NCBI GenBank assembly: GCA_947448885.1
Contig: CANFPJ010000010.1
Coordinates: 1 to 42,125 of the forward strand
From: Comamonadaceae bacterium
Lineage (GTDB): Bacteria > Pseudomonadota > Gammaproteobacteria > Burkholderiales > Burkholderiaceae_C
DNA: 42,125 nucleotides
Direction of reading: 5' to 3'
The notes under the pieces were generated by a model, which saw only the letters and a program-made list of their open reading frames with translations, had not been told where the DNA came from and ran no database searches. Positions 1-42,125 of the stretch are shown here, one piece after another. A program made the translations under genes and the position numbers. How positions within the stretch are numbered: position 1 is the first letter of the stretch; the number at the start of each line of letters is the position of its first letter.

Positions 1-162
1 ATGAGCATCATGGCCGTGCCCGTGGTGGGCACCTTGTGCGCCACGGTGGTGGTGGGTGAGATCCCCCGCTGGCAAGATTACGCGGCCATGGCCTGTGTGC
101 TGCTGGCGATTGCAGCGGTGCTGCTGCCGGGCCGACCAGCGCGCGCGGCCAATCCCTCCTGA
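1..162 (+). CDS. EamA/DMT-family transporter, C-terminal fragment
   Basis: The window opens inside this gene; 53 residues remain, ending in TGA. The fragment begins with residues SIMAVPVVGTL, followed by a polar turn (GEIPRWQDY) and one last hydrophobic helix. This is the usual ending of the second EamA repeat of drug/metabolite transporters, inner-membrane proteins of ten helices. The ATG at position 1 is an internal methionine of the full protein, not the start. folA begins 17 bases downstream in the same direction, so the two may be cotranscribed. The substrate cannot be told from this piece. Confidence 0.7.
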   Translation: MSIMAVPVVGTLCATVVVGEIPRWQDYAAMACVLLAIAAVLLPGRPARAANPS

Positions 163-179
163 ACCCAAGGCCACAGCCC

Positions 180-662
180 ATGGAACTCAAACTCATTTAT
201 GCCCGCTCACGCAACGGCGTGATTGGCCGCGATGGCCAACTGCCGTGGCATTTGCCCGCCGATTTGGCGCACTTCAAACAAACCACCCTGGGTCAAGCGG
301 TGGTGATGGGGCGCAAAACCTGGGACTCTTTGCCCGAGCGGTTTCGCCCCCTGCCGGGGCGCACCAACATCGTGATCACGCGCCAAACCGACTGGCACGC
401 CCCGGGGGCTTTGGTGGCCCACTCGCTGGCCCAAGCCATGTCCTTGTGCCCCGCGCCTGGCCCTTTGTGGGTGATCGGCGGGGCCGAAATTTATGCCCAG
501 GCCTTGCCCCTGGCCAGCACCGTGGTGGTCACTGAAATCGACTTGGACGTTCCAGGCGACGCCCATGCCCCACCGCTGGGCACCGAATGGAAAGAAATGT
601 CACGCCACCTTCACCGAAACGAAGATGGATTGAGTTACAGTTTTGTCACTTACATCAAATAG
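180..662 (+). CDS. folA: Dihydrofolate reductase
   Basis: Reduces dihydrofolate to tetrahydrofolate with NADPH in the cytoplasm, feeding thymidylate, purine and methionine synthesis; it is the trimethoprim target. The 160-residue length is typical. Visible landmarks are the N-terminal loop NGVIGRDGQLPWHLPADL, with the conserved Trp and the acidic substrate-binding Asp (about residue 28), the GRKTW cofactor motif (about 41–45), LPGRTNIV (about 58–65) and WVIGGAEIY (about 99–107). The ATG at 180 gives the standard N terminus. The stop codon overlaps the Shine-Dalgarno of the next gene, implying cotranscription. Confidence 0.96.
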   Translation: MELKLIYARSRNGVIGRDGQLPWHLPADLAHFKQTTLGQAVVMGRKTWDSLPERFRPLPGRTNIVITRQTDWHAPGALVAHSLAQAMSLCPAPGPLWVIGGAEIYAQALPLASTVVVTEIDLDVPGDAHAPPLGTEWKEMSRHLHRNEDGLSYSFVTYIK

Positions 663-671
663 GAGTTCCCC

Positions 672-1262
672 ATGTCGGGTTCAGGTTTTCACGTTCACGG
701 CCCCCACGATCACGAGTTAGAACACGCCAAATTTGGCGATGCCCATTCCGAGGAGGGCAACAGCATGACGGGGCAAATAGCGCTGTTCACCGCCGTGATT
801 GCCACCGTGGGCGCGATCTTTGGCTACATGGGCGGGGCCACCCAAGCCAATGCGGGTTTGTACAAAAACAATGCGGCCATCAAAAAGACCGAAGCGGCCA
901 ACCAGTGGAGCTACTACCAGTCCAAGAGCACCAAGCAAAACCTGAGCGAATTGGCCTTGGAGCTGTCACCTGGAACCAAAAAAGAGTTTTACGAGACCGA
1001 GATCAAGCGCTACAAGGAAGAAAAGGCCGAGATCAAGGTGAATGCGGAAAAGCTGGAGGCCCTGTCCAAAGAGTGGGACCAAAAATCCGATGAGCAAATG
1101 CACCAGCATCACCGCTGGGCCCAGGCCACCACCGCCTTGCAAGTGGCCATTGCCATGGCTGCGATTGCCTTGCTCACCCGCAAGAGCTGGCTCAAGACCT
1201 GCATGTACGTCGTGGGCGTGCTCGGCATTGGCGTCGGCGCCTTGGCGGTAGCCCACATCTGA
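672..1262 (+). CDS. DUF4337-type membrane protein
   Basis: A 196-residue protein of unknown function that fits the DUF4337 pattern. A His-rich N terminus (residues 8–27) is followed by a hydrophobic helix at about 32–52. A charged, helical and probably coiled-coil stretch spans about 64–145 and includes the family-like WSYYQSKS segment at 79–86. Two more membrane helices lie at about 152–170 and 174–194. AGGAG at 661–665 lies six bases before the ATG and overlaps the folA stop, fixing the start and suggesting translational coupling. A structural role in the inner membrane is all that can be inferred. Confidence 0.8.
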   Translation: MSGSGFHVHGPHDHELEHAKFGDAHSEEGNSMTGQIALFTAVIATVGAIFGYMGGATQANAGLYKNNAAIKKTEAANQWSYYQSKSTKQNLSELALELSPGTKKEFYETEIKRYKEEKAEIKVNAEKLEALSKEWDQKSDEQMHQHHRWAQATTALQVAIAMAAIALLTRKSWLKTCMYVVGVLGIGVGALAVAHI

Positions 1263-1283
1263 GGCTGCCCACTGATACCCCTG

Positions 1284-1309
1284 CCTTGGGCATCGCTCAG
1301 TGCCCAAGG
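1284..1309. terminator. Inverted repeat between converging genes
   Basis: CCTTGGGCA and TGCCCAAGG form a perfect 9-bp stem around an 8-base loop. It sits in the 58-base gap between the DUF4337 gene and the converging small gene at 1321. There is no clear T-run on either side, so it may be a bidirectional or Rho-assisted terminator. Confidence 0.5.
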
Positions 1310-1320
1310 GTGGGGGGATT

Positions 1321-1539
1321 TCAGGCGCGGCGCGGGGTCAAGGTCTTGCGGCCTTCGATGCGTGCCTTGCGCAGGTATTTTTGTTTTTCGTTGTTCACAT
1401 ACACCTCAGCGATGGGTGCCAACATGCTGGCCATGAGGTTCATCAGGTAAAGGCCGATCAGCAAGGGTGACATCAGCAAGGCCAGCACGGCAAATGCCCA
1501 GTTGTTTTGGCAATAAGCCCACATATCAGAAAACTTCAC
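1321..1539 (-). CDS. Small single-helix membrane protein, hypothetical
   Basis: A 72-residue protein with one long hydrophobic segment (about residues 14–40) and a strongly basic C-terminal tail (KQKYLRKARIEGRK…PRRA). This predicts a bitopic or hairpin inner-membrane protein with a cytoplasmic tail. The start codon is GTG at 1539; AGGAG at 1546–1550 lies just upstream and decides it. I do not recognise a family. It converges with the DUF4337 gene and follows the adhesin-E-like gene on the same strand, 52 bases downstream. Confidence 0.62.
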   Translation of the reverse strand: MKFSDMWAYCQNNWAFAVLALLMSPLLIGLYLMNLMASMLAPIAEVYVNNEKQKYLRKARIEGRKTLTPRRA

Positions 1540-1591
1540 GGCAAGCTCCTAGTGCGTGCGCCTCATCTGGACCCTGGCGCAAAGCCAAGCG

Positions 1592-1963
1592 TCATTTGTG
1601 ACACACAATTTTGAAAACCGCCTCGGCAACAGAGTCTGCTTGGATGGGGTACCAGTTGCCGCTGACCGAGTTTCTGAACACCACCTGGCCTTCGGCCATG
1701 GGCTCAGAAAAAGAAGAAAAAGCCAAGGTGCGGCGCTTTTTGAGCTTGCACTCGTACTCCACCAGCAAGCGACGCGATTGCGCCCCCAGCTTGTTTTTCT
1801 TCTTCATGTCAATCAACTGCAATACCTTGGGGTTGGCCCCCTCGGTATAGATTTTTTCGCGGTCGATGTAGACCACTGCGGTTTGGGTCTCATCGACCTC
1901 TTCCCAGGCAGCAGCGGCTGGCAGAACCCAGCACAGCATCCATATCGACAACCAAAACCTCAT
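1592..1963 (-). CDS. Secreted surface-adhesin-E-like protein
   Basis: A 123-residue exported protein. Residues 1–19 form a signal peptide (MRFWLSIWMLCWVLPAAAA) with an Ala-rich cleavage region. The mature part carries WEEVDETQTAVVYID, a basic middle (KKKNKLGAQSRR), VEYECKLKKRRTL and a closing W-Y and …KIVC. This resembles small periplasmic proteins annotated as surface-adhesin protein E; the two cysteines (about residues 72 and 121) would form the usual disulfide. GGAGG lies about five to six bases before the ATG at 1963. The open frame runs further upstream, but that part is the opposite reading of the next gene. A role in adhesion is not proven. Confidence 0.7.
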   Translation of the reverse strand: MRFWLSIWMLCWVLPAAAAWEEVDETQTAVVYIDREKIYTEGANPKVLQLIDMKKKNKLGAQSRRLLVEYECKLKKRRTLAFSSFSEPMAEGQVVFRNSVSGNWYPIQADSVAEAVFKIVCHK

Positions 1964-2043
1964 CCAACACCTCCACAAGGGAACACAGCCCACCATCGCC
2001 AGGCATCGTAACCAATGTATCGACCCCAAGCCTGGAAAGTTGA

Positions 2044-2065
2044 GCCGGGTTGGCGCAGACCCGGC
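2044..2065 (-). terminator. Possible terminator after the 2089–2763 gene
   Basis: GCCGGGT and ACCCGGC make a perfect 7-bp GC-rich stem with an 8-base loop, 23 bases beyond the stop codon of the upstream minus-strand gene. Only a weak T-containing stretch follows. Confidence 0.4.
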
Positions 2066-2088
2066 CGCCCAGGTGGTCACCCTGGGTC

Positions 2089-2763
2089 TCACTGCCCGGC
2101 GTAGATGGCCAAATCGGGGGCTGCAAAATGGAGCAAGGTCAGCATGTGGTTGAGGGTGAGGCACACCGAATACAAGCCCAGGGCGCCATCGGCCTCCAAG
2201 CCAAAACCCAAAAAGCAACCCGAGGACAACACGCACACCGCGTCCGGACGTTCGGCCTCGGGAATGGCCATCCACCAGCGCTGCAAGTCTTCCAAATCCT
2301 CTGGCCCTTGGAAAAAGACGACCATCACCGGCACCCGGTCGGACGGCGCACCCCGGTACTTGACAGTGGGTTTGATGTCGCGGCGCAATTGCTTGATGTG
2401 GGAACACACCTCCCTCAAATAACCATCATCGGGCCCAGGTTGATCGGCCACTTCGATCACCAAGGCCGCCGCCTCGGCCAACACCAAACGGCTGGTGTCA
2501 TCGTGCAAGGGGAAACTGGGCATGAAGCCATGCTCGACGATGAGATCCAATTGCTCGGTCAACACCCCTGTGGCGTCGGTGATGCGGCCCGCGGTGAAGC
2601 GCCGGTGGGCGGAGAACAAAGGCCGCAAGAAATGCTCGATCACCAGACGCCGCAACGCCGATACATGCGCCGGGTCTTTGGAATCGAGTTTGGCGCAGGC
2701 GTTCAAGAGCTGGTCTTGCACCGCCAACAGCCGGTCAATGATGTAGGGATTGGCTTCTGTCAT
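2089..2763 (-). CDS. Hypothetical protein with a DUF6602/nuclease-fold-like middle
   Basis: A cytoplasmic 224-residue protein with no signal or membrane segment. Residues about 38–108 read like the DUF6602 pattern: a helix ending in FLRPLF, then RRFTAGRITDATG, EQLDLIVE (Asp73) and ALVIEV (Glu104). That order recalls the restriction-endonuclease fold with a D…ExK site. Here, however, the third position is Ala106, so the lysine is missing and catalysis is doubtful. The C-terminal half (about 110–224) has no feature I recognise. The ATG at 2763 lacks an obvious Shine-Dalgarno sequence. It is transcribed divergently from xth. The domain call is tentative. Confidence 0.6.
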   Translation of the reverse strand: MTEANPYIIDRLLAVQDQLLNACAKLDSKDPAHVSALRRLVIEHFLRPLFSAHRRFTAGRITDATGVLTEQLDLIVEHGFMPSFPLHDDTSRLVLAEAAALVIEVADQPGPDDGYLREVCSHIKQLRRDIKPTVKYRGAPSDRVPVMVVFFQGPEDLEDLQRWWMAIPEAERPDAVCVLSSGCFLGFGLEADGALGLYSVCLTLNHMLTLLHFAAPDLAIYAGQ

Positions 2764-2777
2764 GTTTTTTTCAAATG

Positions 2778-2792
2778 GTCACATTTGGTGAC
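2778..2792. promoter_or_regulatory. Palindrome GTCAC-N5-GTGAC in a divergent gap
   Basis: A perfect 5-bp inverted repeat with five central bases, lying 15 bases upstream of the 2763 start and about 100 bases upstream of xth. The position and symmetry suit a repressor or activator site, but no regulator is adjacent. Confidence 0.3.
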
Positions 2793-2808
2793 ATATTAAG
2801 GCCTGCCC

Positions 2809-2851
2809 CATGGATCGACAGACCCACACCCATCTTTAACTATGATCCATG
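2809..2851. repeat. Inverted repeat CATGGATC … GATCCATG
   Basis: Two perfect 8-bp arms (2809–2816 and 2844–2851) are separated by 27 bases, upstream of xth. A possible -10 element TATGAT (2841–2846) overlaps the right arm, so the repeat could be part of the xth promoter. No convincing -35 element is visible. Confidence 0.3.
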
Positions 2852-2888
2852 ACCTTTGCCGTTTGGCCCTCACTTTGAAACCCACCCC

Positions 2889-3677
2889 ATGAAACTTGCG
2901 ACCTGGAACGTCAACTCTTTGAATGTGCGCCTGCCCCAGGTGCTGGACTGGCTGCAGGCCCAGGCGGGAGACGACCCCATCGATGTGCTGGCCCTGCAAG
3001 AAACCAAACTGACCGATGACAAGTTTCCACGCGCCGAGATCGAGGCCAGTGGTCACCATGTCGCCTTCTTTGGTCAAAAAACTTACAACGGCGTGGCCTT
3101 GATCAGCCGCCATCCCTTGCAAGATGTGGTGCACAACATCCCCGGTTTTGAAGATGACATGGCGCGGGTCATCAGCGCCACCGTGCGAGGTGTGCGGGTG
3201 ATGGGCGCTTATTTTCCGAACGGCCAAGCGCCAGACAGTGACAAGTTTGTCTACAAAATGCGCTGGCTCGAGGCTTTGCATGCTCATGTGCAAAGCAGTT
3301 TGCTACACCACCCGCGCTTGGTGCTGATGGGCGACTTCAACATCACCTGGGATGACCGCGATGTGTGGGACCCAGTGGCCTTGGCAGGCACCATCCACTG
3401 CACCGATGTCGAACGTGCTCACTTCAAAAACCTGTTGGACTTGGGTTTGGTGGATGCATTTCGGCAGTTTGATCAGCCTGAGAAAAGCTATTCGTGGTGG
3501 GACTATCGTGAATTTGCTTTCAGACGCAACCGGGGCCTGCGCATTGACCACATCTTGGTGTCCCACGACCTGCGCGATCAAATCACGGCTTGCACCATCG
3601 ACAAGGCCCCACGCAAAAATGAGCGCCCCAGCGACCACACGCCGGTGGTGGTGAACATCGCCTTGCCCATCGGCTGA
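2889..3677 (+). CDS. xth: Exodeoxyribonuclease III (AP endonuclease)
   Basis: Cuts DNA at abasic sites and removes 3' blocking groups in base excision repair. The 262 residues cover the complete exonuclease III fold: WNVNSL near the N terminus, LALQETKL with the metal-binding Glu (about 37–44), YNGVALISRHPL, MGAYFPNG, MGDFNI (Asp and Asn of the active site), the Trp-rich SWWDYR and LRIDHILVS, and SDHTPVV with the catalytic His. The ATG at 2889 places WNVNS at the usual distance; the frame stays open a little further upstream without family similarity. It converges with ntrC. Confidence 0.95.
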   Translation: MKLATWNVNSLNVRLPQVLDWLQAQAGDDPIDVLALQETKLTDDKFPRAEIEASGHHVAFFGQKTYNGVALISRHPLQDVVHNIPGFEDDMARVISATVRGVRVMGAYFPNGQAPDSDKFVYKMRWLEALHAHVQSSLLHHPRLVLMGDFNITWDDRDVWDPVALAGTIHCTDVERAHFKNLLDLGLVDAFRQFDQPEKSYSWWDYREFAFRRNRGLRIDHILVSHDLRDQITACTIDKAPRKNERPSDHTPVVVNIALPIG

Positions 3678-3701
3678 GCACGCGAGGCCAAGGCCTCAGC
3701 C
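3672..3701. terminator. Palindromic segment at xth/ntrC convergence
   Basis: GGCTGAG and CTCAGCC (7-bp arms) enclose a second perfect palindrome, GAGGCC-AA-GGCCTC. Together they span the xth stop, the 18-base gap and the ntrC stop. The segment could fold as a terminator for both genes, but there is no T-run. Confidence 0.38.
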
Positions 3702-5294
3702 GTCCAAGCCAAGTTCTTGGATTTTGCGGGTGATGGTGTTGCGCCCAATGCCCAATTTGACCGCCGCTTCGATGCGCCTGCCTCGGGTATTGGCCAGGGC
3801 GGCCGTGATCAGCTTGGACTCAAAGCGCCGGGTCAACGCATCCCACACATCGGTGCGCCCCGACAACAGCAAGTCCATGGCTTCGGCCTCCAAACCCAGC
3901 TCCCAGTCGGCACCGGGCATGTTGAGCACACCCGCGCGAGTCATGGGCGCCACCACCACGGGTGCTGGGGTCGGCGCCATGTAGACCATGTCGCCATGGC
4001 CATTCACAGCCCCAGGCGGGTTGGCGTCGAGGGAAATGGCCTCCACTGGGTTCAATCGCTGCGCCTCCGACGGGGCCCCGCTGGCCATCGATGCACCCCT
4101 GGACGGTGCCCATGCGCCTTCTTGGTTCGGGCTGTGCACCACTTCGGGGGGCAGGTCTTTGGGCTCAATGACTTGGGCCGGTGCCATCACCGTCAACCAG
4201 TGACAGATGTTCTCCAGTTGCCGCACATTGCCTGGGAACTGGAATGCCGTCAAACACGCTTGGGCCGCATCTGAGATGCGTTTGGGTTCCACGCCCAGTT
4301 GCTGCGCGCTGTGTTGCAAAAAGTGGCGTGTCAGCAAAGGGATGTCTTCCACCCTTTCTCGCAAAGCGGGCAGTCGCAGGCGAATGACGTTCAGGCGGTG
4401 GAACAAATCTTCGCGGAAGGCGCCATCTTTGACGCGCAACTCCAAGTCTTGGTGGGTGGCGGCGATGACGCGCACATTGGCCTTGATGGCGCTGTGGCCC
4501 CCAACCCGGTAAAAACTGCCGTCGCTGAGCACCCGCAACAAACGCGTTTGCAGATCAAACGGCATGTCACCGATTTCATCCAGGAACAAGGTGCCGCCTT
4601 CGGCTTGCTCAAAGCGGCCCCGGCGCATGCTTTGCGCACCGGTGAAAGCACCGCGTTCATGGCCAAACAACTCGCTCTCGAGCAAATCTTTGGGAATGGC
4701 GGCGGTGTTGATCGCCACAAATGGCCCTTGGGCGCGCGGTGAGTGGCGGTGCAAGGCCTGGGCCACCAACTCTTTGCCGCTGCCGGACTCGCCGGTGATC
4801 ATCACGGTCACGTTGCTTTGGCTGAGCCGCCCGATGGCCCGAAACACATCTTGCATGGCCGGGGCTTGGCCCAGCATTTCGGGTGCAGCCGTGGTGCCGA
4901 TGGTGCCCACTTGCTCATGCTGGCTTTCTTCCACGGCGCGGCGAATCAACTCCACGGCCTTGGGCAAGTCAAAGGGCTTGGGCAGGTATTCAAAGGCACC
5001 GCCCTGAAAGGCCGATACCGCGCTGTCGAGGTCGGAAAACGCGGTCATGATGATGACCGGCAAACCCGGCATCAAGGTTTTGATGCGCGAGAGCAAGTCC
5101 AGGCCGGACCCACCCGGCATGCGGATGTCGCTGACCAACACCTGGGGCTGCTGCTCCACGTCGCCCGACTCCAGGGCTTGCAGCACCTCTCGCGGGCTGG
5201 AGAAGCTGCGCGTGGGCATGTCCTCGCGCAGCAATGCGCGCTCCAAGACAAAGCGAATGGACTGGTCATCGTCCACGATCCAAATCGGTTTCAT
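3696..5294 (-). CDS. ntrC: Nitrogen regulator NtrC, sigma-54 activator
   Basis: Response regulator that, when phosphorylated by NtrB, hydrolyses ATP to open sigma-54 promoters of nitrogen-assimilation genes. The receiver domain (1–120) has acidic residues 8–10, phospho-acceptor Asp56, Thr84 and Lys106. The AAA+ domain has Walker A GESGSGKE (168–175), the sigma-54-contacting GAFTGA loop (215–220) and Walker B GTLFLDE (234–240). A Fis-type helix-turn-helix closes the protein (about 487–530). At 532 residues it is longer than enteric NtrC, owing to a Pro/Ala-rich linker at about 375–455. ntrB lies 53 bases upstream. Confidence 0.96.
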   Translation of the reverse strand: MKPIWIVDDDQSIRFVLERALLREDMPTRSFSSPREVLQALESGDVEQQPQVLVSDIRMPGGSGLDLLSRIKTLMPGLPVIIMTAFSDLDSAVSAFQGGAFEYLPKPFDLPKAVELIRRAVEESQHEQVGTIGTTAAPEMLGQAPAMQDVFRAIGRLSQSNVTVMITGESGSGKELVAQALHRHSPRAQGPFVAINTAAIPKDLLESELFGHERGAFTGAQSMRRGRFEQAEGGTLFLDEIGDMPFDLQTRLLRVLSDGSFYRVGGHSAIKANVRVIAATHQDLELRVKDGAFREDLFHRLNVIRLRLPALRERVEDIPLLTRHFLQHSAQQLGVEPKRISDAAQACLTAFQFPGNVRQLENICHWLTVMAPAQVIEPKDLPPEVVHSPNQEGAWAPSRGASMASGAPSEAQRLNPVEAISLDANPPGAVNGHGDMVYMAPTPAPVVVAPMTRAGVLNMPGADWELGLEAEAMDLLLSGRTDVWDALTRRFESKLITAALANTRGRRIEAAVKLGIGRNTITRKIQELGLDG

Positions 5295-5347
5295 ATCAAC
5301 GCTTCACCTCAAGTCGGTCAGTGAAAGGACACTGTTTGCACACATCT

Positions 5348-6430
5348 TCAGGGCAATGGAATCACGATTTTGAAATCGGTCAAACCGGGCACGCTTTCGC
5401 ACTCGATCAAGCCTTGGTGCTGCTGCACAAAAGTTTGGGCCAAATTCAGACCCAAACCCGAGCCACCATCGCGGCCCGACACCAACGGCGAAAACAACCT
5501 GTCTTTCAAACTCTCCGGGACTCCAGGCCCGTTGTCCATCACATGCAATTCCAATGCCAACCGAAAGCGCTGCTTGCTCACCGTGAATTGGCGCGCCACC
5601 CGGGTGTGCAAGGTGATGACGGCGTCACCTTGCTGGATGCGGTCGACCAGTGCCAAGGCGGCGTTGTGCGCAATGTTGAGCACGGCCTGGATCAACTGCT
5701 CAAAATCCCCCCGAAACTCGGGCAACGAGGTGTCGTAGTCACGCTGCACCCGCAAGCCTCGCGGAAACTCGGCCAAGATGAGGGAGCGCACCCGCTCGCA
5801 CACCTCGTGGATATTGACATCGGTCACCACATGCGGCCTGCGGTGCGGCGCGAGCAAGCGGTCCACCAGGGTTTGCAATCGGTCGGCCTCGCGCACGATG
5901 ACCTGGGTGTATTCGGTCAGCTCGCGCGACTCCATCTCCATTTCCAGCAATTGCGCGGCACCACGGATGCCCCCCAAGGGGTTTTTGATTTCATGGGCCA
6001 AGTTGCGAATCAGCTCTTTGTTGGCCTGGGCTTGGCTGACCATGCGGTCTTCGCGGTCTTGGCGAGCCTGCTGCTCAAGGGGCAACAACTCGATCAACAC
6101 CTCATCGGCTTGCTCACCGGGCGCCACAATCACATGCACCGGCGTGGTGTCTTGGTTGGCGCGCAACAACCTGGCGTCGTAGCGCAAGGCCGAAAAGCGG
6201 TATTTGTCGGCATCGGCCAGCGCTTGGGACAAGGTCTCGCCCTCGCTCACAAAGTCCAACAAACTCGCCCCTTGCAAGGCGCGGCGCGACACACCGAGCA
6301 TGTCTTCCAAAGCGGCATTGGCAAAGCACACCCTGGCTTGGGCGTCGACCACGGCGACCAAGGTGGCCAACATGTCAAACGCTTGGTAACGCTGGGCCAA
6401 GGGCAAGACAAGGGGTTGGTGGTCACTCAT
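5348..6430 (-). CDS. glnL: Nitrogen sensor histidine kinase NtrB
   Basis: Cytoplasmic histidine kinase/phosphatase (NtrB) that senses nitrogen status through PII and controls NtrC. Its 360 residues comprise a PAS domain (about 15–120), the dimerisation/phosphotransfer segment NLAHEIKNPLGG with His146, an N box NIAHNA (252–257), a G1 box DNGPGVP (299–305) and a G2 box GSGLGL (323–328). There are no membrane helices. The ATG at 6430 overlaps the upstream stop by four bases (ATGA), which indicates coupling and fixes the start; the frame extends upstream but only as the opposite reading of the neighbour. Confidence 0.94.
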   Translation of the reverse strand: MSDHQPLVLPLAQRYQAFDMLATLVAVVDAQARVCFANAALEDMLGVSRRALQGASLLDFVSEGETLSQALADADKYRFSALRYDARLLRANQDTTPVHVIVAPGEQADEVLIELLPLEQQARQDREDRMVSQAQANKELIRNLAHEIKNPLGGIRGAAQLLEMEMESRELTEYTQVIVREADRLQTLVDRLLAPHRRPHVVTDVNIHEVCERVRSLILAEFPRGLRVQRDYDTSLPEFRGDFEQLIQAVLNIAHNAALALVDRIQQGDAVITLHTRVARQFTVSKQRFRLALELHVMDNGPGVPESLKDRLFSPLVSGRDGGSGLGLNLAQTFVQQHQGLIECESVPGLTDFKIVIPLP

Positions 6431-7011
6431 GGCTTGGCCACCACCGTGCCCAAACGGGCGAGTTCGCGGCGCAACCCCGCCAGATCGGCCTCTGAGCGCA
6501 AGAGGCCCATGCGCAACTGCGCCACCCGCTCCTGATATTTGGCCGGATTTTTGAATTCGTCGCCTTGTTTGATCGGCTCGCCGTTGTTCCACAACCGAGC
6601 GATCTCCGCTTGCTGTGCCTGGGCTTTGACCAATTCAGCCTCCAAAATTTGACGCGCTTGCCCATCGCGCTCTTTTTGCGCTTGAGCGTCCACCTTGGCA
6701 TTCGCCGCCGCTTCGGGCGTCGGCGTGACCCGCGTTCCCGTGGCGGGCGCAGAGGGGGCGGGCGCTGTGGGTGCAGCCGCGTGCGCATGCACCCGCGTCC
6801 CTTCGATCACCGTGACCGGTGTGGCACCCATGCGAGCGCAGTCGGCACCAGGGACAGGTTGGTTGGTGTACGCATTGCCGCAGCGATAAATCTCGGCGGG
6901 CGTTTGCGCCCGCACGGCGGGGCTCAGTCCCACCGCCCAGGCCAACACGGCGCAGCCCAAACCCACCCGAATGGGAGAAAGGCTTGGATGGGTGAACCTC
7001 AAATGTTTCAT
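6427..7011 (-). CDS. Secreted DUF4124-like protein in the ntrBC operon
   Basis: A 194-residue exported protein. A signal peptide ends near VRAQT (about 36), followed by a short DUF4124-like segment (IYRCGNAYTNQPVPGADC, about 41–58) with two cysteines. After an Ala/Pro/Thr-rich linker (about 70–105), a charged helical part (about 107–192) is likely coiled-coil. It lies between glnA and ntrB and overlaps ntrB by four bases. A periplasmic protein coupled to a cytoplasmic sensor kinase is unexpected; a link to nitrogen control is only inferred from position. The function is unknown. Confidence 0.75.
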   Translation of the reverse strand: MKHLRFTHPSLSPIRVGLGCAVLAWAVGLSPAVRAQTPAEIYRCGNAYTNQPVPGADCARMGATPVTVIEGTRVHAHAAAPTAPAPSAPATGTRVTPTPEAAANAKVDAQAQKERDGQARQILEAELVKAQAQQAEIARLWNNGEPIKQGDEFKNPAKYQERVAQLRMGLLRSEADLAGLRRELARLGTVVAKP

Positions 7012-7025
7012 GTGCTGGCAAACGA

Positions 7026-7050
7026 CAAGGGACGGCAGCGCCGTCCCTTG
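7026..7050 (-). terminator. Hairpin between glnA and the DUF4124-like gene
   Basis: CAAGGGACGGC and GCCGTCCCTTG pair perfectly over 11 bp around a 3-base loop, 19 bases past the glnA stop. Only a short GTTT follows on the minus strand. It probably acts as a partial terminator or as a 3' stabiliser, lowering ntrBC expression relative to glnA. Confidence 0.65.
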
Positions 7051-7069
7051 TGCGTGAGCGCTGCCCAGA

Positions 7070-8485
7070 TCAGAGAGAGTAATACATATCGAACTCGATC
7101 GGGTGCGTGGTCATGCGGAAACGCGTGACTTCTTGCATCTTGAGTTCAATGTAGGCGTCCAACATGCTGTCGGTGAACACGCCACCTTTGGTCAAGAAAG
7201 CGCGGTCTTTGTCCAAGTATTCCAAGGCCTGATCCAGGCTGTGGCACACAGTGGGGACCAATGCGTCCTCCTCGGGGGGCAGGTGGTACAGGTCCTTGGT
7301 GGCAGCCTCGCCGGGGTGGATTTTGTTTTCCACACCGTCCAAACCAGCCATCAACAAAGCGCTGAAGCACAGATAGGGGTTGGCCATGGGATCGGGGAAA
7401 CGCGCCTCAATGCGACGGCCTTTGTCAGACGCCACGTGGGGGATTCGGATCGAAGCAGAGCGGTTGCGGCTGGAATAAGCCAACTTCACCGGGGCTTCAA
7501 AGCCGGGCACCAAACGCTTGTAGCTGTTGGTGGTGGGGTTGGTGATGGCGTTCAAGGCACGGGCGTGCTTGATGATGCCGCCGATGTAGTACAGCGCAAA
7601 GTCAGACAGACCCGCGTAGCCCTTGCCAGCGAACAGGTTTTTGCCGTCTTTCCACACCGACTGGTGCACGTGCATGCCCGAGCCGTTGTCGCCCACCAGG
7701 GGTTTGGGCATGAAGGTGGCGGTTTTGCCATAGGAATTGGCCACGTTCCACACCACGTACTTCAGGGTTTGGGTCCAGTCAGCGCGCTCGACCAAGGTGC
7801 TGAATTTCGTGCCGATTTCGTTTTGACCGGCGCCAGCAACTTCGTGGTGGAACACTTCGACCGGGATGCCCAAAGACTCGAGCACCAAGGAAATTTCGGC
7901 GCGCAGGTCTTGCGTGCTGTCCACGGGCGGGACGGGAAAGTATCCGCCTTTGACCGTGGGGCGGTGGCCGCGGTTGCCGCCATCCATTTTTTTGCCGCTG
8001 TTCCAAGGCGCTTCGTACTCGTCAACGTGAACGAAAGAACCCGACATGTCGGCACCCCAGCGCACATCGTCAAAGATGAAGAATTCGGGTTCGGGTCCGA
8101 AGTAGGCGGTGTCGCCCAAACCAGAGGCCTTCAAATAGGCTTCGGCGCGCTTGGCGATCGAGCGGGGGTCGCGGTCATAGGCCTTGCCGTCACCTGGCTC
8201 GAGCACGTCGCAGGACAAAATCAGGGTGGTCTCTTCGAAGAAGGGATCGATGTTGGCGGTGTTGGGATCGGGCATGAGCAACATGTCCGAGGCCTCAATG
8301 CCCTTCCAGCCAGCGATCGAAGAACCATCAAACGCATGTCCGTCGCTGAACTTGCCTTCGTCAAAGTGGGAAATGGGCACGCTCACGTGCTGTTCTTTGC
8401 CACGGGTATCGGTAAAGCGAAAATCCACAAACTTGACGTCGTGTTCTTTCACCATTTTGAGCACATCAGCGACGGTCTTGGCCAT
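7070..8485 (-). CDS. glnA: Glutamine synthetase, type I
   Basis: Joins ammonia to glutamate using ATP; the cytoplasmic dodecamer is the centre of ammonium assimilation. The 471 residues include the GSI beta-grasp start (about 15–95, with [11 protein letters not shown]), the metal-binding EPEFFIF motif, GAGQNEIG, the ATP/glutamate segment [10 protein letters not shown], and NRSASIRIP with the catalytic Arg. The adenylylation loop [10 protein letters not shown] carries the Tyr modified by GlnE. AGGAG (8492–8496) sits six bases before the ATG at 8485, favouring it over an adjacent TTG. A sigma-54 promoter and an NtrC site lie upstream. Confidence 0.97.
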
Positions 8486-8531
8486 CAATTTCTCCTGTCG
8501 GTTGGGGGTTGAAAAATAGTTACAAAGCCTT

Positions 8532-8548
8532 ATGCAGAAACTGTGCCA
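8532..8548 (-). promoter_or_regulatory. Sigma-54 promoter of glnA
   Basis: On the minus strand the bases read TGGCACAGTTTCTGCAT. GG and GC are at the exact -24/-12 spacing, and one base differs from TGGCAC-N5-TTGCA. Transcription would begin near 8521, leaving a leader of roughly 36 bases before the glnA ATG. Confidence 0.85.
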
Positions 8549-8657
8549 TCACAACACGGTCTGGCTTGAAGCAGAAAAACGAATTTTGCCTTGAGATTAT
8601 TACTTTATCGGTTGGTTTAAGCGGATTTCATATTTATCAAACTTATTCCACCTCGGA

Positions 8658-8676
8658 TTGCACTTTATTGGTGCAA
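8658..8676. promoter_or_regulatory. NtrC enhancer site upstream of glnA
   Basis: TTGCACTTTATTGGTGCAA is a near-perfect match to the NtrC consensus (GCAC-N7-GTGC). It is centred about 145 bases upstream of the predicted glnA start point, a normal enhancer distance. Confidence 0.85.
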
Positions 8677-8693
8677 ATAAGCGGGTTTCATTT

Positions 8694-8718
8694 TGGTGCA
8701 AATCTTATTTTCGCACCA
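8694..8718. promoter_or_regulatory. Additional NtrC-like half-sites
   Basis: TGGTGC (8694–8699) and GCACCA (8713–8718) are each identical to NtrC half-sites but stand in everted order, 13 bases apart. They overlap the end of the upstream gene. They could support cooperative NtrC binding; on their own they are weak evidence. Confidence 0.4.
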
Positions 8719-9559
8719 TTTCGGGGCCGAACTGAAAGTCAAAGGCTTTCAAGCCTTCCAGCATGGCTGGATAGGCTTGTTCGACCACATCCACCAGGCC
8801 TTTGACGCCCAACTCCACGTGGCGCCCGTGCACGGGGTGGTCGACGCTGGGCAAGCTGAACACCTTGGCGCCGTCAAAACGCGCCTCGATGGACTGCATG
8901 AGGGGCGTGAGGGTGGCCTCCATGCCGCCGTAGATGACGATGGATTTCTCAATTTTTTCGGCCAGGTGAAACCATGGCGCATAGTGGGTGTCCAACACCC
9001 ATTCGATCATCGGCCAGGCCATCACGGGAAAGCCGGGCACAAAGTGCACCGGGCTGCGCGGGCCGTGGCAGGTGAACCCAGCAATCTTGTTGTAGGGGTT
9101 GGGGATGACCTCTGCGCCTTGCGGGAACATGGCCATGTTCAATCGATGCAGGTGCTCAGGGCGATCGGGCTCGTAAGGCACGCCTTGCTCAGCCGCTTGG
9201 TCACGGATGCGCTCCAAAATGAATCCCTTGGCTTGAGGCTGCAAGGCCAAGGGCAAGCCCAAGGCTTGGCCGGCGCACTGGCGGGTGTGGTCGTCAGGGG
9301 TCGCGCCAATGCCACCGCAAGAGAACACCACCATGCCGCTGTGGAAGGCGCGGCGCAGGCTGTCGGTGATGCGTTGCGGGTCGTCGCCCACGTACTCGGC
9401 CATCTCCAAACCCAGGCCTCGGGCGGAGAGCAATTCAATCACTTTGCTGAGGTGTTTGTCGGCGCGCTTGCCGGACAAAATTTCGTCGCCCACGATGATC
9501 AGGCCAAAGCCTTTCAAGGCGTCCAGGGGGTGGGGGGAAGGGGGGGTGGCTGCGGTCAT
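8705..9559 (-). CDS. MoCF/CinA-type molybdopterin-binding domain protein
   Basis: A 284-residue cytoplasmic protein with the MoaB/MoeA/CinA nucleotide-binding fold at its N terminus. It shows IIVGDEILSGKRADKH (about 20–35), then CGGIGATPDDHT (about 81–92), equivalent to the GG-G-T-DD-T motif. The C-terminal CinA amidase domain is absent, so this is the stand-alone type often labelled competence/damage-inducible protein A; an enzymatic role is not established. The ATG at 9559 follows GTAGGA at a workable distance; 9568 is an in-frame alternative. It is the last gene of a four-gene operon, 46 bases after the desaturase-like gene. Confidence 0.82.
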   Translation of the reverse strand: MTAATPPSPHPLDALKGFGLIIVGDEILSGKRADKHLSKVIELLSARGLGLEMAEYVGDDPQRITDSLRRAFHSGMVVFSCGGIGATPDDHTRQCAGQALGLPLALQPQAKGFILERIRDQAAEQGVPYEPDRPEHLHRLNMAMFPQGAEVIPNPYNKIAGFTCHGPRSPVHFVPGFPVMAWPMIEWVLDTHYAPWFHLAEKIEKSIVIYGGMEATLTPLMQSIEARFDGAKVFSLPSVDHPVHGRHVELGVKGLVDVVEQAYPAMLEGLKAFDFQFGPEMVRK

Positions 9560-9605
9560 GGCGCGCATCCTACGCCATCTGCATGGGCCCAGGCCCTCAG
9601 CCGGG

Positions 9606-10595
9606 TCACGCGCGCTGGCGCAACGCCTGCCACAGCCGTTGCAGGCCCAAAACCTGTTGTGCCCAAACCCCTTGACCATAGTCGCGGCCCTGTTCCATTT
9701 GATCGCGAATGCCGGTGGCCGGGTCTTGGGGTCGGCGCAAAGCGGTGCCCAGCCAATCGTCCCACCACGGGAACAACACCCCAAAGTTGTGTCCCCCCAA
9801 AGGCAGCGGACTGCCATTGGCGTCCCCTGCGCGCGGGCTTTCATGGCCCCAGCCCACGCTGTGGTGCCAGCGGTGAAAACGTGGACTGATCAAACAGCGA
9901 TCGCCCCAGGTGCCAAAGGACAAGCGCACATTGGCATGTTGAAAGTTCTCCAGCAATTGGGTCAGTGCGACCACCGCCACGAATTGCTCAGGGGGCATGC
10001 CCACCGCCTGGGCCACCACAGCCCAGACCACCGCCACCAGCACATCGTCCAAAAAATGATTGCGCTGGTCGGTCCACTGGGTCATCTGGCGCTGGGAATG
10101 GTGCACGGCATGCAGCGCCCACCACCAAGCCCACTGGTGCTGGGCGCGATGAATCGCGTAATTCAAGGCGTCAAACAACACCAAGTACATGACAAACGCA
10201 ACCACCGCCACGTCCGTCACGCCCGGCCACAGATCGTCCAAATGGATGCCACTCCACCCAGCGGTGCGCAGGGTGCCAAACAAGGCATCGGTCAGTGGGT
10301 CGAGGGTGAAAAACAACGCCAACCGAAACACGCCCAATCGGTGGATCAGGGTATAGAAGACATCCACGCGCACTGCGCGGTGGTCGCGCACCACCTCAAC
10401 CGGGCGCCACCATTCCAGGGGTTGGATGATGACCAGCATCACACCCAATTGCAGCAAGCCCACCAGCAGCCAACCCGTGCCCTCAAAGGCCAGTTCCAGC
10501 CACTGGCCCAAGCCAAGTGAAAAGGCCAAGGGCTGCACCAGCGCTTCGAACAGCTGTGATTGGGCCGCAGAGAACCATTCCATCCAGACATCCAT
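9606..10595 (-). CDS. Sterol desaturase/fatty acid hydroxylase family membrane protein
   Basis: A 329-residue integral membrane di-iron oxygenase of the FA_hydroxylase family. Hydrophobic helices occur at about 40–62, 86–105, 123–145 and 185–205. The histidine clusters HRAQH, HAVHHS, the single FQHAN and HRWHHS supply the metal ligands. Members hydroxylate or desaturate sterols, fatty acids, hopanoids or carotenoids; the substrate here cannot be named. It begins nine bases after the polysaccharide-deacetylase-like gene, so the two are coupled. Confidence 0.88.
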   Translation of the reverse strand: MDVWMEWFSAAQSQLFEALVQPLAFSLGLGQWLELAFEGTGWLLVGLLQLGVMLVIIQPLEWWRPVEVVRDHRAVRVDVFYTLIHRLGVFRLALFFTLDPLTDALFGTLRTAGWSGIHLDDLWPGVTDVAVVAFVMYLVLFDALNYAIHRAQHQWAWWWALHAVHHSQRQMTQWTDQRNHFLDDVLVAVVWAVVAQAVGMPPEQFVAVVALTQLLENFQHANVRLSFGTWGDRCLISPRFHRWHHSVGWGHESPRAGDANGSPLPLGGHNFGVLFPWWDDWLGTALRRPQDPATGIRDQMEQGRDYGQGVWAQQVLGLQRLWQALRQRA

Positions 10596-10604
10596 GCTGG
10601 GTCC

Positions 10605-11540
10605 TCAAGGCGCACCGCTGGCGCGGGCCAGGGTGGTGGGCGAAAGCTGGCCCTCGGCTTGGCGCAGATGCGCTGCATATTGCGGGTGCTGGCGCAAGGT
10701 GTCAAAGCAAAAGCCTTTTTGCTTCAAGCCGACGATCAAGGGCTCCAGCACCGCGGGTGCCCACGGGTCTTGGCGCGACCAGATGCCCAAATGGGCCATC
10801 AGAATGTCACCGGGGCGAATGTGGGCCAACGCCTTGTGCAGGAGTTGGGCGTTGCTGTGGGTCTGGCTGGACAGTTCGTCGCCCAAAAACCCCGCAGGTG
10901 CCCAACCCACATGGGCAAAACCACAGGCGCTGGCGGTGCGCAAAAGCGCCGGTGAAGTCTTGCCCCCGGGGGCCCGAAACAAGGGCAAGGGCGCGCGCCC
11001 CGTGATGGCTTGCAAGCGGTCGCGGGCGCGGGTGATTTCTTGGCAATACTGTGCGCCGTCCCATTCACTGGCTTTGTTTTTCTGCGGTCCTGCGCTGGCA
11101 CGCACGCGAAAACGCCCCCCCGGCAAATCGGCCTGCCAATAGACATGGTCGTGGGTGTGTGAAGCCATCTCATGGCCCTCGGCGGCACGCTCGCGCCACC
11201 ATGGTGCCCAGTGCTCGCCCAGGCTGCCGTCGCCCACTTGGGTGGGCTCGTGGGCGGCGAAAAATGTCACCTTCACTTGTTGGCGGCGCAACACATCGGC
11301 GATCAGGTCGGCCACGCCCATGTGGCCGGTGTCAAACGTCAGGTAGATCGGTCGTGCACAAGGGGCTGTGCCCGCAGGCAGAGGCTCGCTGACGCTGGGT
11401 TTGGCAGGGGTTTGCGCGGCCTGGCCTTGCGCCCCCACAGCCACGGCCTGGCTGGTGGCTGTCCCCGATAGGGCCAGAGCGTGGCCCATCCCCACAGACA
11501 AAGCCACCGCCAACCACCGCCACTTCAGCCCCTGGCGCAT
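10605..11540 (-). CDS. Polysaccharide deacetylase-like protein, variant active site
   Basis: A 311-residue exported protein: signal helix about 7–30, low-complexity linker to about 60, then a NodB-type domain. Motif 1 reads TFDTGHM (68–74) instead of TFDDG, so catalytic Asp70 is kept but the metal-binding second Asp is Thr71. The metal histidines His128 and His132 (SHTHDH), motif 3 FRAPGG (188–193) and the last motif ILMAH (246–250) are present. It probably acts on envelope glycans, but the metal site is altered. The ATG at 11540 is chosen because the signal peptide starts there; it lies seven bases after the beta-propeller gene. Confidence 0.85.
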   Translation of the reverse strand: MRQGLKWRWLAVALSVGMGHALALSGTATSQAVAVGAQGQAAQTPAKPSVSEPLPAGTAPCARPIYLTFDTGHMGVADLIADVLRRQQVKVTFFAAHEPTQVGDGSLGEHWAPWWRERAAEGHEMASHTHDHVYWQADLPGGRFRVRASAGPQKNKASEWDGAQYCQEITRARDRLQAITGRAPLPLFRAPGGKTSPALLRTASACGFAHVGWAPAGFLGDELSSQTHSNAQLLHKALAHIRPGDILMAHLGIWSRQDPWAPAVLEPLIVGLKQKGFCFDTLRQHPQYAAHLRQAEGQLSPTTLARASGAP

Positions 11541-11547
11541 GACAGGC

Positions 11548-12567
11548 TCACAAGCGCGGTGCGTGATCCAAAGTCCAAATGCCATGCGGAGATTTACCCA
11601 CTTTGATTTGGCGCACCAAGGCGCCGTTTTGGGTGTCAATGACGCTGACTTTCTTGATCCAGCGCGAAGACACCATCAGCCAACGCCCATCGGCGCTCAA
11701 CTCCATGCAGTCGGGGCCGCCCGGGGCATTGAATTGCGCCACCACCGCCAAGGTTTGCAAATCGATTTTGCTGATGGTGTTGGCCACCCGGTTGCTCACA
11801 AACACATGGCGGCCATCCCCCGCCGAGCGAAACGCATGGGCGCCCGCGCCCGTGGGAATGGTGCGCACCAGTTTGGCGGGGTTGGCACGCAAGTCAAACA
11901 CCTGCACCTCTTTGCCGCCCGTCAAGGCCACCAGCAAGGTGCTGTCATCGCGGGTGCCAAACACATCGGCGGGCAAATGACCGGTCTTCACCCGCCATTT
12001 CACGCTTTGCGTGGCCAAGTCCACGGCCACCAACTCATCGCTTTCTTGCATGCTGGCATAGGCCGTCGTGCTTTGGCTGTCGATCCACAGGTGGCTGGGG
12101 GTTTTGGCCGAGGGGATGCGTTTGGCCAGTTGTGGTGTTTGGCCATCCCAACGGTAAATGTCGATGTGGTCGAGCCGATTGGCGACGGTGATGAACCACT
12201 TCATGTCGGGCGAAAACCGCAGGTGATAGGGGTCGATGGTGCCGCGCACCACGCGTTGCACTTGGGCGGTTTTGGGGTCGATGAAACTGAGCGAATCGCC
12301 GCCCGCGTTGGCCACGATCACCGACTTTTCGTCCGGCGTGAGGTACAGGTGGTGGGGTTGTTTGCCGGTCGGGATTTGGCGCGTGACCTGCCAAGTCTTG
12401 GGGTCAATGACGCTGACACTGGCGCCCAAGGAGTTGAGCACAAAAATCGGGTGGGTCTGCGCCCCGGCGGCGGCCATGCCCAGCCAGCAGCACAAAACCA
12501 AAATCAGTCGGTTGAATAAGGACCTGCCGACAACCCAAGGACCCACTGACCAGCTGTTTGTTTTCAT
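11548..12567 (-). CDS. Secreted YVTN-type beta-propeller protein
   Basis: A 339-residue exported protein with a signal peptide (about 1–36, ending GAQT) and repeated blades of about 40 residues. Blades are marked by VSVIDPKTWQVTRQIPTGKQPHHL, LSFIDPKTAQVQRV, VAVDLATQSVKW, VQVFDLRANPAKLVRTIPTG, ISKIDLQTLAVV and VSVIDTQNGALVRQI. This is the YVTN/cytochrome-D1-like propeller; no haem motif is seen, so a binding or scaffold role is more likely than catalysis. It is first in a tight operon with the deacetylase-like, desaturase-like and MoCF genes. A -10-like TACACT ends seven bases before the ATG, and no Shine-Dalgarno is visible. Confidence 0.86.
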   Translation of the reverse strand: MKTNSWSVGPWVVGRSLFNRLILVLCCWLGMAAAGAQTHPIFVLNSLGASVSVIDPKTWQVTRQIPTGKQPHHLYLTPDEKSVIVANAGGDSLSFIDPKTAQVQRVVRGTIDPYHLRFSPDMKWFITVANRLDHIDIYRWDGQTPQLAKRIPSAKTPSHLWIDSQSTTAYASMQESDELVAVDLATQSVKWRVKTGHLPADVFGTRDDSTLLVALTGGKEVQVFDLRANPAKLVRTIPTGAGAHAFRSAGDGRHVFVSNRVANTISKIDLQTLAVVAQFNAPGGPDCMELSADGRWLMVSSRWIKKVSVIDTQNGALVRQIKVGKSPHGIWTLDHAPRL

Positions 12568-12573
12568 GGCGCA

Positions 12574-12579
12574 AGTGTA
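12574..12579 (-). promoter_or_regulatory. Candidate -10 element for the beta-propeller operon
   Basis: TACACT on the minus strand with six bases between it and the ATG at 12567. Initiation about seven bases downstream would fall on the start codon, giving a leaderless transcript. No good -35 is seen. Confidence 0.35.
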
Positions 12580-12611
12580 ACGAGGGCCCTGTGGCGAGCG
12601 CCCAGCGCGGC

Positions 12612-12617
12612 TAATAT
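12612..12617 (+). promoter_or_regulatory. Candidate -10 element for the alpha/beta hydrolase
   Basis: TAATAT with a six-base spacer to the ATG at 12624 and no Shine-Dalgarno; the placement suggests a leaderless mRNA. It mirrors the element on the other side of this 56-base divergent gap. Confidence 0.38.
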
Positions 12618-12623
12618 GCCTGC

Positions 12624-13406
12624 ATGCAGCACGTTCATTGCCACGGCATCGCCCTCGAGGTGCGCCACATCCCCGCGCCCCAAACCGCATCGGCCCAAGC
12701 GCCATTGATTTTTTTGCACGAAGGCCTGGGCTCGGTGACCATGTGGACCCAGCGCGGTCTGGACTGGCCGCTGGCCGTTTGCCAGGCCAGCGGTCGCGCG
12801 GGTTGGGTGTATTCGCGCCGTGGCTATGGTCAATCGGACAGGCCCAGCGATGTGCGCGGCGCCAACGCCTTGACCCCTGATTATTTGCACCACGAGGCCT
12901 GGCAGGTGTTGCCCGAATTTTTGAACCAAATCGGGATTGAGAAACCGGTGTTGCTGGGGCATTCCGATGGCGCCAGCATCGCCCTGCTCTACGCCAGCCG
13001 GCATCCGGTGAGCGCTTGCATGGCCATGGCCCCACATGTCATCGTGGAAGACATCTCGGTGGCTGCCATCGAATTGGTCAAAACCGCTTTTGAGCAAGGT
13101 GATTTGCGCCAGCGCCTGGCCCGTTTTCATGCCGATGTGGACACCGCTTTTTGGCAATGGAACGACATTTGGTTGTCGCCTGCTTTTCGCCCGTTTGACA
13201 TCCGCAAAACCTGCCAGGCCATCGTTGACCCGGTGCTGGCTTTGCAAGGTCGGCAAGACGTCTATGGCACGCTGCAACAAATCAACGACATCCAACCCCA
13301 GGGCCGCATCGAACGGGTGGTGATCGAAGACTGTGGCCACACACCACACCGCGATCAACCCGATCAGGCTTTGGCGCTGGTGGTGGATTTTTTGGCGACC
13401 CTTTGA
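12624..13406 (+). CDS. Alpha/beta hydrolase
   Basis: A 260-residue cytoplasmic hydrolase. It has the HEGLG oxyanion-hole segment (32–36), the nucleophile elbow GHSDGAS with Ser114 (112–118), a probable acid residue Asp212 (GRQD) and catalytic His239 (CGHTPH). The cap region is about 140–195. These features fit a carboxylesterase or C–C hydrolase of the MhpC/BioH-like class; the substrate is unknown. It is divergent from the beta-propeller operon and converges with the pseudouridine synthase gene, leaving nine bases between the stops. Confidence 0.88.
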   Translation: MQHVHCHGIALEVRHIPAPQTASAQAPLIFLHEGLGSVTMWTQRGLDWPLAVCQASGRAGWVYSRRGYGQSDRPSDVRGANALTPDYLHHEAWQVLPEFLNQIGIEKPVLLGHSDGASIALLYASRHPVSACMAMAPHVIVEDISVAAIELVKTAFEQGDLRQRLARFHADVDTAFWQWNDIWLSPAFRPFDIRKTCQAIVDPVLALQGRQDVYGTLQQINDIQPQGRIERVVIEDCGHTPHRDQPDQALALVVDFLATL

Positions 13407-13415
13407 GCGCTCATC

Positions 13416-14159
13416 TCAAGGCTGGTAGCCCAGCGCGCGCAAATCGCTGTTGGTGAGCCAGCGCCACTGACCGGGCAATAAATCTGCGGGCAAATGCAAC
13501 TCACCCATGGACGAACGGTGCAAGGCTTGCACGCGGTTGCCCACCGCGGCCAACATGCGCTTGACCTGGTGGTACTTGCCCTCGGTGAGGGTCAAGGCCA
13601 CATGGTGGCTGCCATGGGCTTGACAGGCTGCAGCGCGCACCGGTTGGGGGTCGTCGTCGAGGACCACGCCGGCCAGCAGTTTGTCCATTTGCTGGGTGGT
13701 GACCGCGTCCACCGTGTGCACTTGGTAGACCTTGGGCACATGGTGGCGCGGCGAGGCCATGCGGTGGATGAATTGGCCATCATCGCTCAGCAACAACAAG
13801 CCGGTGGTGTCTTGGTCCAAGCGCCCCACCGCTTGCACCCCATCCACCGCCCCCTTTTGCGGTCGCTGGCGCAAGGGGGCAGGAAGCAAGGTGTAGATGC
13901 TGGGCCAGGCCGAGGGCTTGCGCGAGCATTCGGTGCCCGCTGGCTTGTGCAGCATGAGGTGGGCGCGCTCGCGGTAGCGCCAGGCCTGGCCTTGCACTTC
14001 AAACGGCCAATCTGGCTGGGCATCGACCTCCAACCAGGGGTCTTCGCAGGTTTGCCACAAGCCATCGGTTTGCAGCCGCACACAACCTTTTTGCACCAAA
14101 CCCACACACACCCGTCGGGTGCCAAAACCCTGGCTGTACAACAGGTCTTGCAACTCCAT
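13416..14159 (-). CDS. rsuA: RsuA-type 16S rRNA pseudouridine synthase
   Basis: A 247-residue enzyme of the RsuA/RluB/E/F family that isomerises uridine in rRNA. An S4-like RNA-binding N terminus (about 1–60) precedes the core. The core contains MLHKPAGTECS, the catalytic loop GRLDQDTTGLLLL (Asp in RLD, about residue 114), KVYQVH and EGKYHQVKRM. These favour 16S U516 modification by RsuA, though RluE-type activity is not excluded. The ATG at 14159 shares one base with the upstream stop (TGATG), so translation is probably coupled to the CoA transferase. Confidence 0.85.
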   Translation of the reverse strand: MELQDLLYSQGFGTRRVCVGLVQKGCVRLQTDGLWQTCEDPWLEVDAQPDWPFEVQGQAWRYRERAHLMLHKPAGTECSRKPSAWPSIYTLLPAPLRQRPQKGAVDGVQAVGRLDQDTTGLLLLSDDGQFIHRMASPRHHVPKVYQVHTVDAVTTQQMDKLLAGVVLDDDPQPVRAAACQAHGSHHVALTLTEGKYHQVKRMLAAVGNRVQALHRSSMGELHLPADLLPGQWRWLTNSDLRALGYQP

Positions 14160-15391
14160 CAAGCCACCACGCCGCGCTCGCGCAGGGTTTGAATTTGGGC
14201 CGGGGTCAAACCCATTTCGGCCAGCACCGCATCGGTGTCTTGACCCAAGGTGGGCGCCAAGCTGCGCAAGCCACCCGGGGTGCGCGAGAGCTTGGGCACC
14301 ACACCCGGCACGCTCAGGCGGCTGCCATCGGCCATGGTGATGTCTTCAATCATGCCGCGTGCCTGGTAATGGGCATCGTTGGCGATGTCGGCAATGGTGT
14401 AAATGCGCCCGCCAGGGACTTCAGCCTGCTCGAGCATTTCCAACACTTCGTCAACCGAGCGCTGCAAGGTATAGGCTTCGATGGCGGCATCAATGTCGGC
14501 CACCCGTTGGACGCGTCCGGCGTTGTCGCCCAAGGCCGGGTCCTGGCCCAAATCGTCGCGCCCAATGGCGTGCATCAGGCGCTTGAAAATGCTGTCGCCA
14601 TTGCCCGCCACCAGGGCGTACCCGCCGTCCTTGCATCGGTAGGCATTGGTCGGCGCAATCCCCGGCAAGGCGCTGCCGCCGGGCTCGCGCACCGCCCCAA
14701 ACGCGCTGTGCTCGGGGAGCAAGCTTTCCATGCAATTGAACACCGCTTCGTACAAAGCCATGTCGATCACCTGGCCCAGGCCACTGCGGTGGCGCTCGTG
14801 CAAGGCCATCAAAATGCCAATCACCCCGTGCAAAGATGCCAGGGTGTCACCAATGCTCACCCCCACCCGCACCGGCACTCGGCCGGGTTCGGCGGTGAGG
14901 TGGCGCAAGCCCCCCATGGCTTCGGCCACCACACCAAAGCCAGGCTTGTCACGCCACGGCCCCGTTTGGCCGTAGCCGCTGATGCGCAACACAATCAACC
15001 GGGGGTTGAGGGCATGCAGCACGTCGGGCCCCAAGCCCCAGCCCTCCATCGCACCGGGGCGGAAGTTCTCGATCAACACGTCTGCATCGGTGGCGAGTTG
15101 GCGCACGATGTCTTGGGCCTGGGCATCACGCAAATTCAAAGCCAAGGAGCGCTTGTTGCGCGACTGCACCTGCCACCACACCGAGGTGCCATCTTTGAGC
15201 AAGCGCCATTTGCGCAAAGGGTCCCCCACCCCTGGGGGTTCGATCTTGATGACGTCGGCGCCAAAGTCGGCCAAGGTTTTGGCGGCGAACGGGCCGGCGA
15301 TCAGTTGGCCCAGCTCGACCACCTTGATGCCCGCCAAGGGGCCTGTGACATTCGGGGGCTTAGCCATTTTGGAAGGAGATGGGTTGGACAT
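14159..15391 (-). CDS. Family III CoA transferase (CaiB/BaiF type)
   Basis: A 410-residue enzyme that moves CoA between carboxylic acids through an aspartyl-CoA intermediate. It shows GIKVVELGQLIAGPFAAKTLADFGADVIKIEPP (about 21–53), RNKRSLALNL, ENFRPGAME, SGYGQTGP (138–145), the catalytic Asp182 in SIGDTLA, and the small C-terminal domain around DPALGDNAGRV. Bacterial relatives act on succinyl, mesaconyl, itaconyl or formyl CoA; I cannot choose. The ATG at 15391 is used, with 15367 as an in-frame alternative. The RodZ-like gene is 32 bases upstream. Confidence 0.9.
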   Translation of the reverse strand: MSNPSPSKMAKPPNVTGPLAGIKVVELGQLIAGPFAAKTLADFGADVIKIEPPGVGDPLRKWRLLKDGTSVWWQVQSRNKRSLALNLRDAQAQDIVRQLATDADVLIENFRPGAMEGWGLGPDVLHALNPRLIVLRISGYGQTGPWRDKPGFGVVAEAMGGLRHLTAEPGRVPVRVGVSIGDTLASLHGVIGILMALHERHRSGLGQVIDMALYEAVFNCMESLLPEHSAFGAVREPGGSALPGIAPTNAYRCKDGGYALVAGNGDSIFKRLMHAIGRDDLGQDPALGDNAGRVQRVADIDAAIEAYTLQRSVDEVLEMLEQAEVPGGRIYTIADIANDAHYQARGMIEDITMADGSRLSVPGVVPKLSRTPGGLRSLAPTLGQDTDAVLAEMGLTPAQIQTLRERGVVA

Positions 15392-15423
15392 GCGCGAATT
15401 GTCCACCAGCCCAGTGGGCTGGT

Positions 15424-16377
15424 TCAGCGCTGCAGCTCCACGATGTGCACACCCTCCTGGGTGTCGGTGGGCAGGCGCAGTTTCCAGCCTTGGAAAAACA
15501 CATTGAACTGGGCCAGGCTGGGCGACTGCACGGTCCACGGCGGTGCGCCCTGAAAACTGCGTTCTTGACCGGCTTTGAAATTCACGGACCACACCTGGCC
15601 GCCATGGTCGCGCAGGCACAGATGGGCGTCTCCCACAGCCTGCACAAAGACCATCTGCCCGGGCTTGAAGGCTTTGAGGGGCTGCACCACGGGGGCATCT
15701 GCGCGGGCCTGGGGGCAGTCCAAAGCAGCGGCATGGTCTGGGGTGTTGGCGTGGGCCCAAACACGGGGCAAGGGCTCTGGGCCCGCATTGGCTGCGGGGG
15801 CCGCAGCAGGGATTTCTGATGCCGCTGTTGGCGCTGGTGTCTGAAGGGGTTCGGGGCTGGCAGGTGCCCTGAACAAGCCCAAGGTGCTGTGCTGCCAGCC
15901 GTCCCAGCCCATGCGCCACTGGCTCCAAGGGGGTGGTGCGCCATCGCCCCAACGGCCCAGGGTCACCCCCAAAACCATCACCAGCAGCGCCAAGCCAGAA
16001 CCAACCCACATGGCGGTCAAGGGGCCATTCCAGCGCTCGGGACGCAGCCCCCCCAGGCTGGGGGCAGACCAAGCTGGAACGCCCACCGGGGCCGGCAAGG
16101 CCTCTGGCGAGGGAACGGCCGGCGCCAAAGGCGAGATCACGCTGTGTGGGTCGGCACCCAAAGCCAGGGCCAACTTGCGCGCACTGGCGCGCTTGATGGC
16201 CACGTTGTAGAACAAGTCATGGCCACCGTTTTCAATTTGTTCCACCTGTTCGCGCGACAAGCTGACCCGGATGGCCAGCACTTTGGCGTCCCACCCGGCC
16301 GCCTCACGCAGCTGCTTCAGGCGCACGCCATCCACCCCATCCATGGGCGCATTGGCAGTGTCGTGTGGCAGGGTCAT
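15424..16377 (-). CDS. RodZ-like helix-turn-helix membrane protein
   Basis: 317 residues with RodZ architecture: a cytoplasmic Cro/CI-type helix-turn-helix (about 17–80, GVRLKQLREAAGWD … SREQVEQIENG), a Pro-rich linker, one membrane helix (about 119–140), a long Pro/Ala-rich periplasmic linker, and a C-terminal beta domain (about 240–310) resembling DUF4115. RodZ tethers MreB to the membrane in rod-shaped cells. The locus (next to a CoA transferase and a CNNM protein) is not where rodZ normally lies in this order, beside ispG, so this may be a second copy or a divergent relative. Confidence 0.75.
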   Translation of the reverse strand: MTLPHDTANAPMDGVDGVRLKQLREAAGWDAKVLAIRVSLSREQVEQIENGGHDLFYNVAIKRASARKLALALGADPHSVISPLAPAVPSPEALPAPVGVPAWSAPSLGGLRPERWNGPLTAMWVGSGLALLVMVLGVTLGRWGDGAPPPWSQWRMGWDGWQHSTLGLFRAPASPEPLQTPAPTAASEIPAAAPAANAGPEPLPRVWAHANTPDHAAALDCPQARADAPVVQPLKAFKPGQMVFVQAVGDAHLCLRDHGGQVWSVNFKAGQERSFQGAPPWTVQSPSLAQFNVFFQGWKLRLPTDTQEGVHIVELQR

Positions 16378-16456
16378 GTGGATCCAGCGCGAAAGGCTCA
16401 GACAAACTCAGAAAACTTTGTATTGTCAAATTTATCAAGCCGATCAACCCCAGGGC

Positions 16457-17800
16457 TTACCCTGTGTTGTCCGGGTCGGGCAAGGGCTTGGCCAGCACCT
16501 TGTCGATGCGCCGCCCGTCCATGTCCACCACCTCAAAGGACCATTGCATGCCTTCAAATCGCTCCCCGGTGCGGGGCAAACGGCCAGCCAACACCAACAC
16601 CAAACCGGCCACGGTGTTGTAGCGCCCTTTGTCTTCCTGGGGCAAGTCGGTCAGGCCCAATCGGGCCTTGAGCTCGCTCAGGGGCATCAGGCCATCGAGC
16701 AACCAGCTGCCGTCGCCGCGCGGCGTGGCCCAGGTTTCTTCGGGTGCCGAGGTTTGCAGCAGTTCACCGGTGATGGCTTCGAGCACATCGCGCGGGGTCA
16801 TCATCCCCTGCACCACCCCATATTCGTCCACCACCAAGCTGAGCCGGCCACGGCTGTGATCGCGCCAATGCGGGCTGGTGGCCTCACCCACGGCGGGTCG
16901 GCGAAACTGGGCCAGCAAGTCCAAGCCCGTGAGGGTTTCAGGCACAAATGGCACGGGCTGGGCCAGGGTTTCCAGCAAGGCCTGGCGGTCCAACGCGGGG
17001 TCGAGCAACTGCCCCACACTGACCGCACCCAGAACATGGTCCAAGCCATCGCGGCACACCGGGTACCAAGAATGGGCACCCCCTTGACCCACTTGGGTCA
17101 AGGCCTGCGCCACCGTGGTGCGCGCTTCCAACCACTGGATATCGGCGCGCGGCACCATCATGGACGTCAGGCTGCGCTCATCCAAGTGAAACACGTTTTT
17201 CACCATTTGGTGCTCGTGCAATTCGATCAGCCCAGCGTCCACACCCTGATCCAGGCTGGCAGTGATTTCTTCTTCGGTGACGTTGGGGCTGCCACGGGTG
17301 TCGATGCGCAACAAGGTCAGCACGCCGGCAGTGGCGGCCGACAACACATACACCATGGGTCGCGCCAAACGTGCCAAGGCCAGCATCACTGGCGCACACC
17401 AACGGGCCACGGTCTCGGGGTGCAACTGGGCAATGCGCTTGGGCACCAACTCGCCAAAGATGATGGTGGTGACCGTGATCACCGTGACCACCACCCCTGT
17501 GGCCACCCAAGCTGCGGCCCACGGGCTCAAGCCCCAGACGATCAGCGCCTGGCCCAAGCTTTGGCTGTAAGCGGCTTCACCCACGATGCCATTGAGCACC
17601 CCAATCGAGGTGATGCCAATTTGCACGGTCGACAAAAACCGCGTGGGTTGGCCCATCAGTTCCAGGGCGGCCCGGGCCCCTGCGGCACCGGCCTCCTCCA
17701 AGGCCACCAAACGCGCTTTGCGGCTGGCCGACAAAGCCATTTCGGCCATGGCAAAGCCGCCATTGAGCAGGGTCAAACCAATGATCAGCAACAGTTCCAT
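16457..17800 (-). CDS. CNNM/CorC-type membrane protein (hemolysin family)
   Basis: A 447-residue inner-membrane protein. A DUF21/CNNM membrane domain (helices within about 1–160, including FGELVPKRIA) is followed by a pair of CBS domains (about 200–330, MVPRADIQWLEA … VVDEYGVVQGMMTPRDVLEAITGEL) and a C-terminal CorC/HlyC domain (about 355–440). Homologues take part in Mg2+/Co2+ efflux or resistance; the hemolysin label is historical. The ATG at 17800 begins the first membrane helix (MELLLIIGLTLL). It is divergent from apaH across 51 bases. Confidence 0.9.
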   Translation of the reverse strand: MELLLIIGLTLLNGGFAMAEMALSASRKARLVALEEAGAAGARAALELMGQPTRFLSTVQIGITSIGVLNGIVGEAAYSQSLGQALIVWGLSPWAAAWVATGVVVTVITVTTIIFGELVPKRIAQLHPETVARWCAPVMLALARLARPMVYVLSAATAGVLTLLRIDTRGSPNVTEEEITASLDQGVDAGLIELHEHQMVKNVFHLDERSLTSMMVPRADIQWLEARTTVAQALTQVGQGGAHSWYPVCRDGLDHVLGAVSVGQLLDPALDRQALLETLAQPVPFVPETLTGLDLLAQFRRPAVGEATSPHWRDHSRGRLSLVVDEYGVVQGMMTPRDVLEAITGELLQTSAPEETWATPRGDGSWLLDGLMPLSELKARLGLTDLPQEDKGRYNTVAGLVLVLAGRLPRTGERFEGMQWSFEVVDMDGRRIDKVLAKPLPDPDNTG

Positions 17801-17851
17801 GCGGTCATTCGGGGCAATGTCACAGGGGGCAAAGTGGAGACAATCGCATGC

Positions 17852-18685
17852 ATGGCACTTTACCTGATTGGCGATGTTCAAGGCTGCGACGCAGCCTTGT
17901 CCCTGTTGCTGCAACACATTGACTTTTCACCCAGCCGCGACCAGTTGGTGTTGCTGGGCGACTTGGTCAACCGCGGTCCTGCTTCGGCGGCGGTGCTGCG
18001 CCGCATGATGACCCTGCAAGGTTCGGCGCAATGTGTGCTGGGCAACCATGATTTGCATGCCCTGGCCGTGGCCCACGGCGTGCGACCACCGCACCGCAGC
18101 GACACCTTGAGCGATTTGTTGCAAGCCCCTGACAGCGCCGTGTTGTTGGACTGGTTGCGCCAACAACCCCTGGCCTTGCACCAGCACGGCTGCCTGATGG
18201 TGCATGCGGGCGTGCTGCCGGCTTGGGACGCCGAGAAAACCTTGGCGCTGGCCAGCGAGGTGCAAGCGGTGTTGCAGTCACCTCAATTGGCGGATTTTTT
18301 ACCCCAGCTTTATGGCAACACGCCCGCCGCATGGCAAGACCGCTTGCAAGGGGTGGAGCGCTGGCGCTGCATTGTCAATGTGCTGACCCGCTTGCGCTTT
18401 TGCACACCCGAAGGGCTGATGGAGTTCAACACCAAAGAGGGTGCAGGACACGCCCCCGCGGGCTACCTGCCTTGGTTTGACGTCCCTGAGCGCCGAAGCG
18501 CCGATCACCGCATCGCATTTGGCCACTGGTCCACCCTGGGTTGGTTGGATCGCAGCGACGTGGCGTGTTTGGACACCGGGTGCGTGTGGGGCGGTGTGTT
18601 GACCGCCTTGGAGCTGTGCCCCGATGGACGCTGGGGTGGGCGGGTGCAAGTGGCCAACCCAGAGGCAGCGGCACCCTTGACTTGA
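17852..18685 (+). CDS. apaH: Symmetrical diadenosine tetraphosphatase
   Basis: Splits Ap4A into two ADP and can remove Np4 caps from RNA. The 277-residue metallophosphatase shows GDVQGC (7–12), GDLVNRGP (36–43), GNHD (64–67) and a later VHAGVLP, all metal ligands of the PPP-like ApaH fold. MALYLIGD at 17852 is the standard N terminus; the much longer open frame upstream is the opposite reading of other genes. It converges with the helicase gene, 73 bases away. Confidence 0.94.
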   Translation: MALYLIGDVQGCDAALSLLLQHIDFSPSRDQLVLLGDLVNRGPASAAVLRRMMTLQGSAQCVLGNHDLHALAVAHGVRPPHRSDTLSDLLQAPDSAVLLDWLRQQPLALHQHGCLMVHAGVLPAWDAEKTLALASEVQAVLQSPQLADFLPQLYGNTPAAWQDRLQGVERWRCIVNVLTRLRFCTPEGLMEFNTKEGAGHAPAGYLPWFDVPERRSADHRIAFGHWSTLGWLDRSDVACLDTGCVWGGVLTALELCPDGRWGGRVQVANPEAAAPLT

Positions 18686-18758
18686 GCCCCTCGGGCCAGG
18701 CAGGTGCTGGTGGGTCAGCAATTCAACCCTGCCACTCTGGGCACAGGGCTGAGGGGAT

Positions 18759-20189
18759 TCACGATTCGGTTTTGAACAGCGCCGCCACTTTGCGCTTGGG
18801 CTTGATGTTGGCCGAGATGCGGCCAGAAGGGCGCTCGCCGGGCTCCCAGGCGGGAGGTGGGGCCTCGGTGGGGGCCTCGTAAGGCTGGTCAAAAAACGGG
18901 TCGCGGGGAGCAGACCGTGGCGCCCGCGCAGGCGTTGCAGCGCGCGGGCTGGAGGCCCGGGGGGCATCCAACACATCGCGCGGATCGTCTTCGCCCCAGG
19001 CGCGGCGGCCGGTGTTGATGCGCTCGCGCGGGCGGTCCTCTTCAAATTCAATGGCCTCGAGCTCGATCTTTTTCTTGATCAGCTTTTCGATGTCCACCAC
19101 CAAGCGGTTGTCATTGCCCGACACAAAACTCAGGGCCAAGCCAGAAGCCCCGGCGCGACCGGTGCGGCCGATGCGGTGCACATAGTCTTCGGCGTTGTAG
19201 GGGATGTCAAAGTTGAACACCGCTGGCACATCTTTGATGTCCAAGCCCCGGGCGGCGACATCGGTGCAAATCAGCAAGTCCACATCGCCGCGTTTGAACG
19301 CATCCAGCGCCTTGAGCCGCTCGTCTTGGCTTTTGTCGCCGTGCAAAGCGGTGGTGTTGAGGCCATCGCGCTCGAGCGTGCGGGCCAACCGGGCACAGCC
19401 CAGCTTGCTGTTGACAAAGACAAAGGCCTGGGTGATGGCATGTTGCTTGATCAACTGGCGCAAGGCGCGGCGCTTGTCGTCGTCGCTCACGCTGTAGAAA
19501 TGCTGGCTGACGGTGGAGGCGGTTTCATTCGGTCGCGCCACCTCAATGGTGATGGGGTTTTGCAAATAGCTCGACGCCAAGCGCTTGATTTCGGGCGAGA
19601 AGGTTGCAGAAAACAGCAAGGTGATGCGCTGCTTGGGCAAATAGCTCAGGATGCGCTGCAAATCGGGCAAAAAGCCGATGTCGAGCATGCGGTCGGCTTC
19701 GTCAAGCACCACGTACTCCACCTGGTTGAGCACCACGTTCTTGGCCTCGATGTGGTCGAGCAGACGCCCAGGGGTGGCGACCAACACCTCGACGCCTTTT
19801 TTCAATTCCAGCGTTTGCGGCTTCATGTCCATGCCGCCAAACACCACGGTGCTGCGCAAGTCGGTGAATTTCGCATATGCCGCCACCTGCTGGGCCACTT
19901 GGTCGGCCAGCTCTCGGGTGGGCAACAACACCAGGGCCCGCACCGGGTGGCGTGCGGGCGAGGTGGAGGCGTTTTCGTGCTTCATCATGCGCTGCAACAA
20001 GGGCAGCGAGAAAGCGGCGGTTTTGCCGGTGCCGGTTTGGGCGGCCCCCATCACATCGCGACCCGACAAGACCACCGGGATGGCCTGCTCTTGGATCGGG
20101 GTCATGGATTCGTAGCCCATTTCGGCCACGGCGCGGGCCAGCTCGGGGGCCAGCTGAAGGTTTGAAAAAGAACTCATGGATGTCGCCAT
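18759..20189 (-). CDS. rhlE: DEAD-box RNA helicase, RhlE type
   Basis: A 476-residue ATP-dependent RNA helicase for RNA turnover or ribosome maturation. It has the Q motif (GYESMTPIQEQAIP), motif I AQTGTGKT, PTRELA, TPGR, motif II DEAD, SAT, the C-terminal domain with FVNSK, DVAARGLDIKDVP, and HRIGRTGRAG. The C-terminal tail (about 380–476) is disordered and rich in Arg, Pro and Ala, as in RhlE. The ATG at 20189 is preceded by GGGGTGAGAC, a usable Shine-Dalgarno; 20177 is an alternative. It follows dcd by 40 bases. Confidence 0.92.
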   Translation of the reverse strand: MATSMSSFSNLQLAPELARAVAEMGYESMTPIQEQAIPVVLSGRDVMGAAQTGTGKTAAFSLPLLQRMMKHENASTSPARHPVRALVLLPTRELADQVAQQVAAYAKFTDLRSTVVFGGMDMKPQTLELKKGVEVLVATPGRLLDHIEAKNVVLNQVEYVVLDEADRMLDIGFLPDLQRILSYLPKQRITLLFSATFSPEIKRLASSYLQNPITIEVARPNETASTVSQHFYSVSDDDKRRALRQLIKQHAITQAFVFVNSKLGCARLARTLERDGLNTTALHGDKSQDERLKALDAFKRGDVDLLICTDVAARGLDIKDVPAVFNFDIPYNAEDYVHRIGRTGRAGASGLALSFVSGNDNRLVVDIEKLIKKKIELEAIEFEEDRPRERINTGRRAWGEDDPRDVLDAPRASSPRAATPARAPRSAPRDPFFDQPYEAPTEAPPPAWEPGERPSGRISANIKPKRKVAALFKTES

Positions 20190-20229
20190 TGTCTCACCCC
20201 GGCGTGGGGGCCCCGCATCAGCGGCCAAA

Positions 20230-20796
20230 TCAGGCTTTGGGCAGGGTCACGCCCACTTGGCCTTGGTATTTGCCGCCCCGGTCTTTGTAACTGGTCTCGC
20301 AGACCTCGTCGCTCTCAAAGAACAACACCTGGGCACAGCCTTCGCCAGCATAAATCTTGGCCGGCAACGGGGTGGTGTTGGAAAACTCCAACGTGACATA
20401 GCCTTCCCACTCGGGCTCAAAAGGTGTCACATTGACAATGATTCCGCAGCGCGCGTAGGTGCTTTTGCCCAGGCAAATGGTCAGCACATTGCGTGGAATG
20501 CGAAAGTACTCCATGGTGCGCGCCAAGGCAAAACTGTTGGGCGGGATGATGCACACGTCGGCGGTGATGTCGACAAAGCTCTTTTCGTCAAAGTTCTTCG
20601 GGTCCACCACGGTGCTGTAAATGTTGGTGAACACCTTGAACTCGGGGGCGCAGCGGATGTCGTAGCCATAGCTGCTGGTGCCATAGCTGACAATTTTTTG
20701 CCCATTGACCTCTCGCACCTGGCCGGGCTCGAAGGGCTCGATCATGCCGTGCTGTTGCGCCATGCGGCGAATCCATTTGTCTGATTTGATGCTCAT
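20230..20796 (-). CDS. dcd: dCTP deaminase
   Basis: Converts dCTP to dUTP, the main source of dUMP for thymidylate synthesis in proteobacteria. It is 188 residues, the standard length, with [12 protein letters not shown] (about 37–48), [11 protein letters not shown] (about 109–119), the catalytic Glu segment [14 protein letters not shown] and the C-terminal GKYQGQ. There is no Shine-Dalgarno before the ATG at 20796. TAAAAT (20803–20808) would place the transcript start on or near the ATG, suggesting a leaderless mRNA. It is divergent from tcuA. Confidence 0.95.
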
Positions 20797-20802
20797 GGGC
20801 GT

Positions 20803-20808
20803 ATTTTA
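20803..20808 (-). promoter_or_regulatory. Candidate -10 element of dcd
   Basis: TAAAAT on the minus strand, six bases from the dcd ATG, with no recognisable -35 and no Shine-Dalgarno between. The spacing predicts a leaderless transcript. Confidence 0.35.
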
Positions 20809-20857
20809 GGTGCCGCGCAGCGGACTCGGGCCAGGGGGCTGGGACCGCCAAAACCGC

Positions 20858-20863
20858 TACAGT
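20858..20863 (+). promoter_or_regulatory. Candidate -10 element of the tcuAB operon
   Basis: TACAGT with eight bases to the ATG at 20872 and no Shine-Dalgarno. It is a weaker counterpart of the dcd element on the other side of the 75-base divergent gap. Confidence 0.25.
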
Positions 20864-20871
20864 CTGGCCCC

Positions 20872-22305
20872 ATGAAAGACACTGCAATGACCCAAACCGT
20901 GTGGGACGTGATCGTGGTGGGGGGCGGCAATGCCGCCTTGTGCGCCGCGTTGACCGCCTGCGAAGCGGGCGCCAAAGTGCTGTTGCTCGAGGCCGCTCCC
21001 AAGGCGTGGCGCGGCGGCAACTCGGTGCACACCCGCAACCTGCGCTGCATGCACGATGCGCCCGAAGACGTGCTCACCGAGGCCTACCCAGAAGAAGAGT
21101 TCTGGCAAGACATGTTCAAGGTCACGGCGGGCAAAACCACCGAGCACCTGACCCGCTTGGTGATCCGCGAGTCCTCGCGCTGCCGCGATTGGATGCGCAG
21201 CCACGGTGTTCACTTTCAGCCCTCTTTGTCGGGCACCTTGCACCTGTCGCGCACCAATGCTTTTTTCATGGGTGGGGGCAAGGCCTTGATCAACGCCTAT
21301 TTCCGCAGCGCGGAAAAACTGGGCGTGGACATCCTGTACGAGACCGAAGTGGATCGCCTGGAGTGGGACGGTCCCCGCTTTGTCGCCGCTTGGGCGGGCG
21401 AGCGGCGGTTTGCCGCCCGCGCCTGCGTGGTCGCTTGTGGGGGCTACGAATCGAATATCCCTTGGCAACGCGAAGCCTGGGGCCAAAACCAATGGGGCGA
21501 GTGGACCGCCGACAACTTTTTGATCCGCGGCACCCGCTACAACATGGGCGTGCTGCTCAAGCACATGCTGGCCAGCGGGGCCGATGCCATTGGCGACCCC
21601 ACCCAAGCGCATTGCGTGGCGATTGATGCGCGCTCGCCCTTGTTTGACGGCGGCATCACCACCCGCTTGGACTGCGTGTCGCTGGGCATCATGGTCAACC
21701 AGCATGGCCAGCGTTTCTATGACGAGGGCGAAGACTTCTGGCCCAAGCGCTACGCCATTTGGGGCCGCTTGATCGCCGGCCAGCAAGGCCAAATTGGCTA
21801 CGCCATCATCGACGCCAAAGCGGTCGGTCGGTTCATGCCTTCGGTGTTTCCGCCCATCACCGCCAACAGCTTGCCCGAGTTGGCCGAAAAACTCGGTTTG
21901 AACCCCGACAGCTTGGTCAATACGGTGGCGCAATTCAACGCAGCTTGCGTGGAAGGCGAGTTCGACCATGCCGTGCTCGACAACTGCCACACCGAAGGCA
22001 TCACCCCCGCCAAAACCCACTGGGCGCGGCGCATCGACACACCGCCCTACCACGGCTACGCCTTGCGACCGGGCATCACCTTCACTTACCTGAGTGTCAA
22101 AGTCAATGACCAAGCGGCGGTGTTTGTGCGTGGCGAGCCCAGCCCCAACTTGTTTGCCGCGGGCGAGGTGATGTCGGGCAATGTGCTGGGCCAGGGCTAT
22201 ACCGCCGGGGTGGGCATGACCATCGGCACCATTTTTGGCCGGGTGGCCGGGCAACATGCGGCGCAAGCTGCTTTGCACCAGGGGGTGGACCATGTCGCAG
22301 CTTGA
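20872..22305 (+). CDS. tcuA: FAD-dependent tricarballylate dehydrogenase-like protein
   Basis: A 477-residue flavoprotein of the fumarate reductase/succinate dehydrogenase group. The N-terminal dinucleotide motif [15 protein letters not shown] (about 15–29) is followed by [10 protein letters not shown] at the flavin-binding loop and a C-terminal [19 protein letters not shown]. TcuA oxidises tricarballylate to cis-aconitate and needs TcuB to reoxidise its FAD; the pairing with tcuB here supports this group. The true substrate could be another carboxylate. The ATG at 20872 is used, with 20887 as a close alternative. The first gene of a rightward operon. Confidence 0.87.
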
Positions 22306-23479
22306 ATCGTTGCAAAGCCTCACCGACCAGGCCCGCGCCCTGGCACAAGGCGGCCTGCACATGGGGCCGGCCGAAGCCGAGGTGGCGCGCATCATGCAAA
22401 TTTGCAACGCCTGCCGCTATTGCGAAGGCTTTTGCGCGGTGTTTCCGGCCATGACGCGGCGCCTGGAATTCACCGCCGCCGACACCCATTACCTGGCCAA
22501 TTTGTGCCACAACTGCGGCGCCTGCTTGCACGCCTGCCAATACGCACCACCCAACCCGTTTGGCGTGAACGTGCCGCAATCGCTGGCGCAGGTTCGCGTC
22601 ACCACTTACGAGCGCTTTGCCTGGCCGCGCGCTTTGGGCACGCTGTACCAACGCAATGGCCTGACCGTGGCCTGGGCCTTGACCTTGTCCTTGGCCTTGT
22701 TTTTGACCGCCACCTTGGTCGTGCAAGGCACTTGGTGGCAAGCCATCGAAGGTGGCAACTTTTACGCCATCTTCCCGCACGGCTTGCTGGTGTGGATGTT
22801 TGCGCCGGTGTTTGCTTGGAGCGTGATCGCCCTGGGTCTGGGGGTGCGCGACTTTTGGCGCGCCGTGTTGCCCATGGACGGCCCCACACCCGCGCCCATC
22901 CACAGCGCAGCCAGTGCCGAAGCCGCGCACGATGCGCTGCGCTTGAAATACCTCGACGGCGGCCACGGCCTGGGTTGCAACGAGACCGATGACAGCACCA
23001 CCCTGTGGCGCAAGCGCTTTCACCACGCCACTTTTTACGGCTTCATGCTGTGCTTTGCGGCGACCAGCTTGGCCACGCTCTACCACTACGCTTTTGGCTG
23101 GGTGGCGCCCTACCCGATGACCAGCTTGCCGGTGCTGCTGGGCACTTTGGGCGGTGTGGGTTTGGTGGTCGGTCCCCTGGGCTTGCTGCGGCTCAACCTG
23201 CAACGCCACCCCGAGCATGGCGATGCCGCTCAAAAACCCATGGACCGCGCCTTCATTGCCCTGCTGTTTTTGTGTGGTGCCAGCGGCCTGGCCTTGCTGG
23301 CCCTGCGCGACACCGCCGCGCTGCCGCTGAGCTTGGCCATCCATTTGGCGGCGGTGATGGCGTTTTTTCTCACCATGCCGTATGGCAAGTTTGCCCATGG
23401 CATTTACCGCGTCGCCGCCTTGCTCAAATTTGCGATTGAAAAACGCTTGCCCAACCGCTTGCGCTTGGGCTCAGATTGA
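22292..23479 (+). CDS. tcuB: TcuB-type iron–sulfur membrane electron carrier
   Basis: A 395-residue protein that passes electrons from the TcuA flavin to the quinone pool. Two 4Fe-4S motifs of the form C-x2-C-x2-C-x3-C occur at the N terminus ([11 protein letters not shown] and [11 protein letters not shown]). They are followed by several membrane helices (about 125–145, 165–185, 245–265, 275–300, 325–345, 350–375) with haem-ligand candidates such as the HH in [10 protein letters not shown]. The start at 22292 has GGGGGTGG before it and overlaps the tcuA end by 14 bases, indicating coupled synthesis. The usual permease partner tcuC is absent. Confidence 0.88.
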
Positions 23480-23544
23480 GCGTGCCCTGAACCCAACCGA
23501 TCCCACACACCGCCAGAAAAATATTCCTCTGAAAGGACAACCCC

Positions 23545-24300
23545 ATGGACATGCAACTCAACCACAAAACCGCCTTGGTCACCGGCGCCTCGGTGGGCAT
23601 CGGCGAGGGCATTGCCCTGGCATTGGCGGCCGAGGGGGTGCAACTGGCCTTGACGGCGCGTCGGTTGGACAAGCTCCAAGCCGTGGCGGCGGCCATCGTG
23701 GCCGCTGGCGGCAAAGCGCCCATCTTGATTGCCCAAGACATGTACGCCGAAGATGCGGCCCAACAACTGAGCCAAGCGGCCCTCAAAGGCCTGGGCCGGG
23801 TGGATATCTTGATCAACAACGCCGGTGGCTCGCGCAGCTTCAAAGACCTGCACGTGAGTGAAGCCCAGTGGCAAGAGGCGATGACGCTGAACTTTCACCG
23901 CCCGCGCCAACTCGCCGACGCCTTGATCGACCAAATGATCGCCAACCGCTGGGGACGCATCATCAACATCACGGGCAAAAGCGAACCCGACCATGTGAAC
24001 GGCGCTTTTTGCGCCAAAGCGGGCATGCATTCCTGGGCCAAAGGCTTGTCACGCATGGTGGGGCCACACGGCATCACCGTCAATTGCGTGCCGCCCGGGC
24101 GCATCCACTCCGAGCAAATTTTTCGCAACTACACCCCTGAATACCGCCAGTGGCAATGCGAGAACGAAATTCCCATGGCGCGCTATGGCGAGCCCGAGGA
24201 CATGGCCAATTTGGTCACCTTTCTGGCCTCTCCCCGGGCCAGCTACATCACGGGTGCGGTCATCCCTGTCGATGGTGGCTTGCGCCGCTATCAGTTTTGA
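23545..24300 (+). CDS. SDR-family protein lacking the catalytic Tyr
   Basis: A 251-residue short-chain dehydrogenase fold: cofactor motif TGASVGIG (13–20), ARR at 38–40 (hinting at NADP), NNAG (91–94) and the C-terminal ITGAVIPVDGG. The active-site stretch reads NITGKSEP … NGAFCAKAG, so Lys158 is kept but the YxxxK tyrosine position is Ala154, and the loop from the Ser region is shortened. It may use a different mechanism or act as a non-redox isomerase or lyase. AAAGGA lies before the ATG; tcuB ends 65 bases upstream. Confidence 0.85.
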   Translation: MDMQLNHKTALVTGASVGIGEGIALALAAEGVQLALTARRLDKLQAVAAAIVAAGGKAPILIAQDMYAEDAAQQLSQAALKGLGRVDILINNAGGSRSFKDLHVSEAQWQEAMTLNFHRPRQLADALIDQMIANRWGRIINITGKSEPDHVNGAFCAKAGMHSWAKGLSRMVGPHGITVNCVPPGRIHSEQIFRNYTPEYRQWQCENEIPMARYGEPEDMANLVTFLASPRASYITGAVIPVDGGLRRYQF

Positions 24301-24353
24301 GCGCCGACCCAGACGCGTCCATTTCGCCAGCCCATTGAACGATCGGAACCCCC

Positions 24354-25358
24354 ATGCCCAACGCTGCCCCATCCATTGATGCGCTGTCGCGCCGTGCTTG
24401 GCTCCAAGGTGCAGGGGCTTTGGCCTGGGGGGCCACCTGGGGCACCGCACAGGCCAGCAACTGGCCGATCAAACCGGTGCGCTTTTTGGTCCCCTTTGCG
24501 CCCGGTGGCACCAGCGAAATCGTCGCCCGCTCGGTGGCCGCGGAGTTGACCAAAGGCCTGGGCCAATCGGTGTTTGTGGAAAACAAGCCGGGAGGTGCCG
24601 GCACCGTGGCCATGGTCGAGGCCGCCAAGTCGGTGCCCGATGGCCACACCCTCATCTTGGGACATGTGGGCACCTTGGCGGTCAACCCCTACATGTTGAG
24701 CAACCAGCCCTACGACGTGAACAAAGACTTCATGCCCGTGACCTTGCTGGCCAAGGTGCCCAATGTGTTTGTGATCCACCCCGACGTGCCGGCCAAAACC
24801 TTTCAAGAGTTCATCGCTTACGCCAAGAAAAACCCTGGCAAGCTCGACTACGGTTCGGCCGGAAACGCCAGCGCCGGGCACTTGGCGATGGAATACCTGA
24901 AACTCGTCACCGGCATCTCCATCACCCACATCCCCTACCGCGGCACGGGGCCGCAATTGGCCGACTTGTTGGCCGGCCGCACCCATGCCTCTTCGGCGGG
25001 ATTGCCCGCCCTGGGCGCCCACATCCGGGCGGGCAAACTGCGCGCGATTGCAGTCGGCACCCAGCAGCGCATTTCTGGTTTGCCCGACATCCCCACCGTG
25101 GCGGAAATGGGCTTCAAGGATTTTGAAACCGCCCAGTGGTACGGCATCTTGGTGCCCGCTGGCACGCCCGCCGATGTGGTGAAGAAGATCCAAGAAGAAA
25201 GCCTCAAAGCGCTCAAATCCAGCGCGGTCACCGAACGCTTTGCCACCGACAACGCCATTGGCGGCGGCGGCCCACCCAGCGAATTTGCCGCCTACATCGC
25301 CAAAGAGCAAAAGATATGGAGTCGCATCGTCAAAGATGCCCAAATTCGCGCCGACTGA
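24354..25358 (+). CDS. Bug/TctC solute-binding receptor
   Basis: A periplasmic carboxylate receptor of the tripartite tricarboxylate transporter family, 334 residues. The N terminus (SRRAWLQGAG … TAQA) resembles a Tat signal. The mature part has the Bug hallmarks: WPIKPVRFLVPFAPGGTSEIVARSVAAEL, VENKPGGAGTVA, and GSAGNASAGHLAMEYLK … HIPYRGTGPQLADLLAG. No tctA/tctB lie nearby, so it would have to work with membrane subunits elsewhere, such as those at 40.9 kb. Its position in the tcuAB operon suggests that it binds the pathway substrate. Confidence 0.9.
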   Translation: MPNAAPSIDALSRRAWLQGAGALAWGATWGTAQASNWPIKPVRFLVPFAPGGTSEIVARSVAAELTKGLGQSVFVENKPGGAGTVAMVEAAKSVPDGHTLILGHVGTLAVNPYMLSNQPYDVNKDFMPVTLLAKVPNVFVIHPDVPAKTFQEFIAYAKKNPGKLDYGSAGNASAGHLAMEYLKLVTGISITHIPYRGTGPQLADLLAGRTHASSAGLPALGAHIRAGKLRAIAVGTQQRISGLPDIPTVAEMGFKDFETAQWYGILVPAGTPADVVKKIQEESLKALKSSAVTERFATDNAIGGGGPPSEFAAYIAKEQKIWSRIVKDAQIRAD

Positions 25359-25401
25359 GGCGGCGCCCCTGCATAGCCTTCCCACCACTCCGGAGAACCC
25401 G

Positions 25402-25884
25402 ATGACACCCAAACCCCAAACCTACGATCCCCCCTTGCACCCGGTGAAGGCCGAAACCGCCATGCGCGACTTGGGCCAATGGCCGATTCAAAAGTTCCAC
25501 GTCAGCCACCTGGCCACTTCGGCGTTCAAGGGCGAGGGCCTGCGCCCCTACATCGTCTACCGCGATTTGGGTGCCAAGGAGGCCACGGGTGGATTGGTCG
25601 ACGCCCATGTGAATGCCCGCGGTCGGCCGTTTGATGAAAACGCCGTGAGCAAGCGCCATTTCCATGACGTCAAATTCCAAATGGTCTATGTGCTCAAAGG
25701 CTGGAACCGGGTCGAATTTGAAGGCCAAGGCGAACACATGATGGTCGCGGGCAGTTGCTGGATCCAACCGGCGGGCATCAAACACACCGTGCTGGAATAT
25801 TCAGACGACCTGGAGGTGCTGGAGATCATCATCCCGGGCACCTTTGACACCGTCACCGTTGACGAACCACCCGGCTTCGACTGA
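25402..25884 (+). CDS. Cupin-domain protein (paralogue 1)
   Basis: A 160-residue single-domain cupin. Metal-ligand candidates are His86 and His88 (RHFHD), followed by QMVYVLKG, where Gln93 stands in for the usual Glu. Motif 2 is GSCWIQPAGIKH (118–128), with His128. It shares FHVSHL, EATGG, HVN, QMVYVLKGW, GSCW.QP and SDDLE with the protein at 28273, a clear paralogue. CGGAG precedes the ATG at 25402. It is the last gene of the rightward operon. An isomerase, dioxygenase or lactonase-like role is possible; none is shown. Confidence 0.85.
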   Translation: MTPKPQTYDPPLHPVKAETAMRDLGQWPIQKFHVSHLATSAFKGEGLRPYIVYRDLGAKEATGGLVDAHVNARGRPFDENAVSKRHFHDVKFQMVYVLKGWNRVEFEGQGEHMMVAGSCWIQPAGIKHTVLEYSDDLEVLEIIIPGTFDTVTVDEPPGFD

Positions 25885-25906
25885 CCCACCCACCGGTCAA
25901 ACCAAT

Positions 25907-25928
25907 CTGCCCCCGTGGCTTGGGGCAG
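25907..25928. terminator. Terminator-like hairpin between converging operons
   Basis: CTGCCCC and GGGGCAG pair over 7 bp with an 8-base loop, 22 bases after the cupin stop and 11 before the aldolase stop. There is no T-run; it is probably bidirectional. Confidence 0.45.
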
Positions 25929-25939
25929 GCGCCTGGCGC

Positions 25940-26725
25940 TCAAGAACCGCTGACTTGCGCCTCGCGGTCCAAAGTTTGGGCCGCATGCGTGATGGCTTGC
26001 AGCAAGTAATTGGCGTCGTTGCTGCCCAGCAAAATGCGCGCACCCTGGGCCACCAGTTGCGCCACGGGCGGACCACCCGCATCGCCACACACAAAGTGTT
26101 TGCCAGCGCCCACCGCCGCCCTCAAGCTGGTGTCGTAAGCGGCCAAGATGCGCGGGTGGCGCAACTCGCCGGGGATGCCCAGCTCCAAGCTCAAGTCCAT
26201 CGGCCCCATCATCAAGGCATCCACGCCAGGCACCGCGGCAATGGCGTGCGCCTGGTCCAAGCCCGATTGGGTTTCGATCATGGCCACCACCATCACCGCT
26301 GCATTGCGTTGCACCAGCGAGTCTTTGGCGGGCACGCGCTGATAAGCGGAGGTCGGCCCCAAAGCGGCCATGGACCGATGGCCTTGGGGCGGATAGCGGC
26401 ACAGGTCCACGGCCAGTGCGGCTTCTTGGGGGTTGTTGACATGCGGCAAGATGATGCCCTGCGCGCCTGCGTCAAGCACCGGGCCGATCGCCCCCACGGT
26501 TGCGCTGTGCACCCGCACCCAAGGCGTGAGGCCACAGGCCTGGGCCATTTGGCACAGATCGGAAATATCGCGCAGGCTGTACATGCCATGTTCGGCATCG
26601 ATGTAAAAACCATCGAAGCCAGCGACCTTGAGCATTTGCACCACATCGATGTGGTGGCTCAAGCGCAGGGACATCAACTTGACCGTTTCACCGGCGGCGA
26701 GTTTGAGTTGCAAGAGATTGGACAT
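25940..26725 (-). CDS. HpcH/HpaI-family aldolase
   Basis: A 261-residue class II (metal-dependent) aldolase that cleaves 4-hydroxy-2-oxo acids or similar compounds to pyruvate (or oxaloacetate) plus an aldehyde. Seen are YIDAEHG (41–47, with metal/catalytic Glu-His), WVRVH with Arg71, the glycine-rich AGAQGIILPHVNN (86–98), the metal ligand Glu151 in MIETQSG and Asp177 in GPMDLS. It is the last gene of a leftward operon, where it would supply the terminal C–C cleavage. A start at 26743, sharing a base with the upstream stop, is equally possible. Confidence 0.85.
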   Translation of the reverse strand: MSNLLQLKLAAGETVKLMSLRLSHHIDVVQMLKVAGFDGFYIDAEHGMYSLRDISDLCQMAQACGLTPWVRVHSATVGAIGPVLDAGAQGIILPHVNNPQEAALAVDLCRYPPQGHRSMAALGPTSAYQRVPAKDSLVQRNAAVMVVAMIETQSGLDQAHAIAAVPGVDALMMGPMDLSLELGIPGELRHPRILAAYDTSLRAAVGAGKHFVCGDAGGPPVAQLVAQGARILLGSNDANYLLQAITHAAQTLDREAQVSGS

Positions 26726-26742
26726 GGGACTTTCGGCGCGCA

Positions 26743-27540
26743 TCAAAGCTTGATCACGGGCGGCGCATAACCGCGCGCGGCAAAGCCCGCGTCCACCGTG
26801 ATCACATGGCCTGATATGGCGCTGGCTTTGGGCGAACACGCAAAGGCCACCACATCGGCGATTTCATCGGGCTGGATCAAATGCCCGCGCGGGAAGTGGG
26901 CGGTCAATTCGCGCCAGCGGTTTTCATCGCACAACTCTTGGGTGGCGCGGCGCTTGAGGGTGCGTTTGGCTTTTTCGGTTTCGACCCAACCGGGGCTGAC
27001 CCCCAGGATGCGCACGCCGTGGTCCAGGCTCACGCTGCCCAGGGTTTTGGTCAAGGCCACCAAGGCGGCATTGCCCATCGAACCTGCGGCGTAAGCGTAT
27101 TCCAACTTTTCAGCGCCAATGCCAATCACATTCACGATCACGCCGCGCTGGCGCTTGAACATCTCGCGGTAAACGGCGCGGGTCAGGTTGATGTAGCCAA
27201 AAATTTTCAGCTCCCACCCTTGCCGCCAAGTGGCCTCGTCGACTTCAAACAAAGTGCCACGTGGGGTGTTGCCCGCGTTGTTGACCAAGATGTCGATGGG
27301 CCCGCAATCGGCGGCCAATTGGTTGGCCACACCCGGCTGGCTCAAGTCCAGCGCATGGGTGTGCACGGCCACACCGTGGGCTTGTGTCAATTCTTGGGCC
27401 AAGGCAGTCAAGACCTCGGGGTTGCGCGCCGCCAAATGCAAATTGCAGCCCTCGCGGGCCAGTGCGATGGCGATCGCGCGGCCAATGCCTTGCGATGCAC
27501 CGGTGACCAGCGCGGTTTGTTGTTTCAGTCCCAAATCCAT
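26743..27540 (-). CDS. SDR-family protein lacking the catalytic Lys
   Basis: A 265-residue short-chain dehydrogenase fold with TGASQGIG (13–20), AARN at 37–40, NNAG (87–90) and a C-terminal ISGHVITVDAG. The active-site region reads EYAYAAGSMGNAAL: Tyr150 is present, but the YxxxK lysine position is Ser154, and the structural Asn of helix 4 is replaced (ELKIFGY). GAGG, overlapping the preceding stop, sits six bases before the ATG. It is translationally coupled to both neighbours. It may be a non-canonical oxidoreductase. Confidence 0.85.
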   Translation of the reverse strand: MDLGLKQQTALVTGASQGIGRAIAIALAREGCNLHLAARNPEVLTALAQELTQAHGVAVHTHALDLSQPGVANQLAADCGPIDILVNNAGNTPRGTLFEVDEATWRQGWELKIFGYINLTRAVYREMFKRQRGVIVNVIGIGAEKLEYAYAAGSMGNAALVALTKTLGSVSLDHGVRILGVSPGWVETEKAKRTLKRRATQELCDENRWRELTAHFPRGHLIQPDEIADVVAFACSPKASAISGHVITVDAGFAARGYAPPVIKL

Positions 27541-27548
27541 GGTCTGCC

Positions 27549-28283
27549 TCAGGCGCGGGGGGGGCGCAGTTCGATCAAATCCGGGCTGTTGGACGCTTGG
27601 CATGAGACCGCATAGACCACCCCATCGGCCACGTCTTGCGCCGAAATGGGTTGGTAGGGCCGCGCCGCCAAAGCTTTGAGCACATCGGGGTGGGTGATGC
27701 CTTTGCGCATGTCGGTATCGACCATGCCCGGGGCCAGTTCGGTGACCCGCACATTGGCGCTTTTGAGCTCCAAGCGAAAGCCTTTGGCAAAAGCCGATAC
27801 CGCGTGCTTGGTGGCGGCATACACCACCGCATGCATGCCCACATTGCGCGCCGAGCCCGAGGTGATGAAGATCATGTGGCCACCACCGCGCGCCACCATG
27901 TGCTGGGCCACTTCGCGCGAAATGTCGTAACAAGCGATCACGTTGGTGGCGAACATCTGCTCGCATTCTTCAACCGGCATGTCCAAAATGGGCGCGTAGT
28001 TCAAGATGCCTGCGTTGTTCACAAACACATCGGCGTCGTGCGCGGTTTGCGCCAACTGGCGCACAAAGGGTTTGTCATTCAAGTCACCGGCCAGGGCCAC
28101 CACTTGAACACCTTTGGCGCGGCATTCTTGGGCCACGGCTTCGAGTTCGGCCACTTTGCGACCGGTCAGGACCAAATGCACGCCGCATTCAGCCAAAGAG
28201 ATGGCGCTGGCGCGGCCAATGCCGGCGCTGGCGCCGGTGATCAACGCGCGTTTGCCGCGCATGGCATCGAGCTTATCGCGCAT
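27549..28283 (-). CDS. Short-chain dehydrogenase/reductase, canonical
   Basis: A 244-residue SDR with TGASAGIG, TGRK (cofactor selectivity loop, suggestive of NADP), NNAG, the catalytic Ser (FITSGSAR) and VYAATKHA, with the intact Tyr and Lys. It would oxidise or reduce a hydroxyl/keto group of the pathway intermediate. GGAGGAG stands just before the ATG at 28283, and the start overlaps the cupin gene by 11 bases. Eight bases separate its stop from the next gene. Confidence 0.88.
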   Translation of the reverse strand: MRDKLDAMRGKRALITGASAGIGRASAISLAECGVHLVLTGRKVAELEAVAQECRAKGVQVVALAGDLNDKPFVRQLAQTAHDADVFVNNAGILNYAPILDMPVEECEQMFATNVIACYDISREVAQHMVARGGGHMIFITSGSARNVGMHAVVYAATKHAVSAFAKGFRLELKSANVRVTELAPGMVDTDMRKGITHPDVLKALAARPYQPISAQDVADGVVYAVSCQASNSPDLIELRPPRA

Positions 28284-28794
28284 GGGGGGCTCCTCCTGCT
28301 GGATCGGGCGTGCCCTTGGGCGGCTCGTTGAGGTTGATCGTGTCGTAATTGGCGGGGATGATGACTTCCAAAATTTCCAGGTCATCGGAAAAGCCGAGCA
28401 CCGTGTGCTTGATGCGCGGCGGCTGCAACCAGCAGCTGCCCTCTTTCATCAGGTGCTCGCCATGGCCTTCGAATTCACTGCGCACCCAACCCTTGAGCAC
28501 GTACACCATTTGGTAGTGAACATTGTGAAAGTGGCGGTGCGCGATTTCTGCGGGGTCGTAGGGTTTGGCGCGGCGGTTGACATGCACGTCCACCATGCCG
28601 CCCGTGGCCTCGATCATGCCCATGTCGCGGGACAAAGCCCAGGGCCGGAATCCATCGGTTTTGAAAGAGCCTTCACCGAGGTGGCTGACGTGAAAAGCTT
28701 GGGGGGGCCAATCGGGATAAGGGCTTGCTTTTTTGTCCTGCGGATAGTCCGCTTCTTTGTAAACCTTGAAGTCCCTGGGGGCTGTTTTTTCCAT
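28273..28794 (-). CDS. Cupin-domain protein (paralogue 2)
   Basis: A 173-residue cupin, paralogous to the protein at 25402 over its whole length. The metal histidines are His88 and His90 (HRHFHN) and His130 (PPRIKH); Gln95 occupies the expected Glu position, exactly as in the other copy. A slightly longer N terminus and a Pro/Gly/Ala tail distinguish it. It is the first gene of the leftward operon cupin–SDR–SDR–aldolase, and is divergent from the SDR at 28868 across 73 AT-rich bases. Confidence 0.85.
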   Translation of the reverse strand: MEKTAPRDFKVYKEADYPQDKKASPYPDWPPQAFHVSHLGEGSFKTDGFRPWALSRDMGMIEATGGMVDVHVNRRAKPYDPAEIAHRHFHNVHYQMVYVLKGWVRSEFEGHGEHLMKEGSCWLQPPRIKHTVLGFSDDLEILEVIIPANYDTINLNEPPKGTPDPAGGAPHAR

Positions 28795-28867
28795 TTTGAT
28801 TATCTCGCATCGTGGGATTTTTTCATCTTATGTTAATCTCATTTGGGTGTCAATCTGGAGAACCAAC

Positions 28868-29608
28868 ATGACCATCCGCAACCAGTCCATCCTCATTACC
28901 GGCGCTGCATCAGGCATCGGCAAAGCCTGCGCCGAATTGTTTGCCCGAGAGGGCGCACGCTTGGTGTTGGCCGATCGAAACGAGGCCGCTTTGCAAACGC
29001 TCAGCGCTTCGCTGCGCAGCCAAACGCCATCGGTGCACAGCATGGCTTTTGACGTGGGCGACGCCAACCAATGCAAAGCCTTGGTCGATCTCACTGTGGC
29101 GCAACATGACCGCATCGATGTGCTGATCCATGCCGCCGGCATTTGCCTGGCTTGCCCCCTGCTCGAGATGAGCGACGACCAATGGCGCGAGACCTTGCGC
29201 GTCAATTTGGATGGCAGTTTTTTCATCACCCGCGAAGTGGCCAAAGCCATGGTGCCCCAAAAGAGCGGCACCATGGTGTTGCTCACCTCCGACCGCGGCT
29301 TGTATGGCAGCCAAACCTATGCACACTATGCGGCGTCCAAAGGCGGCATGATTGCCCTGACCAAAAGCCTGGCGCTGAGCCTGGGCCAATACGGCATCAC
29401 CGTCAATGGCTTGAACCCCGGCATGACCGACACCCCACTCGCGCGCGACGCCAACCCCCACCTGTGGGACGAAAAAATGGCGCTCGATGTGCTGGGCTCG
29501 GCCAACCTGCCCGAGCAAGCGGCACAAACCTTGTTGTATTTGGCCGGTGTGGGGGGCCGCTTCACCACCGGGCAAATTTTGGGCACCCGCTTGCGCCACG
29601 GTCAATGA
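28868..29608 (+). CDS. Short-chain dehydrogenase/reductase
   Basis: A 246-residue SDR with TGAASGIG (about 11–18) and an ADRN loop that suggests NAD. HAAG stands where NNAG is usual, and the canonical active site has Ser (LLTSDRG) and YAASK. The C terminus (FTTGQILGTRLRHG) is unusual in lacking the common DGG. GGAG, eight bases before the ATG at 28868, sets the start; the frame is open further upstream without similarity. It is the first gene of a two-SDR operon. Confidence 0.87.
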   Translation: MTIRNQSILITGAASGIGKACAELFAREGARLVLADRNEAALQTLSASLRSQTPSVHSMAFDVGDANQCKALVDLTVAQHDRIDVLIHAAGICLACPLLEMSDDQWRETLRVNLDGSFFITREVAKAMVPQKSGTMVLLTSDRGLYGSQTYAHYAASKGGMIALTKSLALSLGQYGITVNGLNPGMTDTPLARDANPHLWDEKMALDVLGSANLPEQAAQTLLYLAGVGGRFTTGQILGTRLRHGQ

Positions 29609-29632
29609 ACACACACCCACAGAAAGACACCC

Positions 29633-30415
29633 ATGCTCCAAGGTAAATCTGCCCTGATCACCGGCTCGTTGGGGGGCATTGGTTTTGAAATCGCTGCGGC
29701 CCTGGCGCGCCAAGGTTGCAGCGTCTTGATCAATGGCTTTGGCGACGATGCCTTGATCCAAAACCAGTTGCAGGTGTTGCGCGACACCGGTGCCCAAGCC
29801 CACTACCACGGCGCAGACATCTCCAAACCCGAAGACATCGACGCCATGGTGCTTGAGGCCGAGCGGCTGTATGGCCATGTCGACATCTTGGTCAACAACG
29901 CAGTGACGCGCCACGATGCGACCATTGAAAACCTATCTCCCGACAAATGGGCGTATGCGCTGGCGGTCAATTTGAGTGCACCCTACCACTTCATGCACCG
30001 TTTGGTGCCCGGCATGAAAGCGCGCAATTGGGGCCGCATCATCAACTTGGCGTCCATCTATGGCGTGGAAGGCACGGCCAACCGCAGCGACTATGTGGCC
30101 ACCAAGCACGGCTTGGTGGGGCTGACCAAGGTGGTGGCCTTGGAATGCGCCGAGTACCACATCACCTGCAATGCGCTGTGCCCGGCTGCCGTGCACACGC
30201 CGCACTTGAAACAACTCATCACCCAAAGGGCGCGAGACGCGGGTGTCAGCGAAGAGGCCTTGACCGCAGACTTTTTGAAAGCCCGCCAACCCTCCAAGCG
30301 CTTTGTTCAGCCCAGCAAGGTGGGGGCTTTGGCGGCCTTTTTGTGCAGCGAGGATGCGGGTGACATCACCGGCACGCCCATTCCCATCGATGGGGGCTGG
30401 CAAGCCCGGGCTTGA
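29633..30415 (+). CDS. Short-chain dehydrogenase, 3-hydroxybutyrate dehydrogenase-like
   Basis: A 260-residue SDR. Compared with common SDRs it resembles D-3-hydroxybutyrate dehydrogenases: LQGKSALITGSLGGIG (cofactor motif), NNAV, INLASIYGVEGTANRSDYVATKHGLVGLTK (catalytic Ser, Tyr, Lys), CPAAVHTPHL, and a late ITGTPIPIDGGW. The 3-hydroxybutyrate assignment is by resemblance only; in this cluster it may act on a branched or carboxylated hydroxy acid. It starts 24 bases after the preceding SDR and converges with the receptor gene. Confidence 0.87.
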   Translation: MLQGKSALITGSLGGIGFEIAAALARQGCSVLINGFGDDALIQNQLQVLRDTGAQAHYHGADISKPEDIDAMVLEAERLYGHVDILVNNAVTRHDATIENLSPDKWAYALAVNLSAPYHFMHRLVPGMKARNWGRIINLASIYGVEGTANRSDYVATKHGLVGLTKVVALECAEYHITCNALCPAAVHTPHLKQLITQRARDAGVSEEALTADFLKARQPSKRFVQPSKVGALAAFLCSEDAGDITGTPIPIDGGWQARA

Positions 30416-30442
30416 GCACCGGCCTGCCGACCCCTGGCCCGA

Positions 30443-31417
30443 TCACTCGGGTTTGATCTTGGCGTAGCGCACGACTTCGCTCCACACCGCCAAGTCATCA
30501 CGGATCATGCTGGCAAAACGACCAGGGCTGCTGCTGGTGTCGATCTCGTTGGCGGTGGGCATGAGCTTGTCTTGGATATCGGGACGGGCCATCACTTTGT
30601 TGAAGGCATGGGCCAAGCGCTCGGCAATTGGTGCCGGCAGGCCTTTGGGGCCGAACACGCCATTCCAGTAGCTGGCATTGAAATTTCTAAAACCCAACTC
30701 CTCCATGGTGGGGATCTCCGGCGCCACCGCCAATCGCGATTTGCTGGTCACGGCCACCGCCTTGACCTTGCCGTCTTTGGCCGGGGCCAAAGCGGTCGAG
30801 GCCACCGCAAAGTGAAACGCCACCCGGCCTGAAATTTGTTCGAGCATGGCTTGCGGGGAGCCCTTCATCGGTACCGCTGTGGCCTCGATGCCGGTGCGGG
30901 CGCGAAACAATTCGGCCACAAAGTGCGAGGGTGCACCATGGCCCGAGGTGGCATAAAACATATCGCCTTTTTTGGCCTTGGCCAAGGCCACCAGGTCTTG
31001 GGGTGACTTGATGTCGAGCGATGGGTGGGCCACCAACACCATGGGTGACGAAAACACATTCACCACCGGGGTGAACGAGTCGGGCATGCTGTACTGGGTG
31101 GGCGTGCCCATGGCGGCGAGCATGTTCATCGCCGCCGAGTTGAACAACAAGGTGTAGCCATCGGGCGCGGCATTGGCCACCATCACCGAGCCCAAGGCCC
31201 CAGCGGCGCCGGCGCGGTTTTCAATGATCACCGGCTGACCCAACTCCACGCGCAAAGCCTCAGAGATGTGGCGCATCACGATGTCAATGCCACTGGCGGG
31301 GGGCCAGGCCACCACCATGCGAATGGGTTTATTGGGGTAATCGCTTTGGGCCATCACGCCCACACAGGCCAATGACAAAACCAATGCCAGGCTGCGGCGG
31401 GTCAAACGTTTCAACAT
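30443..31417 (-). CDS. Bug/TctC solute-binding receptor, orphan
   Basis: A 324-residue periplasmic receptor with a Sec signal (MLKRLTRRSLALVLSLACVGVMAQS) and Bug family features: YPNKPIRMVVAWPPASGIDIV, IENRAGAAGALGSVMVA, DGYTLLFNS and SYWNGVFGPKGLP. The usual PGGxxD loop reads PPASGID, a change in the ligand-binding loop. GGAG, seven bases before the ATG at 31417, fixes the start. It lies alone, at the right-hand edge of the catabolic island, with no membrane subunits beside it. Confidence 0.88.
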   Translation of the reverse strand: MLKRLTRRSLALVLSLACVGVMAQSDYPNKPIRMVVAWPPASGIDIVMRHISEALRVELGQPVIIENRAGAAGALGSVMVANAAPDGYTLLFNSAAMNMLAAMGTPTQYSMPDSFTPVVNVFSSPMVLVAHPSLDIKSPQDLVALAKAKKGDMFYATSGHGAPSHFVAELFRARTGIEATAVPMKGSPQAMLEQISGRVAFHFAVASTALAPAKDGKVKAVAVTSKSRLAVAPEIPTMEELGFRNFNASYWNGVFGPKGLPAPIAERLAHAFNKVMARPDIQDKLMPTANEIDTSSSPGRFASMIRDDLAVWSEVVRYAKIKPE

Positions 31418-31531
31418 CCAATGTCTCCAAAAAACATGCCGCAAATGTGCATTCAGCCCATCACCTTGTCAATGTGGAAAGCCAGTATGCGCGGTGCGGA
31501 TCACGCACGCAGGCGACACCCTTGCTGCGCG

Positions 31532-32572
31532 TCACGCACCGAAGGCCACAAAACAGGCATCCAGCTGTGCCACCCATGCTTGCTTTTGGGCCGGTGGCAC
31601 AAAGCTGGCCTCAAAGCTGTTGCGCGCGAGTTGGTAGGCATGCCCAGCATTCAAGGGCAAGGCGGCAAAGGTTTGCAAAAAGTTCTCATTGATGTAACCG
31701 CCAAAGTAGGCCGGGTCATCGGAATGCAATGAGGCGCACAAGCCCGCGTCCAACAAAGCCGGTAAATTGTGCGCAGCCAGATCGGGAAACACGCACAGCT
31801 TGATGTTGGACAGCGGGCACACCGTCAAGGGCGTGTGTTCCAGCGCCAGTCGCTGCATCAAAGCGGCGTCTTTCGTGGCTTGTACCCCGTGGTCAATGCG
31901 CTCGGCATGCAAGCCATCCAAGGCCGACCAGATGTACGCTGGTGGCCCCTCCTCGCCCGCATGGGCCACGCAGTGAAAACCCAACTGACGTGCGCGCGCA
32001 AAAACGCGCACAAATTTTTCTGGTGGATGCCCCACTTCGCTGGAATCCAATCCCACACCCAGGATTTGGTCGCGAAACGGCATGGCTTGTTCCAAGGTGT
32101 CGAAAGCCTCGTCTTCGCTCAAATGGCGCAAGAAACACATGATCAATTGCGCATCCATGCCCCACTTTGTGCGCGCGTCTTCACAAGCGCGGTGCAAACC
32201 ACTGACCACGGTGCGCATGGACACGCGGCGCTGGGTATGGGTTTGCGGATCAAAAAAGATCTCGGCATGCACCACATGGTCGGCGGCAGCGCGCTCAAAG
32301 TAAGCCCACGCCAAGTCATAAAAATCTTGCGGTTGCTGCAGCACGCTGGCCCCAGCGTAATAAATATCCAGAAAGCTTTGCAAGTGGGTGAACGCATAAG
32401 CCTCGCGCACCGCCGCCACATCCGCATGCGCCAATCGCACCTGGTTGCGCCGGGCCAGCTCAAACATCAGCTCGGGCTCCAGGCTGCCCTCGATGTGCAA
32501 ATGCAACTCGGCCTTGGGCATGGCGCACAACAGTTCTGGCAAGCGGGCTGGGTCGATGGCGGAAAAATTCAT
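31532..32572 (-). CDS. Adenine deaminase (adenosine deaminase superfamily)
   Basis: A 346-residue Zn hydrolase that most likely turns adenine into hypoxanthine and ammonia. Zinc ligands are His24/His26 (ELHLHIEGSLEPELMFELA), His204 and Asp285, with Glu207 and His228 in the active site (HAGEEGP, RIDHG). LDSSEVGHPPEKF and DDPAYFGGY are, from memory, traits of bacterial adenine rather than adenosine deaminases (PA0148 type). GGAGG precedes the ATG at 32572. It is downstream of the purine ABC importer, though a strong terminator intervenes. Confidence 0.85.
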   Translation of the reverse strand: MNFSAIDPARLPELLCAMPKAELHLHIEGSLEPELMFELARRNQVRLAHADVAAVREAYAFTHLQSFLDIYYAGASVLQQPQDFYDLAWAYFERAAADHVVHAEIFFDPQTHTQRRVSMRTVVSGLHRACEDARTKWGMDAQLIMCFLRHLSEDEAFDTLEQAMPFRDQILGVGLDSSEVGHPPEKFVRVFARARQLGFHCVAHAGEEGPPAYIWSALDGLHAERIDHGVQATKDAALMQRLALEHTPLTVCPLSNIKLCVFPDLAAHNLPALLDAGLCASLHSDDPAYFGGYINENFLQTFAALPLNAGHAYQLARNSFEASFVPPAQKQAWVAQLDACFVAFGA

Positions 32573-32647
32573 AGAGCGCCTCCAATACAAACGCTGGGCA
32601 GGTCAAAGGTGGTCGTGATTTTGCCGTAGGCGTGTCGCGACCCCATC

Positions 32648-32674
32648 AAAAAACCGCCTTGACGGCGGTTTTTT
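32648..32674. terminator. Bidirectional intrinsic terminator
   Basis: AAAAAACCGCC and GGCGGTTTTTT form a perfect 11-bp stem with a 5-base loop, ending in a T-run on both strands. It lies 26 bases beyond the BMP receptor stop and separates it from the adenine deaminase gene. Confidence 0.88.
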
Positions 32675-32700
32675 GGGGCAGATGCAGCGCAGAAAAGCGC

Positions 32701-33837
32701 TTACTTCTTGTCCGCGCCCGGCACCTTGCCTTCCACGCCTTTGACGTAGAAGTTCAGGCCACCGAGGAACTTGTCGTCGGCCACATCGCCTTTTTTCAAG
32801 GCTTCTTTGCCGGTGTTGTCGACAATCGGGCCTTTCCAGATCACAAAGCTGCCGTCTTTCAAACCCGCTTTGATCTCCGCCACTTTGGTCTTGATGTCGG
32901 CTGGCACGTCTTCGGCAATCGAGACGATGTCGATCGCGCCATCTTTCACGCCCCACCACACACCAGCACCACCGGTCCACTTGCCTTCCAAGGCCTCACG
33001 GGTGGCTTTGCTGTAGTACGGTGTCCAATTGATGATGGCCGATGCCAAATGGGCTTTGGGGCCGTAAGCGGTCATGTCCGAATCCCAGCCAAAGGCGCGC
33101 TTGCCTTTTTCTTCGGCGGTTTTCAGCACAGCAGGTGAGTCGGTGTTTTGGAACAGCACATCGGCCCCGCCATTGATCAAGGACGTGGCGGCCTCGGTCT
33201 CTTTGGGCGGGTTGAACCACTCGTTGACCCACACCACCTTGGTTTTGATTTTGGGGTTGACCGATTGCGCCCCCAGGGTGAAAGAGTTGATGTTGCGCAC
33301 CACCTCCGGGATGGGGATGGAAGCGACCACGCCCAAGGTGTTGGATTTGGTCATCTTGCCCGCGATCACGCCGGCCATGTAAGCGCCCTCATAGGTGCGG
33401 CTGTCGTAGGTGCGCATGTTCTCGGCTTGCTTGTAGCCGGTGGCGTGCTCGAACTTCACATCTTTGTGATCAGCCGCCACTTTGAGCATGGGCTCCATGT
33501 AACCAAAGGTGGTGCCAAAAATCAGCTTGTTGCCTTGGCTGGCCATGTCGCGGATGACGCGCTCGGCGTCGGCCGACTCGGGCACGCTCTCCACAAACGT
33601 GGTTTTGATTTTGTCGCCAAACTCGGCCTCGATGGCCTTGCGTGCGTTGTCGTGTGCAAACGTCCAGCCACCATCGCCCACCGGGCCGACATAGGCGAAG
33701 GCAATTTTCAGCGGTTCGGGCTTGGGCGCCTCCACCACTTTGGGCTCTTCTTTTTTGCCACACGCCACCAACACGGCCGCAGCCACGGTGCCCAAGGTCA
33801 GGGTTTTCAACCAAGAACGTTTGCTCACATGCGTCAT
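32701..33837 (-). CDS. BMP-family purine/nucleoside-binding lipoprotein
   Basis: The receptor of a BmpA/PnrA-type ABC importer, 378 residues. A signal with lipobox LVAC places a lipid-anchored Cys at about residue 26; a charged linker follows. The mature domain shows IAFAYVGPVGDGGWTFAHDNARKAIE, VESVPESADAERVIRDMA, LIFGTTFGYMEP, YEGAYMAGVIAG and FQNTDSPAVL … FGWDSDM. These are typical of nucleoside/purine-binding members. AAAGGAAA stands before the ATG. It is 37 bases after the permease genes and is followed by a strong terminator. Confidence 0.92.
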   Translation of the reverse strand: MTHVSKRSWLKTLTLGTVAAAVLVACGKKEEPKVVEAPKPEPLKIAFAYVGPVGDGGWTFAHDNARKAIEAEFGDKIKTTFVESVPESADAERVIRDMASQGNKLIFGTTFGYMEPMLKVAADHKDVKFEHATGYKQAENMRTYDSRTYEGAYMAGVIAGKMTKSNTLGVVASIPIPEVVRNINSFTLGAQSVNPKIKTKVVWVNEWFNPPKETEAATSLINGGADVLFQNTDSPAVLKTAEEKGKRAFGWDSDMTAYGPKAHLASAIINWTPYYSKATREALEGKWTGGAGVWWGVKDGAIDIVSIAEDVPADIKTKVAEIKAGLKDGSFVIWKGPIVDNTGKEALKKGDVADDKFLGGLNFYVKGVEGKVPGADKK

Positions 33838-33874
33838 GAAATTTCCTTTGATGAACGAAAAAAACCAGGCGCCA

Positions 33875-34795
33875 TTATGAGCCCGGCGTGAAGGGTTTGC
33901 CCAGGGAGGCGGGCATATTGGCCTTGATCCAGGCAGGATTTTTTGAAATCAATGCGAGCACCAAAATGGTGGCCAAGTAAGGCCACATGCTCAAGAACTG
34001 GCTGGGGATTTCCCAGCCGCTGGCTTGCAGGTGAAACTGCAGCATGGTCACCCCGCCAAACAGATACGCGCCCCACAAAACACGCGCAGCGCGCCAGGTG
34101 GCAAAGGTGGTCAGGGCCAAAGCGATCCAACCTTTGCCCGCCACCATCCCCTCGACCCACAACGGGGTGTAGATGACCGACAAGTAAGCCCCCGCCAAAC
34201 CACACAATGCGCCGCCAGCGATGACCGCTGCCATGCGGATGCGCCGCACTGGGTGACCCAGCGCATGGGCCGATTGGGGCGACTCACCCACCGCACGCAG
34301 CACCAAACCAGGGCGTGAATGCTCAAACCACCAGGTCAAAAACAAGGTCAAGCCGATGACCGCGTACACCATGGGGTGGTGTTTGAACAAGGCTTCGCCC
34401 AACCAAGGCAGATCGCTCAACCAAGGCACGGCATGGCTGCTGCGCTCAGGCAATTTGGCCTGAACATAGGACACCCCGACAAAGGCCGACAAACCGCTGC
34501 CCAGCAAACTCAGCGCCAAACCGGTGGCATAGGGGTTGGTGTTGAGGCCCACCACCAAGGCGCCAAAGCCAGCCGCCATCAGTGCGCCGGCCAACATCCC
34601 CGCCGCAAAGCCCAGCACATCGCTGCCGGTGTGCACCACGGTGGCAAAACCGGCGATCGCGGCGCACAACATCATGCCCTCGGCACCGAGGTTGACGACA
34701 CCGGCTTTTTCGTTGATGAGCAGACCCAAGGCCGCCAAGCCCAGCACCGTGCCCGCTTGCAGGGTGGCCGCCAAGAGCAGTGCGTAGGTCTCCAT
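33875..34795 (-). CDS. ABC transporter permease (nucleoside/purine importer)
   Basis: A 306-residue inner-membrane subunit of the BPD_transp_2 type (YufQ/NupQ-like). About nine hydrophobic helices; conserved stretches NEKAGVVNLGAEGMML (about 29–44), NTNPYATGLALSLLGSGLSA and the Gly-rich AAVIAGGALCGLAGAYL. The ATG at 34795 shares one base with the upstream permease stop (TGATG). It forms the channel with the protein encoded just before it. Confidence 0.92.
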   Translation of the reverse strand: METYALLLAATLQAGTVLGLAALGLLINEKAGVVNLGAEGMMLCAAIAGFATVVHTGSDVLGFAAGMLAGALMAAGFGALVVGLNTNPYATGLALSLLGSGLSAFVGVSYVQAKLPERSSHAVPWLSDLPWLGEALFKHHPMVYAVIGLTLFLTWWFEHSRPGLVLRAVGESPQSAHALGHPVRRIRMAAVIAGGALCGLAGAYLSVIYTPLWVEGMVAGKGWIALALTTFATWRAARVLWGAYLFGGVTMLQFHLQASGWEIPSQFLSMWPYLATILVLALISKNPAWIKANMPASLGKPFTPGS

Positions 34796-35862
34796 CAGAC
34801 CGCCCCCCTGGCTGCTGGCACCCAGCGCACGCGCTGGTGAATCAGCACATCGCCAGTGAGCAAACAAAACAACAGCAGACCCTGGAACACCCCCGTGAGC
34901 GACTTGGGCAAACCCAAGCGCGATTGGGCCAACTCGCCACCGATGTAGAACATGCTCATCAACAGCGCCGAAAACACCATGCCCACCGGGTGCAAGCGGC
35001 CCACAAAGGCCACGATGATGGCGGCAAAGCCGTATCCCACCGGCACATAGGGGGTGAGTTGGCCCACGGGACCTGCCACCTCCAAGCCACCGGCCAAACC
35101 CGCCGCACCCCCCGAGACCAACAAAGCCACCCACAGCGCTTGGCGTGAAGAAAACCCGGCATAACGCGCCGCCATGGGCGCCAAGCCACCGACTTGCTGC
35201 GCCCAGCCTGCGCGGGTGCGAAACAAAAACACCCACAAGGCCAGCACGCCGACCAAGGCCAGCACCATGCCCCAGTGCATGCGCGACCCTGCGATGAGGC
35301 GCGGGATGCGCGTGGCCGCATCAAAGGTTTGGGTTTGCGGAAAGTTATAGCCTGCGGGGTCTTTCCAGGGGCCAAACACCAAGTAGCCCAAGACCTGTAC
35401 CGCCACATACACCAACATCAGGCTGACCAAAATTTCGTTGGCATGGAAGCGATCGCGCAGCCAGGCCACAACAGCTGCCCACAGCATGCCGCCAAGCACG
35501 CCAGCCACCATCACCCAGACCCAAGCGCCGGCCACGCCAGCCAATTGCAAGGCCACCCCCGAGGCGGCAATCGCCCCCATCACATATTGACCTTCGGCAC
35601 CGATGTTCCACACTTGGGCCCGAAAGCACAGCGCCAAACCGAGCGCCATGATGAGCAAGGGCGTGGCCTTGACCACCAGTTCGCCCAGGGCGTAGGGGCT
35701 TTTGATCGGCTCCCAAAAAAACACCCGCAAGGCGGCCACGGGGTCTTTGCCCAATGCAGCGAACAGCATCACCCCCAACAGCACCGTCATGGCCAGGGCC
35801 AAAAACGGTGCGACCCAAGTCCATGCGGCGGAAGGCAATGCCCGCGGTTCCAGTCGAATCAT
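34795..35862 (-). CDS. ABC transporter permease (nucleoside/purine importer)
   Basis: A 355-residue inner-membrane subunit, the YufP/NupP-like partner. After a short cytoplasmic start come multiple helices with FRAQVWNIGAEGQYVMGAIAA, FHANEILVSLMLVYVA and VGYGFAAIIVAFVGRLHPVG, the typical loops of this family. The ATG at 35862 overlaps the ATPase stop by four bases (ATGA); the frame extends a little upstream only inside that gene. Permease order (long, then short) matches other BMP importers. Confidence 0.92.
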   Translation of the reverse strand: MIRLEPRALPSAAWTWVAPFLALAMTVLLGVMLFAALGKDPVAALRVFFWEPIKSPYALGELVVKATPLLIMALGLALCFRAQVWNIGAEGQYVMGAIAASGVALQLAGVAGAWVWVMVAGVLGGMLWAAVVAWLRDRFHANEILVSLMLVYVAVQVLGYLVFGPWKDPAGYNFPQTQTFDAATRIPRLIAGSRMHWGMVLALVGVLALWVFLFRTRAGWAQQVGGLAPMAARYAGFSSRQALWVALLVSGGAAGLAGGLEVAGPVGQLTPYVPVGYGFAAIIVAFVGRLHPVGMVFSALLMSMFYIGGELAQSRLGLPKSLTGVFQGLLLFCLLTGDVLIHQRVRWVPAARGAV

Positions 35863-37406
35863 GTGGTCACCGCTGCCGCCTTGGGGCTGTCTTGCGGCCA
35901 CAGCCCGCTCATCCAACTGCCGATCAACGCGACATCGGCCTGGTCACGCGCCACGCGGGGCGACAAGCGACCCTGTGCCATCACCTGCAAGCCATCGCAC
36001 AGTTCAAACAATTCGTCGAGCTCATCACTGACCACCAGCACCGCACAACCGGCCTCGCGCAAGGTCAAGATGGCCGCGCGGATGTGCGCCGCCGCGCCCA
36101 CGTCGACTCCCCAAGTGGGCTGCGATAACAACAGCACCCGAGGCTGTGCATCGATCTCACGCCCCACAATGAACTTTTGCAAATTGCCACCCGACAAAGA
36201 CTGGGCCAGGGCTTGTGGCCCGCTGGCCTTGACGCGGTAACGATCGATCACCGCTTGCGCCTGGGTACGCAAAGCCCGCAAATGAATCCAACCCCAGCGC
36301 CCGACGGCCTCTTGCCGGGTGAGCAACAAGTTGTGGGCCAAGTCCATGCCCGGCACCGCACCGCGCCCCAATCGTTCATCGGGCACAAAGTGCAAGCCCA
36401 AAGCGCGCCGCGTTGCAGGCGGCCAATCACCCACGGCTTGGCCATCGAGCCAGGTGGTGTTGGCCTGGGCGCGGCAGTCCTCGCCCGACAAAGCAGCCAA
36501 CAACTCGCGCTGCCCATTGCCCGATACGCCAGCAATGCCCAACACTTCTCCAGCGCGCAAGCTGATATTCACCCCATGGATGTCCACCCCGAACGGTTCG
36601 CTGCGGGGCAACTGCAGGTCCACCACCTGCATCACCACTGCGCCAGGGGTTTGGCGCTGGCGCGTCAAGGTGGGTGGCTCGGCGCCGATCATGCGCTGGC
36701 TCAGCGAGGCATTGCTCTCCAGGCGCGGATCGCACTCGCCGGTGACGCGGCCAGCGCGCAACACCGTGCAACGGGTGCACAGGGCGCGGATTTCATGCAG
36801 CTTGTGGCTGATGTACAAAATGCTGCAACCCTCTGCAGCCAACTGGCGCAACACCACAAACAATTTGTCCACCGCTTGTGGGGTGAGCACCGAGGTGGGC
36901 TCGTCCAATATCAACAAGCGTGGCTCGGTGAGCAAGGCGCGGATGATCTCCACCCTTTGCATCTCGCCCACGCTCAAGGTGTGCACCGGCCGCTCGGGCT
37001 CGATGTCCAAACCGTATTGGGCAGCCTTCTCCACGATTCGGGCGTGCACTGCAGGCAAAGTCCAATGCGCGTCCAAACCCAACCAAACGTTTTGCGCCAC
37101 GCTCAAGCTGTCAAACAAACTGAAGTGTTGAAACACCATGGCAATGCCCAACTGGCGCGCCACTTGCGGGTTGGGGATGCGCACCACCTGGCCTTGGAAC
37201 ACCATGCGCCCCGCATCCGGCTGGGTGGCGCCATAAATCATCTTCATCAGGGTGGACTTGCCAGCGCCGTTTTCACCCAACACCGCATGGATTTCACCCG
37301 GCATGACGCGCAGCGACACCGCATCGTTGGCGATCACCGACGGGTAACGCTTGGTGAGGCCCTCCAATTTCAGCAAGGGCTCGGGCAGTGCATGGGCAGA
37401 CGACAT
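35859..37406 (-). CDS. ABC transporter ATPase, double domain (purine importer)
   Basis: A 515-residue protein with two ATPase domains, as in sugar and BMP importers. Domain 1: Walker A GENGAGKS (44–51), Q-loop Gln93, signature LSVGEMQ (144–150), Walker B LLILDEP (164–170). Domain 2 (from about 260) has the usual degenerate Walker A GVSGNGQREL (293–302), signature LSGGN (404–408) and a Walker B region reading LLLSQPTWGVDVG. It is the first gene of the leftward operon ATPase–permease–permease–receptor. The start at 37406 lacks a clear Shine-Dalgarno; 37433 is an alternative. Confidence 0.92.
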   Translation of the reverse strand: MSSAHALPEPLLKLEGLTKRYPSVIANDAVSLRVMPGEIHAVLGENGAGKSTLMKMIYGATQPDAGRMVFQGQVVRIPNPQVARQLGIAMVFQHFSLFDSLSVAQNVWLGLDAHWTLPAVHARIVEKAAQYGLDIEPERPVHTLSVGEMQRVEIIRALLTEPRLLILDEPTSVLTPQAVDKLFVVLRQLAAEGCSILYISHKLHEIRALCTRCTVLRAGRVTGECDPRLESNASLSQRMIGAEPPTLTRQRQTPGAVVMQVVDLQLPRSEPFGVDIHGVNISLRAGEVLGIAGVSGNGQRELLAALSGEDCRAQANTTWLDGQAVGDWPPATRRALGLHFVPDERLGRGAVPGMDLAHNLLLTRQEAVGRWGWIHLRALRTQAQAVIDRYRVKASGPQALAQSLSGGNLQKFIVGREIDAQPRVLLLSQPTWGVDVGAAAHIRAAILTLREAGCAVLVVSDELDELFELCDGLQVMAQGRLSPRVARDQADVALIGSWMSGLWPQDSPKAAAVTT

Positions 37407-37528
37407 CAAGGGACTGGGCAGGTATCCAGGCATGGGTGGTGGGTGAATATACCGCCTGGGCCATCCGCACCCCCTGAAGGCCTGTGCCATGCGACACTTT
37501 GCTTTTCCCATTGACCACTTGCCCCAAG

Positions 37529-38959
37529 ATGTCCAGCCTGCTCATCCACCAAGCCCGATGCATTGCCACCCAGGACGACGCGGGTACCGAATGGCACAAC
37601 GCTTCCATTTGGGTGCGCGATGGGCGCATTCAAGCCGTTGTGAATGCAGCCGAAGTGCCCGCCGAATGGCTGAGCAGCGCCGACGAAGTCATCGACGCGC
37701 GCCGCCATGTCGTGGTGCCCGGCTTGGTCAACACCCACCACCACATGGTGCAAAGCCTGACCCGGGCCGTGCCCCAAGTGCAAAACGCCGAGCTGTTTGG
37801 GTGGCTGCAAGGGCTTTACCCGCTGTGGGCCGGCCTCACCCCCGAGATGGTGCGCGTTTCCACCCAAGTGGCCATGGCCGAATTGCTGCTCAGCGGCTGC
37901 ACCACCAGCAGCGACCACCTCTACATTTACCCGAATGGGGTTCGCTTGGACGACAGCATCGAAGCCGCGCACACCATCGGCATGCGCTTCACCGCCACGC
38001 GTGGCAGCATGAGCGTGGGCGAAAGCCAAGGCGGCCTGCCGCCCGACAGCGTGGTGGAGAAAGAGGCATTCATCCTGAAAGAAACCCAGCGCTTGATCGA
38101 GACGCACCATGACGCCGGCTTTGGCGCCATGACCCATGTGGCGGTGGCCCCTTGCTCACCGTTCAGCGTGAGCCAAGACCTGATGCGCCATTCGGCCGAG
38201 TTGGCCCGCGCCCACGGCGTGCGCCTGCACACCCACTTGGCCGAGAACGACCACGATGTGGCCTACACCCGGGAAAAGTTCAACTGCACGCCCGCCCAGT
38301 ACGCACAAGACCTGGGCTGGGTGGGCGAAGACGTTTGGCACGCCCACTGCGTCAAGCTGGACGAAGCCGGCACCTATTTGTTTGCCAAAACCCGCACCGG
38401 CATTGCCCACTGCCCGTGCAGCAATATGCGCTTGGCCAGCGGCATCTTGCCCCTGCGCCACATGCTCAACGCCGGTGTGCCCGTGGGTCTGGGCGTGGAC
38501 GGCAGCGCCAGCAACGATGCCGGCCATTTGCTCAACGAAGCGCGCCAAGCCATGCTGCTGGCCCGCGTGGGCCGCGCGCTGGACGCCCCGCGCCAAGAAG
38601 AGGGCCGCACGGTGTTTGGCTGCGACTTGGGACCCGCCGAAATGACCCCGCGCGACGCGCTGCGCCTGGCTACCCGAGGGGGCGCACAGGTGCTGGGTCG
38701 CGGCCATGAAATTGGCCAAATCGCCCCTGGCTTTTGCGCCGACATCGCGATCTTTCGCACCGACACCTTGAGCATGGCCGGTGCCGCCGTGCACGACCCG
38801 GTGGGCGCTCTGTTGCTGTGCGCCAGCGACAACGCCGACTGCACCATCGTCAACGGCCGTGTGGTGGTGCGCGAAGGGCAGCTGGCCACGGTGGACATGG
38901 GGCCACTGATTGAAAGGCACAACCAACTGGCAATTCAACTGGTGCAAAAGGCGAAATAG
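37529..38959 (+). CDS. 8-oxoguanine deaminase-type amidohydrolase
   Basis: A 476-residue Zn amidohydrolase of the AtzB/TrzN/8-oxoguanine-deaminase group that converts 8-oxoguanine to uric acid (or deaminates a related purine). Metal ligands are His70 and His72 (NTHHHMVQ), with HTHLAEN, HAHCVKL and GVDGSASND following. These are, as recalled, the traits of the PA0142 class; other guanine or s-triazine deaminases are possible. It is divergent from the purine ABC importer, which supports a purine substrate. The ATG at 37529 has no strong Shine-Dalgarno; 37484 is an upstream in-frame start. Confidence 0.85.
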   Translation: MSSLLIHQARCIATQDDAGTEWHNASIWVRDGRIQAVVNAAEVPAEWLSSADEVIDARRHVVVPGLVNTHHHMVQSLTRAVPQVQNAELFGWLQGLYPLWAGLTPEMVRVSTQVAMAELLLSGCTTSSDHLYIYPNGVRLDDSIEAAHTIGMRFTATRGSMSVGESQGGLPPDSVVEKEAFILKETQRLIETHHDAGFGAMTHVAVAPCSPFSVSQDLMRHSAELARAHGVRLHTHLAENDHDVAYTREKFNCTPAQYAQDLGWVGEDVWHAHCVKLDEAGTYLFAKTRTGIAHCPCSNMRLASGILPLRHMLNAGVPVGLGVDGSASNDAGHLLNEARQAMLLARVGRALDAPRQEEGRTVFGCDLGPAEMTPRDALRLATRGGAQVLGRGHEIGQIAPGFCADIAIFRTDTLSMAGAAVHDPVGALLLCASDNADCTIVNGRVVVREGQLATVDMGPLIERHNQLAIQLVQKAK

Positions 38960-39094
38960 CAACCCAACTGAACACCGGTCGATGAATGCTTTGACAAGCC
39001 AACTCACGTCAAACCAAGTCACTGGGCTGCCAACACGGAGGGGCCACCCACCGCCATCAGGGTTGGCCCGTGACAAGACACATTGGCCCTGCCC

Positions 39095-39121
39095 CCATCA
39101 CCCAGGTTGATGGCATTTTTT
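39095..39121 (+). terminator. Hairpin with T-run before the yceI stop
   Basis: CCATCA and TGATGG (6-bp stem, 7-base loop) are followed by CA and six T residues. It lies about 135 bases downstream of the 8-oxoguanine-deaminase-type gene and reaches the yceI stop codon. The intervening 38960–39094 holds no gene that I can support. Confidence 0.5.
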
Positions 39122-39740
39122 ACTTGGCCTTGAGCTCTATCCAAAAATTCACCGGCACCACGGCGCCGATGGATGGCAAGCCCATGAGTTCGCGCAATTT
39201 TTCGATGCCGCCCTCCAGCGCAAAGTCGTTGGCCTTGACCAAAATCGGCTCGCGGGTGGTGGCGATCAAACTTTTGCCATCGAGCGACAGCAACTGAAGT
39301 TTGGCCGAGACGGGCTGGGTTTTGCCATGCAAACTCAAGCTGCCTTTGACCTCGGTGGCCAGGCTTTTTTGCGCCAGCGCTTGCTTCATGACACTGGGGT
39401 CCACCTGCGCGGTGAACACCGCTTCCGCTGGAAACTTGGCCACTTCGAACAACAAGTCCAGCATGCGCTGGTCGCGGATTTCAATTTGCGTCGACAGGCT
39501 TTTGAGGTCCACATGGAACGCCAAATTGCCCGCGTCACTGAGTTGGCCTTTGACCTTTTTGAAACTTTGCACCTCGCTCACATTGACGTTTTTGGTGGTC
39601 ACAAAGTGAAAGGCCGCTGTCTCCGAATTGACCGACCAGGCGGCATGGCCCGGCAAAGCCACCAAAGCGAGCACTGAAGTTGCCCACAGGCGCCAATGGG
39701 CCCGGGTGGAGCGCGAGAAAGTGGGATGTTTGTTGGGCAT
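39120..39740 (-). CDS. YceI-family periplasmic lipid-binding protein
   Basis: A 206-residue exported protein with a signal peptide (about 1–34, ending GHAA) and the YceI lipocalin-like barrel: WSVNSETAAFHFVTTKNVNV, VSEVQSFKKVKGQL, HVDLKSLSTQIEIRDQRM, KFPAEAVFTAQV and KGSLSLHGKTQPVSAKL. Family members bind polyisoprenoid chains such as ubiquinone precursors. AGGAG, seven bases before the ATG at 39740, fixes the start. It is divergent from the tctCBA operon across 227 bases. Confidence 0.9.
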   Translation of the reverse strand: MPNKHPTFSRSTRAHWRLWATSVLALVALPGHAAWSVNSETAAFHFVTTKNVNVSEVQSFKKVKGQLSDAGNLAFHVDLKSLSTQIEIRDQRMLDLLFEVAKFPAEAVFTAQVDPSVMKQALAQKSLATEVKGSLSLHGKTQPVSAKLQLLSLDGKSLIATTREPILVKANDFALEGGIEKLRELMGLPSIGAVVPVNFWIELKAK

Positions 39741-39967
39741 AAAAGGTCTCCTGGGTTGGAAGCCAGGCGTCATTGCCCAGCTTGACTACACCCAGTTATT
39801 CGTTGATTGGGGTCGCATAGTTACAAGCGGGCGCAAAAAATCAGCCTGTCAGACCCCACTTTGTTAACACCATGTGGCGCATGGCCCGGGTCAAGGGTAA
39901 GCCCCAGTGTCTCAATGGCTCTGGGCTGACATGATGAACACTTACCAATTTCAGGAGTGATGCCATC

Positions 39968-40942
39968 ATGATGCGCCGTAACTTTTCTCGTTCACTGGTT
40001 GCCCTGTGTTTGGGGCTGGGATGTGCCACTGTGTCGGTTGCCCAAAACTACCCATCGCGACCCATCACCATGGTGGTTCCTTGGGGCGCCGGGGGCGGCA
40101 CCGATGCCACCGCACGCATCGTCGCTGCACTGATGGAAAAAGAATTGGGACAGCCGGTCAACGTGGTCAACCGCACCGGGGGCAACGGGGTGGTGGGCCA
40201 CTCGGCCATTGCCACGGCCCCCGCCGACGGTTACACCCTGGGCATGATCACGGTGGAAATCTCCATGATGCACTGGGCGGGTTTGACCGATCTCAAACCG
40301 ACCAACTACACGCCCCTTGCTTTGATGAACATCGACCCCGCAGCGGTCACGGTGCGGGCCGACTCACCCTACAAAACCGTCAACGATTTGCTGGCGGCCA
40401 TCAAGGCCAACCCGGGCAAATTCAAGGCCTCGGGCACCGGTCAAGGCGGCATTTGGCATTTGGCTTTGGCGGGCATGCTGAAAGACCAAAAGATGGAAAT
40501 CAGTGCCGCCCCTTGGGTGCCGTCCAACGGTGCCGCACCCGCCATGAACGACTTGGCGGCGGGCGGTATCGAATTTGTCACTTGCTCTTTGCCTGAATCT
40601 CGCGCATTGATCGACGCGGGCAAAGCCAGGCCCTTGACCATCATGGCCAACCAAGCCTCTGGCCTGTACCCGAATGTCCCCACCCTCAAAACCGCCACCG
40701 GCAGCAATTGGGCCATCGGTGCTTGGCGCGGCATTGCCGGCCCCAAGGGCTTGCCCGCCGATGTCCAGGGCAAGCTGGGTGCGGTGCTGAAAAAGATATA
40801 TGACAGCCCCGACTACCAAGGCTTCATGCAGCAACGCGGTTTTGGGGTGGTGTATGCCGATGCCAAAGGCTTCGAGCAATTCATGGCCAAAGGCGACGCA
40901 GACATGGGCACGGTCATGAAGTCTTTGGGCTTGGCCAAGTAA
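39968..40942 (+). CDS. tctC: Tripartite tricarboxylate transporter receptor
   Basis: A 324-residue periplasmic Bug/TctC receptor with a Sec signal (about 1–25, ending VAQ). It has the hallmarks YPSRPITMVVPWGAGGGTDATARIV, VNRTGGNGVVG, DGYTLGMITVE and WRGIAGPKGLP. It stands directly before tctB and tctA and so is the dedicated receptor of this transporter. AGGAG at about 39953–39957 precedes the ATGs at 39968 and 39971; either may be used. The ligand is a carboxylate of unknown identity. Confidence 0.92.
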   Translation: MMRRNFSRSLVALCLGLGCATVSVAQNYPSRPITMVVPWGAGGGTDATARIVAALMEKELGQPVNVVNRTGGNGVVGHSAIATAPADGYTLGMITVEISMMHWAGLTDLKPTNYTPLALMNIDPAAVTVRADSPYKTVNDLLAAIKANPGKFKASGTGQGGIWHLALAGMLKDQKMEISAAPWVPSNGAAPAMNDLAAGGIEFVTCSLPESRALIDAGKARPLTIMANQASGLYPNVPTLKTATGSNWAIGAWRGIAGPKGLPADVQGKLGAVLKKIYDSPDYQGFMQQRGFGVVYADAKGFEQFMAKGDADMGTVMKSLGLAK

Positions 40943-40948
40943 ACCGGC

Positions 40949-41422
40949 ATGAAGTTCAACGATGTGGTCAGTGGCGGGGTGCTGTTGGCCCTGTCCCTGC
41001 TGATCTTGTTGACCGTCAAAGACTACCCCGACATCCCTGGGCAAAACATCGGGCCCGGTGCCTTCCCCGGTTTGTTGGCGGCCTTGCTGGCGGTGTGTGC
41101 GGTGCTGCTGATGGTCAAAGGCTTGCGAACACAGCGGCACATCCCTTGGTTGGTGTGGGGCGAGTGGATGAAATCCAGGTTTCACCTGCGCAACTTTTGC
41201 ATCACCGTGGGCTGCTTGGTTTTTTACATTGCCGCCTCGGACTTCTTGGGTTTTTTGATTTGCAGCACGGTGGTTTTGTCCACCATGTTCATCGCCTTGC
41301 GGGTTCGGTGGAGCTGGGTGCTGCCGATGTCCCTCATCGTGACCTTGGTCGTGCACACCATTTTTTACAAAGCCCTGCGAGTCCCATTGCCCTGGGGCGT
41401 CCTGGTGCCCATCCAGTGGTGA
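40949..41422 (+). CDS. tctB: Tripartite tricarboxylate transporter small subunit
   Basis: A 157-residue inner-membrane protein with four hydrophobic helices (about 8–24, 41–58, 80–106, 118–142). The first periplasmic loop reads IPGQNIGPGAFPGL, the TctB signature. It pairs with TctA in sodium- or proton-driven uptake. It begins six bases after tctC and ends 25 bases before tctA. Confidence 0.9.
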   Translation: MKFNDVVSGGVLLALSLLILLTVKDYPDIPGQNIGPGAFPGLLAALLAVCAVLLMVKGLRTQRHIPWLVWGEWMKSRFHLRNFCITVGCLVFYIAASDFLGFLICSTVVLSTMFIALRVRWSWVLPMSLIVTLVVHTIFYKALRVPLPWGVLVPIQW

Positions 41423-41447
41423 GTCACTCAGCCGCCACCCAGCCGCC

Positions 41448-42125
41448 ATGACCTCCGCTGTGTTGCTCCAAGCCTTTTGGCTGGTTTTCGACCCGTATGT
41501 GTTGTTGGTCATCCTGTGCTCGGCCATGTTTGGGCTGTTCGTGGGTTGCATCCCGGGCTTGAGTGCGACCATGGCCACGGCTTTGTTGGTGCCCATCACC
41601 TTTTTCATGCCGCCGGTGCCAGCCATTGCCGCCATCGTCACGGCCACAGCGATGGCGATTTTTTCGGGCGACATCCCCGGCGCCCTGTTGCGCATCCCCG
41701 GTACGCCAGCGTCAGCGGCCTATACCGATGAGGCCTACCAAATGACGCTCAAAGGCCAGGCGGAAACAGCCCTGGGGGCAGGCCTGGTTTTCTCTGCCAT
41801 TGGCGGTTTGTTTGGCACCCTGGTGATGATTTTGTTTTCCCCTGCCTTGGCCGAAATTGCGCTGAAATTCTCTTCTTTTGAGTATTTTTGGCTGGTGGTT
41901 TTGGGCCTGGCGGGTGCGGTGTTCATCGGCAACGCCAGTGTGCTCAAAGCCTGCATCACCTTGTTGCTGGGCTTGTTGATCGCTTGCATTGGCTTGGAGA
42001 ACCCCGCTGGCATGCCGCGCTTTACCTTTGGCATGAAAGAGCTGATGAGCGGCGTGGAGTTGATCCCCATGATGGTCGGGATGTTTGCGGTGTCCGAGTT
42101 GCTGCGCTACATCACCAACATGGAC
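41448..42125 (+). CDS. tctA: Tripartite tricarboxylate transporter large subunit, 5' part
   Basis: 226 codons are present before the window ends, out of about 500 in the family. The visible part shows the TctA pattern: membrane helices, the conserved loop FVGCIPGLSATMATALLVPITFFMPP (about 31–56), FSGDIPGALLRIPGTPASAAY (about 71–91), and FTFGMKELMSGVELIPMMVG near the cut. It forms the substrate channel with TctB. The ATG at 41448 yields a normal N terminus. It is truncated only by the window edge. Confidence 0.92.
   Translation, partial: MTSAVLLQAFWLVFDPYVLLVILCSAMFGLFVGCIPGLSATMATALLVPITFFMPPVPAIAAIVTATAMAIFSGDIPGALLRIPGTPASAAYTDEAYQMTLKGQAETALGAGLVFSAIGGLFGTLVMILFSPALAEIALKFSSFEYFWLVVLGLAGAVFIGNASVLKACITLLLGLLIACIGLENPAGMPRFTFGMKELMSGVELIPMMVGMFAVSELLRYITNMD

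Follow-up and report, generated by a model that had tools for sequence, protein, structure and literature searches.

The window, which is the whole stretch of 42,125 nucleotides from a betaproteobacterium that we analyzed, contains an island of 12 genes (20872-31417) between dcd and add. As the initial annotation reported, the island encodes TcuA, TcuB, five SDR proteins, two paralogous cupins, an HpcH/HpaI aldolase, and two TctC receptors; all 12 genes were located. We assigned them to two modules, A and B:

20230..20796, minus strand: dcd (TIGR02274, 163 bits, cut-off 92.8); left flank, outside both modules
20872..22305, plus strand: tcuA (module A), FAD-dependent tricarballylate dehydrogenase family (NF006130, 730 bits, cut-off 369; TIGR02485, 644 bits, over the cut-off)
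22292..23479, plus strand: tcuB (module A), 4Fe-4S membrane partner of TcuA (NF011607, 648 bits, cut-off 524; TIGR02484, 405 bits, over the cut-off)
23545..24300, plus strand: SDR1 (module A), SDR-fold protein without the catalytic Tyr (PF13561; GAFCAK replaces YxxxK in 8/8 orthologues checked)
24354..25358, plus strand: TctC1 (module A), orphan TTT receptor (PF03401, 247 bits; orthologue near tcuAB in 7/40 loci)
25402..25884, plus strand: cupin1 (module B; PF07883); adjoins HpcH in relatives with module B
25940..26725, minus strand: HpcH/HpaI-family aldolase (module B; PF03328), far under the cut-offs of specific aldolase models
26743..27540, minus strand: SDR2 (module B), SDR-fold protein without the catalytic Lys (NF004779, 335 bits, cut-off 261; YAAGS replaces YxxxK in 10/10 orthologues checked)
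27549..28283, minus strand: SDR3 (module B), canonical SDR (PF00106; YxxxK kept in 11/11)
28273..28794, minus strand: cupin2 (module B; PF07883); three His in 41/41 and Gln95 in 39/41 aligned relatives
28868..29608, plus strand: SDR4 (module B, often absent), canonical SDR (PF00106; YxxxK kept in 6/6)
29633..30415, plus strand: SDR5 (module B, often absent), canonical SDR of the 3-hydroxybutyrate dehydrogenase subfamily (NF009093, 273 bits, cut-off 258; YxxxK kept in 6/6)
30443..31417, minus strand: TctC2 (module B), orphan TTT receptor (PF03401, 182 bits)
31532..32590, minus strand: add, adenosine deaminase (NF006850, 543 bits, cut-off 419); right flank, outside both modules

From tcuA to TctC2, the intergenic gaps range from -14 to +73 bp. 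The strand turns at about 25.9 kb (convergent), 28.8 kb (divergent), and 30.4 kb (convergent), which is where facing operons had been described. At three related loci (L163, L164, and L167), the module B genes all run in the same direction, so the mirrored layout is incidental, and we rejected it as a functional feature. Under a Poisson model with the genome's 53 PF13561 genes, five SDRs within 7 kb is not a chance outcome (P ~1e-7 per interval of that size), but this model is generous, as catabolic genes cluster anyway.

The two TctC genes are unremarkable given how abundant these genes are in this genome: there are 125 of them in a 3.35-Mb draft, and at least two would fall within 10.5 kb by chance with a Poisson probability of about 0.06. 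Neither of them has TctA or TctB beside it within 20872-31417, so the island does not encode a complete TTT transporter; a tctC-tctB pair is at 39968-41422 in the window. A similar expansion of orphan TTT receptors is described for Rhodoplanes, with 434 TctC genes in 8.2 Mb, in the available excerpt of PMC5994714.

The initial annotation placed all of these genes in a single pathway, for which the whole set should be conserved in relatives. Instead, the modules are found apart. For module A, we examined 40 tcuA loci from the 87 other genomes in our family and genus lists that carry tcuA: 20 were the best of the family list and 20 were selected from the genus list, the five genomes with module B among the latter. 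An orthologue of SDR1 accompanies tcuAB at 6 of the 40 loci, and none of the 40 has a module B gene at 50% identity or above. In a close relative (G165/L190), module A abuts add with no module B between them, and module A is also directly against add in G161/L137 and G159/L138. In relatives with altered gene order, module A is retained.

Module B, whole or in part, is present in 10 other genomes (11 loci), with no tcuA in the stretch examined. In five genomes with module B (G184, G188, G189, G209, and G229), tcuA is on a separate contig. A search for module B at the level of HpcH covered the family and the genus, and a scan with the cupin went further; among the 13 loci from the cupin scan, we left out L168 and L169 (cupin only) and merged L166 with L162 (same MAG name). 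Within the family, HpcH was found at E <= 1e-60 in just 1 of 150 genomes, which is the window's own. Counting the window's genome, 11 genomes retain the content of module B, flanked in several different ways and rearranged in orientation. Also, for the five core proteins of module B, pairwise identities across nine genomes correlate at 0.76-0.98.

Because the modules recur apart, the single-pathway reading is not supported. We think, with a probability of roughly 60%, that two catabolic modules, inherited separately, make up this composite stretch and ended up next to each other between dcd and add. Among the loci examined, A and B are adjacent in this genome only. In G162, however, the left side of module B is lost where the contig stops, and not much sequence is available upstream in L164 and L165, so A plus B could occur elsewhere.

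In module A, TcuA and TcuB both exceed the cut-offs of NCBIfam equivalog models, and these equivalogs are shared with the tricarballylate operon of Salmonella (tcuABC). In contrast to that operon, module A has no tcuC-type transporter adjoining; a TctC receptor and an SDR-fold protein are there instead. TctC1 would take up a tricarballylate-like acid, which TcuA would dehydrogenate, and TcuB would hand the electrons to quinone. The product would enter the TCA cycle, as cis-aconitate if the substrate is tricarballylate. SDR1 lacks the classical SDR motif, and is probably an accessory protein rather than a standard dehydrogenase.

In the window, module B consists of cupin1, HpcH-SDR2-SDR3-cupin2, SDR4-SDR5, and TctC2. 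It is best read as a small operon for carboxylate catabolism, with a receptor, a metal cupin, SDRs, and a retro-aldol step. The suggestion that the island holds an undescribed gene set for the catabolism of some carboxylate has held up, in that the set is conserved and no description of it was found in the literature searched. Module B would be a self-contained pathway with a core of a cupin, SDR3, SDR2, HpcH, and TctC2; a second cupin and SDR4-SDR5 are frequent additions. In some relatives, a gene for a LysR-type regulator precedes it: a divergent LysR gene is beside module B in L164, L165, and L167, while the window's own module B has none. The cupin at the head of the operon is cupin2 in L163 and L164, and cupin1 in L165 and L167.

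HpcH belongs to the HpcH/HpaI superfamily (PF03328, 97 bits, cut-off 25), and its nearest structures are 3qz6, YfaU, GarL, and HpaI. It is in the same Pfam family as the HpaI/GarL/YfaU pyruvate aldolases, and it aligns with them at the Glu distinguishing 4tv5 from 4tv6. However, against the subfamily models for HpaI, GarL, and RhmA, it scores just 116, 99, 94, and 81 bits (cut-offs of 369, 393, 407, and 441), so it has no assigned subfamily. The homologue in L163 is likewise under the subfamily cut-offs. The aldolase in L167 is 37% identical to the window's HpcH, and judging by this divergence, it may differ in function.

The single pathway proposed initially included hydroxyl/keto steps. Of the five SDRs, SDR3, SDR4, and SDR5 have the classical YxxxK motif, but SDR1 and SDR2 are without the canonical catalytic motif.

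Cupin2 has a metal-binding cupin motif: His88, His90, His130, and Gln95, which we take to be the metal ligands, are conserved in an alignment of 41 sequences (39 of 47 stretches, plus cupin1 and cupin2). The predicted structure from these 41 sequences has a mean pLDDT of 84.5. (A first model, from 12 close sequences, had a mean pLDDT of 38 and was useless.) The closest solved relative of cupin2 is 2o8q, a cupin of unknown function from Burkholderia xenovorans (sequence E 1.8e-21, Foldseek E 7e-11), and the two are about 33% identical.

Besides what we observed (gene content, conservation, the separate occurrence of the modules, and the motif losses), we infer a chemistry and an order of steps for module B. 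TctC2 would bind a small hydroxy- or oxo-carboxylate; SDR3, along with SDR4 and SDR5 where present, would adjust hydroxyl or keto groups; the metal cupin would isomerize or ring-open an intermediate; and HpcH would split a 4-hydroxy-2-oxoacid to give a carbonyl compound together with pyruvate or another 2-oxoacid like it. A more specific idea, which we offer tentatively and consider unlikely though possible, is that module B would be a previously undescribed pathway for catabolism in the Comamonadaceae. Having lost the canonical catalytic residues, SDR2, like SDR1 of module A, would perform non-redox chemistry (a hydration, an isomerization, or a C-C step) between the metal cupin and the HpcH aldolase. 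Each cupin paralogue would then lead its own interchangeable form of the operon, to serve two related substrates or stereoisomers.

It is doubtful that module B is a route for sugar acids or unsaturated uronates, with ring-opening by a KdgF-like cupin, reduction by an SDR as by DEH reductase, cleavage of a 2-keto-3-deoxy acid by HpcH, and import via TctC2, as with the TTT for alginate oligosaccharides in Vibrio. HpcH is related to aldolases for 2-keto-3-deoxy sugar acids, and KdgF is a weak match to the sequence of cupin2 (E 0.008) and is among the nearer folds with known function. But phosphomannose isomerase, DddK, and RemF fit the cupin fold about as well, and 2o8q fits better, so we did not adopt KdgF as the assignment. 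In the available excerpt of PMC13390454, the alginate locus of Vibrio sp. C42 combines a TTT receptor, a cupin (KdgF), a reductase (DehR), and an aldolase (Eda), the same types of protein as in module B; unlike that locus, the annotated stretches with module B have no lyase, KDG kinase (KdgK), or Eda, and their aldolase belongs to the HpcH family.

An aromatic-derived or alicyclic acid seems quite unlikely as the substrate of module B. The same genome does have a pair of genes similar to SDR3 and the cupin (47% and 46%) near genes for a Rieske oxygenase, a gluconolactonase, and an AMP-ligase, and plasmid-borne relatives of the cupin adjoin VOC and FAH genes (pBB2) or VOC and hydroxylase genes (pA29BJ2). 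However, a third plasmid-borne relative has no annotated aromatic genes nearby, and no oxygenase or ring hydrolase is found inside module B in the annotated stretches. None of the nine plasmid records with cupin relatives spans 80% of the query, and module B was not seen near the cupin in the three of the nine that we inspected.

Returning to the island as a whole, we judge it improbable that its genes form one integrated pathway, with TctC uptake, dehydrogenation by TcuAB, hydroxyl/keto steps by the SDRs, a cupin step, and a final retro-aldol cleavage by HpcH. Such a pathway would account for the tight packing, including the start of cupin1 just 43 bp 3' of TctC1 on the same strand. Also, tcuA is within about 1 kb of a distant homologue of HpcH in five genus genomes (G154, G197, G199, G212, and G218; in L133, an Amidohydro_2 gene lies between them), so TcuAB and an aldolase can co-occur. 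Class II aldolase/adducin-type genes are near tcuAB in other relatives, and TcuAB may join aldolase routes elsewhere. But these neighboring aldolases are 39-41% identical to HpcH or are from another family, and modules A and B are apart far more often than together. cis-Aconitate is an intermediate in the TCA cycle. The title of a reference gives it as the product of TcuA, so no aldolase is needed. The composite of two modules remains our preferred reading. Finally, this genome is rich in TctC and SDR genes, but it is very improbable that the genes are chance neighbors with no functional link even inside the modules: this is already contradicted for each module by the retention of module B's content despite different flanks and of module A despite altered gene order, and chance could apply solely to the junction of A and B.

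Of 84 genus genomes, 18 have dcd at most 785 bp from add, with no island. We saw no sign of a recent mobile origin for the island: its ends at dcd and at add share a direct match of no more than 7 bases and an inverted one of no more than 8, the G+C content of modules A and B (0.625 and 0.605) is like that of the flanks (0.625 and 0.604), and no tRNA was found in the window.

This locus illustrates how adjacency can mislead, as a plausible story about one pathway was undone by the gene orders of relatives. Bacteria of this type carry over 100 solute receptors whose ligands are unknown. Module B, a compact unit that is present in 11 genomes, links one receptor to an aldolase, a cupin, and SDRs, which makes it a tractable case for finding an imported ligand. 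To judge from its genes, module B recurs in related bacteria as an uncharacterized uptake-and-aldolase operon.

All of the genes and changes of orientation named in the initial annotation are present between dcd and add, which flank the island:

20230-20796, minus strand: dcd (TIGR02274), left flank
31532-32590, minus strand: add, the adenosine deaminase gene, right flank

The initial annotation also placed all of the island's genes in one carboxylate pathway. This is not supported: in relatives, two modules occur apart. Module A is tcuA-tcuB-SDR1-TctC1 and module B comprises cupin1, HpcH-SDR2-SDR3-cupin2, SDR4-SDR5, and TctC2, where SDRs are short-chain dehydrogenase-fold proteins, TctCs are TTT receptors, and HpcH is an HpcH/HpaI-family aldolase. 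Two gene pairs overlap, tcuA-tcuB by 14 bp and SDR3-cupin2 by 11 bp, and 73 bp separate the divergent cupin2 and SDR4. Profile models assign TcuA and TcuB firmly to their families. HpcH scored far below the cut-off of every specific aldolase model, and both cupins gave a generic Cupin_2 match and nothing more specific.

The draft genome to which the window belongs, as contig C10, is 3.35 Mb long and 88% complete. Because this genome contains 125 TctC genes, two TctCs per 10.5 kb is common (lambda = 0.39); judged against its 53 PF13561 SDRs, five SDRs per 7 kb is uncommon. (For 3.35 Mb of genome, 125 receptor genes amount to a large expansion.) A tctC-tctB pair (39968-41422; PF03401 and PF07331) lies 8.5 kb past the island, at the right-hand end of the window. 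A tctA gene may follow beyond the window's end, and the pair could serve orphan receptors.

We found tcuA (E ≤ 1e-80) in 42 of 150 genomes from the family and in 48 of 84 genomes from the genus, counts that include the window's own genome and some partial matches. We fetched the neighborhoods of 40 of the 87 others (10 to 20 kb each; L061-L080 and L137-L156). Orthologs of SDR1 (74-82% identity) and TctC1 (72-84%) were present in 6 and 7 of these, either before or after tcuAB depending on the genome, which argues for a functional link among tcuA, tcuB, SDR1, and TctC1. None of the 40 neighborhoods had a cupin, HpcH, SDR2, SDR3, SDR4, SDR5, or TctC2 at 50% identity or above, and the best match to HpcH was 37% identical.

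Counting the window's own genome, HpcH (E ≤ 1e-60; 51-100% identity) was found in 7 of the 84 genus genomes; in the family sample, the window's own was the only one of 150. In the genus stretches that we fetched, cupin1 faces HpcH-SDR2-SDR3-cupin2, along with TctC2 and, in part, SDR4-SDR5. Scanning GTDB contigs with a cupin alignment yielded 13 loci, of which 11 (from 10 genomes, six apparently already counted in the genus and four additional) contain module B, complete or truncated at the edge of a contig. Among the four additional genomes, L163 and L164 have a co-directional operon, cupin2-SDR3-SDR2-HpcH-TctC2, while L167 has cupin1-SDR3-SDR2-HpcH-TctC2-SDR4-SDR5 in a single direction, with an aldolase just 37% identical to the window's. 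The L165 operon reads cupin1-SDR3-SDR2 up to where its contig breaks off. Upstream of the operon, L164, L165, and L167 each have a LysR-type gene in divergent orientation, and L163 has a class II aldolase/adducin gene. SDR4-SDR5 are missing from L158, L159, L163, and L164. For the five core proteins, identities between pairs of genomes (nine genomes, 36 pairs) correlate at 0.76-0.98, to which genome relatedness contributes. The window's genome also has a second SDR3-like/cupin pair (47% and 46% identity; L083, contig C11, 8722-10149), near genes for a Rieske oxygenase, a gluconolactonase, an AMDase-type protein, and an AMP-ligase.

None of the 10 other module-B stretches contains tcuA, which is weak evidence for L157 (whose contig begins 27 bases ahead of cupin1) and for L164 and L165 (with little upstream sequence). 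In five genomes (G184, G188, G189, G209, and G229), tcuA is on a different contig from module B, and we did not find SDR1 or TctC1 orthologs beside it. G162 has module B and no match to tcuA (the genome is 57% complete).

The site itself lacks the island in some genomes. In 18 of the 84 genus genomes, at most 785 bp separate the dcd match from the add match (at most 68 bp in 17 of those), and their order and orientation are those of the window. L173 and L174 run helicase-dcd-add-bmp-permease-ABC without the island, and in a nineteenth genome, G155, the distance between dcd and add is 2.6 kb. The remaining genomes have the two genes farther apart or on different contigs, or gave no match for at least one of them. 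In G165 (L190), tcuB-SDR1-TctC1 is followed after 83 bp by add, with no module B between. (The contig starts within tcuB and the genome is 81% complete.) In G165, a search for HpcH at E ≤ 1e-45 found nothing, and the cupin gave a single partial match (52%). The module A of G165 (L190 1-2584 vs. window 22744-25358) resembles that of the window very closely (SDR1 97%, TctC1 91%, tcuB 85%), more so than the neighboring add does (78%), which hints that module A was exchanged between lineages. Module A also abuts add in G161 and G159, with dcd on another contig. In G162, it is module B that abuts add and bmp; the stretch is collinear with the window across 6.3 kb at 83% identity. So module B either entered the TctC1-add junction or was lost from it.

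A single pathway joining TcuAB to an aldolase gains some ground from five genomes (G154, G197, G199, G212, and G218) in which an HpcH homolog (39-41% identity) lies within about 1 kb of tcuA; in L133, an Amidohydro_2 gene separates the two. Class II aldolase/adducin-type genes also fall into clusters that occur in 10/41 and 5/41 tcuA stretches. These neighbors suggest that TcuAB may feed aldolase routes in some relatives, with aldolases other than the window's HpcH; given the separate occurrence of the modules, we consider one pathway for the whole island quite unlikely. L133 (7308-11393) reads TctC, HpcH (about 40%), Amidohydro_2, tcuA, tcuB in one direction, and L130 and L132 also pair tcuAB with HpcH, another aldolase-linked arrangement in the genus. 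Class II aldolase/adducin-type genes lie next to or near tcuAB at L061 11928-12764, L080 8410-9195, and L152 3163-3933.

According to PMC10468695, TcuA converts tricarballylate to cis-aconitate and TcuB works as an FADH2:quinone oxidoreductase. cis-Aconitate requires nothing from module B. Among the SDRs, the catalytic YxxxK motif is canonical in SDR3 (11/11 sequences), SDR4 (6/6), and SDR5 (6/6); SDR1 lacks the Tyr (8/8), and SDR2 has Ser in place of Lys (10/10). 6jh7, the closest relative of SDR2 with a solved structure, is also without a Tyr at the positions aligned. cupin2 retains three His in 41 of 41 aligned relatives and a Gln in 39. The predicted cupin2 model (pLDDT 84.5) is nearest to 2o8q (function unknown), followed by phosphomannose isomerase, KdgF, DddK, and RemF, and these fold neighbors do not settle the reaction.

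What remains is a smaller conserved gene module, for which we found no description in the open-licence papers searched (absence there is weak evidence). Judging from the relatives of its aldolase (3qz6, YfaU, GarL, and HpaI), sugar acids would be favored as the substrate of module B, and cupin neighborhoods elsewhere lean towards aromatic catabolism.
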